Virus record (IMG/VR): IMGVR_UViG_3300017991_000120
Location: 1-59,822 of that record
DNA length: 59,822 nucleotides
Reading direction: 5' to 3' (one strand)
Origin: a virus
Below are positions 1-59,822 of this stretch, piece after piece (within the stretch, counting starts at the first letter, position 1; each line of letters starts with the position of its first letter). The notes below the pieces were generated by a model. That model did not search any database. It was not told the origin of the DNA and saw nothing but the letters and a program-made list of their open reading frames with translations. A program made the translations under genes and the position numbers.

Positions 1-448
1 ACCTAAACCAATACTCGTAGAAAAACCGATATCCTTAAATGTTACGCACGACGACCATGACAATGTTGAGGTTTCTACAGAATGGCGTTTTTCAAAAAAT
101 ATACCCAAGAAGATTTTGTCTATGGAGATGAGTTTCTTAAAAACAACATCTACAAAATGGGGCTATACTTTGCCGGCGAAGTTTGACTTTATTCCTCATT
201 TTGCGAGTATAATAGATAACGTTGGGATAGACGTAAGGGAAATCTATTTAAAAAGGCAAGCTCCTGATTTTTTTGAGGGTTTAATCAACGGGAATATTGT
301 TATCAAGGGAGATCGAAAGGGGAATGGTTTCAAAATTAATGGCAATACGATTTACTGGGAATTTGACCTGTTAGATCGACAAATTAAAAAAGGTGGTATG
401 CGATGGGAAACAATGAAAAAAATAAACAATCTAATTTGCCAGTCCTAA
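1..448 (+). CDS. Gfo/Idh/MocA-like oxidoreductase, C-terminal part (gene crosses the window ends)
   Basis: The frame is open from base 2 and continues the gene starting at 59536: the last two bases of the window plus base 1 make a Lys codon, giving 244 residues in total. The first residues here contain ILVEKPIS, the EKP motif that follows the Rossmann half of Gfo/Idh/MocA oxidoreductases. The remaining ~130 residues match the position of the family's substrate-binding domain but are short for it (full members are usually 330-390 residues). The 3' end overlaps the next gene by 46 bases. Setting in the modification cluster suggests action on a sugar or modified-base precursor; the substrate is unknown. 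Confidence 0.75.
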   Translation, partial: PKPILVEKPISLNVTHDDHDNVEVSTEWRFSKNIPKKILSMEMSFLKTTSTKWGYTLPAKFDFIPHFASIIDNVGIDVREIYLKRQAPDFFEGLINGNIVIKGDRKGNGFKINGNTIYWEFDLLDRQIKKGGMRWETMKKINNLICQS

Positions 449-1395
449 TAATAGGGAGCCTGGGGTATCATACTGACAACATTATTAATCCGATTGTCAA
501 TGCGATTGTGCGCAGGAATGTTCCTGTCGTTAGGACGTCAGGATTAATGGATTTTTTTATACCTAAAAACAAAGACGAGGTTTTGGATGCCGTGAGAGAA
601 GGGGTCGTGTCGTCGTTGCATAATTTTAGATCCCTTTTTTTTGTAGATTTTTTTAATTTTCTGGTGCCCGTTTATAATTATATAAAGAGCATTGAGCAAC
701 AGGAGATAAAAACATTTGCCTTATGGCATGGTTCGACTGCCTTGCCAAACGACGTTGCCAACATGATAAATCATGCGGCATTATATGAAAATTTTTTATA
801 TGATTTTTACGATGGCGTGATTTTACCAAATAAATCATTGAAGCCTTATATTCCCGCAAAGGCACAGACTTTATATATTCCGTTTCCCACTGATTTACAA
901 TTTTCTCGTCCTACGCCGGATTACAAGTATAAGGACAGAGTTGTTTTTGGACATCGTTTCAATGAGGATAAAGGCAAAACAAAGTTCCTCGAATTTGTAC
1001 GATTTTTGAGGGACAAAGGACATGCAGACACGGAAGTTATCGTTTTTGATGCACCTCAGGACGTTGATGAGAGCCTAAATATTCATTTTAAAGGACGTGT
1101 GAGTCAACTTGAAATGGCGCGACATTGTACGGGTGGTGGTTACGCATGGTCGTCGGTAAAAAGTGAAACCTTTTCTTATACAATGTTGGACCTTTTGAGT
1201 TTTGGTTTGACACCGCTTGCCAATGAGCATCCCGCCTACAATTATTTGCCAAAAAGATTTATTTACGGCAACGACATAAAGGCTGCATATGATTTGTTTT
1301 TGGCAAAAAAGACAATGACGCTAAACGAGTGGGACATCATAAAAAGTAAAATCGGACGTGGAGCCAATAAAATAGCGGAGGTGCTTTTGAGATGA
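403..1395 (+). CDS. GT-B glycosyltransferase (GT4-like)
   Basis: 330 residues. The C-terminal half looks like a nucleotide-sugar-binding GT-B domain: VVFGHRFNEDKGK resembles the start of GT4 C-terminal domains, and SETFSYTMLDLLSFG matches the SE-x-F-x-x-x-x-LE-A-x-x-x-G donor-site signature. The N-terminal half (LIIGSLGYHTDN) fits an acceptor domain. The start has AGGTGGT a few bases upstream. The stop overlaps the ATG of the DpdA gene (ATGA), so the two are translationally coupled, which suggests that the sugar acceptor may be the modified DNA base or its precursor (inference). A role in glycosylating a virion protein or host glycan is possible. Confidence 0.7.
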   Translation: MGNNEKNKQSNLPVLIIGSLGYHTDNIINPIVNAIVRRNVPVVRTSGLMDFFIPKNKDEVLDAVREGVVSSLHNFRSLFFVDFFNFLVPVYNYIKSIEQQEIKTFALWHGSTALPNDVANMINHAALYENFLYDFYDGVILPNKSLKPYIPAKAQTLYIPFPTDLQFSRPTPDYKYKDRVVFGHRFNEDKGKTKFLEFVRFLRDKGHADTEVIVFDAPQDVDESLNIHFKGRVSQLEMARHCTGGGYAWSSVKSETFSYTMLDLLSFGLTPLANEHPAYNYLPKRFIYGNDIKAAYDLFLAKKTMTLNEWDIIKSKIGRGANKIAEVLLR

Positions 1396-2201
1396 AAACT
1401 TATTTCGCTATCGTTGCCGCGCAGGGCAGGTATTTCCCCTACCTTAACAAGGAAATGCCTGACATAAGATATTTATTGTCTTACTATTTTTGGAGGGATG
1501 GTGAGAAATTCAAAGGCGCCTATCCTCAGCCGATCTTTGCTGATAGCGGTGGGTATAGCGCAAGAACGCAAGGTGTCTCTTTAAGGGTCGAAGAATATGC
1601 AGATTGGCTGGAAACCATTGATTACGAAGTTGCCGCGAGCCTTGATACCAGCGATTTTGATGAATCACAGCGCAATTATTTGTACCTAAGAAAACGCGGC
1701 ATTAAGGTTCTTCCTGTAATACACTTGGAAGAATATGTTGATAAAAGCAAACATAAATGGATCGATCAAATGATTGAAGAGAATGACTATATTGCTATTG
1801 GCGGTATCGCCGGCAAGGGCGTCAAACAAAGATTTTTTGAGGGCTTCTTTTCAATGATTTTTAACAAAACAAGGGATAAGGTTAAGGTGCATGGATTTGG
1901 CGCAACAAAGACAACCATCTTAAAAAAATATCCCTTCTATTCTGTTGATTCTAATAGTTGGAATTCTTGCGAAAGATACGGATACATCTTTCAGTATAAC
2001 AATAGGAAGATGTCTCTCGATAGAGAGCGGCTGTCTTCGGGAGCGCAAGGGTCTGTGATAGGTGGAAAGTTAATGTGGGGGCACCTTAGCGCAAACCAAG
2101 AAACTCGAATGAAAAGGATCGCTCATAATATTAAACAATTTAAGCTTCTCGAGGAAGACATAACCAAAATGTGGAAAGCCCGAGGCGTGGAGTGGAAATG
2201 A
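1392..2201 (+). CDS. dpdA: DpdA-type DNA guanine transglycosylase
   Basis: 269 residues of the tRNA-guanine transglycosylase superfamily, phage DpdA branch, which exchanges guanine in DNA for a 7-deazaguanine. Seen in sequence: FADSGGYSARTQG near residue 50 (TGT DSGGFQ motif), an AIGGIAG loop near residue 137 (TGT GGL/GG loop), VHGFGAT, and SVDSNSW, where TGT has its second catalytic Asp. The Cys3-His zinc site of tRNA enzymes is not visible, and the protein is much shorter than tRNA TGT (~370 residues). It overlaps the genes on both sides by ATGA and sits downstream of the preQ0-type synthesis genes across the junction, so its substrate is probably supplied by that pathway. Confidence 0.85.
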   Translation: MKTYFAIVAAQGRYFPYLNKEMPDIRYLLSYYFWRDGEKFKGAYPQPIFADSGGYSARTQGVSLRVEEYADWLETIDYEVAASLDTSDFDESQRNYLYLRKRGIKVLPVIHLEEYVDKSKHKWIDQMIEENDYIAIGGIAGKGVKQRFFEGFFSMIFNKTRDKVKVHGFGATKTTILKKYPFYSVDSNSWNSCERYGYIFQYNNRKMSLDRERLSSGAQGSVIGGKLMWGHLSANQETRMKRIAHNIKQFKLLEEDITKMWKARGVEWK

Positions 2202-2860
2202 AAACATCTGGAACGAAAATTAAAAAACTTGACATCACGAAAATCATCCCCGCTGAATGGAATTACAAAAAACCCTTTGACGAGGAGGATTATAAAGAAC
2301 GATTCAAAGCGTCTATTCTAAGAGATAAAAGCGCAGGGGTCATCGCTGTTCGACAGGTAGAAGAGGGCATTTGGGAGGCCATTGACGGCAATCACAGATT
2401 GAAAGCCGTAGAAGAGCTCGGTTGGACCCATGTGGACGTCGAAGATTTTGGCAAGATTTCAAAATATGAGGCGATCCTTATTGCTCGTCGTAGGAACTAT
2501 AATTGGTTTCCCGATGACAATATCCAATTGGCGGCTCTTATGAAAGAGGTTGCTCCCAACATTTCTATCGAAGAAATGGCAGGGTTTATGCCCGACACAC
2601 CAGATGATTTGGAGAACATGGTAAAACTTGCTGATTTTGATTGGGAGCAATATGGCGCATCTGCAGGAGACGGTTCCGAGGGACATGACGAAGAGGAATT
2701 GAGAACCCTGCGTGTCGTGTTGCCGCATAACGTCTACAAGATGTGGCTCGAATGGAAGGAAAAATTGTCTTTACATTATGATGAAGAAATTTCTGACGCA
2801 AGGGCCGTTGAAATCGCTGTCGTCGAGGCAAACAATTTACCTATTGAAAGTATAATGTAA
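2198..2860 (+). CDS. ParB-like nuclease/ATPase-fold protein
   Basis: 220 residues from the ATG that overlaps the dpdA stop. The N-terminal ~100 residues form a ParB/sulfiredoxin-like domain: KLDITKIIPAEWN, then DGNHRLKAVEELGW, the ParB box. The C-terminal ~90 residues are acidic and unassigned. Two readings are possible. One is a DpdB-like partner for DpdA: bacterial dpd systems pair DpdA with a ParB/DndB-related protein. The other is the ParB-like protein often found just upstream of phage terminase genes, which also fits because terminase follows directly. The ATGA coupling to dpdA favours the first, but not strongly. Confidence 0.65.
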   Translation: MKTSGTKIKKLDITKIIPAEWNYKKPFDEEDYKERFKASILRDKSAGVIAVRQVEEGIWEAIDGNHRLKAVEELGWTHVDVEDFGKISKYEAILIARRRNYNWFPDDNIQLAALMKEVAPNISIEEMAGFMPDTPDDLENMVKLADFDWEQYGASAGDGSEGHDEEELRTLRVVLPHNVYKMWLEWKEKLSLHYDEEISDARAVEIAVVEANNLPIESIM

Positions 2861-2875
2861 TTCCGAGGTTTCCGA

Positions 2876-3274
2876 ATGGGTGCACCTAAACAGTACAAGT
2901 CTGCCGAGGTAATGGAAGCAATTGATGGAAGTGGCGGTATCATGTCTACCGTTGCCAGTAGATTAAAGTGTGATTGGCATACGGCCAAGAAATACACTGA
3001 AAAATGGGAGATGACAAAAATCGCATTGGCAAATGAAAAGGAGTTGGTGTTAGACCTTTGTGAAGGTGTCCTTTTACGCTCTATTCGTGGTGGAGATACA
3101 TCAGATGCGAAATGGTACTTGTCAACGAAAGGCCGATCACGGGGATTTGGTGCCCGGACCACCCTTGACCTCGAGGTTGATGACGTCAAGATTACGGAGA
3201 TTGAAGTTGACGTTGATCCCAATGAGGAGGATCGACTTTCAAAAATAAGGGAAGAAAATCCCGGTTTGGAGTAA
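2876..3274 (+). CDS. terS: Terminase small subunit
   Basis: 132 residues. An N-terminal helix-turn-helix is visible (STVASRLKCDWHTAKKYTEKW), as in TerS proteins that recognise the packaging site. A charged C-terminal tail may contact the large subunit. The gene is immediately upstream of the large terminase, with the stop 3 bases before the next start. The assignment rests on the HTH, size and position; TerS sequences are poorly conserved. Confidence 0.7.
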   Translation: MGAPKQYKSAEVMEAIDGSGGIMSTVASRLKCDWHTAKKYTEKWEMTKIALANEKELVLDLCEGVLLRSIRGGDTSDAKWYLSTKGRSRGFGARTTLDLEVDDVKITEIEVDVDPNEEDRLSKIREENPGLE

Positions 3275-3277
3275 TAT

Positions 3278-4564
3278 GTGGCGAGTGGACTATACAGTAT
3301 CGTCAGGAAGAATGGTCGTGAAGGCAAGGCAAAAACTCATTTTCACAAAGGTCAACGCCGCGCCTATGCTTCAAAGGCTCGTTTTGTTTTTGCCTTAGCC
3401 GGAACGCAAGGAGGAAAAACAGAGTTCGCGCCGTGGTGGATGTGGCGTGAAATGAATAATCGGGGTGATGGTGAATATGCGGTTGTTTCACCCTCATTCC
3501 CTCTGCAAAATTTAAAGGTCGTTCCAGCCTATGAAGAAGTGTTTTCCCGTGTAATGAAGGTTGGGAAATACTATAAAAGTTCAAAGGTGATGCAAGTCAA
3601 GACTAATAAGCTGGATGCCAAAATCTATTTTGGTTCTGCTGATAAGCCGGAGTCTTTGGAATCTTTTACCGCAAAAGGCGCACACCTTGACGAGGTTGGA
3701 CAAAAGAGCTTTAAATTAGATTCGTGGGAGGCTATACTTCGCCGGTTATCGATCAATCAAGGGCGTGTGCTTGGCACCACTACCTTATACAATCTTGGTT
3801 GGTTAAAAAGCGAGGTTTATGATCGATGGCAGGAAGGAGACCCGGATTTTGATGTAATTCAGTTCCCATCCTACTACAATCCAGCCTTCCCAATAAAAGA
3901 ATATCTTCGGGCCGCACGTACACTTCCACGGTGGAAATTTGACATGTTCTATCGTGGCGTATTTTCACGACCTGCGGGAATGATCTATGATTGCTTTGAT
4001 ACACATCACCAAGTTGATCCGTTCCACATTCCGTCGGATTGGCCGCGTTATATTGGCGTGGACTTTGGAGGTGTTAATACCGCAATCGTTTGGATTGCCG
4101 AAGAAAAGATTCGGAATGAACCTTCAAATTTCTATATTTACCGAGAGTATTTGGAGGGCGGTACAACAGCAAAAGGTCACGCCGATAAGGTACGCGCCTT
4201 GTCTGTTGGCGAGAACTTGAAAAGATGCGTCGGTGGTGCTTGGTCTGAGGATCAGTGGCGTTCAGAATTCAGAGCGGGAAGTTTGCCGGTTTCGCGTCCA
4301 CCAATTAATGATGTGGAAGTCGGAATTGATCGTGTTTACGGGCTTCTCAACGAAGATAGGCTGTTTGTTTTTAAGGATGCGTGCAAGTATACGATAAGCC
4401 AATTCAACAGTTATGCACGAGAGTTGAACGCCTTAAACGAGCCAACAGAAAAAATCGAGGACAAAAACACATATCACTATCTTGACGCCGTCCGCTATAT
4501 TTGCTCATGGCTGAACAGACCAATAAAAGCAAGAACCGGAGGAAGTACGGTGGCGCGAAAGTAA
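3278..4564 (+). CDS. terL: Terminase large subunit
   Basis: 428 residues, GTG start with GGAG seven bases upstream. Packaging ATPase and nuclease. Walker A is ALAGTQGGKTEF (residues ~35-46) and Walker B/coupling Glu is AHLDEVGQ (~135). The C-terminal RNase H-like nuclease has DFGGVNTAI (first Asp, ~262), a middle acidic residue near WSEDQW, and YHYLDAVRYI close to the C terminus, matching the HxxDAxRY signature. Length is normal for the family. The packaging mode (cos or pac) cannot be read from these motifs; the circular map would fit headful packaging. Confidence 0.92.
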   Translation: MASGLYSIVRKNGREGKAKTHFHKGQRRAYASKARFVFALAGTQGGKTEFAPWWMWREMNNRGDGEYAVVSPSFPLQNLKVVPAYEEVFSRVMKVGKYYKSSKVMQVKTNKLDAKIYFGSADKPESLESFTAKGAHLDEVGQKSFKLDSWEAILRRLSINQGRVLGTTTLYNLGWLKSEVYDRWQEGDPDFDVIQFPSYYNPAFPIKEYLRAARTLPRWKFDMFYRGVFSRPAGMIYDCFDTHHQVDPFHIPSDWPRYIGVDFGGVNTAIVWIAEEKIRNEPSNFYIYREYLEGGTTAKGHADKVRALSVGENLKRCVGGAWSEDQWRSEFRAGSLPVSRPPINDVEVGIDRVYGLLNEDRLFVFKDACKYTISQFNSYARELNALNEPTEKIEDKNTYHYLDAVRYICSWLNRPIKARTGGSTVARK

Positions 4565-4580
4565 CCGAAAGGCAAGGACT

Positions 4581-6041
4581 ATGAAAATTTTAAATTATGA
4601 GATCACAAAGGCCGGTACTATCAAGGGTCTTCAATCCGATAGCGATAAATTAAAAAGGATTGAAAGCCAATTGGTACGCAAAATGATTGGGCGCAAGATG
4701 GGGCAGGTTTCCTATCATAACACCCAAGCGGCAACACCTTTTTTGGGTCAATACTATCCCGGGACGACCAATTTATCACTTTATCGGATTATCCGTGAAA
4801 TTGTCAGCTTCTTGGATGTGGCGGTTTTAAAGCTCGGATTATATGTTGGCGATTTTGAGGTTTACTCTGATAACGAACGAAGCCAAGATGCGCTGAGGGA
4901 TTTTAAAGACAATGTCAAAGTCAATTATTTTAGCAGAGGGTTAAAGGAATTCCTTAAACAAATGATTGAGTCAACACTTGCACTTGGAATGGGTATTGGC
5001 GAACGTGTGGACAACGGTAGTCTATTTGGGGAAACGCGCCTGTTCAATGGCAATGCGGAATTTCTTCGGTTTATTCCTGACAAGCAAGAAGGTATCGTTC
5101 TTGGGTATCAGCCCACAGGCGTATTCCAACCAAAGCCGTTTGAAAACCCTGACAATGTCTATTTTTTGGCATTTGACCAGCGAGACGGAAATCCGTGGGG
5201 ATATTCCATTTTTAATTCGCTGAACTTTGTTGCCCGAATTTACACACGTTTAAATGAAGCCCTTCATAATCAGGCGTGGAGGATTGGGGATCCAATATAT
5301 TTTACAATGGTAATGGGTGATAGCGATGACGCGGAACAGGAATTGGCTGAGGATATTAGTAATAATATCAAAGATCAATTTGAAAGCGTAAGTGCCCTGA
5401 AAGCGCAAGGCGAAGTTGGCGATATGCATATCTGGGGGCCGTCCGGTTTTGACATTAAGATTAAGATGTTGGGTGCCGATGGTGAGACGCAATTGATGGA
5501 TTTTGAATTTCCCTCGCGTATGGTTATTGAACAAATGACTGCCAAATTACTTTTGCCGCCGTGGGACTATGGCCTTTATAACTGGAATTCAAACTACAAA
5601 ATGTCTGACGCCCAACAGGACGCCTTAAAAAGTGTTCTTTGGGGCTATCGTGAGAAAATCAATCCTCACATTGAGGACATAATTAATAAGGAGTCTGTCA
5701 AAGCTGGTTTTGTTGGAACGCCTTGGCGTCACGTGTGGAATGATATTGACTTTACGGATCGCGCGGATCGCGCAAAAGCTGCCCACTTGGAAGCGTCAAC
5801 ACAAGAAAAGTTGGTTGGCAATCAACTAACCATTTGGGGGATGGGTATAATTGATGATGAACAATTATATGACAATCTTACTAATATTGGAGTGGTGGAT
5901 ATTGAGGCCAGCAATAAACAAAAAGCCATTGAAAACCTACATATTTACCGTAAATTGCTCCTCTTGCAACCTGCCGGCGACGTCGCATTAGGCAAGACGA
6001 GGTTTGAGCTTGTGCGGGCAATTATGAATGACGAGGAGTAG
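4581..6041 (+). CDS. Portal protein
   Basis: 486 residues between terminase and the Mu F-like head protein, the usual portal position. The central part (FAFDQRDGNPWGYSIF and later MVIEQMTAKLLLPPW) has the pattern of DUF935/Mu gp29-type portals, including the long C-terminal helical region (SDAQQDALKSVLWGYREKINPH). It forms the dodecameric vertex through which DNA enters. The start ATG follows AAGGACT weakly; no better start is near. Confidence 0.8.
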   Translation: MKILNYEITKAGTIKGLQSDSDKLKRIESQLVRKMIGRKMGQVSYHNTQAATPFLGQYYPGTTNLSLYRIIREIVSFLDVAVLKLGLYVGDFEVYSDNERSQDALRDFKDNVKVNYFSRGLKEFLKQMIESTLALGMGIGERVDNGSLFGETRLFNGNAEFLRFIPDKQEGIVLGYQPTGVFQPKPFENPDNVYFLAFDQRDGNPWGYSIFNSLNFVARIYTRLNEALHNQAWRIGDPIYFTMVMGDSDDAEQELAEDISNNIKDQFESVSALKAQGEVGDMHIWGPSGFDIKIKMLGADGETQLMDFEFPSRMVIEQMTAKLLLPPWDYGLYNWNSNYKMSDAQQDALKSVLWGYREKINPHIEDIINKESVKAGFVGTPWRHVWNDIDFTDRADRAKAAHLEASTQEKLVGNQLTIWGMGIIDDEQLYDNLTNIGVVDIEASNKQKAIENLHIYRKLLLLQPAGDVALGKTRFELVRAIMNDEE

Positions 6042-6044
6042 GCC

Positions 6045-7172
6045 ATGAGTTTAAGAGAAGCGAGCATTCGGTACGGTTTGATTCCACCGCCCGACGCGGA
6101 ACTGGCTTGTGGGTGTGGACAGGATCATTCAAAATTAGGTCATTCCCATTGGGACGAAATGAGCATTGGTCCTTTGATTGGGAAAGTGGATGCTCCAAGT
6201 ATTACGGAATTAGAATTATCGGCCCGCCCTCACCGGTGGGCTTCTATGCGTAAACTGCAAAGTGACTTCTTTAAAAATAGCATCCAATTGGTCACTGATG
6301 CAGAGGAAAACATTTTGGAGGTTCTGGACTTGCCCGATATTGATCGGATAAGACGTGCGGAACTTTTAAATGATACAACAGAGGAAGGGAAAAATTGGGA
6401 TTATACTTATGATATGAAAGTCAAATATCGTAAGGCTATTGAGGAATGGCAATTCCGTTTTCTCGGTGATCCTGTTTTGCAGAAACAGCCGGATGTTGAT
6501 TATGAGGACAGTCAAAAACAAGCTGTCTATACCTTCCACATGCTTTCGGCCGTTGGGGTTGGTGCTAAGAATTATAGCCGGATATTCAAAAAGAACCTGC
6601 CGAGCGGAATTGATCCCGCCTTAATTGACAACATTCAAATCCTTCCCACATTAGACAATCCATATTTACAAGCCCTCCATCGCAATGGACTTCTTCGCGT
6701 CAAAAGAAAATATGCGACAAAGTATTATGATTGGGCGCACCTACAATTGGAGCGCATGGCCTACACTGGAACCAATCCCGTACAAGTTGGTCGATGGATT
6801 CATAAAAATGTAGGCGAAGGGCAGGGCTGGTACTGGAACCGCATTACCCGCAGTGAATCAGCTTTGGCAATAAATGTGGTTTATGATCAAATGGCTCGAC
6901 AGGCGAACGTCCTATATGACATGTGGTCAGCAAGTCCTAATGCCTGCCCTATTTGCGGAATGTTTGATGGAAACATGTGGAAGCAAAGCGAGGCTCCTCA
7001 ACCTGTTTCGGATAGTCACCCGCATTGCCTTTGCGTTTTGATACCACAGTGGGTAGATAATGGACGAGAAATCCGGCCTCGTTGGGACAGGGAATCACCA
7101 TACGACCGCCCCTATTCCGGCGAATCAGGGCGCGAGGAACTTCGTAGATTACAAGAATATTTTAATAATTAA
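6045..7172 (+). CDS. Mu F-like minor head / head morphogenesis protein
   Basis: 375 residues with the SPP1 gp7/Mu gpF signature near the C terminus: RITRSESALAINVVYDQ, then an ACPICG cysteine pair and SHPHCLC, a metal-binding arrangement typical of this family. Two His/Cys-rich stretches near the N terminus (CGCGQDHSKLGHSHW) add another probable metal site. It lies 3 bases after the portal gene. Family members are minor capsid proteins needed early in head assembly. Confidence 0.82.
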   Translation: MSLREASIRYGLIPPPDAELACGCGQDHSKLGHSHWDEMSIGPLIGKVDAPSITELELSARPHRWASMRKLQSDFFKNSIQLVTDAEENILEVLDLPDIDRIRRAELLNDTTEEGKNWDYTYDMKVKYRKAIEEWQFRFLGDPVLQKQPDVDYEDSQKQAVYTFHMLSAVGVGAKNYSRIFKKNLPSGIDPALIDNIQILPTLDNPYLQALHRNGLLRVKRKYATKYYDWAHLQLERMAYTGTNPVQVGRWIHKNVGEGQGWYWNRITRSESALAINVVYDQMARQANVLYDMWSASPNACPICGMFDGNMWKQSEAPQPVSDSHPHCLCVLIPQWVDNGREIRPRWDRESPYDRPYSGESGREELRRLQEYFNN

Positions 7173-7182
7173 GGAGGAAACC

Positions 7183-7407
7183 GTGAAAGCTGTTGTTGAG
7201 CAACAAAGTAAAGAATTCACAATCCAGTGGTTAAAAACCCAAAGACAAAATGCGGAAAGCAAGATAAAGGAACTGGACAATCAAATCGTAGATCAAACGG
7301 AGCCGCTTTTTCACTTAAATATCCGAAAACAGTATTTCCAAGAACAGGCCAAAACAGCCCAAAAACTGTTGGCAAGATATGGTTCAGTGGCAGAGGTGCC
7401 AAAATGA
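7183..7407 (+). CDS. Small coiled-coil protein
   Basis: 74 residues from a GTG preceded by AAGGAGGAAACC. The frame stays open further upstream, but only the GTG has a strong ribosome binding site. The protein is one long charged helix (QWLKTQRQNAESKIKELDNQ) likely to form a coiled coil. The stop overlaps the next ATG. No family is recognised; position after the head protein suggests a minor structural or assembly role. Confidence 0.6.
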   Translation: MKAVVEQQSKEFTIQWLKTQRQNAESKIKELDNQIVDQTEPLFHLNIRKQYFQEQAKTAQKLLARYGSVAEVPK

Positions 7408-7697
7408 ATAGGCGCGGTTTTTTAGGAATGATTGCCGCTTGTGCAGTCCCTATCTCAAAAAAAGAGCCTACAATGCCAAGTCCCGAAGGCTTTAATATTC
7501 CTCCAAATGCCAATCGATTGTGGTATATAACAAATTATGTCACCATACCTAAAACGAAAATTCCTACCTATGGTTTTTCGATTACGGAGGATCAATACTA
7601 TGCCAACGAACCGTGGTTTCAAGACTGGACAAATAAATGCGTGGACGCCATGCAAGGGAAAGGCACTAAGGCCATAATTGCTTTGACATTAGTTTAA
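7404..7697 (+). CDS. Small exported protein with Tat-like signal and lipobox-like Cys
   Basis: 97 residues from the ATG overlapping the previous stop. The N terminus reads MNRRGFLGMIAACAVP: twin Arg, Phe-Leu in the Tat consensus positions, and AAC as a possible lipobox. The mature part (~75 residues, aromatic-rich) is not recognised. Tat-type signals are rare in phages. Possible roles are superinfection exclusion or envelope modification. The hydrophobic region is short, so the signal call is tentative. Confidence 0.55.
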   Translation: MNRRGFLGMIAACAVPISKKEPTMPSPEGFNIPPNANRLWYITNYVTIPKTKIPTYGFSITEDQYYANEPWFQDWTNKCVDAMQGKGTKAIIALTLV

Positions 7698-7705
7698 AAA
7701 AGTTC

Positions 7706-7734
7706 TTGCAATTACAAGATTTTATTTGTAAAAT
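7706..7734 (+). promoter_or_regulatory. Sigma70-like promoter of the RNA island
   Basis: TTGCAA, 17-base spacer, TAAAAT, preceded by AAAAAAGTTC. It matches the A-tract/(G)TTCTTG promoters at 39294 and 45106, and those with operators. Predicted start is about 7741, exactly at the first base of a 14-bp hairpin. Confidence 0.7.
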
Positions 7735-7740
7735 CCAAAC

Positions 7741-7893
7741 GTAGGTTAGAGAGGAAAATCCTTCCAACTGCCCCGTTGTTAGCTTCTCACCTTTCTGACC
7801 TACATTTTGCGGCCATTCAATTAATTCAATTTATTAATTGGGCGCTGAAAATTACACGAATTACGCAAAGGGCGTGGCCGCCGCCCTTTTTTT
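7741..7893 (+). ncRNA. Structured ncRNA, ~153 nt, promoter to intrinsic terminator
   Basis: Between the promoter at 7706 and a terminator there is no convincing gene. The arms 7741-7754 and 7790-7803 pair over 14 bp (two G-U). CAATTAAT/ATTAATTG forms a second hairpin within 7815-7838. AAAGGGCG (7867-7874) pairs with CGCCCTTT (7882-7889), followed by seven T. This could be a free small RNA or a leader with an attenuator for the gene at 7907, whose ribosome binding site lies directly after the T-run. No known RNA family was recognised. Confidence 0.6.
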
Positions 7894-7906
7894 AAAAGGA
7901 GGAACC

Positions 7907-8176
7907 GTGAAGGCTGTTTATTTGATTGTCCGAAAAGAGAAACACATCGACGATAAATATTGGCTTTGCAAAGTCAAAAAAGACGCTCTCACCATTGCCG
8001 AAGAGGTTGCCGACTTCTGGCTCTCACATTACACCGAAGAAAATAACGAAATCGTCACTGAACCAGTAAGTGATCAAATATTTTATAGAGGCACTGCCAA
8101 CGAGGGCTTTGAGGTTTTTGTTAAACCAATCAACCTACGTGAAAGTGGGCAGACGGACGAGAAGTATTCTAATTGA
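7907..8176 (+). CDS. Hypothetical protein
   Basis: 89 residues from a GTG with AAAAGGAGGAACC just upstream. It begins KAVYLIVRKEK and has a mixed alpha/beta composition (KVKKDALTIAEEVADFWLSHY). No motif or family is recognised. The ribosome binding site directly follows a terminator, so expression may depend on readthrough or antitermination. Confidence 0.55.
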   Translation: MKAVYLIVRKEKHIDDKYWLCKVKKDALTIAEEVADFWLSHYTEENNEIVTEPVSDQIFYRGTANEGFEVFVKPINLRESGQTDEKYSN

Positions 8177-8179
8177 TTT

Positions 8180-8243
8180 GGCGCGAGTTCCCGACCAACA
8201 GGTCTCCTCTCAAACCTAAATAAAGTTGGTTGGGGCCGCGTCC
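8180..8243 (+). ncRNA. Structured RNA with CU-rich (anti-Shine-Dalgarno) loop
   Basis: CCCGACCAAC (8190-8199) pairs with GTTGGTTGGG (8225-8234) with one mismatch, and GGCGCG/CGCGTCC extends the stem with a bulge. Inside, AGGT/ACCT closes a loop, CTCCTCTCAA, that is complementary to AGGAG-type ribosome binding sites used throughout this genome. A role in pairing with mRNAs is inference. Bases 8244-8311 hold only a small GGCC/GGCC hairpin. Confidence 0.4.
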
Positions 8244-8311
8244 TAAAATAACGAGGCCAAATATGGCCCTTTATCATATATTCTTTTCATGCTTCACTTC
8301 TCCTAACAGAT

Positions 8312-8344
8312 GGGCGGGATGAATTGCATTTTGCAGTCCCGCCC
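8312..8344 (+). other. GC-rich hairpin
   Basis: GGGCGGGA (8312-8319) pairs with TCCCGCCC (8337-8344), with an inner TGCA/TGCA pair. Only AAATTT follows, so it is not a good terminator. It lies seven bases before the tRNA-Phe-like gene and could be a processing structure. Confidence 0.5.
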
Positions 8345-8350
8345 AAATTT

Positions 8351-8423
8351 GCCAGCGTTGCCAACGTAGCCAAGGCGATGGACTGAAAATCCATTTATGG
8401 GAGTGCAATTCTTCCCGCTGGCA
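8351..8423 (+). tRNA. tRNA-Phe(GAA)-like, aberrant
   Basis: A cloverleaf can be drawn: acceptor GCCAGCG/CGCTGGC (7 bp), D stem GCC/GGC, anticodon stem ATGGA/TCCAT with loop CTGAAAA (anticodon GAA), T stem GGGAG/CTTCC. The T loop is TGCAATT instead of TTCRAAT, and the D loop lacks the usual GG pair. It may be a degenerate tRNA or a tRNA mimic rather than a working decoder. CCA is not encoded. Confidence 0.5.
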
Positions 8424-8426
8424 CAT

Positions 8427-8503
8427 GGTTGCGGGACGCCAAGTGGCCGAGGTTTTTTGCAAACAGATAAACCGTTTTTCCCTCGCCCGCAGCCAGTTTT
8501 TTT
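8427..8503 (+). terminator. Branched terminator-like structure
   Basis: GGTTGCGGG (8427-8435) pairs with CCCGCAGCC (8486-8494), followed by AG and seven T. The 50-base interior can form GCC-AAGT-GGC and CGAGG/CCTCG hairpins, so this is a multibranched RNA with terminator features. The ribosome binding site of the next small gene follows directly. Confidence 0.5.
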
Positions 8504-8517
8504 AGAAAGGAGACGAC

Positions 8518-8673
8518 GTGGAAAAAGAACTGGAATTGGAGTGCCCTCGCTGTTATGCGATGGTGAGCATTAAACATGTCACAGAGGATTATGAGCTTGT
8601 TGAATGTCCTCAATGTGGACGTTCTTTTGAAGTCTATAAAGGTAAATTAATTGCACTGGACGAGGAAGAATGA
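8518..8673 (+). CDS. Small zinc-ribbon protein
   Basis: 51 residues from a GTG with AAAGGAGACGAC upstream. Two CPxC knuckles (CPRC near residue 9 and CPQC near residue 30) form a probable zinc ribbon. The tail is acidic. It lies 8 bases before tRNA-Gln. Function unknown; such mini-ribbons often bind nucleic acid or protein. Confidence 0.6.
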   Translation: MEKELELECPRCYAMVSIKHVTEDYELVECPQCGRSFEVYKGKLIALDEEE

Positions 8674-8681
8674 AATTGGAT

Positions 8682-8753
8682 TGGCCTGTCGCTCAATTGG
8701 TAGGGCACGTGACTTTGGATCACGATACGGAGGTTCGAATCCTCCCGGGTCAG
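8682..8753 (+). tRNA. tRNA-Gln(TTG)
   Basis: Acceptor TGGCCTG/CGGGTCA (two G-U), D stem GCTC/GGGC, anticodon stem CGTGA/TCACG with loop CTTTGGA (anticodon TTG), T arm GGAGG-TTCGAAT-CCTCC, discriminator G. CCA is not encoded. Confidence 0.92.
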
Positions 8754-8763
8754 CGAGGACTTT

Positions 8764-8920
8764 GTGGATTTGAGTCCGTGGGTATGAAGCCCCTAAACAA
8801 GTAATCCACCACGCGGGACGATGAACCGCGAGAACGAGCGGATCGACACTGGCTGAAAGGTAAGACCACGGAGCTTGTGCTGACTGTGGTGAGAATGCCG
8901 AATATCCTTTCCCGCTCGTT
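8764..8920 (+). ncRNA. Structured RNA between tRNA-Gln and tRNA-Asn
   Basis: Three stems: GTGGATT/AATCCAC (8764-8770 with 8803-8809), CGCGG/CCGCG (8812-8816 with 8826-8830) and AACGAGCGG/CCGCTCGTT (8833-8841 with 8912-8920, then TTTT). Inside the third stem, GGTAAG is followed by an ACCAC/GTGGT hairpin and then GAGAATG. The same order, GGTAAG, hairpin, NNGAATG, occurs in the RNA at 48133. No coding frame is convincing here. The family is not recognised. Confidence 0.5.
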
Positions 8921-8926
8921 TTATCT

Positions 8927-8999
8927 TGGCCCGTAGTTCAGTTGGCAGAACGTCGGACTGTTAATCCGAATGTCGCAGGTTCAAATCCTGCCGGGTCAG
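8927..8999 (+). tRNA. tRNA-Asn(GTT)
   Basis: Acceptor TGGCCCG/CGGGTCA, D arm GTTC/GAAC, anticodon stem TCGGA/TCCGA with loop CTGTTAA (anticodon GTT), T arm GCAGG-TTCAAAT-CCTGC, discriminator G. CCA is not encoded. Confidence 0.93.
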
Positions 9000-9019
9000 C
9001 AAAGTAAAAAGGAGGCGAT

Positions 9020-9205
9020 TTGAAAATTATTAGGTCTGGTTCAGGAGCAAAAACACACATCGCAAAGACCGAAGTCAAAGATGATCTCGTCCCGTTATGC
9101 AGTTCAAGGGATTATACTTGGATGATATATTACGAAGTTCCGAAAGGGCGTTGCACTTGTCAAAACTGTTTGGACAAGGCGAGAAAGCGAGGATTAAATG
9201 TCTGA
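9020..9205 (+). CDS. Small protein with Cys pair
   Basis: 61 residues from a TTG with AAAAAGGAGGCGAT upstream. It is basic, with CTCQNC near residue 50 and a single Cys near residue 27, possibly a metal site. The stop overlaps the next ATG. Function unknown. Confidence 0.55.
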   Translation: MKIIRSGSGAKTHIAKTEVKDDLVPLCSSRDYTWMIYYEVPKGRCTCQNCLDKARKRGLNV

Positions 9206-9488
9206 TCAAAAACCAACACCACAAGACAACATGGAACACATTCGTCGACTTCTAAAAAATCGTGCAGACCTTGATTTATGGAAGTTGGATGCCGCTAAAC
9301 TGGAAGTTCTCACTGAGGTTTTTGCTTTGGTATACTCCAAGCTGGTGAAATACAAAATGCCTGATGCCATGAGTGCCGCATTAATGTTCACTTTCAGTGG
9401 GCCAAACTACATGAAGATGGCGGATAAAATCTTTGAGGAGTTTACGAGAAATGTTCAAAAACAAAGGAATTCAGAAGTTAAGAAATAA
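9198..9488 (+). CDS. Hypothetical helical protein
   Basis: 96 residues, almost all predicted helix from composition (EHIRRLLKNRADLDLWKL). It overlaps the previous gene by 8 bases and the following methyltransferase gene by 38 bases, so the three are probably co-translated. No family is recognised. Confidence 0.6.
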   Translation: MSDQKPTPQDNMEHIRRLLKNRADLDLWKLDAAKLEVLTEVFALVYSKLVKYKMPDAMSAALMFTFSGPNYMKMADKIFEEFTRNVQKQRNSEVKK

Positions 9489-10083
9489 ATATTTGTGGCC
9501 GATTGAGCGTCCTGCAGAGGAGGCAACCGGTGTGCATGGATGGCTTAATAAGGAAAACGAACAATGGTTGGAACGGCTTTGTGCCGAGAAAATGGGTCAC
9601 GTTGAAAGACCTTTTATTTTTTGTGAACTTGGGGTATGGGAAGGGAAAACGGCACTTCATTTATTAAAAAAATTTCCATCCATGTATTACATTGGTATCG
9701 ATCACTTTAAAGGTAGTCCTGAACACCAAACCAATGCCGAATGGAAAACACATCTCCCAAAATTAAAGGAAAAGGCTTTTGCGCATCTTTGGCCGTGGAA
9801 AGATCGCGCCACTTTAATTACCCAAAGCACTAATTGGGGCATCTGTGAAATAGTGCTTGCCGGGATAAAACCTGATATTTTTTACATTGACGCTGGACAT
9901 GAAACAACGGATGTGATGCAGGATTTTTTGTTCAGCTACAAAGCAAATGAACGAGCTATCGTTTGTGGTGACGATGCCAAGTGGCCGTCCGTGCATAAGG
10001 CATTGACTATTTTGGAGCTTAATGGGTACAAGTTTTTAAAAGATGGTAACTTTTGGGTACTTCAAGAATATAGTAAAATTTGA
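9451..10083 (+). CDS. Class I SAM-dependent methyltransferase (TylF/cephalosporin hydroxylase-like)
   Basis: 210 residues; the ATG is chosen because GAGGAG lies 10 bases upstream (an in-frame TTG at 9433 has no good site). The Rossmann motif is CELGVWEGKTALHLL, followed by YYIGIDHF (acidic residue after strand 2) and IFYIDAGHETTDV, the FIDgdHsy-type signature of TylF/CmcI-like enzymes, which act on small molecules or sugars and often bind metal through those Asp/His residues. Here it precedes the SPFH operon. A methyl group on a sugar or glycan is the likely target class; the substrate is unknown. Confidence 0.7.
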   Translation: MFKNKGIQKLRNKYLWPIERPAEEATGVHGWLNKENEQWLERLCAEKMGHVERPFIFCELGVWEGKTALHLLKKFPSMYYIGIDHFKGSPEHQTNAEWKTHLPKLKEKAFAHLWPWKDRATLITQSTNWGICEIVLAGIKPDIFYIDAGHETTDVMQDFLFSYKANERAIVCGDDAKWPSVHKALTILELNGYKFLKDGNFWVLQEYSKI

Positions 10084-10093
10084 GGAGGCTTTG

Positions 10094-10327
10094 ATGTTTG
10101 TTGCAAAATTAATCCCGTTCGTTGTCTTTGTGTTGTTGGCATGGTTAGTTATTAGGTGGGCTAAACATGCTTGGCGCAAAGCCGAGCGGGATTCTTTAAT
10201 GGAAAAAGTTGAGAATAAAAAACAGGAAATCGAAATAACAGAGGAGGTGGCCGCTAAGACAGAAAAAATAAATGTTTCATCTTTTAAGTCCGCGCGAACA
10301 AAGGTTCGCAATTTTTTAAAACTATAG
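10094..10327 (+). CDS. Single-pass membrane protein with coiled coil
   Basis: 77 residues from the ATG after GAGGAGG. Residues ~5-22 are hydrophobic (IPFVVFVLLAWLVI), followed by a basic flank (WRKAER) and a charged helix. It sits 15 bases before the SPFH gene and may be its membrane partner, or a spanin- or holin-like factor. No family match. Confidence 0.6.
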   Translation: MFVAKLIPFVVFVLLAWLVIRWAKHAWRKAERDSLMEKVENKKQEIEITEEVAAKTEKINVSSFKSARTKVRNFLKL

Positions 10328-10342
10328 TCATTGGAGGAAACC

Positions 10343-11527
10343 ATGACGCCTAAAAAACTCGCCATTTTGGTGACAACTGTTGTGGCAATTGTTATTATCG
10401 CCACATTGAGTTCAAGTATTCTTGAAACCAATGAGTCAGGTTATTTTCAAATCAAACAAGCTGCTATCACTGGTGATATGTCGGTGCGCTTTTCGGAAGG
10501 AACCTACTTTCAATGGTTTGGCAAAATCTCGCCTTACAAAAACGTCGCAACCGTTGGGATTGGTAGTGAAAAAGGAGAGGGCAGTGCAGACATTGAAGCC
10601 GTTCCGGTTATTTTTAATGATGGCTCCAAAGCTGAAATCTCCGGCCTTGTACGTATCAAATTGCCTAACACCGAGGAAGATGCTTTGCGCCTAAAACAGG
10701 AATATAGTGGTGGATTTGAGCACTTTATTCGTTCCGGTGTGGTGCCGATTGTTAATAATGCCGTCAAGCTGTCGGCCAACTTGCGTTCCGCGCAGGATGC
10801 CTATACCACTCTCGCTTTGTTCCAACAAGCTGTTGATGATCAATTGCGCAATGGTATCTACATTACAAAGTCCGACAAGGTTGAAATCGAACGGAGCACT
10901 GGTGAACGAGAGACCCAACGTGTAACCGTTATTGATTATGATGAAAACGGTCAGCCTATGCGGATGCCAAACAGACTGCAGGAACTTGGCTGTGAAGTCC
11001 TTGAATGTGTTATTGACGTGCCTGATTTTGATCCCAAAGTTGAAGAAATGATTGCCGCACGTAAGGACGAGGCAATGAAAACGGAACTGGCAAAACAAGC
11101 CGCGCTCCGCGCTCAACAGGATGCCATCACCGCCGAGGAACAAGGAAAAGCCAATGTGGCTACAGCCAAGTATGAAAAAGAAGTTGAAAAGGTTAAAGCT
11201 GTCACGGATGCGGAAAAGACCTTTGAGGTTGAAGCTCTTAATGCGAAAAAGGCAATTGAAACAGCCAAGAAAATTCGCGCTGAGGGCGAGGCACAAGCCG
11301 CCGCAAACCGCGCCCTTGTCTCTGCTGGATTGACTCCTGAGCAAAAAATGGAAATGCAAATCAAAATCGCAGATGTGGTATCAAAGAATATTGCGAACGC
11401 GCCTACTCCGCAGGTTGTTATTGGTGGAGGTGCCGGCGGTGCAACGGACGATCTTATGCAGGTCTTTGGGGCTGAACGCGCCATCGAGCTTGTTAAAAAG
11501 TTCGGCGTTGACATAACTGGTAAATAA
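10343..11527 (+). CDS. SPFH/band 7 (prohibitin/stomatin-like) membrane protein
   Basis: 394 residues; ATG after GGAGGAAACC. Architecture: N-terminal membrane anchor (~residues 5-24, LAILVTTVVAIVIIATL), an SPFH domain (~30-220, including GYFQIKQAAITGDMSVRF), then a long Ala/Glu/Lys coiled coil (~235-330) and a Gly-rich tail (IGGGAGGATDDL). SPFH proteins oligomerise into membrane-associated rings and scaffold proteases or lipid domains. In phages their role is not settled: host membrane remodelling or protection from proteolysis has been suggested. A terminator follows directly. Confidence 0.8.
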   Translation: MTPKKLAILVTTVVAIVIIATLSSSILETNESGYFQIKQAAITGDMSVRFSEGTYFQWFGKISPYKNVATVGIGSEKGEGSADIEAVPVIFNDGSKAEISGLVRIKLPNTEEDALRLKQEYSGGFEHFIRSGVVPIVNNAVKLSANLRSAQDAYTTLALFQQAVDDQLRNGIYITKSDKVEIERSTGERETQRVTVIDYDENGQPMRMPNRLQELGCEVLECVIDVPDFDPKVEEMIAARKDEAMKTELAKQAALRAQQDAITAEEQGKANVATAKYEKEVEKVKAVTDAEKTFEVEALNAKKAIETAKKIRAEGEAQAAANRALVSAGLTPEQKMEMQIKIADVVSKNIANAPTPQVVIGGGAGGATDDLMQVFGAERAIELVKKFGVDITGK

Positions 11528-11532
11528 CCATG

Positions 11533-11555
11533 GCCCCTTCGGGGGCTTTTTTTTT
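11533..11555 (+). terminator. Intrinsic terminator after the SPFH gene
   Basis: GCCCC-TTCG-GGGGC followed by nine T. The next gene's ribosome binding site (TTGGAGG) overlaps the end of the T-run. Confidence 0.85.
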
Positions 11556-11565
11556 GGAGGTACAC

Positions 11566-12309
11566 ATGCAAGACAAAGTCATTGTTGGAACTGGATGGTA
11601 TGCAGATTCGCTTGGTCATAATAATATGATGGCTTCGCGCGAGCTTTATAAACCAAACTTCTTTGCTCGGTGGTTTCGGAATGTTTACGCTTATTTTAAG
11701 CCGTCGGGCGTCATTTGTTATACCTCAAACTGCCCACAGCCAATTGAGGACATTGGTAATCTTTTGAAACGCTTTCCGTGGCCTTATTTTAGCTTTATCA
11801 ATTCCGCCACACCTAACAAAGATTTACATCATGGGCATGATGGACTTGCCGCAATTATAGCGGGAGCAACGCACGCCTATTTGAACGGATCCCACTTTGT
11901 TTACGTTGAACAGGACTGCATGGTTCACAATTTGGACCGGATGATCAAAGAGCAAATTGCCGGACAGGTTATGATTGGATATGGTTATGGTGACAATGCA
12001 AGTTTCAAAGAGGGTTGGGCAGAATATTCATTGCTTTGGGTTCACAATAAATTCTTGAAGTTTTTCCTCACCCAAATGGTCAACAAGGCTCCACATACTA
12101 TCAAGATTCCGTTGCCAGAATATTTGTTGCACGACATTTTCAAAGACTATGTCACACCATTCCGAAACGGACAAGGTCGTCTACGTCCTATTGATTTTGA
12201 ACAGGATTGGCACTATTCCCAACAGTTAACAGATAAGGAATTGGCAGAATACGAGGACTTGGGGAAGATAACCTGCGAAATGCGGGGACAAGAATATTGG
12301 GTGATATAA
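11566..12309 (+). CDS. Glycosyltransferase-like protein
   Basis: 247 residues; ATG after TTGGAGGTACAC. The middle has HFVYVEQDCMVHN (~residues 122-134), a hydrophobic strand ending in an acidic Asp pair position as in GT-A donor-binding DxD sites, preceded by DGLAAIIAGATHAYLNG, typical of GT-A folds. A terminal HDIFKDYVTPF segment carries another acidic/His element. It resembles enzymes that process glycans or modified bases, but I could not assign a GT family. Terminators lie on both sides, so it may be monocistronic. Confidence 0.5.
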   Translation: MQDKVIVGTGWYADSLGHNNMMASRELYKPNFFARWFRNVYAYFKPSGVICYTSNCPQPIEDIGNLLKRFPWPYFSFINSATPNKDLHHGHDGLAAIIAGATHAYLNGSHFVYVEQDCMVHNLDRMIKEQIAGQVMIGYGYGDNASFKEGWAEYSLLWVHNKFLKFFLTQMVNKAPHTIKIPLPEYLLHDIFKDYVTPFRNGQGRLRPIDFEQDWHYSQQLTDKELAEYEDLGKITCEMRGQEYWVI

Positions 12310-12330
12310 AGTGTCTTACTTTACTGATAG

Positions 12331-12357
12331 AAAAAAAGCCCCGAAAGGGGCTTTTTT
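12331..12357. terminator. Bidirectional terminator between convergent blocks
   Basis: An A7 run, GCCCC-GAAA-GGGGC, then T6. It serves the rightward gene ending at 12309 and the leftward operon ending at 12356; the leftward stop codon lies at its edge. Confidence 0.85.
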
Positions 12358-12874
12358 ATTTAATTGGATAGGCTTCGTATTGAAGTTCATGCTCACGTTC
12401 ATTGTGAAGTGATTTACTTACCAAAACATATTTATTTGAACCTGAATAAATGCTGCCAACGTATCTTTTTACCTCTAAAATAGGCTTACCAAAGGCGGTC
12501 TTGGCTGTCGTTGAGAAGCGTCGCAGTTCCCTGATATTGTCAAAATAAAAGAAGCACTTGTCTAAATCAGGGTCATAGTTAAATTGTTTTATGGTAAAAA
12601 TACTACCATCCAAGACAAAGGTAACGGCTGGTTGAGCCGGACGCGGTTCAGCCCATTCCCACCATACGTCACGCTTCTTTTCCTTTAAAGGCTCGTATGA
12701 TATTTTGGTAATATCAAAAGGCGGCTTCACGTTTCGTGTGATGATCGTTGTATAGCTTACTCCGTCGCCATCAAATATTTTCATTAATTCTTCTGAGGCA
12801 AATAAAGTACCTATTTGGCGTTCGCTCCCATGATTGGAAACGACCTTGATTTCAACCACTTTTTTTTGTCCCAT
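12356..12874 (-). CDS. Hypothetical protein, last gene of leftward operon
   Basis: 172 residues. Opens with MGQKKVVEIKVVSN and has a beta-rich look with several aromatic residues (DVWWEWAEPRP). No family is recognised. AGGAT lies upstream of the start. It overlaps the terminator by two bases. Confidence 0.6.
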   Translation of the reverse strand: MGQKKVVEIKVVSNHGSERQIGTLFASEELMKIFDGDGVSYTTIITRNVKPPFDITKISYEPLKEKKRDVWWEWAEPRPAQPAVTFVLDGSIFTIKQFNYDPDLDKCFFYFDNIRELRRFSTTAKTAFGKPILEVKRYVGSIYSGSNKYVLVSKSLHNEREHELQYEAYPIK

Positions 12875-12901
12875 CTTTTTTGATCCTCCGTGGTATACGT
12901 T

Positions 12902-13054
12902 CTACTTTTCTAATCGGCGGCAGTTGATTTTGTTTGCTACCGTCAGGATTTTGTGGAGTACAATTGCCAGCCATGTTACGCCTCCTGCTTTTCTAAGTTG
13001 TCTTTTCAATTTACGATGACCGCGCGTTTTGAGTTTTACTCCGATATCATTCAT
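12902..13054 (-). CDS. Small basic hypothetical protein
   Basis: 50 residues from the ATG that follows GGAGATTTGTTC and overlaps the upstream gene's stop. Strongly basic N-terminal half (KLKTRGHRKLKRQLRKAGG) followed by a hydrophobic stretch (VTWLAIVLHKILTVA), so it is possibly membrane-associated or nucleic-acid-binding. Function unknown. Confidence 0.5.
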   Translation of the reverse strand: MNDIGVKLKTRGHRKLKRQLRKAGGVTWLAIVLHKILTVANKINCRRLEK

Positions 13055-13268
13055 GAACAAATCTCCGGTGAACATCTTCGCCGGACAATATGGCAATAAA
13101 TAAATCAATTAAAAAAGGAGGGTAGCCCGTTACGGGATCGTCCAATTCCAAATGATTTTTCTTGAAGTGTTCCTCGTTCTTGGTAAAGGTTTCTTCAATC
13201 TCCTCGTCGGAGAAGTCCAGTGCTTTTAGACGACCGACAAGTTCGTCCCTAACCGTGACTTTATCCAT
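13047..13268 (-). CDS. Hypothetical acidic protein
   Basis: 73 residues from an ATG with AAGGAGCATGAC upstream; a longer frame exists but overlaps the previous gene. Helical and acidic (DFSDEEIEETFTKNEEHFKK). No family is recognised. It starts one base after the ribbon-helix-helix gene stops. Confidence 0.55.
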   Translation of the reverse strand: MDKVTVRDELVGRLKALDFSDEEIEETFTKNEEHFKKNHLELDDPVTGYPPFLIDLFIAILSGEDVHRRFVHE

Positions 13269-13269
13269 G

Positions 13270-13557
13270 TCATGCTCCTTGTAAAATGTCTTGAACAATG
13301 CCAATTGAAGTCATGCCTAAATCGGCGCCCTTTTGGTTTAAGGTGTCCACGATTCGCGTGGCGAGTGAACGAGAGTTATCTACTTGCATTTGATTTTGGA
13401 CTGCAACCTCAATCAGGTGAGTTCTGCTTGTGTAAGTTGGCTCATGCCTTTTAACGTGATCGTCCATCGCCTCCAAAAAGTCCGTGAGGAGCTTTACTCC
13501 AATTGGTTTTCGAGGGTTTGAACTATCTTTTTCAGGGCTTCTTTTTGCTTTTGCCAT
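13270..13557 (-). CDS. Ribbon-helix-helix-like protein
   Basis: 95 residues. KPIGVKLLTDFLEAMDDHV then TSRTHLIEVAVQNQM matches the strand-helix-helix pattern of CopG/Arc-type DNA-binding proteins. The start has GGAGG ten bases upstream and lies 64 bases inside the end of the preceding gene, an unusually long overlap. It is a candidate regulator, since it sits in an operon controlled by the shared operator. Confidence 0.55.
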   Translation of the reverse strand: MAKAKRSPEKDSSNPRKPIGVKLLTDFLEAMDDHVKRHEPTYTSRTHLIEVAVQNQMQVDNSRSLATRIVDTLNQKGADLGMTSIGIVQDILQGA

Positions 13558-13928
13558 TTGCGGTATACCTCCGAATTTATGATTGAAAACGTTTCCAGTG
13601 GCCCCGCGTTTGGGTCACTGTCTATTTTGTAGCATAGTATAGAGAGCGAAATTTCTGCAAAATGATCTAAATCTGCGTGGCGAACATTCCTTTTTTTTTG
13701 CAGTTCTCTCGCAATGGTGTTGATTTTAGTAACCGCTAACATTATGAAATTGGTTTCTGCGGTTTTCCAATCTGGCTTAGATAAACTATGTTTGAAAGCG
13801 TCAAGACAAAGTTTGTCAATCCTACCGGAACCAACAAAGTTTTTCAATGGGCTTTCCAACTTAGATTCATCAAGGGCGCATTGAACATCAAAAGACAAAT
13901 TGTCTTTGACTACTTTGTAGGCCGTCAT
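13494..13928 (-). CDS. Hypothetical helical protein
   Basis: 144 residues, mostly helical (TNFIMLAVTKINTIARELQKK), with no recognised motif. Its last 64 bases overlap the start of the ribbon-helix-helix gene in another frame. AGGAGC precedes the start. Confidence 0.6.
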   Translation of the reverse strand: MTAYKVVKDNLSFDVQCALDESKLESPLKNFVGSGRIDKLCLDAFKHSLSKPDWKTAETNFIMLAVTKINTIARELQKKRNVRHADLDHFAEISLSILCYKIDSDPNAGPLETFSIINSEVYRKWQKQKEALKKIVQTLENQLE

Positions 13929-13937
13929 GATTTGCTC

Positions 13938-14357
13938 CTAAGTTAAAATACCTTCATCCGCAAAGCTGAAATAATTCATCTCTGGATCACCGAGAATGAT
14001 GTGATCTATTACTTTTATTTGCAAGTATCTTCCAGCCTTGCATAGTCTGTCCGTTACCATCTTATCTTCATTTGATGGGTTTGGATTGCCGCTTGGGTGG
14101 TTATGCACAAGCACTACCGCCGTCGCGTTCTGCATTATAGCGATCCTGAAAACATTGCGAGGATCGACCACTGATTCTTGTACGCCTCCAATATGGCATA
14201 GATCAAAATAACGTATCCGATTCCGACAGGACACACCTATGACCCAAAAGTGTTCTTTGTTGCGTTCGTACTCGGGTTGGTCGTCAAACCACTTTCTCAC
14301 GAAGTCAACGACATCGTCTGACTTGTTAACCGCTTCCCTGTTTGATTTAAGTAACAT
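13938..14357 (-). CDS. radC: RadC/JAB (MPN) domain protein
   Basis: 139 residues from the ATG after GAGGAGAAAA. The JAMM metal motif is present: a Glu in QESVVDP, then VLVHNHPSGNPNPSNED (HxH-x6-S-x2-D, residues ~88-105). RadC-like proteins are common in phages and mobile elements; despite the name, a direct role in repair is not established. It is in the first operon behind operator promoter 14613. Confidence 0.85.
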   Translation of the reverse strand: MLLKSNREAVNKSDDVVDFVRKWFDDQPEYERNKEHFWVIGVSCRNRIRYFDLCHIGGVQESVVDPRNVFRIAIMQNATAVVLVHNHPSGNPNPSNEDKMVTDRLCKAGRYLQIKVIDHIILGDPEMNYFSFADEGILT

Positions 14358-14365
14358 TTTTCTCC

Positions 14366-14578
14366 TCACCAATTGCTTGTACCGTTAGGAACTGGAACCA
14401 TGTAATGATCGCCGCAGTCGTCGACAATCCCTTTTAAAATGAGCATTCGCAACAGATAAGACCGTTGCTTCGAAATGGAGTGCTCTCTGTATGGATTGCC
14501 GGAATTTAGTCGCGTCAAAGCGATTATCTCCGTGGCACTATGCAAATGGACCTGGCTTTTTAGAACTTTCATTTTCAT
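14366..14578 (-). CDS. Possible winged-helix protein
   Basis: 70 residues. SATEIIALTRLNSGNPYREH followed by SYLLRMLILKGIVDD resembles a small winged-helix fold (helix 3, then wing). It is the first gene behind promoter 14613 and so a candidate autoregulator. Weak assignment, based on pattern only. Confidence 0.45.
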   Translation of the reverse strand: MKMKVLKSQVHLHSATEIIALTRLNSGNPYREHSISKQRSYLLRMLILKGIVDDCGDHYMVPVPNGTSNW

Positions 14579-14612
14579 GTCGTTTGTCCTTTGCTTTAAT
14601 TAACTTTAAATA

Positions 14613-14641
14613 AATATATGACGTATATACCTAAATAACAA
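14613..14641 (-). promoter_or_regulatory. Leftward promoter with operator (site 1)
   Basis: Reading leftward: AAAAAGTTC, TTGTTA, 17 bases, TATATT. The palindrome ATATAT-GAC-GTATAT (14614-14628) overlaps the -10. This is the least symmetric of the five copies (one half has T for C). GTTAA follows in the early transcript. Confidence 0.8.
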
Positions 14642-14667
14642 GAACTTTTTGTAACTACAAAAGAAAA

Positions 14668-14934
14668 TTAATAAAGTGACAGTAGACCCTTAAACGTCAA
14701 AACCGCCCTTGTTTCCTTTTGCTGAACAGGCACCATGACAGGAATACACTGTTCTTTGATTGCCGATAAATTGCGAAGTTCCACATTGACGACGTGGTAC
14801 ATTTCTGCTTTTTTCTCAACAATGTTTTTGGCCGCTTTTTTTACGTCCGACGGTTTTACTGGATAATCAGAACCAAAATATGCAGTATATCCTTTGTCAA
14901 AAATTGATAAGTTGAGTTCATATTTTATTGCCAT
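14668..14934 (-). CDS. Hypothetical protein
   Basis: 88 residues (KYELNLSIFDKGYTAYFGSD), alpha/beta, no family recognised. GAGAGG lies upstream of the ATG. The gene is after the terminator at 14979 and before operator promoter 14613, so its own promoter is unclear; it may depend on readthrough. Confidence 0.55.
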   Translation of the reverse strand: MAIKYELNLSIFDKGYTAYFGSDYPVKPSDVKKAAKNIVEKKAEMYHVVNVELRNLSAIKEQCIPVMVPVQQKETRAVLTFKGLLSLY

Positions 14935-14978
14935 AATTTACCTCTCTTTTGAAATGTTAATATTTTCCCATCGACGAA

Positions 14979-14999
14979 TAAAAAGCCCCTTTCGGGGCT
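14979..14999 (-). terminator. Leftward intrinsic terminator
   Basis: Leftward it reads AGCCCC-GAAA-GGGGCT followed by a T-run. It ends the transcript of the HTH gene at 15004. Confidence 0.85.
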
Positions 15000-15003
15000 A
15001 TGG

Positions 15004-15363
15004 TTAGTGGCTTCGTATTTCCCGAATCCGTCTCTCGGATAGTGCTTTTTTGCGACCATATTTGGAAATCATCGCTTTTCGGATTTTCGGTGCGCTCCAA
15101 TCTTCGGGGAGGGACTTGATCCATTCGATTTGATCATTTGACGCTTTCTGCATTGCATAATTGACAGGGCGTTCAAGATGTCGATAAATCGTTAGAACGT
15201 CGGTATGGCATCTCTCTGTTAAAACATCCGAAACCGCCGTTGGACTGCATCCTATTTTTTTAGCGATTTTGGAGTTTGACCAACCCTTGATTTTTGCCCA
15301 CTCAAAAATGTTGAGGACGTCGTCGTCGGTTAAAACATAGTTTGACTGATTGTGGTGTGCCAT
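15004..15363 (-). CDS. Helix-turn-helix protein, candidate repressor of the operator regulon
   Basis: 119 residues; the start is set at the ATG after AGGAGACCTAAT. Two HTH-like segments are visible: DDDVLNIFEWAKIKG with SNSKIAKKIGCSPTAVSDVL (residues ~10-45), a resolvase/Xre-type HTH, and a C-terminal one (APKIRKAMISKYGRKKALSE, ~88-110). It is the only gene between operator promoter 15409 and a terminator, an arrangement typical of an autoregulated repressor. That it binds the palindrome is inference. Confidence 0.65.
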   Translation of the reverse strand: MAHHNQSNYVLTDDDVLNIFEWAKIKGWSNSKIAKKIGCSPTAVSDVLTERCHTDVLTIYRHLERPVNYAMQKASNDQIEWIKSLPEDWSAPKIRKAMISKYGRKKALSERRIREIRSH

Positions 15364-15408
15364 ATTAGGTCTCCTGTTTTGTGAATGGCTTCTGTTAACT
15401 GTCAATGA

Positions 15409-15437
15409 AATATACGGCGTATATACCTAACCACCAA
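15409..15437 (-). promoter_or_regulatory. Leftward promoter with operator (site 2)
   Basis: Reading leftward: ATAGTTC, TTGGTG, 17 bases, TATATT. The palindrome ATATAC-N3-GTATAT is at 15410-15424. A GTTAAC lies a few bases into the transcript, as at sites 3 and 5. Confidence 0.85.
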
Positions 15438-15449
15438 GAACTATTTTGA

Positions 15450-15845
15450 TTATTCCTCCTCGTCTCCTTCCTCGCTTTGCGCTTGTAAACGTGCAAAGAC
15501 GTCTCCAACGTCCGGTTCGCAAAATTGCACGTCAAGAATATCTACATTAAAAATCTCTTGTGCGACTTCGCGTTTCAAGTGAAAGACGCGACCGGTTCGA
15601 TCCGCATCTTTGGCGTCAACAACGTCAACAGTTTTTGTAGGATTTTTGGGTGGGCGAGCCTCTACGAAATGAACAAAGCCTTCATCAATCATTTTTTGAT
15701 GTTCCTCGCACATGCCCAATCCAGTGATGTTTCGATGATTTAAAGTTTTACACAGCCTACGATCCAATAAAATTCCGGCATCGTATTCTTGTCCGCAGAC
15801 GATACAGATTTTAACATCCAAACCAACATAACTTTTCTCATTCAC
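15450..15845 (-). CDS. Cys-rich (zinc-binding) hypothetical protein
   Basis: 131 residues from a GTG with GAGGAG seven bases upstream. CIVCGQEY near residue 15, then a LCKT and a MCEEH motif, make a probable zinc site. The C-terminal tail is very acidic. Function unknown. Confidence 0.55.
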   Translation of the reverse strand: MNEKSYVGLDVKICIVCGQEYDAGILLDRRLCKTLNHRNITGLGMCEEHQKMIDEGFVHFVEARPPKNPTKTVDVVDAKDADRTGRVFHLKREVAQEIFNVDILDVQFCEPDVGDVFARLQAQSEEGDEEE

Positions 15846-16035
15846 CGTTTGTCTCCTCAATTTGGTTTAGTTCTTTCCATTGCGCCTCAAATTCCTCACC
15901 TTTGCCTTTGACATTCTCTTCATAATAGTGTTGAAGGCAATAACCGTCCAACCAGACAGCATTTTCGCATCTTGTCTGATGGCCGCCGTTTTCGGGCCAA
16001 AGAAATTGTCGACATCTTTTTGGTATATCTACCAT
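15838..16035 (-). CDS. Small zinc-finger-like protein (paralogue of the next gene)
   Basis: 65 residues. RC-x10-RC...AVWLDGYCLQHYYEENV is shared with the N terminus of the protein at 16040 (RC...TVWKDGFCHQHHPENV). Conserved Cys, Cys, Cys, His are probable zinc ligands. An ancestral duplication is likely. Confidence 0.55.
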   Translation of the reverse strand: MVDIPKRCRQFLWPENGGHQTRCENAVWLDGYCLQHYYEENVKGKGEEFEAQWKELNQIEETNGE

Positions 16036-16039
16036 CTAT

Positions 16040-16450
16040 TTACTCTCCAAAATAAAGTTCTACTTCACTAAACTCGGGAAACAATTCAACGGCACCATTT
16101 GAAACAATTAGCCGCTCCGTTTCCCAATTGATCATTTTAACAAAGCACGAGCCCGGGTCAGGATCACGCTTTATGAATTTGACTGTGAGCGGATAGACTG
16201 TCCGCAAAAGTTTTCGATGCCGTTCCACCTCCTTTTCCAGTTTTTGCATTTTACCCTTCAACCGCTCCAATTGAAATAGTGGAGTGGCAAGACGTTTTTC
16301 TTCCCAAAGTTTCTCCCGCTTTATGCGGCGAGCTTCTACGTTCTCGGGATGGTGCTGATGACAAAAGCCATCTTTCCATACCGTGCGGCGACACCGATGC
16401 CGGTGCCAGCCGCCCGAATCCAAAACCATTGCTCCGCAACGATCTTTCAT
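16040..16450 (-). CDS. Zinc-finger-like protein with coiled coil
   Basis: 136 residues. N-terminal Cys/His module like the neighbouring 65-residue protein, then a coiled coil (LERLKGKMQKLEKEVERHRK, ~65-85) and a beta-rich C terminus. AGGAGC precedes the start. Function unknown. Confidence 0.55.
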   Translation of the reverse strand: MKDRCGAMVLDSGGWHRHRCRRTVWKDGFCHQHHPENVEARRIKREKLWEEKRLATPLFQLERLKGKMQKLEKEVERHRKLLRTVYPLTVKFIKRDPDPGSCFVKMINWETERLIVSNGAVELFPEFSEVELYFGE

Positions 16451-16472
16451 TGTATGCTCCTTTCCGTTAAAA

Positions 16473-16790
16473 TTACATTGCCTTAATATTGTCTTTGTAG
16501 TGAACTTGGAGGCCAGAATAAAGTGACTCCAACGCGGTTAAAACTTTTGCAGTATACGACAAACCACGTTCGAGCGAGCTTTGTGCGGACTTGCCTGACC
16601 ACCAACTGACTTTAATACAACGGACGCCATTCATTTTGAAATCAATTCTCATTTCGGCGACATGTGGGAAGTCAACGAAAAACTCACCGTTTTCGGAAAA
16701 ATCAAATCTATAATCTTCATCAACCTTAAAACCGTTGATTGCCAATCCGTTCAGGATCATTGCCTTTGCCACTCTATCTTTTGCTTTCAT
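16473..16790 (-). CDS. Hypothetical protein
   Basis: 105 residues with a helical start (KAKDRVAKAMILNGLAIN) and a beta-rich middle. No family recognised. GGAGACTGAA lies upstream of the ATG. It follows the terminator at 16804, so it is expressed by readthrough or an unseen promoter. Confidence 0.55.
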   Translation of the reverse strand: MKAKDRVAKAMILNGLAINGFKVDEDYRFDFSENGEFFVDFPHVAEMRIDFKMNGVRCIKVSWWSGKSAQSSLERGLSYTAKVLTALESLYSGLQVHYKDNIKAM

Positions 16791-16803
16791 TTCAGTCTCC
16801 TTG

Positions 16804-16829
16804 AAAAAAGCGGCCCCTTGTCGGGACCG
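16804..16829 (-). terminator. Leftward intrinsic terminator
   Basis: Leftward it reads CGGTCCC-GACAA-GGGGCCG followed by CTTTTTT. It lies directly after the gene at 16837. Confidence 0.8.
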
Positions 16830-16836
16830 GTTAAAA

Positions 16837-17244
16837 TTAGTTTAAAGTATCAAGTAAAACGATTCGGCTTGATTCTTCCAAAAGCTCTTGGCAAATATCA
16901 ATAGTGGCTTCTTTTTCGATTTCGTAAAGGGCATCTTCAACTTGATTGTTTGACGTTGAACGTCTCATGCTGTTGTGAATGATCAGTGCCAAGTCGTTTA
17001 CGAGAAACGAAAAATCAGTGTATTGATCGGAACTTACCTTTGTCAACAAAGGGCCGACGATTCTTAATTTGATGCGCGTCTCCATTTCAGCTTTTAATGA
17101 GTAAATGGTGTTGGACTGTTTTTCGTTCCAAATGTCTTCGGGGTATTTTTTAAAGTTCTCAATTTCAGCTTCTCTGTTAGCTTTAAGGTTTTCATTGATT
17201 TTTGCGAACTTTTTTTCGATTTGTTGTTGGACGTTGGCTTTCAT
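16837..17244 (-). CDS. Hypothetical helical protein, first leftward early gene
   Basis: 135 residues, highly helical and charged (QQQIEKKFAKINENLKANRE). No motif recognised. AGGAGACAAG precedes the ATG. It is alone between operator promoter 17292 and a terminator, so it is probably expressed early and strongly. Confidence 0.6.
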   Translation of the reverse strand: MKANVQQQIEKKFAKINENLKANREAEIENFKKYPEDIWNEKQSNTIYSLKAEMETRIKLRIVGPLLTKVSSDQYTDFSFLVNDLALIIHNSMRRSTSNNQVEDALYEIEKEATIDICQELLEESSRIVLLDTLN

Positions 17245-17291
17245 TTCTTGTCTCCTCGTTTTGTGTTTTTGTTAACTGTTTCAACTAATTA

Positions 17292-17320
17292 AATATACGG
17301 TGTATATACTTAAAAAGCAA
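17292..17320 (-). promoter_or_regulatory. Leftward promoter with operator (site 3)
   Basis: Reading leftward: AAAAAAGTTC, TTGCTT, 17 bases, TATATT. The palindrome ATATAC-N3-GTATAT is at 17293-17307. GTTAAC occurs downstream in the leader. Bases 17321-17478 hold no gene; a weak rightward TTGACT (17414) has no good -10. Confidence 0.85.
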
Positions 17321-17478
17321 GAACTTTTTTAGTAATTTTTAAAAAAAATTAAAAAACACAAAAAACACCAAAATCAACGCCCGACGATACTACCATAAAA
17401 ATCAGGTCTTATTTTGACTGCATATAAAACCAGAGTTTTCTAAGACAGGAAAATCATGAGTTTGTAAAAGGATTTTGA

Positions 17479-17511
17479 ATATGGGTAATTTTTGGCGATA
17501 TTTACCCATAT
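17479..17511 (+). promoter_or_regulatory. 33-bp inverted repeat upstream of the glycosyltransferase gene
   Basis: ATATGGGTAA (17479-17488) and TTACCCATAT (17502-17511) are perfect 10-bp arms around a 13-base spacer, 40 bases before the start at 17551. A second small repeat, TCAGT-GCCCG-ACTGA, follows. This could be a binding site or an mRNA hairpin; it is unrelated to the ATATAC-N3-GTATAT operator. Confidence 0.5.
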
Positions 17512-17550
17512 CAGTGCCCGACTGAGTAAAAAAAAGAGGAAACTTGCCCA

Positions 17551-18450
17551 ATGGAACAAACAAATATGGATTCTTTCATTTGTGCCTCGTGCAAAAAAGA
17601 AGTTCACGTCCAAGCCAATAATTACCAAACCTATGCCGCCCGTGGTTTTTACTGTAATGATTGCTATGCCATCTTTGCCAACAAATTATACGAAGTCAAC
17701 ATCCCCGGTGCCGTAACAATTTTCTCGCCTGCCTCGGCTCTCGGAGACCGTGTCATTTACACGGCAATTCACGACGCCTACATGGTAGACAATCCCGATG
17801 AAAATGTTTTGTGGTTGGAAATGCCACAGGCAATGGACGTGGCAGAGATTGCTCGGCAAACAAATGCCAAAAAAATATTTTGGGCCGACGTCACGAATTT
17901 TGCTCCCATTCCTAAAAACCTTGACATCGTGCAATTTAGCATAATTCGGGAGGCACGAAACCTCGGCAAACTTCGTGGCATATTTCCGAAGGTTGAAAAT
18001 CGTGCCGACCTTGATTTTGAGGTGCCTAAAAAATCGGTGATGCTTCACGCGAGGCATTGCGCCAAACTGGACTGGAAGAATATGCACCATGGGGAATTCA
18101 TTTCGATTTTGAACCTTTTGAAAGGCTTCACCGTTTACATAGTTGGCAATGATGAGAAGTATGGATTTGAGGATGAGATTAAAGACCCACAAATCGTCGA
18201 CCTCCGGAAAAAACTAACCATCGATCAAATATGCACTTTGGCTGAAAATGTTGATGCCTGCCTCGGAGTGGATTCTGGAATTCAACATCTCGCCGGAGCC
18301 GCAAATGGCAAGGTCATTGCATACAAATATAAGAACGAACATTGGATGCCAATTGTGGCCGATCCTCAAATGGCACAAGCCTTTGGAGATAAAGCCGTGG
18401 ACTTTTACAATTTTTTAGTCGCCACAAAAAAGACCTTGCATTTATTATAG
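17551..18450 (+). CDS. Zinc ribbon plus GT9-like glycosyltransferase
   Basis: 299 residues. Residues ~10-40 carry two Cys pairs (CASC, CNDC), a zinc ribbon. The rest resembles heptosyltransferase-type GT9 proteins: FSPASALGDRVIYTA at the N-terminal domain, and GVDSGIQHLAGAANGKVIA (~245-263), close to the GxDTGxxHLAaA donor-site motif. GT9 enzymes transfer heptose or other sugars to lipopolysaccharide; in a phage a role in altering the receptor or a base is possible. It starts the rightward virion block, but its promoter is unclear. Confidence 0.65.
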   Translation: MEQTNMDSFICASCKKEVHVQANNYQTYAARGFYCNDCYAIFANKLYEVNIPGAVTIFSPASALGDRVIYTAIHDAYMVDNPDENVLWLEMPQAMDVAEIARQTNAKKIFWADVTNFAPIPKNLDIVQFSIIREARNLGKLRGIFPKVENRADLDFEVPKKSVMLHARHCAKLDWKNMHHGEFISILNLLKGFTVYIVGNDEKYGFEDEIKDPQIVDLRKKLTIDQICTLAENVDACLGVDSGIQHLAGAANGKVIAYKYKNEHWMPIVADPQMAQAFGDKAVDFYNFLVATKKTLHLL

Positions 18451-18493
18451 ATTGTGGCGTTATTTAGACGTCTGACTTAAAGGAGAACTATTT

Positions 18494-18730
18494 ATGCCAA
18501 TGAAAGAGTGTAAAATTTGCGGGGCTTTAAAGTCTTGGCAAAAATCCGATCCTGAACCTCCCTGTGGTAAGTGCCATGATAAACCCGTGAAAAAGGAAAC
18601 CAAAAATCCCCTTGAAAAAGAGGGCGCGGGTAACTTTGGCGACACGGGATATTCTACCAAGGCCAGTATGACAGTCGAGGGCAATGTCAAGAATGACGAC
18701 AAATCGTCAACCACAACCAAGCGGTCTTAG
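18494..18730 (+). CDS. Small zinc-ribbon protein
   Basis: 78 residues. CKICG and CGKCH form one zinc ribbon at residues 6-28; the rest is polar and probably disordered. AAAGGAGAACT precedes the ATG. Function unknown. Confidence 0.6.
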   Translation: MPMKECKICGALKSWQKSDPEPPCGKCHDKPVKKETKNPLEKEGAGNFGDTGYSTKASMTVEGNVKNDDKSSTTTKRS

Positions 18731-18875
18731 TGCCAAAGAGGTTTATGAGTTACTGGTAGAATCTATTGCTCGCGGCGTTGATTATAAATTGGAGATACGA
18801 CACGCCGGGACAAGGGAAGATGAATTTTATGTTTTTGTGATCCATAAAAATGTAGCAAAGTCAAAATCAATTTAG
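18684..18875 (+). CDS. Hypothetical protein overlapping the zinc-ribbon gene
   Basis: 63 residues, in another frame over the last 47 bases of the previous gene. The part after the overlap is protein-like (SAKEVYELLVESIARGVDYK). The true start may be the second ATG at 18693. Function unknown. Confidence 0.5.
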   Translation: MSRMTTNRQPQPSGLSAKEVYELLVESIARGVDYKLEIRHAGTREDEFYVFVIHKNVAKSKSI

Positions 18876-18900
18876 CTTAAATAGGTAACCTTGCAAAGAT

Positions 18901-18942
18901 AGGGCTTATTTATCCTTCACCGGATAAGTAGGCCCTTTTTTT
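18901..18942 (+). terminator. Intrinsic terminator before the protease gene
   Basis: AGGGC...TTATCC-TTCACC-GGATAA...GCCCT followed by eight T. It sits directly before the possible start at 18948, so virion gene expression would need readthrough or an internal start of transcription. Confidence 0.8.
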
Positions 18943-18947
18943 TTGGT

Positions 18948-20669
18948 ATGGAACGAATAGAACAAAATCGACGAAATTTTAAACTAAGAGCGGACGTGCC
19001 CAATTTTGAACTGCATGGCATAAAGTGCATTGATGGCGTCGTCAAGTTTCCAAGTTCCTACCGCGAAAATATCCTCAAAGGATATATGGTATTTGATTCC
19101 TTTGAGCAATGTGAAACGTGGTTAAAGAATTTCAAGGAGAAAGATATGCAGTTTACACCGGGCGCAAAGATGACCAAATCTTATTTGCAGGTCGAATCAA
19201 AAAGCGTAGAAATCAGCGATGCCGAATTTGACAAGATGTCCAAATATATGTTGACGCCGGAAAAGTTTTCTCCGACGGACTTTGTCGCTTTTAAGGCAAA
19301 TCTGGCGAATAATATTGTGGACAGAGATGGTGATCGCTTCCAATTGGACGTCCTTAAATCCTTCAATAAAAGCATCGTCGGAAAATCAAAGCTCACTGGA
19401 CATGACTGGTGGGGCGTTGGCGAAGGTCGCGTTTATGATAGTGACATCATTAAGTATACCGACGTTGATGAATTCCTCAAAACCGTCGGTTTCACTCCTC
19501 ACCGAAAAATCGTAAACCACCTCGAAGAAATCCTTGAAATGGAAAAAGTCCTCGCGTGGCTTCAACCCAAATATTATATGCACATCGTTGATCAGGATCA
19601 AATTACCAGAATTGGGGCGGGCGTTATTGGCGATGTTAGTATTGGCTTCCGTGCCGCTAACCGTGAAAAAATCACGGATGAAGATGGCAACCTTAAATAT
19701 TTCGAATTTCAAAATACAAAGGAACACGAGAGCGAGGCATTAGAAATGTCTCATGTTTACCTCGGTGCTCAGTATGGCGCACAAGGAGCAAAGTATTTCC
19801 AAGGTGCAAACTTTGAAGATACCATTCCCGCTGCCGGCGACACTGAATGGGATGAAAAATATGTCTCCTCTTTGAACAATGAATGTTTCGCCTATTTTGG
19901 GCAGGACTTGGCAGGAAAGAAAAACCATGCGTTAGACGCTGTCAGATTATTGCCGCACCATCGAAAAGGTGCGAAAGGCACGTTGGATGACGTAGATATT
20001 CCGCGCTTAAAAGCCGCGTTGGTTGAATGTTTTGCAAAGGTTTCTGATACCGATTTGGACGATACAGATAGATACCGCTATTCTGAGGCATTAAAGCATC
20101 TCCAAGCTCATGCCAAAGAATTAAACCTTCCAACAAATTACGGAGAAAAGACAATGCCTTTTACTCTCAAAATGTTTGGGGATGAACGCAAGTTCGATCT
20201 AAAATCTCCCGAAGATATTGAAGCCTTTGTAAAGGACATGGACTCCAAGTTTGATGAATTGAACACTGGTTTAACCGATGCCAAACAGGCAGTCGCGGAC
20301 GTGAAAGCCGCCCTCGATTTAGGCGAAGATGATGATTTCGATTTTGATGCCATCAAGGCCCTAAAAGGTGATTCCGAAGCCCGTGTGAAATACCATGATG
20401 ACTTGGTCCAGTCTATTGCGGCACTGGCATTCAACACCGGCCAAAAAGAGTTTGATGAATTGGAGGAATACAAAGGTTCCTTGAAGGAGAAATCTTTTGA
20501 CGACCTCGTTGCTGAACGTAAGTCGCTCCGCGACCAATACGCCAAGGACAACAAGGGCGACCGCCAGATTGATCCTGAAACTCCTAAAAATCCCGGTGAC
20601 GAGAACAATTCAGGCAATGTGAGTGTCACATCTGCACGCCCGAACAGTTCCTTCCAGCGAGTTTGGTAA
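18948..20669 (+). CDS. Prohead protease with C-terminal scaffold domain
   Basis: 573 residues from the first ATG, which has no ribosome binding site and abuts a terminator. ATG 19146 has AAGGAG six bases upstream and may be the real start, giving 507 residues. The protease part contains NNIVDRDGDRF, KLTGHDWWG (catalytic His candidate) and GDVSIGFRA (catalytic Ser candidate), the pattern of HK97/U35-type prohead proteases. From about residue 400 the protein is acidic and coiled coil, as in scaffolds. A nested start at 20154 probably makes scaffold alone. Confidence 0.8.
   Translation: MERIEQNRRNFKLRADVPNFELHGIKCIDGVVKFPSSYRENILKGYMVFDSFEQCETWLKNFKEKDMQFTPGAKMTKSYLQVESKSVEISDAEFDKMSKYMLTPEKFSPTDFVAFKANLANNIVDRDGDRFQLDVLKSFNKSIVGKSKLTGHDWWGVGEGRVYDSDIIKYTDVDEFLKTVGFTPHRKIVNHLEEILEMEKVLAWLQPKYYMHIVDQDQITRIGAGVIGDVSIGFRAANREKITDEDGNLKYFEFQNTKEHESEALEMSHVYLGAQYGAQGAKYFQGANFEDTIPAAGDTEWDEKYVSSLNNECFAYFGQDLAGKKNHALDAVRLLPHHRKGAKGTLDDVDIPRLKAALVECFAKVSDTDLDDTDRYRYSEALKHLQAHAKELNLPTNYGEKTMPFTLKMFGDERKFDLKSPEDIEAFVKDMDSKFDELNTGLTDAKQAVADVKAALDLGEDDDFDFDAIKALKGDSEARVKYHDDLVQSIAALAFNTGQKEFDELEEYKGSLKEKSFDDLVAERKSLRDQYAKDNKGDRQIDPETPKNPGDENNSGNVSVTSARPNSSFQRVW
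20154..20669 (+). CDS. Nested in-frame scaffold protein (predicted internal start)
   Basis: 171 residues in the same frame as the protease gene. ATG 20154 is preceded by CGGAG with a 7-base gap, an ideal site inside the gene. The product is acidic and coiled coil (FVKDMDSKFDELNTGLTDAK), like lambda Nu3 within gene C. It is predicted from sequence only. Confidence 0.65.
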   Translation: MPFTLKMFGDERKFDLKSPEDIEAFVKDMDSKFDELNTGLTDAKQAVADVKAALDLGEDDDFDFDAIKALKGDSEARVKYHDDLVQSIAALAFNTGQKEFDELEEYKGSLKEKSFDDLVAERKSLRDQYAKDNKGDRQIDPETPKNPGDENNSGNVSVTSARPNSSFQRVW

Positions 20670-20718
20670 GCTGGATCCCTTAATTCACTGAACGGTCATT
20701 ATTTAAAAAGGAAAAATC

Positions 20719-21171
20719 ATGGCTATTTTAACCGCAGGTGGTGGTGATCGCGGACTTCAACTCAATGTGAGCTTCACTCCCGATGCCACCCTAAAAGCCG
20801 AAATTGACGCTCTTGTTGCCGCCGGTACGAAAGTGATCGGCAAGGTAATCAAGATCACCACTGGTGCCAATTATGAATGTACGTCCCCTGCGGACGGCGA
20901 GGTTGCACATGGTCGAATCATTGACTATCGCCCAACCACAACGTCTTACCGCTTGACTGTGGAATTGTGGTTCTACACCAACGGCGCAGGAACCGTTCTG
21001 CCAGTGACCCGCATCGTCAATGCTGAATATGAAACCGAACCGAGCTTGGGTGAAACTGTCCTTGTGGATGGCTCCACCTATCGACCGCTGAAAGGCGACG
21101 CCTCCGGTGGTGTTGGTTTTGTTATCGGTGTGGACACGCCGGGAACGGGTCGATTTGACTTCTTGATGTAA
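20719..21171 (+). CDS. Head decoration protein (probable)
   Basis: 150 residues, beta-rich, between scaffold and major capsid, where lambda D-like stabilising proteins are encoded. The start MAILTAGGGDRGLQLNVSF and the small compact size fit. No conserved family motif is seen. A weak TAACCT/AGGTTA hairpin with a T5 run follows at 21171-21195. Confidence 0.6.
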   Translation: MAILTAGGGDRGLQLNVSFTPDATLKAEIDALVAAGTKVIGKVIKITTGANYECTSPADGEVAHGRIIDYRPTTTSYRLTVELWFYTNGAGTVLPVTRIVNAEYETEPSLGETVLVDGSTYRPLKGDASGGVGFVIGVDTPGTGRFDFLM

Positions 21172-21237
21172 CCTTATAGGTTACACCTTTTTGTCAATTC
21201 AAAATTTATAACTGAAAAAAACTCACAAGGAGTGAAA

Positions 21238-22389
21238 ATGTATATTCTTCAAAAACGCGAAGACCCTCTGGCCGATAAGGGTTTTTGGCTGAATAGCTCG
21301 AAAAGCCCCTTGAACTGGAATGGCTTAGAAGTTGGTATGTATGACCAAAGTGCATACGATGGCAAGTCCTTCGGCATGCTGCTCGAAGAAGTTAAATCCT
21401 TAAAGTTGGGCACTGAATCTCCCTATATCGGAATGACTCCAACAGAGGTTTTCTTTGAGAAGCGCCGTTTGGCAAAAGCCGGTCAGCCGGTTCCGTTCAC
21501 TGCCGTTGAGGATTGCCTCAAACAGGCAGGTATCGCGGCTTACGGCCAACGAACGGACTATGTCCGCAAGTTCTATGAAGTCTCTGGCCTTGACGTCATT
21601 TTCCCTGAATGGATGTCAGGTACAGTCCACGCCGGTATGCTCTTGGATTCGTTGGTTACGGATTTCACGATGGGGCAAACCGTTATTGATGCCTATACTT
21701 ATCAAAAGGTTTACCTCGAGGACACGGAAAATGACCGTGATCTTGGAATCGTAAACCCGGGCGAGGATATGGGCGAAACCAAGATTGTTGTTGGTAAACA
21801 AACGGTCTATCTGACCAAGTTTGGCCGCTACATTACTATGACGTATGAAGCAATGGCTCAACAACGATTGAACGTTTTTGCTACCGCCCTCACCCGTATT
21901 GGCCGCCAAATTGATATTCGTCGCACCGACCGTATGTTCTATACCTTGCTGAATGGTGATGGTAATAGCAACACGCCGGGAACTACCGTTGAAACTGCAT
22001 CCTCTGGCACCATTGCCGTTGCCGATATTATCAAATGGTGGACAGGCGCACCGTCGCCCTATAAATTGTCTGTATTCGCTGGCCGAAAAGCCTTGCTCCA
22101 AGAATACCTGACAACTATTGCTGGCATGAATAATCCGGGCAACCAATTCGCGGCTACTGGCCTTGATCCGGTTCCGTGGCGTGAATGGGATCGTGACGCC
22201 ATCACCACGGACTTGTTCATTGGTGTTGACAAACGATATGCCATTGAACACATTACCAATGGCACGGTAACAACCGAAGCCGAAAAGCTGATCCGCAAAC
22301 AGGTCGAAGGTACGGCTATCAGCCACCGTGACGCATTCTCTATCTTTGATAAGAATGCCGTTGTCTTGTTTGACGAGACGCATAGTTAA
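21238..22389 (+). CDS. Major capsid protein
   Basis: 383 residues; ATG 21238 chosen because AAGGAG lies six bases before it. Position (protease, decoration, capsid) and size fit HK97-fold capsid proteins. A central segment TKFGRYITMTYEAMAQQRLN and a C-terminal Rossmann-free beta-rich part are typical. There is no long N-terminal delta domain, consistent with a separate scaffold. Confidence 0.82.
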   Translation: MYILQKREDPLADKGFWLNSSKSPLNWNGLEVGMYDQSAYDGKSFGMLLEEVKSLKLGTESPYIGMTPTEVFFEKRRLAKAGQPVPFTAVEDCLKQAGIAAYGQRTDYVRKFYEVSGLDVIFPEWMSGTVHAGMLLDSLVTDFTMGQTVIDAYTYQKVYLEDTENDRDLGIVNPGEDMGETKIVVGKQTVYLTKFGRYITMTYEAMAQQRLNVFATALTRIGRQIDIRRTDRMFYTLLNGDGNSNTPGTTVETASSGTIAVADIIKWWTGAPSPYKLSVFAGRKALLQEYLTTIAGMNNPGNQFAATGLDPVPWREWDRDAITTDLFIGVDKRYAIEHITNGTVTTEAEKLIRKQVEGTAISHRDAFSIFDKNAVVLFDETHS

Positions 22390-22460
22390 TAGAAATCCTC
22401 CATTTTAGAGGTTAGCGGGAAATCCCGTGGAAATAAGAATTAAAACAGGAGCAAAGAATT

Positions 22461-22844
22461 ATGTGGGTTAAATCTGATCGCGTTCTGCACTTGCGGAATC
22501 CGTACACCGATTTCAATGCGGATTTTGATTCGCGCATGGTTAAGGAGGGGATCCCTTTGGAAGTCCCTGACGATGACTTTTTCGCGGAACATATCAAGAC
22601 CCGTGAAAACGGTAAACCGTTGACGGTGGTTCCTGAAACCAAAGCTAAAAAACTCTCCGATGATTTTTGGGCTACGGTGGAAAAGGAAGCCGAAGCTATT
22701 AAGGTACAGAAAACCGATTTAATGAATTCGGGTACTGTTGTTGGCTTCCAAGAAGGAAAAGATATGGTCGTGCCCAAAGTGGAACGTCCTTCTACCCCGC
22801 CGGAGCCGGTTGAGGAAGAAGAAACCAAAAAAGGTAACAAATAA
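22461..22844 (+). CDS. Hypothetical head protein
   Basis: 127 residues with an acidic and Pro/Glu-rich C terminus (STPPEPVEEEETKKGN). AGGAGC precedes the ATG. It lies between capsid and connector genes and is probably a minor head or connector-associated protein. The gap 22390-22460 holds two small hairpins without a T-run. Confidence 0.55.
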   Translation: MWVKSDRVLHLRNPYTDFNADFDSRMVKEGIPLEVPDDDFFAEHIKTRENGKPLTVVPETKAKKLSDDFWATVEKEAEAIKVQKTDLMNSGTVVGFQEGKDMVVPKVERPSTPPEPVEEEETKKGNK

Positions 22845-23275
22845 TGCCCTACCGGATTAATGGTGATGAAGTACGAGCAAGGCTTCGGGTGTTTACGGAG
22901 GCCGATATTTCGGACACCCAACTGGCAACCGACGCCTTTATCCCTGCCTCCGAGGCATGGCTTGACCTGACCTTGGACAAAAAGGGAAAGGAGTGGGATG
23001 ATTTTTCTTCCACTCAACAAGTCCTCCTTAAAACGTGCCAAGTCCTGCGGTGTTGTATTTCCGTGGTGAACAGCGCACCAGAGGAACAGTACAAGAACTC
23101 TCTGCAGGATTTTAAAGGCACTCCGGCCGATTGGAAGGAGCAAACCATAGGAGCCTACGAGAGGGAAATCGCTGAAAATATCCGGCTTTGTGGCCTTAAT
23201 ACAAGGCGTTCAGGCGGTGGTTATTCTGGTGGGAGTGACTACCTTCCCACCGGCACCGTCAGCGTTTATGAATAA
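22844..23275 (+). CDS. Head-tail connector (adaptor) protein
   Basis: 143 residues. The first ~80 residues are helical with the pattern of gp6/gp15-type adaptors (RLRVFTEADISDTQLATDAF); the start overlaps the previous stop by one base. Position directly before the stopper and gp10-like genes supports the role. Confidence 0.65.
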   Translation: MPYRINGDEVRARLRVFTEADISDTQLATDAFIPASEAWLDLTLDKKGKEWDDFSSTQQVLLKTCQVLRCCISVVNSAPEEQYKNSLQDFKGTPADWKEQTIGAYEREIAENIRLCGLNTRRSGGGYSGGSDYLPTGTVSVYE

Positions 23276-23754
23276 TGGCAAATCAGAGATTCGTTAGAAA
23301 TTGCGCTCGTTATGGAGCCGAAGCTACCTTGACCCAAATTACGGGTGGCGATGATTGTCCGTGCCGCTTGACGTATGATGGAGAAAATCCAACATATTCA
23401 AAAGAATGGCATGACAATAATCCATCGATTGAGGATTGTCTTGGAACCTTGAAAATTAATCGTGAAACCACAGAGACGAATGTCAAGTTTTTTGTAACCG
23501 ATATCCGTTTGAGTGAAACGACACAAGCCTTGCAAAAGGAAATCAAGGAAACCATTGGCAATATTCTTAGGGATGATTTGGCGGTAACAGGAACGGTGAA
23601 TGTTGACGAAATGATTTTCGTCGACCTCTCTGATGCCGATGAAAAAGATACCTATGTTACAGTAAATTCCAAGATATATCGGATAAAGGCAATTTTTGAA
23701 CTGAGAACACGAGACCTTGATGGTCAGCTTCTCATTTTGCGAAGGGATCAATGA
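23275..23754 (+). CDS. Head-tail joining protein (stopper-like)
   Basis: 159 residues, mainly beta (VNVDEMIFVDLSDADEKDTY). It starts on the last base of the previous gene and overlaps the next by four bases, so the connector genes are co-translated. Stopper assignment rests on order and size. Confidence 0.6.
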   Translation: MANQRFVRNCARYGAEATLTQITGGDDCPCRLTYDGENPTYSKEWHDNNPSIEDCLGTLKINRETTETNVKFFVTDIRLSETTQALQKEIKETIGNILRDDLAVTGTVNVDEMIFVDLSDADEKDTYVTVNSKIYRIKAIFELRTRDLDGQLLILRRDQ

Positions 23755-24173
23755 TGCCAAGTTTAGGCAATAAATCAGGATTCGATTCCTATAATTTCCA
23801 AAAAAAAGTCTCCAAATTGATCAAGGAGCTTGGACCTGAAATTGCCGTGTCCGTTGCTTGGGGATCAACTGAGCTTAGGAATGCAGTTAATAAAAACCTA
23901 AACGGGACGGAATACTTCCCGGGTAAACTGCCTGTTCGCGCAATCAGCCACACATTGCGTCGCGCTTATCGGGTAAAGAAAATCAATCCCTATGCCATGT
24001 ACCATTTCATAGATCAGGATGTTGCTGACTATGCAAAGTGGGTTCATTATGGCACAAAGCGAATGGCACCTCGCCCGTTTTTTAGTGCGGCGGTAAATGA
24101 ACGTGGGCCGGCGATTGCGAACTACTGGAACAGGCAAATCAAAAAGAAAATGCGCTCCATAGGGCTAAGTTAA
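23751..24173 (+). CDS. HK97 gp10-like / tail completion protein
   Basis: 140 residues. WVHYGTKRMAPRPFFSAAV matches the E-x-G-T-x-x-x-x-x-P-x-P-F/H signature of HK97 gp10-type proteins, with a helical C terminus. Either of two adjacent ATGs may be used. Confidence 0.8.
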   Translation: MMPSLGNKSGFDSYNFQKKVSKLIKELGPEIAVSVAWGSTELRNAVNKNLNGTEYFPGKLPVRAISHTLRRAYRVKKINPYAMYHFIDQDVADYAKWVHYGTKRMAPRPFFSAAVNERGPAIANYWNRQIKKKMRSIGLS

Positions 24174-24175
24174 TT

Positions 24176-24664
24176 ATGGATTCATTAAGAAAAATTTCTC
24201 ACTTGAAGAAAAATTTCTATGCGGCGCTCAAAGAGTTGACACAGAATACATCGCCGTGGGATAGGTGGAAAGTTATTATGGCCTATCCTGATGCATCGGT
24301 TTTAGACGGCCTTGAAAAGTTATTGGTGTATATCCAACAGCCAGTCCACATGAACGTCCAGCTTCAACAGGGCGGGGGATTAGGTCTTGGGCATTACCAA
24401 ATAATCATTGGAGGCTGGTGTGACCGTGTAAATGGCGGGCAAGAAGAAATAGATATTTTCGCAAGCGTTCTTTTGGAATGGTTTTTAAATCCAGAGAAAT
24501 GGGCACAAGTCACCTATGATGTTTCCACGGATCAGGATTATACGGACACCACTTTGTTTGAACAAGGCATTATGATTGACAGCATTGTTGGGCCAAATAC
24601 CATCATCCAGAACGTGAGCGACAATGAATTTCGATATGAATTCACGATTAATTTTAGGAGTTAA
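24176..24664 (+). CDS. Tail terminator protein (probable)
   Basis: 162 residues, alpha/beta, directly before the tail tube gene as in HK97/lambda (gpU position). MNVQLQQGGGLGLGHYQI and the C-terminal strand YEFTINFRS fit a gpU-like fold only loosely. Confidence 0.6.
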   Translation: MDSLRKISHLKKNFYAALKELTQNTSPWDRWKVIMAYPDASVLDGLEKLLVYIQQPVHMNVQLQQGGGLGLGHYQIIIGGWCDRVNGGQEEIDIFASVLLEWFLNPEKWAQVTYDVSTDQDYTDTTLFEQGIMIDSIVGPNTIIQNVSDNEFRYEFTINFRS

Positions 24665-24667
24665 ATC

Positions 24668-25468
24668 ATGGCTTTCAATAAATGGAATGGGGCACCGACC
24701 CCTGATAAGATCGTTTTTGGTAAGTACAATTATCATCGCATGTGGATTTTGAATCCTGCCGCCGCAGCCGCTCCGTTAACTCCGGTCGAGGTTTTGGGTG
24801 TGCAGAACATCAATTCTGGCCCGATGACTCCCGGTACAACCAAGAACTTCATGCAACAAAGCGGTGGTGATGAAAAATATGTTTACCGTTCGGATTATGA
24901 ATTCGAAATTACGGTCAACATGTTATCTGGCGATGTTCCAACGTTTATTGCGAATCTTTATTCGCGTACACTTGGAGCCACTGATGGTTATGCGTTGCCA
25001 ATGCGGGCACATGCCTACCCGTTAATCATTTGGGAAGCTGTCTGTCGTATGCCCGACGGCACTCATTTGTTCTCGGAAGTTTGGCAAGATCTGATCCTGT
25101 CCTCTTGGACGGTATCGCAACCGATGGAAGATGGTACGACCGACATCACTTTCTTTGGTCATCACGATTCGTTTTTGCTTTATAAAAACGCCCAAATCGT
25201 TGTGGATCAATTTGACGGCGATGACAGCACGACCAATTTCACATTGAGTTCTTCTCCGTTGAAATGTTTGGATGCCTCTGATTTGCAACACGAGGATTGG
25301 ACGCTTGATAATCTGATTTACGTCAAGGAAAAAACCTCATCGCAAAATACTGGCGTTCGCATTCTTAGTGGTGCGTCTTTGACCGGTACTGACTTGGATG
25401 TTTCTGGTTATGGAACGCCCGCCACGGGTTCAATTATCACTGCCGCCTACATTGCCGCAGTCGCATAA
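24668..25468 (+). CDS. Major tail (tube) protein
   Basis: 266 residues, beta-rich, with a repeated strand pattern (YRSDYEFEITVNMLSGDVP). It lies between the tail terminator and the G/GT chaperone genes. The extra ~60 residues at the C terminus (LDASDLQHEDWTLDNLIYVK) may be a surface domain. Confidence 0.75.
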   Translation: MAFNKWNGAPTPDKIVFGKYNYHRMWILNPAAAAAPLTPVEVLGVQNINSGPMTPGTTKNFMQQSGGDEKYVYRSDYEFEITVNMLSGDVPTFIANLYSRTLGATDGYALPMRAHAYPLIIWEAVCRMPDGTHLFSEVWQDLILSSWTVSQPMEDGTTDITFFGHHDSFLLYKNAQIVVDQFDGDDSTTNFTLSSSPLKCLDASDLQHEDWTLDNLIYVKEKTSSQNTGVRILSGASLTGTDLDVSGYGTPATGSIITAAYIAAVA

Positions 25469-25475
25469 GGGTAAT

Positions 25476-25781
25476 ATGGTGGAAGATAAAACAGTGCAGA
25501 ATTTCGTAACCGCTAATCTTTTTATAGGTTCAGCCATTACATGCGAAACGGGTATCTACCCCTCGCGGTATGTGGTTACGGGAAATAAGAAAGGCGATAA
25601 CTTTAAAGTCGTCATGATGTGGGATGAAATCCCCTTTGAAATTAAGAAAAAGCTGGACAGGCGGGAATTGCTCGTCTGTCCACGCAAGTTAGAAAGCGTT
25701 TTCTTGCGAATCAAACACAACGTTTTGAACGCAAGTGACAAAATGAAGAATGGAGATTTAAATGTCGAAGAAAGCAATTGA
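25476..25781 (+). CDS. Hypothetical tail-region protein
   Basis: 101 residues from the first ATG after the tail tube gene. No family recognised (DNFKVVMMWDEIPFEIKKKL). The last 20 bases overlap the chaperone gene. Confidence 0.55.
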   Translation: MVEDKTVQNFVTANLFIGSAITCETGIYPSRYVVTGNKKGDNFKVVMMWDEIPFEIKKKLDRRELLVCPRKLESVFLRIKHNVLNASDKMKNGDLNVEESN

Positions 25782-26331
25782 CCTTCTACGAGGATCAAAT
25801 CGATACAAAATAATCCGAGAGGATGTTGACATTCCTTTGGATGATGATAAGGTGATTGAGGCTTATTTTGCGGCACCTGATATTTGGTCTATCAAGGAAG
25901 AACAAGAATTGGTTTATGCGGTAAAGCTCAAAGTCGCAGAAAGACGTGGCTTGGCAAAAGAAAAAATTGATGAAGCTGATTTTCAGGCTGAGTTAGATCA
26001 AATCGATGACTCCACGCCAGAAGGTCAAAAGGCGCGCAAATATGTTGCAAGTCAACGCCCGTTAAATTTGGCGCAACAAACCGCGCAAAAGATGACCAAG
26101 TTTGCCACAATCCGAAATATTCTACCCAAATTTTTATATGACAGGAAAACCGGAGAACGTCTATTTCCGGACGAGGACGATCAAGCTGCCTTTACGGAAA
26201 TTGTTGCTCAAAACATGGAGCTTTTTACCTTGCTGGCGAATGCCTATACGCGCCTATCAACCAAGGTTTCAGCTGATAAGGAACTGGTAAAAAACTCGAC
26301 GACTCCCACGAATTCACCGAGTGGGAGCTAA
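25762..26331 (+). CDS. Tail assembly chaperone, short form (G-like)
   Basis: 189 residues. A helical protein between tail tube and tape measure, the position of lambda gpG. Near its end the frame crosses an A-AAA-AAC slippery heptamer, and the -1 frame continues to the tape measure start, so this is the unshifted product. Function by analogy: it coats the tape measure and recruits tube subunits. Confidence 0.8.
   Translation: MSKKAIDLLRGSNRYKIIREDVDIPLDDDKVIEAYFAAPDIWSIKEEQELVYAVKLKVAERRGLAKEKIDEADFQAELDQIDDSTPEGQKARKYVASQRPLNLAQQTAQKMTKFATIRNILPKFLYDRKTGERLFPDEDDQAAFTEIVAQNMELFTLLANAYTRLSTKVSADKELVKNSTTPTNSPSGS
26289..26327 (+). promoter_or_regulatory. -1 programmed frameshift site with stimulatory hairpin
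   Basis: A-AAA-AAC (26289-26295) is in the exact X-XXY-YYZ phase: zero-frame codons are GTA AAA AAC. Seven bases later CTCCCAC (26303-26309) pairs with GTGGGAG (26321-26327) over an 11-base loop. Both elements of a standard bacterial -1 site are present. Confidence 0.9.
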
Positions 26332-26624
26332 GGAAACAAATATACCAAAAGTTCCGCTATGTATCGCCAATTGACGACCAATTAACGGACGACTTAGACA
26401 ATCCATATCGTAGAGCGTTCCTCCTTGCCGCTGCAGGATCGACCAAAAACGATACGGATAGGATAATCGAATTTCTTGACGAGATCGCCTATATACTACA
26501 AATTGGCTTCCGCTTTAAGAAGCCACAACACTTACTGAAAAAGCAGAACGAGCGGCCCAAAAATGTAAGGTATCATCGCGTACCGATTGACGGTGAATGG
26601 GTTACAGTGAAAGCGAGTTTTTAA
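26295..26624 (+). CDS. Tail assembly chaperone, frameshifted T extension (GT-like)
   Basis: This is the -1 frame, 109 residues, open from the slippery site to TAA directly before the tape measure ATG. It has no start codon of its own in a good context. It begins LDDSHEFTEWELRKQIY and is Asp/Arg-rich. Fused to the first 178 residues of the short form it makes a 287-residue GT-like protein, which in lambda links the tape measure to tube protein. Confidence 0.85.
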   Translation, partial: LDDSHEFTEWELRKQIYQKFRYVSPIDDQLTDDLDNPYRRAFLLAAAGSTKNDTDRIIEFLDEIAYILQIGFRFKKPQHLLKKQNERPKNVRYHRVPIDGEWVTVKASF

Positions 26625-29600
26625 ATGCCTTTTTCAGGATTAGGTAGTGGTAGTAATTTAGGCGGTTTCGACATTGCCGGATATATTGGCATCGTCGGTC
26701 TCTCCAAATTTAACCAAGATTTAAATAAAGCGACAACCAATGCTGACAAAGCCGCGAAAGCAATGAACAGAGGTTTGAACGTTGCTATCGCGGCTGGTGC
26801 GGCCGCCTTTGCTCTTGCCATAAAATCTGCGGCTGACTTTGAGGCAAAGATGGGTAATATCCATACCTTGCTTGGCCCCGGAGAAGAAGCCCAGAGAAAT
26901 ATTGAGAGCATGGGTGATGCCATAGTTGAAATGAGCACTAAATTTCCGGCGTCCGCTCAATCTCTTTCTGAGGCAATGTACCAGATTGTCTCGGCAACAG
27001 TGCCACCGGCTGAGGCAATGGGTGTCTTGGAGGAATCGGTGAAGGGTGCCGTGGCCGGTGTTGCTTCCACGGAAGAAACGTTTAATTTATTTTCCGCAAC
27101 CGTCAAGGGCTATGGAATGGAGTGGGCAGAGGTTGGGCGAATTTCTGATATTGTATTCCAAACCATCAAACTTGGACAAACCACTATGGGTGAATTGGCT
27201 ACCTCGATGCAGGGAGCCATTCCACTTGCCTCAACATTAGGAATCAAATTCGAAGAAATTGCAGGAGCCACGGCTACCCTTACGGGCGTAACGGGTTCCA
27301 CAAGCGAGGTGATGACACAGATTGAATCAATTATGACCGCGCTGATTAAACAATCAACTGGTATGAAGGGAGCTTTCGAAGCTCTCGGCGTTTCGTCTGG
27401 TCAAGAATTGATTTCAAAATTTGAAGGACTTCAAGGTGCATTAGGTGCCTTGAAAGGCTATACGGACGAATACAATTTGTCAATCGGTAAGGTTCTTGGC
27501 CGTAAAGAAGCCCTCGTCGCATACTATGCCTTAACAGGCGCACAAGCTCAAAATTTTGCAGATAAAACCAAAGCGATGTTTAATGCTGTTGGTGCCGCGC
27601 AGGACGCCTACCTTATTAAAATGGACGAATTTGGGAACCAAGCAACACTTTTGAAAAACACGGTCAGTGCCGCATTTATTGAACTTGGCAATAAGATGTT
27701 ACCGGCTTTGACTGCATTCTTTTCAGCATTAAACAGCAATTCAGGCGCAATCATGGCGTTCGTGAAATCCCTTGCAGAGGTTGCAATGGGGCTTGGCGCA
27801 ATTGCGGCTGGCTATAAAATTGTTGGTTTTATCAAGGCACTTCCCGCATTATGGGCGGCAGTGACCGCCGCGCTTGGACCGGTTGGCGTTGCAATTCTCG
27901 CAATAACTGCGGCCTACATTGCTTTGAAAACCGCCATTGGTTACGTAAATGGAAAATTGGATGAAGCCCATAAAGCCAGACTCCTTGCCATTGACTCCAT
28001 GTCAACGGAATTAGAAAAGGTTAAAGCCCTCGAAACACGTTACAATGATTTGAAGGATAAAGAAAGTCTTACAAAGGATGAGCAAAAGGAACTTGATACC
28101 GTCACCAAAAACCTTTATGAAAAATATAGGGAACTTGGAACGCATGTGTCAACAACAGATCGATCTTTTGGAGATTTACTGGATCACTTGACCTCGCAAA
28201 AAATGAAAGAAGCCAATGCCGCCATTGATGAAGCCGGAACCAAGATAGGTGTTATGGCCGGTTTGATGGCACAAGGTGGAGCCGTTGGCGCTCTCGCCGG
28301 TGTCGTTGATGGTTTATTTCATGTAACGAAACGAGCTGGTGAACAAATTGAAATGGCTAATCAAGAAATCGCTGAATTAAACGCCGTGTCAGAAAGTGCC
28401 GAAGGAAGCGTTGATGGTTTGGGTGGTGAGTTGAGCGAGGCAGACAAAGCGGCATTGGCGGCAGCAGAAGCTCACAAACGGCTCACGGAAGCGGGCATCG
28501 AAACCACTGCTGAAATCAAAAATCAAATTGCGGCATGGGAAGCCCTTAAAGCGGACGCCGGCAGTGATCAGTTTGCCTTAAAACAAATCGAATCCAAAAT
28601 TAAAGACCTCAATGATAAGCTCGGTACAATGCCCTCAATCAGTGAGGCATTTGGAGAAATTGATACCGGCGGTGTTGTCAGTGCCGTTGATGAATTGACG
28701 CCTCGTTTTAAATCACTGAGCGACGTTGCCAATGACATGTATTGGAATGTCCGCTCCGCGAATCCAGAATTTGAAGAATTTGCAAATAAGCAAGAGGCTT
28801 TGAAAGCCGCCTATGACACGATTAGAAATCCACAGCAAATCCAAATTGACCAGTGGAAAGCACTTTTAGACAGTGGTGAATTGCTCCCGGGAGAAGTTCT
28901 CGCCATTGAAGAAGCTCTTGACAAAACAGAGGGCACGACCGAAAAAGGCAACAAGGAATGGGCATCATATCTTGGTTACATGAATGATTTAATTAACCGG
29001 ATGCCCGGAGTCAGTGATCAATTCAAGGGCTTTGCAACATTGGCAACCACCGCCTTGACACAACTATTGTCAGGTGGGCTTGATCCCGTGTCACTTGGCT
29101 TTTCCGCGTTGAATTTAATCATTGGAGACTTTACACGCGAACACCCGCCGTTCCGTAGAAGCGTTGAAGAAATTTCGGATATATTTGAAAAGTGGGGAAC
29201 CAACATTGAGGACGTCAAATTGACCCTCGACGAATTGACGGAAAAAATACAATCCTCAACGTTGGAGGCTTTGAAGGAAAAGTTCGCAGAATTAGAAGAA
29301 ACTATCGCGACAACGAATAGTAATATTGCCAACCTCGGAACCATGATGCAGGCAAATTATGAAACCTTTGTCGCCCAACTTCAATTTGAGAATCTAACCT
29401 TTGCGTTCACGTTCACTGCAAATTATGAGGACGTCACGGAAGGAATTGAATTCCTCTCATCCGAACGAAAACGGATGCAAGACCTATTCGGGGATAGTTT
29501 TAATTTTAGCGGATTTGACCAGCTTCTCATGGATCAAATTGAAGCGTCAAAACAACTGTTGAACACGTTGGATCCCACGAGTGAGGCATATCGGCTTTTG

Positions 29601-31436
29601 TCAGAACAGATTAACAATGCCGAACTCGCTTTGGAGGGCATTTATCCAGAGGTTATTAGTTTTAATGATGCTATCGTAGAATCCATTGACTATGTAAATG
29701 CCATGAGCGCAGGCGTTTCACAATTAACAGCCGCGTTTTTAGGTGATATCCATAAGTATTTCGCTGAATTTTACAAGTTCAACAATGATGGGATCGCCTT
29801 AATTGAATCCCTTGAAGAAGCCATTTATTTTGGTATCGATCCGCAGGATGCCCCTTTACTGTCAAAGCAAATTGAAAAATTGATTGCGGATTGGGAAGCC
29901 TACATTGAAACACTTGATCCCAATTCTCAGGCGTACGCCGACGCCCTCGCAGGATTGGATGATTTGCGAGACAAGTTTGAAAACTGGTTAAATCCAGCCG
30001 TGGAAGATGCCATTGATTCCGGCGAGGATTTAGTGGACACTTACGGCAATGTTGGAGACGCAATTGATACCCTCGGTGATAGTAATGACGTTGGTGGTGT
30101 CTTTGATGCTCTCGCTGATAAAATGGCTTTGTTCAAAGAATATGGTATTCAAACCAGAGGTGAATTAATTGAACAAATCCGTGAAATGGAGCGGTTGGTT
30201 GGCTACCTACGGGAAGGCACCGACGACTATAATAAATTTACCTATGAACTCGGATTACTTTATGAGCAATTAGGCGTCACGAATCCTTACTTGGGTGAAG
30301 CCGCACATCTCCAATACCAATTGGCGAACGCAGGAATCGAAACAACAGATTCCGTTCAAGCTCAAATAGACCAATATGAAGCACTCCTCCCACTGTTAGA
30401 GGAAGGCTCGTACGAATATCAGCAAGTCATTGACAAGCTCGGCCCACTATATGACAAACTTGGTTTAGTCAACCCCTATCTCCATGAACAGGCAGAGGGA
30501 TTCCTTGCCGTCGAGGACGGTATTACCAAATTAAATATTCAACTGGATGATTATCTCGGAATTATGTTTGGGCAATTTGACGAGATGATGAAGATGTTGG
30601 GTAGCTTTGGCGAGGAAGGTTTTGAAGCAAATGGAGAGCTTTTCCAACTCCTTGATCGTTTGCAGAATTTCAATATTGATTTTGAGGACACGAATGTTGA
30701 CGAACAAATCCTGATGTGGATTGCCCGAATGGAAGAATATCTTGCCACTCTCGATCCAGATTCCCAAGCATGGAAAGACGCGACATGGGCATTGGCTGAG
30801 TTGAAACTGCGATTTGAAGAAATGGGTGGCTCTATGGATGACTTGCCTGATGATTGGCGTGACCAATTTGATTTTGGTGATGAAGATGTGGCACCGTGGG
30901 GTAAATTAGATGAGACGATGGGCAAGTTGAATGACACCATCGCCCTGTTGGTCGAAACGCTTGGAGGTATCCCCGACGAATTAGAGGATGCCAACGATGA
31001 GTTGGATAAAACAAAAGATAAGATGGCGCTCATTGTAGATGAGGCATTGAAAATGCCTAACTTTGGTGACCCCGGTCCTTTTGACCCACCTCCAACAAAA
31101 CATTTGGGCGGTATGATTACCACGGCACATACCGGACTATATAATCATGGTGATGAAACTTTGATCAAGGCCCTTAGAGGCGAGATGGTTATTCAACGTC
31201 CGGTTGTGGACAAGTACGGCGCACAAGCAATGATTGAATTTAATAGAACAGGAGATGCCTCAAAATTGATGCCACCGGCTCCGTCGGTAAAACCTGTTGA
31301 AGTCCATGTTCATGCACACGAAGCAACGCCGGAGACGTGGTTCGAAGTTACCCAAAAACAAGTCTATCCAAATATCAGGCAATCACAGAGATACTATGAA
31401 ACAGGAGTAAATCCTTACAATGGTAAACGCTCTTAA
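26625..31436 (+). CDS. Tape measure protein
   Basis: 1603 residues, the longest gene. The N-terminal domain (FEAKMGNIHTLLGPGEEA, then MSTKFPASAQSLSEAMYQI) matches the TP901/PhageMin tail tape family. Hydrophobic segments lie around residues 380-430. The middle carries repeats of a GIETT-x-x-QI-x-x-YEAL module at about residues 620, 1165 and 1235. The C terminus has NHGDETLIKALRGEMVIQ, common in tape measures. At roughly 0.15 nm per residue this predicts a tail of about 240 nm. Confidence 0.93.
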   Translation: MPFSGLGSGSNLGGFDIAGYIGIVGLSKFNQDLNKATTNADKAAKAMNRGLNVAIAAGAAAFALAIKSAADFEAKMGNIHTLLGPGEEAQRNIESMGDAIVEMSTKFPASAQSLSEAMYQIVSATVPPAEAMGVLEESVKGAVAGVASTEETFNLFSATVKGYGMEWAEVGRISDIVFQTIKLGQTTMGELATSMQGAIPLASTLGIKFEEIAGATATLTGVTGSTSEVMTQIESIMTALIKQSTGMKGAFEALGVSSGQELISKFEGLQGALGALKGYTDEYNLSIGKVLGRKEALVAYYALTGAQAQNFADKTKAMFNAVGAAQDAYLIKMDEFGNQATLLKNTVSAAFIELGNKMLPALTAFFSALNSNSGAIMAFVKSLAEVAMGLGAIAAGYKIVGFIKALPALWAAVTAALGPVGVAILAITAAYIALKTAIGYVNGKLDEAHKARLLAIDSMSTELEKVKALETRYNDLKDKESLTKDEQKELDTVTKNLYEKYRELGTHVSTTDRSFGDLLDHLTSQKMKEANAAIDEAGTKIGVMAGLMAQGGAVGALAGVVDGLFHVTKRAGEQIEMANQEIAELNAVSESAEGSVDGLGGELSEADKAALAAAEAHKRLTEAGIETTAEIKNQIAAWEALKADAGSDQFALKQIESKIKDLNDKLGTMPSISEAFGEIDTGGVVSAVDELTPRFKSLSDVANDMYWNVRSANPEFEEFANKQEALKAAYDTIRNPQQIQIDQWKALLDSGELLPGEVLAIEEALDKTEGTTEKGNKEWASYLGYMNDLINRMPGVSDQFKGFATLATTALTQLLSGGLDPVSLGFSALNLIIGDFTREHPPFRRSVEEISDIFEKWGTNIEDVKLTLDELTEKIQSSTLEALKEKFAELEETIATTNSNIANLGTMMQANYETFVAQLQFENLTFAFTFTANYEDVTEGIEFLSSERKRMQDLFGDSFNFSGFDQLLMDQIEASKQLLNTLDPTSEAYRLLSEQINNAELALEGIYPEVISFNDAIVESIDYVNAMSAGVSQLTAAFLGDIHKYFAEFYKFNNDGIALIESLEEAIYFGIDPQDAPLLSKQIEKLIADWEAYIETLDPNSQAYADALAGLDDLRDKFENWLNPAVEDAIDSGEDLVDTYGNVGDAIDTLGDSNDVGGVFDALADKMALFKEYGIQTRGELIEQIREMERLVGYLREGTDDYNKFTYELGLLYEQLGVTNPYLGEAAHLQYQLANAGIETTDSVQAQIDQYEALLPLLEEGSYEYQQVIDKLGPLYDKLGLVNPYLHEQAEGFLAVEDGITKLNIQLDDYLGIMFGQFDEMMKMLGSFGEEGFEANGELFQLLDRLQNFNIDFEDTNVDEQILMWIARMEEYLATLDPDSQAWKDATWALAELKLRFEEMGGSMDDLPDDWRDQFDFGDEDVAPWGKLDETMGKLNDTIALLVETLGGIPDELEDANDELDKTKDKMALIVDEALKMPNFGDPGPFDPPPTKHLGGMITTAHTGLYNHGDETLIKALRGEMVIQRPVVDKYGAQAMIEFNRTGDASKLMPPAPSVKPVEVHVHAHEATPETWFEVTQKQVYPNIRQSQRYYETGVNPYNGKRS

Positions 31437-31800
31437 AATAGTTCAGGATTCAACAACCATTTATTTCTATGCCGACGAGGTTATCAATCTGCCGGAGGAG
31501 CCTACCGGAGATGTAGTTATCAGTCGCGCCCAATCGGGAAAGGCATTTGTCAATGTGTTGACGTCAAATTTTTTGGAATTCAATATCTCAATCCGTCACT
31601 ATCGAGGAACGACTTTGGAGAGGATTCGGCAATTGCGAGCCTTGAAGGGTGAATTTACGCTTTATCCTTATTTGGTTTACTCCTCTGCCATTTCGGTTAA
31701 AGCGATAATGATTCCGAAAACCATAACCGAAATCCGCACCTTTGGCGAATTGGAAGCCAATGTTGTGACTTCATTATTCTTAAAGGAAAGTTCAAAATAG
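31420..31800 (+). CDS. Minor tail protein (distal-tail position)
   Basis: 126 residues, overlapping the tape measure end by 17 bases. Beta-rich (VVISRAQSGKAFVNVLTSNF). It is in the position of a small tail-tip protein, before the hub gene; its stop abuts the next ATG. No family recognised. Confidence 0.6.
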   Translation: MVNALKIVQDSTTIYFYADEVINLPEEPTGDVVISRAQSGKAFVNVLTSNFLEFNISIRHYRGTTLERIRQLRALKGEFTLYPYLVYSSAISVKAIMIPKTITEIRTFGELEANVVTSLFLKESSK

Positions 31801-39946: not shown

Positions 39947-41488
39947 ATGAAGGATTTCTTGGAACTCGTCGATTTTGACCAAATGCCTGATTTGTCGAAC
40001 TTCGTTAATTCCTTGCAAAGCATAGCGAGAGCGACGCACCACGAGGATAAAGATGAAGTCGAACAGGCGTTGATTAAACGTCACCAAGAAATGTTCCTTG
40101 CCGACCGAGGCGTCTATACCTTGCTTTTGAGTTTGGCGGGATCAGAAAACCACATCACCACAGGCGTTGGGCTTTTATTCGGTCTACCGGATGAGGGCTT
40201 GAATATGCCAAAGTCTTTGGAGACGTTGATCATCAAGGACTTGCTTAAACGTGTAAAAATCACTCAACTCCTACGGTTTTATGTGGACTTGGCCGATGCC
40301 AAAATTAATAACAACCGCGCGCGAAAAGTGATACTCCGCTCGTTTTTTGATGCTGAGGAAAAAGACTTGACGTGGTGGGCTGTTAAGTACAAAACCAAAC
40401 TTCGCTATATCATGAACCACTTTGTGGGAAATGATCAGATTGGCTATGTTATTTCCATTGCCAAACGGTATGCAACGGAAAGAATGTGTCTCCCCGATGA
40501 TTGGGCAAAGGTTGCACGGTTGCTCTTTATGTCCAAAGAGATCCAAGGGTGGCACTTGGAAACCATCGCATTTATCAACAATGTCAATGGCGTTTATTCT
40601 TCACCACTGTTCCGTGCCTTTCAGGAAGCCAAGCGAGATATTACCAAAGGCGCATCATTGCCGCCGGAGGTATTGGAAGGTATTCGATCCGTTTACCATC
40701 CAAGCGTTCCACATGCCGAGGTTTTAAAGTTGACAGCAAAATCGGCCACAAAACAGCAAACAGTTCGCAAGCAACGGGAATATGAAAAGGCTGGTGTAAA
40801 GGTTGATGCCAATTGGGATTCGATGGCGATGCATGAATTGATCAAAATTGTTTACGAATGGCATAAAGACAAAAAACCACTGCCCGAAGATATTATGACC
40901 GTGCTCCACAACAAGGCAAAAAAAGTTGGTGGTGAGCTTAGCTTCCAAGCTATAAAGGCCGGTATTTTAGTAGACAATTCGTTTAGTGGAAGCGGTGATC
41001 AAGAGACCGCTTTGAACGATCCTATTTCAAAAATACTGTCCTTGCGGTATGCGTTGCAGGAATATTTCCACCAACAAGAAATACCTTTTGTCACGGAGTT
41101 TGTCACACAAGGTCGAAACAATTATGGTCTGCCTGTTGTCGCAGGAGAAACCGATTTGGCAACACCGTTTATTGATTTGGTCTATGAGGATTGTGATGTC
41201 ATTTATGTATTGTCCGATGGACGTGACAATGCTCCTGCAGGACGGCTCCAAGAGGTTATTGGACAGTTAAGGTTAATCAAAAAACTGCCTACTGTTTACC
41301 ATTTCAATCCTGTTACCGGTGGAGAGTCGATTGTTAAGTTGGATAAGGATATTCCTACCGTTGGCTATGCCAAAGCCGAAGGTTTTCAACGGACTGTCTT
41401 TGCAAGTATTTTGGTCGCTGAACCAAAAACAGCATTGGCACAGATTCTCAACGATTACAAGTTATTGGCAGAAAGGAGTTCCAAGTGA
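39947..41488 (+). CDS. Ro60-like protein (TROVE HEAT-repeat ring plus vWA)
   Basis: 513 residues, the usual length of Ro60/Rsr. The N-terminal ~330 residues are helical HEAT-like repeats (NNRARKVILRSFF is typical). The C-terminal third is a von Willebrand A domain: GILVDNSFSGSG supplies the DxSxS metal site, GETDLATPF the Thr, and VIYVLSDGRDN the conserved Asp. Ro60 rings bind misfolded RNA and Y RNAs, and in bacteria connect to exoribonucleases. The three Y-like RNAs lie directly upstream, as in many bacterial Ro loci. AGGAG is weak here (CACGGAGGTACAA), but well placed. Confidence 0.82.
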   Translation: MKDFLELVDFDQMPDLSNFVNSLQSIARATHHEDKDEVEQALIKRHQEMFLADRGVYTLLLSLAGSENHITTGVGLLFGLPDEGLNMPKSLETLIIKDLLKRVKITQLLRFYVDLADAKINNNRARKVILRSFFDAEEKDLTWWAVKYKTKLRYIMNHFVGNDQIGYVISIAKRYATERMCLPDDWAKVARLLFMSKEIQGWHLETIAFINNVNGVYSSPLFRAFQEAKRDITKGASLPPEVLEGIRSVYHPSVPHAEVLKLTAKSATKQQTVRKQREYEKAGVKVDANWDSMAMHELIKIVYEWHKDKKPLPEDIMTVLHNKAKKVGGELSFQAIKAGILVDNSFSGSGDQETALNDPISKILSLRYALQEYFHQQEIPFVTEFVTQGRNNYGLPVVAGETDLATPFIDLVYEDCDVIYVLSDGRDNAPAGRLQEVIGQLRLIKKLPTVYHFNPVTGGESIVKLDKDIPTVGYAKAEGFQRTVFASILVAEPKTALAQILNDYKLLAERSSK

Positions 41489-42504
41489 CTGAATTAAAAC
41501 GTTTTTTCCAAGATTTGACGCTTGGCCGACCTCAAAATGTTGGCCCAATAACAGTCGTCCCGTTGATCTCGGATCAACACTTTTCGTTCCAAAAACCACG
41601 TCACGAGGATGTGAGCAATAGAGGCTATGGAAATTTGATGTTCAAAAATAGCACTCCTGATCCTGTTTTGGTTCCTGCTCACACGGTTTACATGACAAAG
41701 CGACAAAGCCAAGACCATGCGACAATGGAGGGCTTGATTGTTAAAAAAGGTGAGACGTTGGATTATTGTAAGGCAACGTGCGTCCAGCAATCAACTGGTG
41801 GAATGATGACCGGAAGCCAAGAAAAGGTTGAAACAACTTTGCCAATTATTTTGCGCGAACGTGCATTTAACAAACGCGAAAACACCGGAGATTCAACAGG
41901 GTACGGACGCCTTTGGAATGACATCACCTCGTATAATGCGGGGTATGGAATCCGTGGTTCCGGTGGCGGCCATTACGAATATTTCTATGACGCCTTTGAG
42001 AAAACGATGGATGAATTCGTCGCTGAATTTGAGCTTGTTTATAATCAAGTGGGATTCATTGTTTTTGCCAAAAATATTGTTTATGGCATTGAGCGGTTTC
42101 CATCACCCGGATATTTGAAAAGTTATTACCGCTCACTGATCAAAGGATGTTATGGCGCGGCTATCATAGACCTTTTGCGCCAAGCCGACGAATTGCAGTT
42201 AAAAGGAACAATCAACGTTCCTGTCAATATGTCGGGAAGTGTCCGCGAATTAAAGCGCAACCTTGCACGAGCCAATGAACGTTTCGATGGGCGTGTAAAG
42301 GATGTCGTTACGGAATTAATTTTTGGAGATCGAGGAAAATTTGAGAAGTCAGCACAAGGGCATCAGACGGATTTTATGCTGTTTGAAAATGACTTCTTTG
42401 TTGGCAATGTCCTCGTCCAAGCGGACGGTTATCCATACTTTACTTTCGTCGCACGTGAGGCTCAATTGAAAGGTGTACGTGCAGGGAGAGAATTCAAAAT
42501 TTAG
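41485..42504 (+). CDS. Ro-coupled protein, ARPP-1/DUF6569-like (tentative)
   Basis: 339 residues. GTG overlaps the Ro60 stop (GTGA), so translation is coupled. The N-terminal part (ITVVPLISDQ, then NSTPDPVLVPAHTVYMTKRQSQDHA, then KATCVQQSTGG) has the order of the ARPP-1 domain: a PL strand, a V-x-V-P/loop with QxQ/QN, then C-V-E/Q. The C-terminal ~200 residues are unassigned. Coupling suggests it works with the Ro ring and its RNAs. Family placement is by pattern only. Confidence 0.5.
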   Translation: MTELKRFFQDLTLGRPQNVGPITVVPLISDQHFSFQKPRHEDVSNRGYGNLMFKNSTPDPVLVPAHTVYMTKRQSQDHATMEGLIVKKGETLDYCKATCVQQSTGGMMTGSQEKVETTLPIILRERAFNKRENTGDSTGYGRLWNDITSYNAGYGIRGSGGGHYEYFYDAFEKTMDEFVAEFELVYNQVGFIVFAKNIVYGIERFPSPGYLKSYYRSLIKGCYGAAIIDLLRQADELQLKGTINVPVNMSGSVRELKRNLARANERFDGRVKDVVTELIFGDRGKFEKSAQGHQTDFMLFENDFFVGNVLVQADGYPYFTFVAREAQLKGVRAGREFKI

Positions 42505-42538
42505 TTGACTTCTATGAATTCTTTACCTACCTTTTGTT

Positions 42539-42658
42539 ACCGCGTTGCGGTTCCCTCTTTGGGTGGCATTGGTCAGGCAAAGCCTATGCCGCCCTATTTT
42601 GATAGGGAAGTCGCACCTTCTTTCTGCTGGCTTTGGAGCAATCCAAAGCCTTTTTTTT
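42539..42658 (+). ncRNA. Structured 3' region of the Ro operon with terminator
   Basis: ACCGC-GTT-GCGGT, TTCCCT/AGGGAA enclosing GGGTGGCAT/ATGCCGCCC with an inner AGGC/GCCT, and finally GGCTTTGGA-GCAA-TCCAAAGCC with eight T (42629-42658). The last element is a strong terminator; the rest is more structure than a simple 3' end needs. The open frame across it is not protein-like. Confidence 0.6.
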
Positions 42659-42713
42659 GCCCAAGTCCCACTACAAAAAAAGTAAAAAAAAACAAAAAAA
42701 TGCAAAATTTTTC

Positions 42714-42742
42714 TTGCTATTTACGTATATACACTGTATATT
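42714..42742 (+). promoter_or_regulatory. Rightward early promoter with operator (site 4)
   Basis: TTTTTC, TTGCTA, 17 bases, TATATT, with the palindrome ATATAC-ACT-GTATAT at 42727-42741. GTTAA follows at 42750. It is the only rightward copy of the operator promoter and drives the early block from 42781. Confidence 0.85.
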
Positions 42743-42780
42743 GAAATAGTTAAAGAAAGCAAATTTAGAGGAGATGAAAG

Positions 42781-43125
42781 ATGCATGAAAAAAAATATGA
42801 AACGATACAGTCCGAAAAGACAATGAAGTCGATGTATTGTGGCAGATGTGGCGAGATTATTTTAATCCGATCCGATTGGGATTTCGAAGATATTGCAAAG
42901 GCAGCCCAAGAACAATGCGAAACAGAATGTGATCATTATTTCTTGTTCAAAACGTTTCCTGAAATCAAGCGCGAAATCCGCTGTGAAATAAAACGCAATA
43001 CAGTCAACACCGACGTTCGTCAACTTCCTGAAAATCATTTCAGAGATTTACTTGTAAGTTTGCATAAAATGCCACTCGAAGATTTAGTCGAATACGGCCA
43101 CAACCTAAACAAACGTTCTAACTGA
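42781..43125 (+). CDS. Zinc-ribbon-containing early protein
   Basis: 114 residues. MYCGRCGEIIL (~19-29) and a later C-x3-C pair (EQCETECDHY) suggest a zinc site. GAGGAGATGAAAG precedes the ATG. First gene behind the rightward early promoter; function unknown. Confidence 0.6.
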   Translation: MHEKKYETIQSEKTMKSMYCGRCGEIILIRSDWDFEDIAKAAQEQCETECDHYFLFKTFPEIKREIRCEIKRNTVNTDVRQLPENHFRDLLVSLHKMPLEDLVEYGHNLNKRSN

Positions 43126-43136
43126 GGAGACCTAAA

Positions 43137-43382
43137 ATGTCAGCATCAAAACAAAATCAAACCGAAGAAGATGGCCGCTGTTTTTCAGCATATTACGGCG
43201 ACGACGATTTCGAAGAAGAAGCCGAATTCGATTTTGAGACTGAGGATTTTTGGGAAGCCTTCGAAAACGGTCGAATTGGTGTTAACCCAACGTCCTGCAA
43301 GTTTGGTGAAAGCGCAGATATTTTCGATGTATACGAACAAGTAAAGTTCGACGAAAACATTCACAGTCAATTAAATTTTTAA
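43137..43382 (+). CDS. Small, very acidic early protein
   Basis: 81 residues with 22 Asp/Glu against 5 Lys/Arg, concentrated in EEEAEFDFETEDFWEAFE. Size, charge and early position resemble DNA-mimic anti-restriction or anti-host proteins, but no family is recognised. AGGAGACCTAAA precedes the ATG. Confidence 0.55.
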   Translation: MSASKQNQTEEDGRCFSAYYGDDDFEEEAEFDFETEDFWEAFENGRIGVNPTSCKFGESADIFDVYEQVKFDENIHSQLNF

Positions 43383-43450
43383 GAGGCCCAACCGGATTTG
43401 ACGTGGGGTGGATCGGAAGTTGACGCTCATTTACCACAGTAAAAAACAAC

Positions 43451-43473
43451 GGTGCCCGCACGAGGTGGGCACC
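43451..43473 (+). other. GC-rich hairpin between early genes
   Basis: GGTGCCC/GGGCACC with a 9-base loop, no T-run. It lies in the 117-base gap before 43500 and may stabilise the downstream message. Confidence 0.5.
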
Positions 43474-43499
43474 ATTAATCCTATATAGGAGATATTATT

Positions 43500-44153
43500 A
43501 TGAACGACGATGGAATGGAATTCAACATGTCTGCAATGCTCGGAATTGGTGGTGGCCGCCCATGTGGTCTCGGTGCACTTCTTTCGGGTCTGTCCTCAAC
43601 GCAGGAACCGCACGATGCAAATGATACGCTGAATGACATTGCCGCATCTATTGTTGGCGATGTTCGTGAACACAACTGGATTGATTTGGATGTTGCCTTG
43701 GAGGAGTTTCAACTTTTTGTAAAGTCCAACAAAAAGACTTGGAACAGCTTTTCGCATCGTGACAAAATCCACTTCATATTCAAATATCTGCAACGCGCAG
43801 GAGTCCTTGTCAAGGAGGATTTTATGTGTTGTCAAGAATGTAGTCACTATGCCATTCTGAAACAGATGATAATGCAAAAACGCCATCCTTTGAAAACAAC
43901 GATTATCTACTATACCCATCCGTCCGCGAATGAAGCGTTTGACTTCAACGGCAACATTGACACGCCGGAAGGTTTGCGAATGGCGCATCATTTCGGTGAA
44001 GACAACGACGACATTAAGGATCAAGTTTTCAAATTTTTCGAAGCCGCCGGAGTTGAGGCAACATGGGCAGGACATAACCATGTGATGTTTGTTGAAAACA
44101 GTTCATCACTGGAAGAAATCCTCAACAATGACAATGACGAAGAATCCAAATAG
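43500..44153 (+). CDS. Hypothetical early protein (DUF6891-like)
   Basis: 217 residues. FMCCQECSHYAI (~residue 105) followed by IIYYTHPSANEAF and AGVEATWAGH resembles DUF6891-type proteins of unknown function. N terminus Gly-rich (LGIGGGRPCGLGALLSG). AGGAG precedes the ATG. Confidence 0.5.
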   Translation: MNDDGMEFNMSAMLGIGGGRPCGLGALLSGLSSTQEPHDANDTLNDIAASIVGDVREHNWIDLDVALEEFQLFVKSNKKTWNSFSHRDKIHFIFKYLQRAGVLVKEDFMCCQECSHYAILKQMIMQKRHPLKTTIIYYTHPSANEAFDFNGNIDTPEGLRMAHHFGEDNDDIKDQVFKFFEAAGVEATWAGHNHVMFVENSSSLEEILNNDNDEESK

Positions 44154-44218
44154 TTGAACCGCAACCGGCCTCGCCAAGGGGTCGGTTTACTTTAATTTTA
44201 GCAGAAAGGAAACGCGAA

Positions 44219-45049
44219 ATGTTAGAAAAAGTTGATCCCGTTGAAGTCATTATGCACAAAGCCTTATCAAACGATGAGATCATTCAACGTGCGCCAAGCG
44301 TACTCACACGCGAGGGAATGCCGGAAAAGACCCATAGTGCCTACGTCAATGTTTCTACAATGGATGTGATTGAAGTTATGCGTAACCAAGGATGGATTCC
44401 AACACTTGCTGGACAGCAAAAAGTCCGCGTTGGTGAACGTTCGGGCTATCAAAAACACATCGTAAAATTGTCCAATCCCAATCTTGTAATTGGCCCCGAT
44501 CACCTTCAAGCTATCATAACCAACTCCCACGACGGAGGGTCGGCCTACAAATTCGATCTTGGAATTTATCGCTTTGTCTGTTCAAATGGAATGATTGTTG
44601 GAAACACCTTTGAAAGTATCAATATTCGTCACATTGCAATTTCAACAGATGAGGTCCTGCAGGCCAGTCAGTCCATGTTGGACTTTGCTCCACAAGTCGC
44701 TAATCAAATTGAATCGATGAAGTCCACACGCATGACATCACCAATGAATCGCGCCTTTGCTCGTGCGTCTATGCTTTTGGTGTATGGAGAGGATGGTGAT
44801 GGTGGACGTTGGCCTTTTGATCCCGGCGAACTTCTCCGTATTCGTCACGAGGAGGACAGGAAAGATCATTCACTTTGGACATCATATAATGCCGTTCAGG
44901 AAAACATCATGAAAGGCGGTATTGAATACAAAACAGAAAAAGGACGTGCAATGAAAACGCGCCCTGTCAAAGCCATTGATCGTCACGTGAACCTTAATAA
45001 AGCCCTTCACTCCCTTGCAACGGAAATGGCTGAATTAGCCGCTAAATAA
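44219..45049 (+). CDS. DUF932 family protein
   Basis: 276 residues. The central part (NSHDGGSAYKFDLGIYRFVCSNGMIVG, seen as NSHDGG, YRFVCSNGM) is the DUF932 signature found in many phage and plasmid proteins of unknown function, often near recombination genes, as here. AAAGGAAACGCGAA precedes the ATG. Confidence 0.8.
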   Translation: MLEKVDPVEVIMHKALSNDEIIQRAPSVLTREGMPEKTHSAYVNVSTMDVIEVMRNQGWIPTLAGQQKVRVGERSGYQKHIVKLSNPNLVIGPDHLQAIITNSHDGGSAYKFDLGIYRFVCSNGMIVGNTFESINIRHIAISTDEVLQASQSMLDFAPQVANQIESMKSTRMTSPMNRAFARASMLLVYGEDGDGGRWPFDPGELLRIRHEEDRKDHSLWTSYNAVQENIMKGGIEYKTEKGRAMKTRPVKAIDRHVNLNKALHSLATEMAELAAK

Positions 45050-45063
45050 CACTTCTGTTGATG

Positions 45064-45090
45064 GCCCCGCTATCCGGCGGGGCTTCTTTA
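45064..45090 (+). terminator. Intrinsic terminator after the DUF932 gene
   Basis: GCCCCGC-TATCCG-GCGGGGC followed by TTCTTTA. It separates the first early transcript from the tRNA-Lys promoter. Confidence 0.75.
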
Positions 45091-45105
45091 TGACCAAAAA
45101 ACTTC

Positions 45106-45134
45106 TTGTAATTTTTAAAAAATGTTTGTAAACT
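45106..45134 (+). promoter_or_regulatory. Promoter of tRNA-Lys and the recombination genes
   Basis: AAAAAACTTC, TTGTAA, 17 bases, TAAACT; no operator palindrome. Predicted start about 45141, 12 bases before the tRNA. Confidence 0.75.
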
Positions 45135-45152
45135 GTAGTCAAGAAATTTTTA

Positions 45153-45226
45153 GGAACCGTGGCAGAGATGGTCAATGCACCGGACTTTTAATCCGGGTTT
45201 TTTGGGTTCGAGTCCCAACGGTTCCA
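45153..45226 (+). tRNA. tRNA-Lys(TTT)
   Basis: Acceptor GGAACCG/CGGTTCC, anticodon stem CCGGA/TCCGG with loop CTTTTAA (anticodon TTT), T arm TTGGG-TTCGAGT-CCCAA, discriminator A. CCA is not encoded. Confidence 0.93.
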
Positions 45227-45257
45227 CGCGTCCAATATTACCTTTTAAGGAGGCAAT

Positions 45258-45488
45258 ATGTCTTACGTTGATCAAAAGGCCAAGCCAGTCATGGTATCGG
45301 CCAAAACACACCTTTTCCTACTTGCTATGGCAAAAGAGGAAGGCAGGGCCATTGGCGCGATGTGCGAAAAGTTTCTCGTCAACCATATTGAGGACTTTTT
45401 GAAAGAAAATCACATCTCGGACAATACATGGGAAAAGGTTGCACGACGTCTTAAACTTCCAATCGAAGAAGTTAAAACGGAGTGGTAA
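45258..45488 (+). CDS. Small ribbon-helix-helix-like protein
   Basis: 76 residues. KPVMVSAKTHLFLLAMAKEEG fits a short strand followed by helix 1, then EGRAIGAMCEKFLVNHIEDF as helix 2. Arc/CopG-like folds use this pattern for operator binding. AAGGAGG precedes the ATG. Another candidate regulator. Confidence 0.5.
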   Translation: MSYVDQKAKPVMVSAKTHLFLLAMAKEEGRAIGAMCEKFLVNHIEDFLKENHISDNTWEKVARRLKLPIEEVKTEW

Positions 45489-45511
45489 TCACATAACAGA
45501 AAGGAATACCT

Positions 45512-46177
45512 ATGGGAACTGAAAACGCGGTTGCTTTGCCAGCAGACGTTCAACAATTTTGGGTTGACGTCAAGCATAGTGAAAAGCAAATTACGGACAT
45601 CACTGTTACGGCAGAAAATAAGGGTGATGTCAACGACTTTGTCGTAGCCCTCAAAAAAATCCGCACAAAAATCAATGCCGCCAAAGTCGGGGTGGGAAAA
45701 CCATTTGACGAACAAAAACGAGAAGCTCAAAAGCCTTACAAGGATTTATTTGACAAGGTTGAGGAGATTATCAAACTCGGTGAAGGCAAGGTAACAGAAT
45801 TCATCAAAGAGGAACGGCGTTTAGAAGCGGAGCGGCTCCTTGAACAGAAACAGCAGGCATCAAAATCATTAGAGGAACAAAAACTTGAAGCCATTGAAAA
45901 CAATGATTTTGAAACCGCCCAAAAAATTGAGGGCATGATTCAACGTCCACAAGCTCCGTCGGTTCCTCAAACGAGGGTTAGGACGTCAAACAGTACCACA
46001 GCCGAAAAGAAAGTGGTCACCATTATTTCGGTTGATTTAAACAAAGTTCCTGACAAGTATATCAAAAAGAGTTTGGATGAAGCTGTTGCCAAAAGAGATT
46101 TGGCCGCAGGTCTTACCATTCCCGGTATTCAAGCGTCAGTGGACACTCAATTTTCAGCACGAGCAAGGAGGTCTTGA
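45512..46177 (+). CDS. Coiled-coil protein of the recombination set (DUF1351-like)
   Basis: 221 residues. A long charged coiled coil (~residues 75-145, EERRLEAERLLEQKQQASKS) with a C-terminal globular end. Proteins of this kind commonly precede the phage exonuclease and annealing protein genes, as here. It overlaps the nuclease ATG by one base. Confidence 0.6.
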   Translation: MGTENAVALPADVQQFWVDVKHSEKQITDITVTAENKGDVNDFVVALKKIRTKINAAKVGVGKPFDEQKREAQKPYKDLFDKVEEIIKLGEGKVTEFIKEERRLEAERLLEQKQQASKSLEEQKLEAIENNDFETAQKIEGMIQRPQAPSVPQTRVRTSNSTTAEKKVVTIISVDLNKVPDKYIKKSLDEAVAKRDLAAGLTIPGIQASVDTQFSARARRS

Positions 46178-46971
46178 TGAAAATAGAACACCTAAGTCCA
46201 TCATCATTTAATATGATGATCAGGTGTGGTATGCAGTGGTTTTTCCGTTATGTTGAAGGATTAAAACGACCGCCCGGCGTGGCACTGGTCATTGGTACTG
46301 GCGTTGACAAGGGCGTCAATCTTAACATGGAACAAAAAATGGAAACGGGAAACCTTGCGGAACTGGCTGAGGTAAAGCAAAAGACCTTTGAAACGGTTGT
46401 CAACACTTTTGAGATGTCAGAGATTGCACTTGATGACGATGAAAAGAAAAAAGGTATGCAAAAAGTAAAGGACGAAGCTGCCGACATGGCTGTATCTTTG
46501 TCAGCCGTTCACTATCAAAAGGCCGCCCCTAAAATCTTTCCGGTTGCCGTCCAAGAACGTTGGGAGCTTGAAGTCGACGGTTATCCATTTGAAACATTGA
46601 TGGGCATTATTGACATCTCTGAAACCAACGTTGTCCGTGATACCAAAACAACAAAGCGGAGTCCATCGGGAGGCGAGGCTGATAAGTCCGATCAATTAAA
46701 CTTCTATGCCTATTATAAAAAAGTGGCTGAGGATAAAAATGTGGAAACCGTTCTTGATTTTCTTGTGAAATTGAAAACGAATCCTAAATTTGTACCAGTC
46801 TATACAAGTCGTCCACACACGGATGAGGACTTTAATCGTCTTTGGGAAAAAATTGACGCGGTGTCACTCGCCATCGAAAAAGAAGTTTTTCTCCCAACAT
46901 TGCCAGACAATTGGTGGTGCTCTCCAAAGTGGTGTGGTTACTATGATGTCTGTAAATTTGCAAGGAGGTAA
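46177..46971 (+). CDS. PD-(D/E)XK nuclease (Cas4/RecB-like)
   Basis: 264 residues; ATG after AAGGAGGTCTTG. LSPSSFNMMIRCGMQWFFRYVEG is the N-terminal S-x-C-x-x-x-x-F-Y signature. MGIIDISE and VVRDTKTTKRS supply the catalytic D...D-x-K, and QLNFYAYYKKV the following Q-x-x-x-Y. Late cysteines (WWCSPKWCGYYDVCK) plus the early Cys could bind an iron-sulfur cluster as in Cas4. Probable 5' exonuclease for phage recombination. Confidence 0.85.
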   Translation: MKIEHLSPSSFNMMIRCGMQWFFRYVEGLKRPPGVALVIGTGVDKGVNLNMEQKMETGNLAELAEVKQKTFETVVNTFEMSEIALDDDEKKKGMQKVKDEAADMAVSLSAVHYQKAAPKIFPVAVQERWELEVDGYPFETLMGIIDISETNVVRDTKTTKRSPSGGEADKSDQLNFYAYYKKVAEDKNVETVLDFLVKLKTNPKFVPVYTSRPHTDEDFNRLWEKIDAVSLAIEKEVFLPTLPDNWWCSPKWCGYYDVCKFARR

Positions 46972-46972
46972 G

Positions 46973-48127
46973 ATGCCTGAATTAAAGCCTACCCTGCCAA
47001 CTATTGGTCAGCAAGTTCCGGCCAATATTGGCGAAAACGAACTTAACCAAGTGAGTTCTATGTCGTCCGCTATGGTTGAGATTCAATCAGCGATTATGGT
47101 TGCCAAAGGCATGCCCCGAAGTGAGGACGTGGCTTTTGATCGTTTGATGCGGGCGTGTAAACGTCCAACTTTTGCCGATAGTGCTGAATATCAGTACCCG
47201 CGCGGTGGTGCAACCATTGTTGGCCCCTCTGTTAATCTCGCACGTGAAGCCGCACGATGTTGGGGAAATATCCGCTATGGCCTTGAAATTGTCCGCGACA
47301 CTGAGGATGAACGGCAAATAAGAGGTTGGGCGTGGGATATGGAAACCAACGTAAAGGTTGAGGCAGAGGATGCGTTCAAAAAACTTATTTACCGCAAGAC
47401 CAATGGCGGTGAATGGATTAAACCGGATGAACGCGAATTGCGTGAACTTACAAATCGGCGCGGTGCCATTGTCACACGAAATGCAATTCTCCAAGTTCTG
47501 CCTCGAGACCTGATTGAAGATGCTCAAAATAAATGCCGTGATACCATTAAAGCAAAAATTACCGAGGATCCCGAAGCCGCACGGAAACGCATTATCTTAG
47601 GCTTTCAGGAACTTCATGTAAGTGCTAAGAATATCGAGGCATTCTTAGGTCACGAAATTTCGGAATGTTCTCCGAAGGAACTGCAAAACCTGCGTTCCAT
47701 GTATCAAGCTATTCGTGATGGTGCCGCTAAATGGACGGACTTTGTTGAAGCCAAGGATGATTTGAAGGCTGACAATAAAGCCGACGAGAAAAAGCAAAAG
47801 CCCAAAGCCCGTGCGAGAGTCAGGAAGTCAAAAGCTGAAAAGAACGAGAAGTCCGAACCGCCAACGCCAACGGAGCCGCCGGCAGAGAAACCAAAGTCAA
47901 ATGGTAACGGCAATGGTGGATCAACTTCACAAATTAAAGGCCAAATCATTTCAATTATGCACAAATGGCCGGAACAGCAAAAGATGAATTGGATTGGAAG
48001 TGAAGGCTTTGAGTCCGTTAATGACTTACTGGCTTCCGTGTCGGATGTGAATTCTGTTGTCAAGCTGTTGGACAAGGTTAAAAAGCAAAACCAAAACCTT
48101 ATTGATGATGGATTTTTGACAAAGTAA
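46973..48127 (+). CDS. Probable single-strand annealing/recombination protein
   Basis: 384 residues from ATG after AAGGAGGTAAG. The core (ATIVGPSVNLAREAARCWGN, later RGAIVTRNAILQVLPRD) is globular. Residues ~265-320 are a Lys/Pro/Glu-rich linker and a small C-terminal domain follows. Its place directly after the exonuclease suggests a RecT/Erf-like annealing role; no signature of those families is clear. Confidence 0.5.
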   Translation: MPELKPTLPTIGQQVPANIGENELNQVSSMSSAMVEIQSAIMVAKGMPRSEDVAFDRLMRACKRPTFADSAEYQYPRGGATIVGPSVNLAREAARCWGNIRYGLEIVRDTEDERQIRGWAWDMETNVKVEAEDAFKKLIYRKTNGGEWIKPDERELRELTNRRGAIVTRNAILQVLPRDLIEDAQNKCRDTIKAKITEDPEAARKRIILGFQELHVSAKNIEAFLGHEISECSPKELQNLRSMYQAIRDGAAKWTDFVEAKDDLKADNKADEKKQKPKARARVRKSKAEKNEKSEPPTPTEPPAEKPKSNGNGNGGSTSQIKGQIISIMHKWPEQQKMNWIGSEGFESVNDLLASVSDVNSVVKLLDKVKKQNQNLIDDGFLTK

Positions 48128-48132
48128 TCACA

Positions 48133-48257
48133 AGGGCAGTGGTGTATGACATCCAAGGTAGACGGCAGAAAACGCACGGTGAGACTCCGTGGTAAGTACA
48201 CGACCGAGGTTGTGTGCTGAATGTCTAAGCGGTACTCAATCCCTCTGCCACTGCCCT
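48133..48257 (+). ncRNA. Structured RNA closed by a 10-bp stem
   Basis: AGGGCAGTGG (48133-48142) pairs perfectly with CCACTGCCCT (48248-48257). Inside: CACGG/CCGTG hairpin, GGTAAG (48191-48196), a TACAC/GTGTG hairpin, then CTGAATG. The GGTAAG, hairpin, NNGAATG order is shared with the RNA at 8764. The ribosome binding site of the next gene follows directly, so it could also be a leader. Confidence 0.55.
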
Positions 48258-48275
48258 ATTTAAAAGGAGTAAATT

Positions 48276-48554
48276 GTGGGTGACTACAAAGACCCGAAAC
48301 AAGAGGCACTGACTTTTTTGCAAAAGTTAAAACGTGTCCGCGAAAGCAAGAGCAATGCGGGCAAGTGGTGGTCTCGATCTTTCGGTAGAAAAACCAAGCA
48401 GACCTCCCGTATTATGGCCGATGGTTCAAAATACATTCGGCCTTATTTGGGCTTTCCGCGTTCGCGCTTGCCAAAGCCGAGAAAAGGTTTTTGCGATATG
48501 CGGAGACTTGTACGTTTGAGAATGGCCCGTAAATATGGAAGGTCTCTAAAATAA
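48276..48554 (+). CDS. Basic hypothetical protein
   Basis: 92 residues from a GTG with AAAAGGAG upstream. Strongly basic throughout (RESKSNAGKWWSRSFGRKTK), likely to bind nucleic acid. No family recognised. It lies directly after the structured RNA and could bind it (inference). Confidence 0.5.
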   Translation: MGDYKDPKQEALTFLQKLKRVRESKSNAGKWWSRSFGRKTKQTSRIMADGSKYIRPYLGFPRSRLPKPRKGFCDMRRLVRLRMARKYGRSLK

Positions 48555-48563
48555 GGGATTCAC

Positions 48564-48881
48564 ATGGACTTTAAAAAACATCCTAACGGCGGGCTTTATT
48601 ATAGATTTGACAAAAGCTCTTATTTGGGTGATATCAGAGGATTCAGGAAGGCTATTAAAAAGTTAAAATCGTGGGCGTGGCCTTGTTATGAATTTGATGA
48701 TGCAGAGAACTGGGGTTTTGTAGGAAAACAAGACTTGGACGCCTTTTGGGCGTTGAAGGAGCTTTATATTGACCGCCCTAAAAATGAGGCAAAGCAATTG
48801 AAAGCACTTGGCTTCAAGCCGTTGAAATCTGATAATAAATTCCGGCGTAGGGCCATTGTAAAAAAACCACCAACAGTATAA
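48564..48881 (+). CDS. Hypothetical protein
   Basis: 105 residues (NGGLYYRFDKSSYLGDIRGF), basic C terminus. No family recognised. Compact operon spacing to both neighbours. Confidence 0.55.
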   Translation: MDFKKHPNGGLYYRFDKSSYLGDIRGFRKAIKKLKSWAWPCYEFDDAENWGFVGKQDLDAFWALKELYIDRPKNEAKQLKALGFKPLKSDNKFRRRAIVKKPPTV

Positions 48882-48890
48882 GGAGGAACC

Positions 48891-49370
48891 GTGTCACGGA
48901 TTGAATCACAACTAACCTTAAAAAAGGAGTTCACAAAAGAGGAACTTTCTGAAATGCGGGAAGGCTACTTTGATGAACTGAGCAGATTAAAGGACTTGGA
49001 GTCTGAATTGGCGTACGCCAAAGAAGACCTCGGTGGGAAAATTAAAGCGGTAAAAGCGAGAGTGGATGAGCTTTATGATCGAATCAGCCGCAAATATACC
49101 TTTGAAAAAGTCCTTTGTGAAAAACGTTTTGATGAAGAAAACCATTTGATCGTATGGGTTGACACCCACACCGGAGAGATTGTAAAGTCCGAAAAAGCGC
49201 CGCCGGACTTATTCTCGCCTGAACAAATTCCGTTAGAAGCGGGAGATCGTCGAATCACAGATCCGGATGACGTTGATGAGGATAACACTACCGACGTTGA
49301 CGAGGAAGAATATGATGATGATGACCTTCCACTGGATGATGATGACAGTTATGTCGACGACGAGGATTGA
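48891..49370 (+). CDS. Coiled-coil protein with very acidic tail
   Basis: 159 residues from a GTG after AAGGAGGAACC. N-terminal coiled coil (~20-70), short globular part (VLCEKRFDEENHLIVWVDTH), then a tail of nearly continuous Asp/Glu (~118-159). Acidic tails of this kind occur in single-strand-binding and DNA-mimic proteins. The function here is unknown. Confidence 0.55.
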   Translation: MSRIESQLTLKKEFTKEELSEMREGYFDELSRLKDLESELAYAKEDLGGKIKAVKARVDELYDRISRKYTFEKVLCEKRFDEENHLIVWVDTHTGEIVKSEKAPPDLFSPEQIPLEAGDRRITDPDDVDEDNTTDVDEEEYDDDDLPLDDDDSYVDDED

Positions 49371-49995
49371 TCCAAATGAAGAATTGGCATGTGCCCTACG
49401 TGATTTAGGAATGACACGTGCCGTTCTTCATGCCGAATTCCATAGCGAGGGTTGGCGCTCTCTTGCTATGCACTATATCTTAATCTATCCTGATGACTTT
49501 TTTATTTCCGAAGAAGTCCGAGACTTTGCCTATGCTTTGGGATTCGTAAAACCGCCCGATGAGCGGGCGTGGGGCTATGTCTTTACCGAAGCAAAAAAAC
49601 GTGGCTACATTTTGGCAAATGGCATTGATGTTTCCAAGAAACCGCATTGCCACAAAACGTATGTCACTCGATGGAAACGAATAGTTGACACGGGAATTCA
49701 AATGAGAGATTTTAAAAAAGGACAGCAGGTTCACATTCACTTGATTCGTTCGGACTTCACGGACGGGAAGTGGGCGTTGACCGGTCCAGTCCATGGTAAA
49801 GTTGGAATCGTAAAAGGACAGCGAAAAGAATTCCGAGGAAAATACCATATCGTTGAAGTGGAAGTCCAAGGTCACAATCATAATTGTCCTGAACTATTAA
49901 ATGCAAAGTACCTAACACCGATAGACAGCGAGGATCAAATTCCGGAGATCGAGGCTGGATTACCAGCGGAACAGTTAACCCTATTTGGAGAATGA
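49351..49995 (+). CDS. Protein with C-terminal sliding-clamp-binding motif
   Basis: 214 residues from the ATG nested 20 bases before the previous stop. No catalytic motif recognised; the middle has HKTYVTRWKR and a possible zinc/His element (CHK, HNHNC). The last residues, EQLTLFGE, match the QLxLF motif with which bacterial proteins dock onto the DNA polymerase sliding clamp. It may recruit or block the host clamp. Confidence 0.55.
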   Translation: MSTTRIDPNEELACALRDLGMTRAVLHAEFHSEGWRSLAMHYILIYPDDFFISEEVRDFAYALGFVKPPDERAWGYVFTEAKKRGYILANGIDVSKKPHCHKTYVTRWKRIVDTGIQMRDFKKGQQVHIHLIRSDFTDGKWALTGPVHGKVGIVKGQRKEFRGKYHIVEVEVQGHNHNCPELLNAKYLTPIDSEDQIPEIEAGLPAEQLTLFGE

Positions 49996-49996
49996 T

Positions 49997-50209
49997 GTGG
50001 GACGACCTAAAAAGAAATCGGAAAAAACGTTAACTGGTATCAAGGGCCAAAAAAGGAAGTGCCCAATGTGTATGGGCGCAAAAGAAACAACACACCAAAT
50101 CGCCAATCAAAGAGTGAATGACATAAAAATTAAACGCGCCTTGGGTCACAAACGGTTTTATACTAAAACCTGCGAACGATGCAATGGAAGCGGAGAGGTG
50201 GATGATTAA
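49997..50209 (+). CDS. DnaJ-type zinc-finger protein
   Basis: 70 residues from a GTG with GGAG seven bases upstream. CPMCMGAKE and CERCNGSGE are the CxxCxGxG half-motifs of DnaJ zinc fingers. The N terminus is basic. Probable protein- or nucleic-acid-binding accessory; it overlaps the next ATG by one base. Confidence 0.6.
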   Translation: MGRPKKKSEKTLTGIKGQKRKCPMCMGAKETTHQIANQRVNDIKIKRALGHKRFYTKTCERCNGSGEVDD

Positions 50210-50745
50210 TGGAAATCAAAATCGATCAAGATATCGCTTTACCAAAAAGGCTTGAACACATCTTTTTGATGCTTTACAACAAAACGCCTTTGGTAATGCA
50301 CAAGCACTTCAAATGGCATTCGGATGATTGCCGTTATTTTATTGTCAAGATAGACGCTCACACCACAGAGGTTGAAGGTGATAAGAAATATATTGGAGTC
50401 ACTTTTAATCTGTTTGATGCAACCGTTTTTGAGCGAAGTGAGTTATCCGCTTTGGGTGCCCAACTTGGACGCGGTTCCATAGCGCAATGGAAAGGGCATT
50501 GGTCAAATGAAGCTGAAAAACTTTTCAAATCAAGGATGCAGGATCAAAGAAAAACCGATGAAACGTTCGGCACCGCTATTGTAAAACAAGGTGAAACGCT
50601 GGCAATTGATCCCGCCTTTGATGATCCCTTTGCTCCTCTCCAACAAGCCTTTGATGAAAAAAAGACAATGACAGTGGAAAACTACAAAAAAGGAGTCAGG
50701 GACAAAATAAAATCTTGGCCTATTGTTAAAAAATTTGTAAAATAG
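50209..50745 (+). CDS. Hypothetical protein
   Basis: 178 residues, alpha/beta (NKTPLVMHKHFKWHSDDCRY), no family recognised. The C-terminal third is acidic then basic. It is co-translated with the zinc-finger gene. Confidence 0.55.
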   Translation: MEIKIDQDIALPKRLEHIFLMLYNKTPLVMHKHFKWHSDDCRYFIVKIDAHTTEVEGDKKYIGVTFNLFDATVFERSELSALGAQLGRGSIAQWKGHWSNEAEKLFKSRMQDQRKTDETFGTAIVKQGETLAIDPAFDDPFAPLQQAFDEKKTMTVENYKKGVRDKIKSWPIVKKFVK

Positions 50746-50766
50746 CAAAACAGAAAGGAGACGACT

Positions 50767-50994
50767 TTGCCTGATCAAGATAAAAACTGCATTCACTGCC
50801 TCCATACGAAAATTTGTCCTTTCGCAAATCAAATCGAAGCAACGGTCATGGAGTTTTCAGGGCTTTACCTTTCAGAGCCGACAAGCCTACAAAAGGTTAT
50901 GGTTTATATGTCGATTGGTTTAGCGTCTGGATGTGAAAACTACCTCCCGCTCTCGGAGCTAAAAGGGTACCATTCGGAAGATACTGAGGGCTGA
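50767..50994 (+). CDS. Small Cys-rich protein
   Basis: 75 residues from a TTG with AAAGGAGACGACT upstream. CIHCLHTKICPFA (three Cys) and a later single Cys (GCENY) suggest a zinc or iron-sulfur site. It precedes the replication genes. Function unknown. Confidence 0.55.
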   Translation: MPDQDKNCIHCLHTKICPFANQIEATVMEFSGLYLSEPTSLQKVMVYMSIGLASGCENYLPLSELKGYHSEDTEG

Positions 50995-51002
50995 GGTGGT
51001 AA

Positions 51003-51803
51003 ATGGCTGAGGATAAAAAGGGATTTTTATTATACCTTGATTATTGGGAGTTCATGAAGAAGCTGTCCAACGATCAGATAGGGCAGTTAATGAAGTGCAT
51101 CTTTGAATATGAAAAAAACCTCGAAGTCCCTGAAATAGATGACCTTGCCGTCGACATTGCCTTTACACAGATTAAAAACAACTTGGATCGCAACCGCGTT
51201 GAATATGCAAAAACTGTTGAAAAGCGCAGGAAAGCCGCACAAAAACGTTGGGAGCAAAAAGAAAAAGCCATAACGCAGGACGTCGGATCAGCAGAAACAG
51301 AGCAGGCGATGCATGTGCATAATTTGCATAAAGGTGCATCAACCTGCAATGCAAACGATGCTGATAATGATACTGATAATGATACTGATATTGAGAATGG
51401 TAATGGTAATGAAAAGGGTAATGATAATGATATTCGGAATTCTGTCCCTCTTGGCGAGCTTTTTGAAATGCCCAAGAACGGTTTGGCATTTACCTATACA
51501 GAATTTGCCATAATGTGGCCGCCCGGGAAAGATAATTATAAGCACGGATTGACTCCGGCGAGGGAGATATGGCCTCAATTTGTTACCGATGAAAATCGGA
51601 TGGATTTGAAACAGGCAACCCAAAATTACCTTGAAACCGAAATGGTCAAAAAGGGAATGGTTATGTCTGCCGAAAAATTTGTTCGTGGCGCGTGGAGAGA
51701 TTATTTAAGGCCGGAGAAACCACCACCAAAGAAAACGGCTGTTGACCGAGCAAGAGAACAGGCGTCACGAATCAAAAAGGAGATGACGAATGGTTCCAGA
51801 TGA
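51003..51803 (+). CDS. Replication organiser-like protein (DUF6291)
   Basis: 266 residues. KKGFLLYLDYWEFMKKLSND followed by GQLMKCIFEYEK is the DUF6291 pattern found at the start of phage replication genes. Then a basic helix (EKRRKAAQKRWEQKE), an Asn/Asp-rich linker (~115-140; the DNA is a run of GATAATGATACT-like repeats) and a C-terminal DNA-binding-like part. Probably the origin-binding initiator; an origin may lie in the linker repeats, as in lambda O. Confidence 0.7.
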   Translation: MAEDKKGFLLYLDYWEFMKKLSNDQIGQLMKCIFEYEKNLEVPEIDDLAVDIAFTQIKNNLDRNRVEYAKTVEKRRKAAQKRWEQKEKAITQDVGSAETEQAMHVHNLHKGASTCNANDADNDTDNDTDIENGNGNEKGNDNDIRNSVPLGELFEMPKNGLAFTYTEFAIMWPPGKDNYKHGLTPAREIWPQFVTDENRMDLKQATQNYLETEMVKKGMVMSAEKFVRGAWRDYLRPEKPPPKKTAVDRAREQASRIKKEMTNGSR

Positions 51804-52365
51804 TTTGGAACGTTTTACGATTTTTATGAACCAACTGGCTGAGGTGTGCAAGGAAAAAGACCCGCCATCCGACGATAAAATCAAAGGCTATTTTATCCTT
51901 TTGATGGATATGGAGTTTGATGATATTCTTGCCAACGCCTACGAATCTGTGAAGCATGGCGAAAATTGGTTTCCATCTCCGATGGCAATGCGGGGCGAAG
52001 ATAAATTAGAATACTATGCTGATCAGGCGTACATGGTAGCCAAACAGATTTTGGCAGATCATTTCTATCCAGACTTTCCCGCGACCTCATTAAAGGTGGT
52101 AAGGCGAAAGTTAAATGACGTTGGTCTTGGTGGTTATTTTGATATTGTAAACGAATTTGGGCTTGAAATGCTGAATGGTGATAATCCAACGGCAACGCGA
52201 GCGCAATTCAGAAGGGCTTTCAAAAGCATAGCAACGGTTGGGAAGATGCGTGAACTGCCGGAGTTCCTGAAAAAGGCACCAAAGCAAATAAACGCCCACA
52301 GCAACGAACCAAAGGCATTGGCCTCGATTGCAAAGAAAATCCTTGCCAAAAATGAGGACGATTGA
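51790..52365 (+). CDS. Helicase-loader-like replication protein
   Basis: 191 residues, overlapping the initiator by 14 bases. Helical N-terminal half with DDILANAYESVKHGENWFPSPMAM, resembling the loader/primosome proteins that follow phage initiators. No Walker motifs, so not a DnaC-type ATPase. Assignment by order and pattern. Confidence 0.55.
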   Translation: MVPDDLERFTIFMNQLAEVCKEKDPPSDDKIKGYFILLMDMEFDDILANAYESVKHGENWFPSPMAMRGEDKLEYYADQAYMVAKQILADHFYPDFPATSLKVVRRKLNDVGLGGYFDIVNEFGLEMLNGDNPTATRAQFRRAFKSIATVGKMRELPEFLKKAPKQINAHSNEPKALASIAKKILAKNEDD

Positions 52366-52399
52366 TATTTTAGCTGGAACTAAAATATAGGAGCTTTAA

Positions 52400-52990
52400 A
52401 TGAAAAAAATCATCCTCATTGCGTTGCCTATTTTGCTCATTGCCTTGATAGTTTATTCGCTGTTGACGCATAAAAACGAGCCACCGGCACCGCCCGAAAT
52501 CGTTCAAAATGTTTTTGCTGATTCTGGTTACACGTGGATTTCACTTGCATGGGAAAACAGCAAAGGCACTGAATGGTGTGACATCACATGGAATTCTGGA
52601 TCAGCGAGGACAAAAAAAGACGTCTTTGAGATTAATGATTTGGAAACGGATTCACTTTATACTATCACAATCACTGCAGGAAACGATGGTGGAACAGCCA
52701 CACCATTTACACTGGATGTCAAAACACTTGGCAAGATGTATGCTTTTTGGGACAAGGTCATTGATTATCGCGATGAATTCCATTTAATACCAACAGGTCC
52801 AGTGACCTACGAGCTTTATAGTTTAGAGGATTCCAGTTCGATTATGACAATGGACACGGTTTACCATTTTATTTTGGGCAAGGATTCACTTTTCAAATCC
52901 ACCAAAAATCCTTGCGGGAAAGTTCGTTGTATTGATAAGGCTGGAAACATCGGTGAATGGTCAGAGGTTGGGTGTGCAGATATTGAATAA
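52400..52990 (+). CDS. Membrane-anchored fibronectin type III-like protein
   Basis: 196 residues. Signal-anchor at ~3-22 (IILIALPILLIALIVYSLL), Pro-rich linker, then an FnIII-like domain (ISLAWENSKGTEWCDITWN; SLYTITITAGNDGGT) and a second beta part. It is expected at the cell surface or periplasm; an exclusion role is possible. AGGAGC precedes the ATG. Confidence 0.55.
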   Translation: MKKIILIALPILLIALIVYSLLTHKNEPPAPPEIVQNVFADSGYTWISLAWENSKGTEWCDITWNSGSARTKKDVFEINDLETDSLYTITITAGNDGGTATPFTLDVKTLGKMYAFWDKVIDYRDEFHLIPTGPVTYELYSLEDSSSIMTMDTVYHFILGKDSLFKSTKNPCGKVRCIDKAGNIGEWSEVGCADIE

Positions 52991-52993
52991 AAT

Positions 52994-53236
52994 ATGGAAG
53001 ATACCCAAGAAAAACGGACATCAGGAGCCAGCCATTCGGAACGGTACAAACGAGAAAAGGAATTTGTCCGAAAAACTGTTCTAAACTTTGTTCTTTTTAA
53101 CTTAATCGCGCTGGAAAATATGTTGCGTGATACAGGTTACTATTTGGAGCTTTTGGGGCCGTTGACAAGGTGTCGACATGACATTCAAAAGCTCTTAGAT
53201 ATACCACAAAAAAAGGAAGGGAACCGCAATGATTAA
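52994..53236 (+). CDS. Hypothetical helical protein
   Basis: 80 residues, basic N-terminal third and a long helix (VLNFVLFNLIALENMLRDTG), possibly amphipathic or membrane-associated. It overlaps the next gene by eight bases. No family recognised. Confidence 0.55.
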   Translation: MEDTQEKRTSGASHSERYKREKEFVRKTVLNFVLFNLIALENMLRDTGYYLELLGPLTRCRHDIQKLLDIPQKKEGNRND

Positions 53237-53876
53237 CGAAATGATTTCGATAGTCGGTTTATTCTTGTTTGCCGCAATTTATGCCGTTCTTGACGGTATG
53301 CGGGACGGAATAGATCACTACAAAGGGGCCAAGACACTCTACTCTTTTTGGCATTTTTTGAAACACATGGGGCGAATATTTTTGTTCATCACTGGTTGGG
53401 AGGCATGTAATGTCCAGTGGTGGGCACTCGTTCCTTTTGTTTTTATGTTGCCAGTCTACAAATATCTATGGGATCAAGTTTATGAAAAACGGGCGCGGTG
53501 GGCAAATCTGGATGATCGGATAGTGATAAAAACTGGAAATGATTATTTTGATAAGTTACTTGGATTTGACAAACAGCCTCCGGAGGAACCTTTTGCATAT
53601 AATTATAACATCCAAGTTGATCATCATTTGAAACTGGATTGTCTCTATTTCAAAGATTTGGTCTCAATGAACAAGCCTTTTGAAGTCCGAGACACATCGG
53701 ACAGGGATTTTTATGTTGGTCAAATTGTATGCCTCCAAGAATATGAATTGGGTGCCTTTACTGGACGAACGATTTATCGTGTCGTGTCATATGTTTTAAC
53801 TGATCAATTCATCGGTGTTGCTGATGGTTATTGCGTATTAGGATTGAAAAAAATTGAAGACATCGCATCCATTTAA
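53229..53876 (+). CDS. Membrane protein fused to a DUF3850 (ASCH-like) domain
   Basis: 215 residues. Two or three hydrophobic segments lie in the first ~95 residues (ISIVGLFLFAAIYAVL; WWALVPFVFMLPVYKYL). Residues ~128-210 match DUF3850: DHHLKLDCLYFKDLV, then PFEVRDTSDRDFYVGQ and YELGAFTGRTIYRVVSYV. ASCH-superfamily domains bind RNA or nucleotides. A membrane-tethered copy is unusual; there is no frameshift or stop at the junction. Confidence 0.65.
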   Translation: MINEMISIVGLFLFAAIYAVLDGMRDGIDHYKGAKTLYSFWHFLKHMGRIFLFITGWEACNVQWWALVPFVFMLPVYKYLWDQVYEKRARWANLDDRIVIKTGNDYFDKLLGFDKQPPEEPFAYNYNIQVDHHLKLDCLYFKDLVSMNKPFEVRDTSDRDFYVGQIVCLQEYELGAFTGRTIYRVVSYVLTDQFIGVADGYCVLGLKKIEDIASI

Positions 53877-54051
53877 AACTGCACCTTATAATGACGTGGA
53901 ACGTTTTTTTGAGGTTCGAAACGTTGAATCCCAAGTTTGGCCGGGATTGGTGGTATTTTATGACCCTAAGCTAAACCAAAAACTGGCCTTTCTCGATACG
54001 TGCAATAAAATCGGATATATTCACCCTCGCTTTGTGGAGGTTGAAAAATGA
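53854..54051 (+). CDS. Hypothetical protein
   Basis: 65 residues from a TTG inside the end of the previous gene. The body (RFFEVRNVESQVWPGLVVFY) is protein-like. The start is uncertain. No family recognised. Confidence 0.45.
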   Translation: MKTSHPFKTAPYNDVERFFEVRNVESQVWPGLVVFYDPKLNQKLAFLDTCNKIGYIHPRFVEVEK

Positions 54052-54239
54052 AGGAGGATGAAGTGAACTGGTATATCAATGATGCGGCAATGCTATTCAT
54101 GTTTATCATTTACACCATAGCCATATTTCTTGCTGGAAACCTTTGTGCTGTTTTGTTTATGGTTTGGATTAATCGTCAATGGAAGGAAGAAGATGAGTAT
54201 AAAATAATTTCCGAGGAGGAAATAGAAGTTGATATCTAA
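54048..54239 (+). CDS. Small membrane protein
   Basis: 63 residues with one long hydrophobic segment (~13-43, AMLFMFIIYTIAIFLAG) and an acidic C terminus (EEEIEVDI). Overlaps both neighbours. A holin-like role is possible but unsupported. Confidence 0.55.
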   Translation: MKEDEVNWYINDAAMLFMFIIYTIAIFLAGNLCAVLFMVWINRQWKEEDEYKIISEEEIEVDI

Positions 54240-54390
54240 ATATATTGAACTGGTCTTGGATAATTTGATAGAGGTAATTGTCGGTCTTGCCGTTGTCTAT
54301 TTTATTTTAGTCCCATTGGGCACCGTTGAATTCATTGGAAAACTTATAAAGGCGATCAAAGATGCATTTAATAATGGGTATCGATCCTGA
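54229..54390 (+). CDS. Small membrane protein
   Basis: 53 residues from a TTG with GAGGAGG about eight bases upstream. Hydrophobic segment (LIEVIVGLAVVYFILVPLG) followed by a basic helix. It overlaps the genes on both sides. With the previous gene it forms a pair of tiny membrane proteins, as seen in holin/antiholin sets. Confidence 0.5.
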   Translation: MISKYIELVLDNLIEVIVGLAVVYFILVPLGTVEFIGKLIKAIKDAFNNGYRS

Positions 54391-54841
54391 TGTTGAAAAA
54401 AACGGCATAGCTTTTTGGGACGTCAATCAAGGAAAACTGATTTTGAATAATTGGCGGTTTCCAATTCTCATGGAGCGTATGCAAACAAGGGCAATGAAAG
54501 CCGCCGTTGGCCGCATTCGCGTTGAAGCTGGTTGGTTAAATAAGCCTTCAAACTGGCACAAGTTAAAGGTAAAGCCAACCACACCACAAGCCGACAAAAT
54601 CAAAATATTTGAAAAGATATCTCAAAAGGTTGGTCGAAATCATCAAACAGGGATCCTTATTGTTGAATGCCTACGTCACTTTGGGTACAATGTTGAAGAA
54701 GTCAAACCGATTGGTAAGGTTTGGGATAGTCACGAAAAATTTGTAAGGGCGACCGGTTATGACGGCAAAAGATCAAATCAGGAAACGAGGGATGCCGCGG
54801 CTCTCGTTTACGCCATGCAATCAATGAGAAGTCCGTGGTAA
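54362..54841 (+). CDS. RuvC-like Holliday junction resolvase
   Basis: 159 residues. RNase H-like fold: IMGIDPDVEKNGIAFWD supplies the first Asp, LIVECLRHFG a second acidic residue, and ETRDAAALVYAM the C-terminal Asp in the RuvC D-x-x-D/A-like position. Probably resolves branched DNA before packaging. The ATG may be 54362 or 54374. Confidence 0.75.
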   Translation: MHLIMGIDPDVEKNGIAFWDVNQGKLILNNWRFPILMERMQTRAMKAAVGRIRVEAGWLNKPSNWHKLKVKPTTPQADKIKIFEKISQKVGRNHQTGILIVECLRHFGYNVEEVKPIGKVWDSHEKFVRATGYDGKRSNQETRDAAALVYAMQSMRSPW

Positions 54842-54860
54842 AAGCAGAAAGGGAATCGCA

Positions 54861-55109
54861 GTGTCAATTCGGAATGTAAGAAATTTTTGGTTAACGGCTG
54901 AGGTTGATGGTCGAAGGACGGATATTGAAACGGTACCAATAGCCAGCGATGGAGGAATGAATCTCACCATATTGGTAAGGGAGCAAGGGTCTGTCTCCGA
55001 ATCCCTCGTCGAAATAAGGTGTGTCTCTGTCGGAGGAGAAAATAAAATTTTCATTGAAATTGTTCGTGGTGATGAAAGTGAAATTCATGAATTAAAAGTG
55101 GAGAGGTGA
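54861..55109 (+). CDS. Hypothetical protein
   Basis: 82 residues from a GTG (AAAGGGAATCGCA upstream). Beta-rich (SIRNVRNFWLTAEVDGRRTD). No family recognised. Confidence 0.5.
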   Translation: MSIRNVRNFWLTAEVDGRRTDIETVPIASDGGMNLTILVREQGSVSESLVEIRCVSVGGENKIFIEIVRGDESEIHELKVER

Positions 55110-55110
55110 T

Positions 55111-55557
55111 ATGCCAATACCAGAATGGAAAAAACCGTTTTATCCCGAGGATTGGGACACCATCAGCTTTGAAGTAAAATCAGAGCAGAATTTTGAGTGC
55201 AGGATATGCGGAGCAAAACATGGAGCGCCATTAAACGATTCGGTGGCAAAGGTAGTTTTAACGACGCATCATTTGCTTGGTCTATTGCATCCTGCCGCAA
55301 ACAAAAAAGAGTTTCTCATGGCTTTGTGTCAAAGGTGTCATTTGCGTCTTGACGCTCCGAGAAAAATTATGAATCGTAAGTTAATGGACGAAGTGATGAA
55401 ATCACCTTTTGATTATTTGAGCGGTGGTGAGGTTGAAACCGAATATGGTGTTCTGACCGTGGATCCGGATAGCAGATTACCATACAATCATCAACTCGTT
55501 GTGGTGGACTTTTATCACATCGTTGGAGCTTTGAAAATATATGTGGAGCCAGCATGA
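55111..55557 (+). CDS. HNH nuclease-like protein
   Basis: 148 residues. ECRICGAKHG and LCQRCHLRLDAP give two zinc Cys pairs around VLTTHHLLGL, the HH/HNH core. This is the layout of small HNH endonucleases near terminase or replication genes. Whether the nuclease is active cannot be said. Confidence 0.7.
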   Translation: MPIPEWKKPFYPEDWDTISFEVKSEQNFECRICGAKHGAPLNDSVAKVVLTTHHLLGLLHPAANKKEFLMALCQRCHLRLDAPRKIMNRKLMDEVMKSPFDYLSGGEVETEYGVLTVDPDSRLPYNHQLVVVDFYHIVGALKIYVEPA

Positions 55558-55898
55558 TAGTCATAGTAAGCGAAAAGTATTTGACAAGGTCGTTTTTGTT
55601 AAGAAAAGGTGATGCATTTAATTTGACAATAGACGGTGATATCGATACCGTTTTTGGAAAAAAGACCTTTGACCAAATGGTTCTTTTGGAGGAAAATTTT
55701 ACCAAAGATACAATCATCGATTGGTGTTGTATTTTTATCTTTGCCGATGACAAAACGGGAAAAGTCTTGGCACCGAACTTTTGCGGATTTTTTGGTCACT
55801 CCATAAACTTGCCGGACGAAATTGTCATGGCAACAAGGATGGATGAATTGGCGCCAGTCGAATATAAAAATTTTATGACCACGGCGCCGTTCAAATAA
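55554..55898 (+). CDS. Hypothetical protein
   Basis: 114 residues, overlapping the HNH gene stop. Beta-rich (LRKGDAFNLTIDGDIDTVFG) with WCCIFIFADDK near the middle. No family recognised. Confidence 0.55.
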   Translation: MIVIVSEKYLTRSFLLRKGDAFNLTIDGDIDTVFGKKTFDQMVLLEENFTKDTIIDWCCIFIFADDKTGKVLAPNFCGFFGHSINLPDEIVMATRMDELAPVEYKNFMTTAPFK

Positions 55899-55910
55899 TC
55901 GAGGAGCCCA

Positions 55911-55985
55911 ATGCCAAGAAAGTCCGAAAAATATGCTGGTTTAAGGTATGTTGGAACGTTTTTTCGAGATTCTTTGGCGCTCTAA
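55911..55985 (+). CDS. Very small ORF with good ribosome binding site
   Basis: 24 residues (PRKSEKYAGLRYVGTFFRDS) after GAGGAGCCCA. It may be a real micropeptide or the remnant of a longer gene. Nothing else is coding until 56247. Confidence 0.3.
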   Translation: MPRKSEKYAGLRYVGTFFRDSLAL

Positions 55986-56042
55986 AACCTAAGTAGATAA
56001 AAAATGGTATTTTAAACAAAAGCCGCGCATCGCTCAAATCGC

Positions 56043-56074
56043 TCCTGCCATTAGGTTTTTTGGCAGGATTTTTT
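56043..56074 (+). terminator. Intrinsic terminator before the modification cluster
   Basis: TCCTGCCA...TGGCAGGA stem with a 10-base loop, then TTTTTT. It ends the early rightward block. Confidence 0.85.
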
Positions 56075-56158
56075 ATTTCCGCGAAATTATCCAAACATTC
56101 CTAAGTTACCAAAAAACATTACTGTGAATTACAGTTCTAATTTTTAAAAATACAAGTG

Positions 56159-56187
56159 TTTACAAAAAACGCAAATATTTCTTTAAT
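56159..56187 (+). promoter_or_regulatory. Probable promoter of the queD-queE-folE operon
   Basis: TTTACA, 17 bases, TTTAAT. It lacks the A-tract TTCTTG element and the operator palindrome of the other promoters, so the modification genes may be timed differently. The surrounding leader (56075-56246) is A/T-rich with no other clear element. Confidence 0.5.
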
Positions 56188-56246
56188 TTTTCCTAAAAAA
56201 TACCTAATCTAATCTTCAACAAGACATGAACGATAAGGAGAAAATT

Positions 56247-56582
56247 ATGTTTATCACTTGCAAGACGTTGGAAGTGGCAGGGAGCCATTCCTTGAAATTG
56301 GATTACGGTAGTCCTTGCCAAAGAGTGCATGGTCATAATTGGATCATAAAGGTGTGGTGCCGTTCGGAAAGTGTCGACAAAAACGGCATGGTGGTTGATT
56401 TTTCCAAGGTCAAGAAAATTGTCCATGGCACCTTGGATCATGAAAATATTAACGAAGTCGTAGACTTTAATCCGACGGCTGAAAACATAGCCTATTGGAT
56501 TGTTCAGGCGGTTCCATTCTGTTTTAAGGCAGAGATTTGGGAAAGCCGTGACAATTATGCCTGCTATGAAAAACTTTTATAA
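56247..56582 (+). CDS. queD: 6-carboxy-5,6,7,8-tetrahydropterin synthase (QueD)
   Basis: 111 residues from the ATG after AAGGAG (an upstream ATG at 56226 lacks a site). Motifs: GSHSLKL (zinc His), CQRVHGHNW (catalytic Cys and two zinc His), TLDHENIN, PTAENIAYWI and a Glu in WESRDN. It converts dihydroneopterin triphosphate to carboxy-tetrahydropterin, the second step to 7-deazaguanines. Followed directly by queE and folE. Confidence 0.92.
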   Translation: MFITCKTLEVAGSHSLKLDYGSPCQRVHGHNWIIKVWCRSESVDKNGMVVDFSKVKKIVHGTLDHENINEVVDFNPTAENIAYWIVQAVPFCFKAEIWESRDNYACYEKLL

Positions 56583-56593
56583 TGGAGGTTGAA

Positions 56594-59822: not shown

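What the first reader, a model, noticed from the sequence alone, without database searches (positions are those of the whole stretch)
39947..42504. Two-gene Ro operon with an uncharacterised coupled partner
The Ro-like protein has a full vWA metal site. The downstream gene overlaps by GTGA and shows ARPP-1-like order of motifs. Phage Ro proteins exist but their function is unknown; a fixed partner would give a handle. Possible roles: protecting or degrading tRNAs cleaved by host defence nucleases, or remodelling host RNA decay.
Basis: partly seen in the sequence, partly recalled or inferred. Interest (0 to 1): 0.72.

Follow-up and report, generated by a model that had tools for sequence, protein, structure and literature searches.

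The report
Phage Ro RNP with sealed tRNA-mimics
A phage carries a distant relative of the RNA-binding Ro protein, paired with a second protein of unknown chemistry and, in most related phages, with small RNAs that look like whole transfer RNAs cut open at an unusual place and sealed at their working end, which suggests a viral RNA-protein machine that mimics tRNAs.

Summary
The two overlapping genes are real. 41485..42504 encodes an ARPP-1 (PF20208) protein. 39947..41488 matches no library family, but profile-profile comparison and a fold search place its family with TROVE/Ro60, with a complete vWA metal site.

The pair is conserved: 13 of 13 further viral contigs, an Alkaliphilus plasmid, cyanobacteria (the same 12 of 194 genomes carry both) and other bacteria. 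ARPP was not seen beside canonical phage TROVE genes.

The main find lies outside the stated coordinates. The 0.5 kb just upstream of the Ro gene holds two tRNA bodies that a linear ARAGORN search misses because they are circularly permuted: Leu(UAG) and Thr(CGU), each with the acceptor stem sealed and the anticodon arm intact, hung on long outer stems. Similar arrays lie beside the pair in 9 of 13 phage loci scanned, with compensatory changes in their stems. They are best read as Y RNAs (YrlA-like) with a whole tRNA body.

Most likely this is a phage Ro ribonucleoprotein: Ro holds the stem, the sealed tRNA body serves as bait or tether, and ARPP-1 is the coupled enzyme. Function is inferred. 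New variant of a known kind.

The parts
39423..39472 (+). Hairpin unit 1: GGTTGTTATAG ... CTAAAAAGCAACC closing stem, no tRNA body
   Evidence: Repeat copies D1 and D6; pairing
39466..39771 (+). Y-RNA-like unit 2: long outer stem (39466-39473 with 39764-39771; 39499-39510 with 39723-39734, 12 bp) around the Leu body
   Evidence: Helix list; fold z -3.97, 0 of 100 shuffles as good
39528..39700 (+). Circularly permuted tRNA-Leu(UAG) body: T arm 39533-39549, acceptor 3' strand 39550-39557, 93-nt linker, acceptor 5' strand 39651-39658, D arm, anticodon arm 39678-39694; opened in the variable region
   Evidence: ARAGORN on joined ends: tRNA-Leu(tag) in 318 of 360 junctions, structure, cluster of 149 segments against at most 6 in 5 shuffled windows
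39765..39876 (+). Y-RNA-like unit 3: closing stem GGTTGTT/AACAACC around the Thr body
   Evidence: Repeats, global fold
39776..39858 (+). Circularly permuted tRNA-Thr(CGU) body, opened in the D loop, acceptor sealed by a UUCG loop, anticodon arm 39790-39806
   Evidence: ARAGORN on joined ends: tRNA-Thr(cgt) in 196 of 575 junctions, structure; Rfam tRNA at 30.0 bits, gathering 29
39937..39943 (+). Ribosome-binding-like GGAGGTA before the Ro start codon
   Evidence: Sequence
39947..41488 (+). Divergent Ro (TROVE-like) protein, 513 aa: helical ring part plus vWA domain with MIDAS D343-x-S345-x-S347, T402, D424
   Evidence: hhalign with TROVE 96.7%, E 3.3e-10; model pLDDT 75.3; Foldseek and VIA best hits Ro60/TROVE
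41485..42504 (+). ARPP-1 domain protein, 339 aa, GTG start overlapping the Ro stop; C99 and C222 invariant in 16 of 16
   Evidence: PF20208 E 2.8e-24; invariants

Best explanation
The locus encodes a phage Ro ribonucleoprotein of three parts. (1) A divergent Ro ring protein. (2) An array of Y-RNA-like RNAs transcribed just upstream, whose long paired ends are the Ro-binding handle and whose head is an almost complete tRNA, circularly permuted so that its acceptor stem is closed by a loop; as long as it stays closed it cannot be charged or trimmed from a 3' end, but it still shows T, D and anticodon arms. (3) ARPP-1, co-translated with Ro, as the catalytic or RNA-end-handling partner. Most likely the sealed tRNA heads act as tRNA mimics during infection: they engage host factors that recognise tRNAs, above all anticodon-cutting defence nucleases (decoy), or they tether a tRNA-binding nuclease to Ro as YrlA tethers PNPase to Rsr. 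Shown by computation: the Ro family and its metal site, ARPP-1 membership, conservation of the pair, the permuted tRNA bodies and covarying stems. Inferred: transcription, binding of the stems by Ro, any activity of ARPP-1, and the decoy role. My confidence is about 0.85 for the composition and about 0.35 for the decoy role taken alone.
For: Ro: 96.7%, E 3.3e-10, 389 columns; each half alone E 1.7e-5; 12 shuffled or reversed decoys E 0.16 or worse. ARPP-1; 7 of 7 viral partners tested. Pair: 22 of 22 first loci, same 12 of 194 cyanobacterial genomes, 13 of 13 new viral contigs. Permuted tRNAs; 9 of 13 phage loci, 16 clusters against 3 clusters in 26 control loci. Both-sided changes in 12 of 36 and 15 of 29 pairs of the two body types, five sequences each. 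Sealed permuted tRNA heads go with Ro genes in phages generally: 21 of 45 against 3 of 73, Fisher 3.5e-8. YrlA precedent: PMC8394870 passages. Competitive-inhibitor remark for YrlA and an anticodon nuclease: PMC7790460 passages.
Against: No Pfam TROVE match in any of 16 members; the window protein alone, or only three phage/plasmid rows, does not reach significance against TROVE. 4 of 13 phage loci show no permuted body near the pair; LR756500 has unpermuted tRNAs with a D-arm insert instead. Bacterial pairs show none in 22 loci scanned, apart from one weak cluster about 3.3 kb away in L014. Some relatives have weak anticodon arms, which speaks against a strict decoy. The window's third repeat unit has no tRNA body. 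No expression or binding data.
Confidence: 0.6

Rival explanations
1. RNA-decay remodelling: the Y RNAs gate Ro and tether a host exonuclease such as PNPase, so that the phage redirects decay of structured RNA. The tRNA head is only a docking module and the anticodon is incidental.
For: This is what YrlA and Rsr are described to do in bacteria (PMC8394870), and it was proposed for a Listeria phage (PMC12282133). Most UUCG-sealed phage Y-RNA-like elements have no clear anticodon arm: 36 of 45.
Against: Does not explain why both window bodies keep a full anticodon arm, nor the ARPP-1 partner, which was seen in 0 of 45 loci of the ordinary kind.
Confidence: 0.3
2. Genuine permuted tRNA genes: the precursors are circularised by an unknown splicing step and cut at the acceptor to give working Leu and Thr tRNAs, as in algae and one archaeon. 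Ro and ARPP-1 would help folding or joining.
For: ARAGORN accepts the joined bodies as full tRNAs; anticodons differ between relatives; permuted tRNA genes matured through a circle are known (PMC3978253 abstract). LR756500 has D-arm inserts whose removal restores tRNAs.
Against: Acceptor caps are very short (UUCG in Thr, 4 to 10 nt in many relatives), leaving little room for leader and trailer; large outer stems and the link to Ro genes fit Y RNAs. No RNA ligase or splicing endonuclease among the 30 window proteins scanned.
Confidence: 0.1
3. ADP-ribose signalling or repair: ARPP-1 processes ADP-ribosylated RNA or protein, and the Ro-like vWA protein is its chaperone, as proposed for ARPP in ARG-centred systems. 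The RNAs nearby are incidental.
For: ARPP was defined in ARG-centred systems, which often carry predicted chaperones including vWA domains, and is predicted to act on ribose (PMC9503650 section 3.8). LR756500 has a macrodomain-like ORF about 3.5 kb beyond its pair (recognised by eye).
Against: No ARG, rhodanese-phosphatase, Nudix or WYL protein among the 30 window proteins scanned. Does not explain the tRNA-like arrays beside the pair in 9 of 13 phage loci.
Confidence: 0.15

Closest known systems
Ro60 / Rsr (TROVE, PF05731), including the Ro60 of Thermus phage phiLo (PDB 9l5y)
   Same: Helical ring plus vWA domain with a full metal site; colinear profile match; best structural hits, Z 15.1 over 403 residues to 9l5y; RNAs with tRNA-like heads beside the gene
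   Different: About 12% identity, not found by the TROVE model in 0 of 16 members; always beside ARPP; own subfamily in large phages, plasmids, cyanobacteria and other bacteria
YrlA-type bacterial and phage Y RNAs
   Same: Long stem of paired ends and a head with T, acceptor and D arms (PMC8394870); sealed acceptor and swapped halves also in phage elements beside TROVE genes
   Different: Head keeps a complete anticodon arm in both window bodies; opened in the variable region or the D loop; tandem arrays; the partner Ro is the ARPP-linked subfamily
ARPP-1 of ARG-centred systems (PF20208, PMC9503650)
   Same: Same domain, E 2.8e-24; an invariant cysteine (C99 in 16 of 16), and a glutamine two residues on in 13 of 16
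   Different: Coupled to Ro instead of ARG, HIRAN, WYL or deacetylase genes named in PMC9503650
Circularly permuted tRNA genes of algae and an archaeon
   Same: 3' half encoded before the 5' half (PMC3978253 abstract)
   Different: Acceptor closed by a short loop in most members, large outer stem, beside a Ro gene, in phages

Membership tests
TROVE / Ro60 | Match to the TROVE model PF05731 | tested here: not met
   0 of 16 members; none in the record
TROVE / Ro60 | Homology over both the helical ring and the vWA domain | tested here: met
   hhalign E 3.3e-10 over 389 columns; each half E 1.7e-5 with controls
TROVE / Ro60 | Ro fold | tested here: met
   Foldseek ranks 1-8 all Ro60/TROVE; VIA Z 15.2 over 405 residues against 13.2 over 177 for the best other entry; model of middling confidence
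TROVE / Ro60 | Binds Y RNA and misfolded RNA ends | not testable with these tools
   Needs binding assays
ARPP-1 (PF20208) | Score above the curated cut-off | tested here: met
   86.4 bits, cut-off 27
ARPP-1 (PF20208) | Conserved cysteine and glutamine | tested here: met
   C99 in 16 of 16, Q101 in 13 of 16 (E in the three copies of one phage); that these are the residues meant in PMC9503650 is my inference
ARG-centred immune system | ADP-ribosylglycohydrolase and phosphatase beside ARPP | tested here: not met
   None among the 30 window proteins scanned
Y RNA (YrlA type) | Beside a Ro gene | tested here: met
   39423-39876, Ro at 39947
Y RNA (YrlA type) | tRNA-like head on a stem of paired ends | tested here: met
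Y RNA (YrlA type) | Transcribed and bound by Ro | not testable with these tools
   No expression data
Functional permuted tRNA gene | Bulge-helix-bulge junction and tRNA splicing machinery | tested here: inconclusive
   No ligase or splicing enzyme among 30 proteins scanned; the junction was looked at by eye only
rsr-yrlBA-rtcBA RNA repair operon | RtcB and RtcA beside Ro and Y RNA | tested here: not met
   No RtcA/RtcB among the window proteins scanned near the pair, 38489-48124

The most novel reading that the evidence does not exclude
An undescribed kind of phage counter-defence particle: a divergent Ro protein packages arrays of end-sealed, circularly permuted whole tRNAs with interchangeable anticodons, which act as decoys or inhibitors of host anticodon nucleases, while the invariably coupled ARPP-1 enzyme modifies or captures tRNA ends or ribose.
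Probability: 0.28. Interest if true: 0.92.

Novelty: new variant of a known kind. Interest (0 to 1): 0.77.

Why it matters
The function of phage Ro proteins is open. This gives them a fixed protein partner (ARPP-1, itself without a known activity) and a defined RNA partner, so that both orphans become testable together. If the anticodons matter, it would be an RNA-based way for phages to blunt tRNA-cutting immunity.

Tried and rejected
Direct family searches for the Ro-like protein in Pfam, PHROGs, NCBIfam and PADLOC gave nothing. PDB sequence search gave nothing for the protein and only noise for its profile. Single-sequence searches of viral contigs with either window protein found no relative; alignments did.

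The ARPP-1 model (pLDDT 46.9) was too poor to search with. Two early folds cut through the outer stem and gave z -1.45 and -0.93; I set them aside once the boundaries were known. Rfam found no Y RNA family in the window; only the tRNA model touched the Thr body. A group I intron in permuted order was considered: no Rfam match even at E<=5. The 829-nt gap before the Alkaliphilus Ro gene holds a strongly folded RNA (z -7.84), but no permuted tRNA was found there, so I do not call it a Y RNA. A first test for anticodon arms, 3' of the D arm, gave 1 of 45 and looked on the wrong side for the common class; the corrected test gave 9 of 45. In the permuted scans intact linear tRNAs give false clusters, hence the masking. 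Of the 16 clusters, the Gly cluster of L193 (3812-3901) looks like a fragment of an ordinary tRNA, and the window's Thr body was merged into the Leu cluster. From 47 sealed stretches I dropped 2 that lie in two tandem linear tRNAs. For the control I used the first 26 unsealed loci of at least 7 kb out of the 73 unsealed loci; at least one of its 3 clusters (L083) looks like a true sealed body.

Full report
What was checked. The two ORFs named in the finding are present and overlap by GTGA. The record is a 59,822-base virus contig with a capsid gene. The downstream protein is ARPP-1, PF20208, E 2.8e-24. The upstream protein has no significant match in Pfam, PHROGs, NCBIfam or PADLOC, and no TROVE match exists in the record.

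Is it Ro? I collected relatives: LR756500.1, a 462-kb phage record, 29.9% identical; an Alkaliphilus plasmid and three Nostoc plasmids; cyanobacterial contigs. A 16-row alignment was compared with 14 TROVE proteins from cyanobacteria; that reference profile finds Ro60 and Rsr in the PDB at E 4.4e-139 or better. hhalign gives 96.7% and E 3.3e-10 over 389 columns. Each half matches its counterpart at E 1.7e-5; cross-matches of the halves give E 0.051 and 0.18; ten column shuffles and two reversals give E 0.16 or worse. But P0006 alone (0.3%) and three rows alone (7%) do not reach significance, and none of the 16 members hits PF05731. The AlphaFold2 model (pLDDT 75.3) has Ro60/TROVE chains as its eight best Foldseek hits (E 3.2e-5 to 3.6e-3) and VIA Z 15.2 over 405 residues to 9kop and 15.1 over 403 to 9l5y, the Ro60 of Thermus phage phiLo. 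I conclude that it is a distant Ro, outside the reach of the TROVE model. The five metal-site residues are identical in 16 of 16.

Is the partner fixed? In 22 of 22 first loci an ARPP ORF follows on the same strand (L001 and L022 are the same phage). In five of these about 0.8 to 1.1 kb lies between the genes, annotated as XisH/XisI in the two that I saw annotated. Of 194 cyanobacterial genomes, 12 hold the Ro-like gene and the same 12 hold ARPP-2; in 10 the two are neighbours on one contig, in G095 and G118 they are on different contigs. Two sets of 12 in 194 coincide by chance with probability 2.4e-19, a figure that ignores kinship. In a second phylum sample 9 of 282 genomes have the Ro-like gene; 7 of 8 loci show ARPP beside it, the eighth being cut by the contig end. 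An alignment search of viral contigs found 14 loci, 13 of them new. All 13 have ARPP-1 next to Ro at E 3e-63 or better; three of them are the same phage. Pfam confirms ARPP-1 for 7 of 7 partners tested. By contrast, no ARPP was found in 45 loci with UUCG-sealed RNAs (21 of them with canonical TROVE) or in 73 others (3 with TROVE), although many of these stretches are short. So ARPP-1 goes with this Ro subfamily. Published ARPP contexts (PMC9503650, section 3.8 read) do not include Ro. My paper searches for ARPP together with TROVE, Ro60 or Y RNA terms showed no paper linking them (listings only, open-licence library).

What lies upstream. Between the previous gene and Ro there are 788 bases with no long ORF. 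They contain three copies of GTTGTTATAG and tRNA-like pieces in the wrong order: a T arm and acceptor 3' strand at 39533-39557 come before the acceptor 5' strand, D arm and anticodon arm at 39651-39694. ARAGORN finds nothing there linearly. If the ends of the segment are joined it reports tRNA-Leu(tag) for 318 of 360 junctions, and for the next segment tRNA-Thr(cgt) for 196 of 575. A scan of the whole window gave clusters of 149 and 41 segments for these two; the other clusters lie at the four intact tRNAs, on the same bodies under other anticodons, or are single hits, and five shuffled windows gave no cluster above 6. The Leu acceptor (8 bp) is sealed through a 93-nt linker, the Thr acceptor by UUCG. 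Both bodies sit on long outer stems: 39465-39770 folds at z -3.97, the 611-nt region at z -4.42. Failure on the linear sequence and success on the joined one is the signature of circular permutation.

Are these RNAs conserved? With linear tRNAs masked, 9 of 13 phage loci scanned around the pair (window, L189-L196, L199-L201, LR756500) hold permuted bodies, 16 clusters in all, against 3 clusters in 26 control loci of 229,830 bases. L189, L191 and L192 repeat the window's order: one body opened in the variable region, then one or two opened in the D loop. Their outer stems start with GAGGACT or GCGGACT, up to four times before the Ro gene. Consensus folds of five members of each type show changes on both sides in 12 of 36 and 15 of 29 pairs; some members are close relatives (Ro 77-81% identical) and five sequences are few. 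In LR756500 the bodies are not permuted: two tRNAs upstream of Ro carry an insert in the D arm, and leaving out 64 or 70 nt restores Ser(UGA) and Leu(UAG) (none in 10 shuffles). I read these inserts as the same stem in the other topology, an inference from the shared ends (ATTACAG there; GTACAG in L189-L195).

What they resemble. YrlA is described as a stem of paired ends bound by Rsr and a head like the D, T and acceptor arms of tRNA that binds PNPase (PMC8394870, passages). Y RNAs have been predicted in mycobacteriophages and are suspected near a Listeria phage Rsr (PMC12282133, passages). The original YrlA papers were not held, so I could not check how far the sealed acceptor is described there. 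47 were sealed by 5 bp or more; of the 45 kept, 21 have a TROVE gene in the stretch against 3 of 73 unsealed ones (Fisher 3.5e-8). So sealed permuted tRNA heads mark phage Y RNAs in general. Special here are the kept anticodon arm in both window bodies (found in 9 of 45 of the others, 11 of 900 shuffles), the tandem array, and the Ro subfamily with ARPP-1.

Mechanism. Shown: architecture, conservation, covariation. Inferred: that Ro binds the outer stems, that the sealed heads mimic tRNAs in the cell, and that ARPP-1 handles RNA ends or ribose. The decoy reading rests on the kept anticodon arms, on the variety of anticodons (Leu UAG, Thr CGU, Trp CCA, Phe GAA, Tyr GUA, Ile UAU among the bodies; [quoted passage not shown] Against it, some relatives have weak anticodon arms. 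The decay-tether reading remains open.

Limits. The viral records may be fragments. The window's relatives are distant (about 30% identity). ARPP-1 could not be modelled. Bacterial pairs show no permuted tRNA in 22 loci scanned, apart from one weak Thr cluster about 3.3 kb away in L014, so the RNA part is established for phages only.

Noticed in passing
L001 (LR756500.1) 4863-4995 and 5254-5395: Two tRNA genes 2.5-3 kb upstream of the Ro-ARPP pair carry a 60-70 nt insert in the D arm ending in ATTACAG; standard finders miss them.
   Followed up: partly
L069-L188 (viral contigs): At least 45 UUCG-sealed, permuted tRNA-like elements in phage contigs, 21 with a TROVE gene in the stretch; likely unannotated Y RNAs.
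   Followed up: partly
L002 (Alkaliphilus plasmid) 7564-7800: A strongly folded RNA (z -7.84) with a hairpin and U-run after it, between a TerD gene and the Ro gene.
   Followed up: partly
L004 7118-7857 and L005 7139-7878: XisH and XisI genes sit between the Ro-like and ARPP-2 genes on Nostoc plasmids.
   Followed up: no
L005 5626-7083; L006 7108-8292: The Ro gene of one Nostoc plasmid and the ARPP-2 gene of Nostoc foliaceum are each split into two ORFs.
   Followed up: no
window 56582-59539: Radical SAM, GTP cyclohydrolase I and QueC genes in a row, as for 7-deazaguanine synthesis.
   Followed up: no
window 10331-11527: A Band_7 (SPFH) domain protein close to three tRNA genes.
   Followed up: no
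window 44219-45049; L001 2777-3646: A DUF932 protein lies within about 5 kb of the Ro-ARPP pair in both this phage and LR756500.
   Followed up: no
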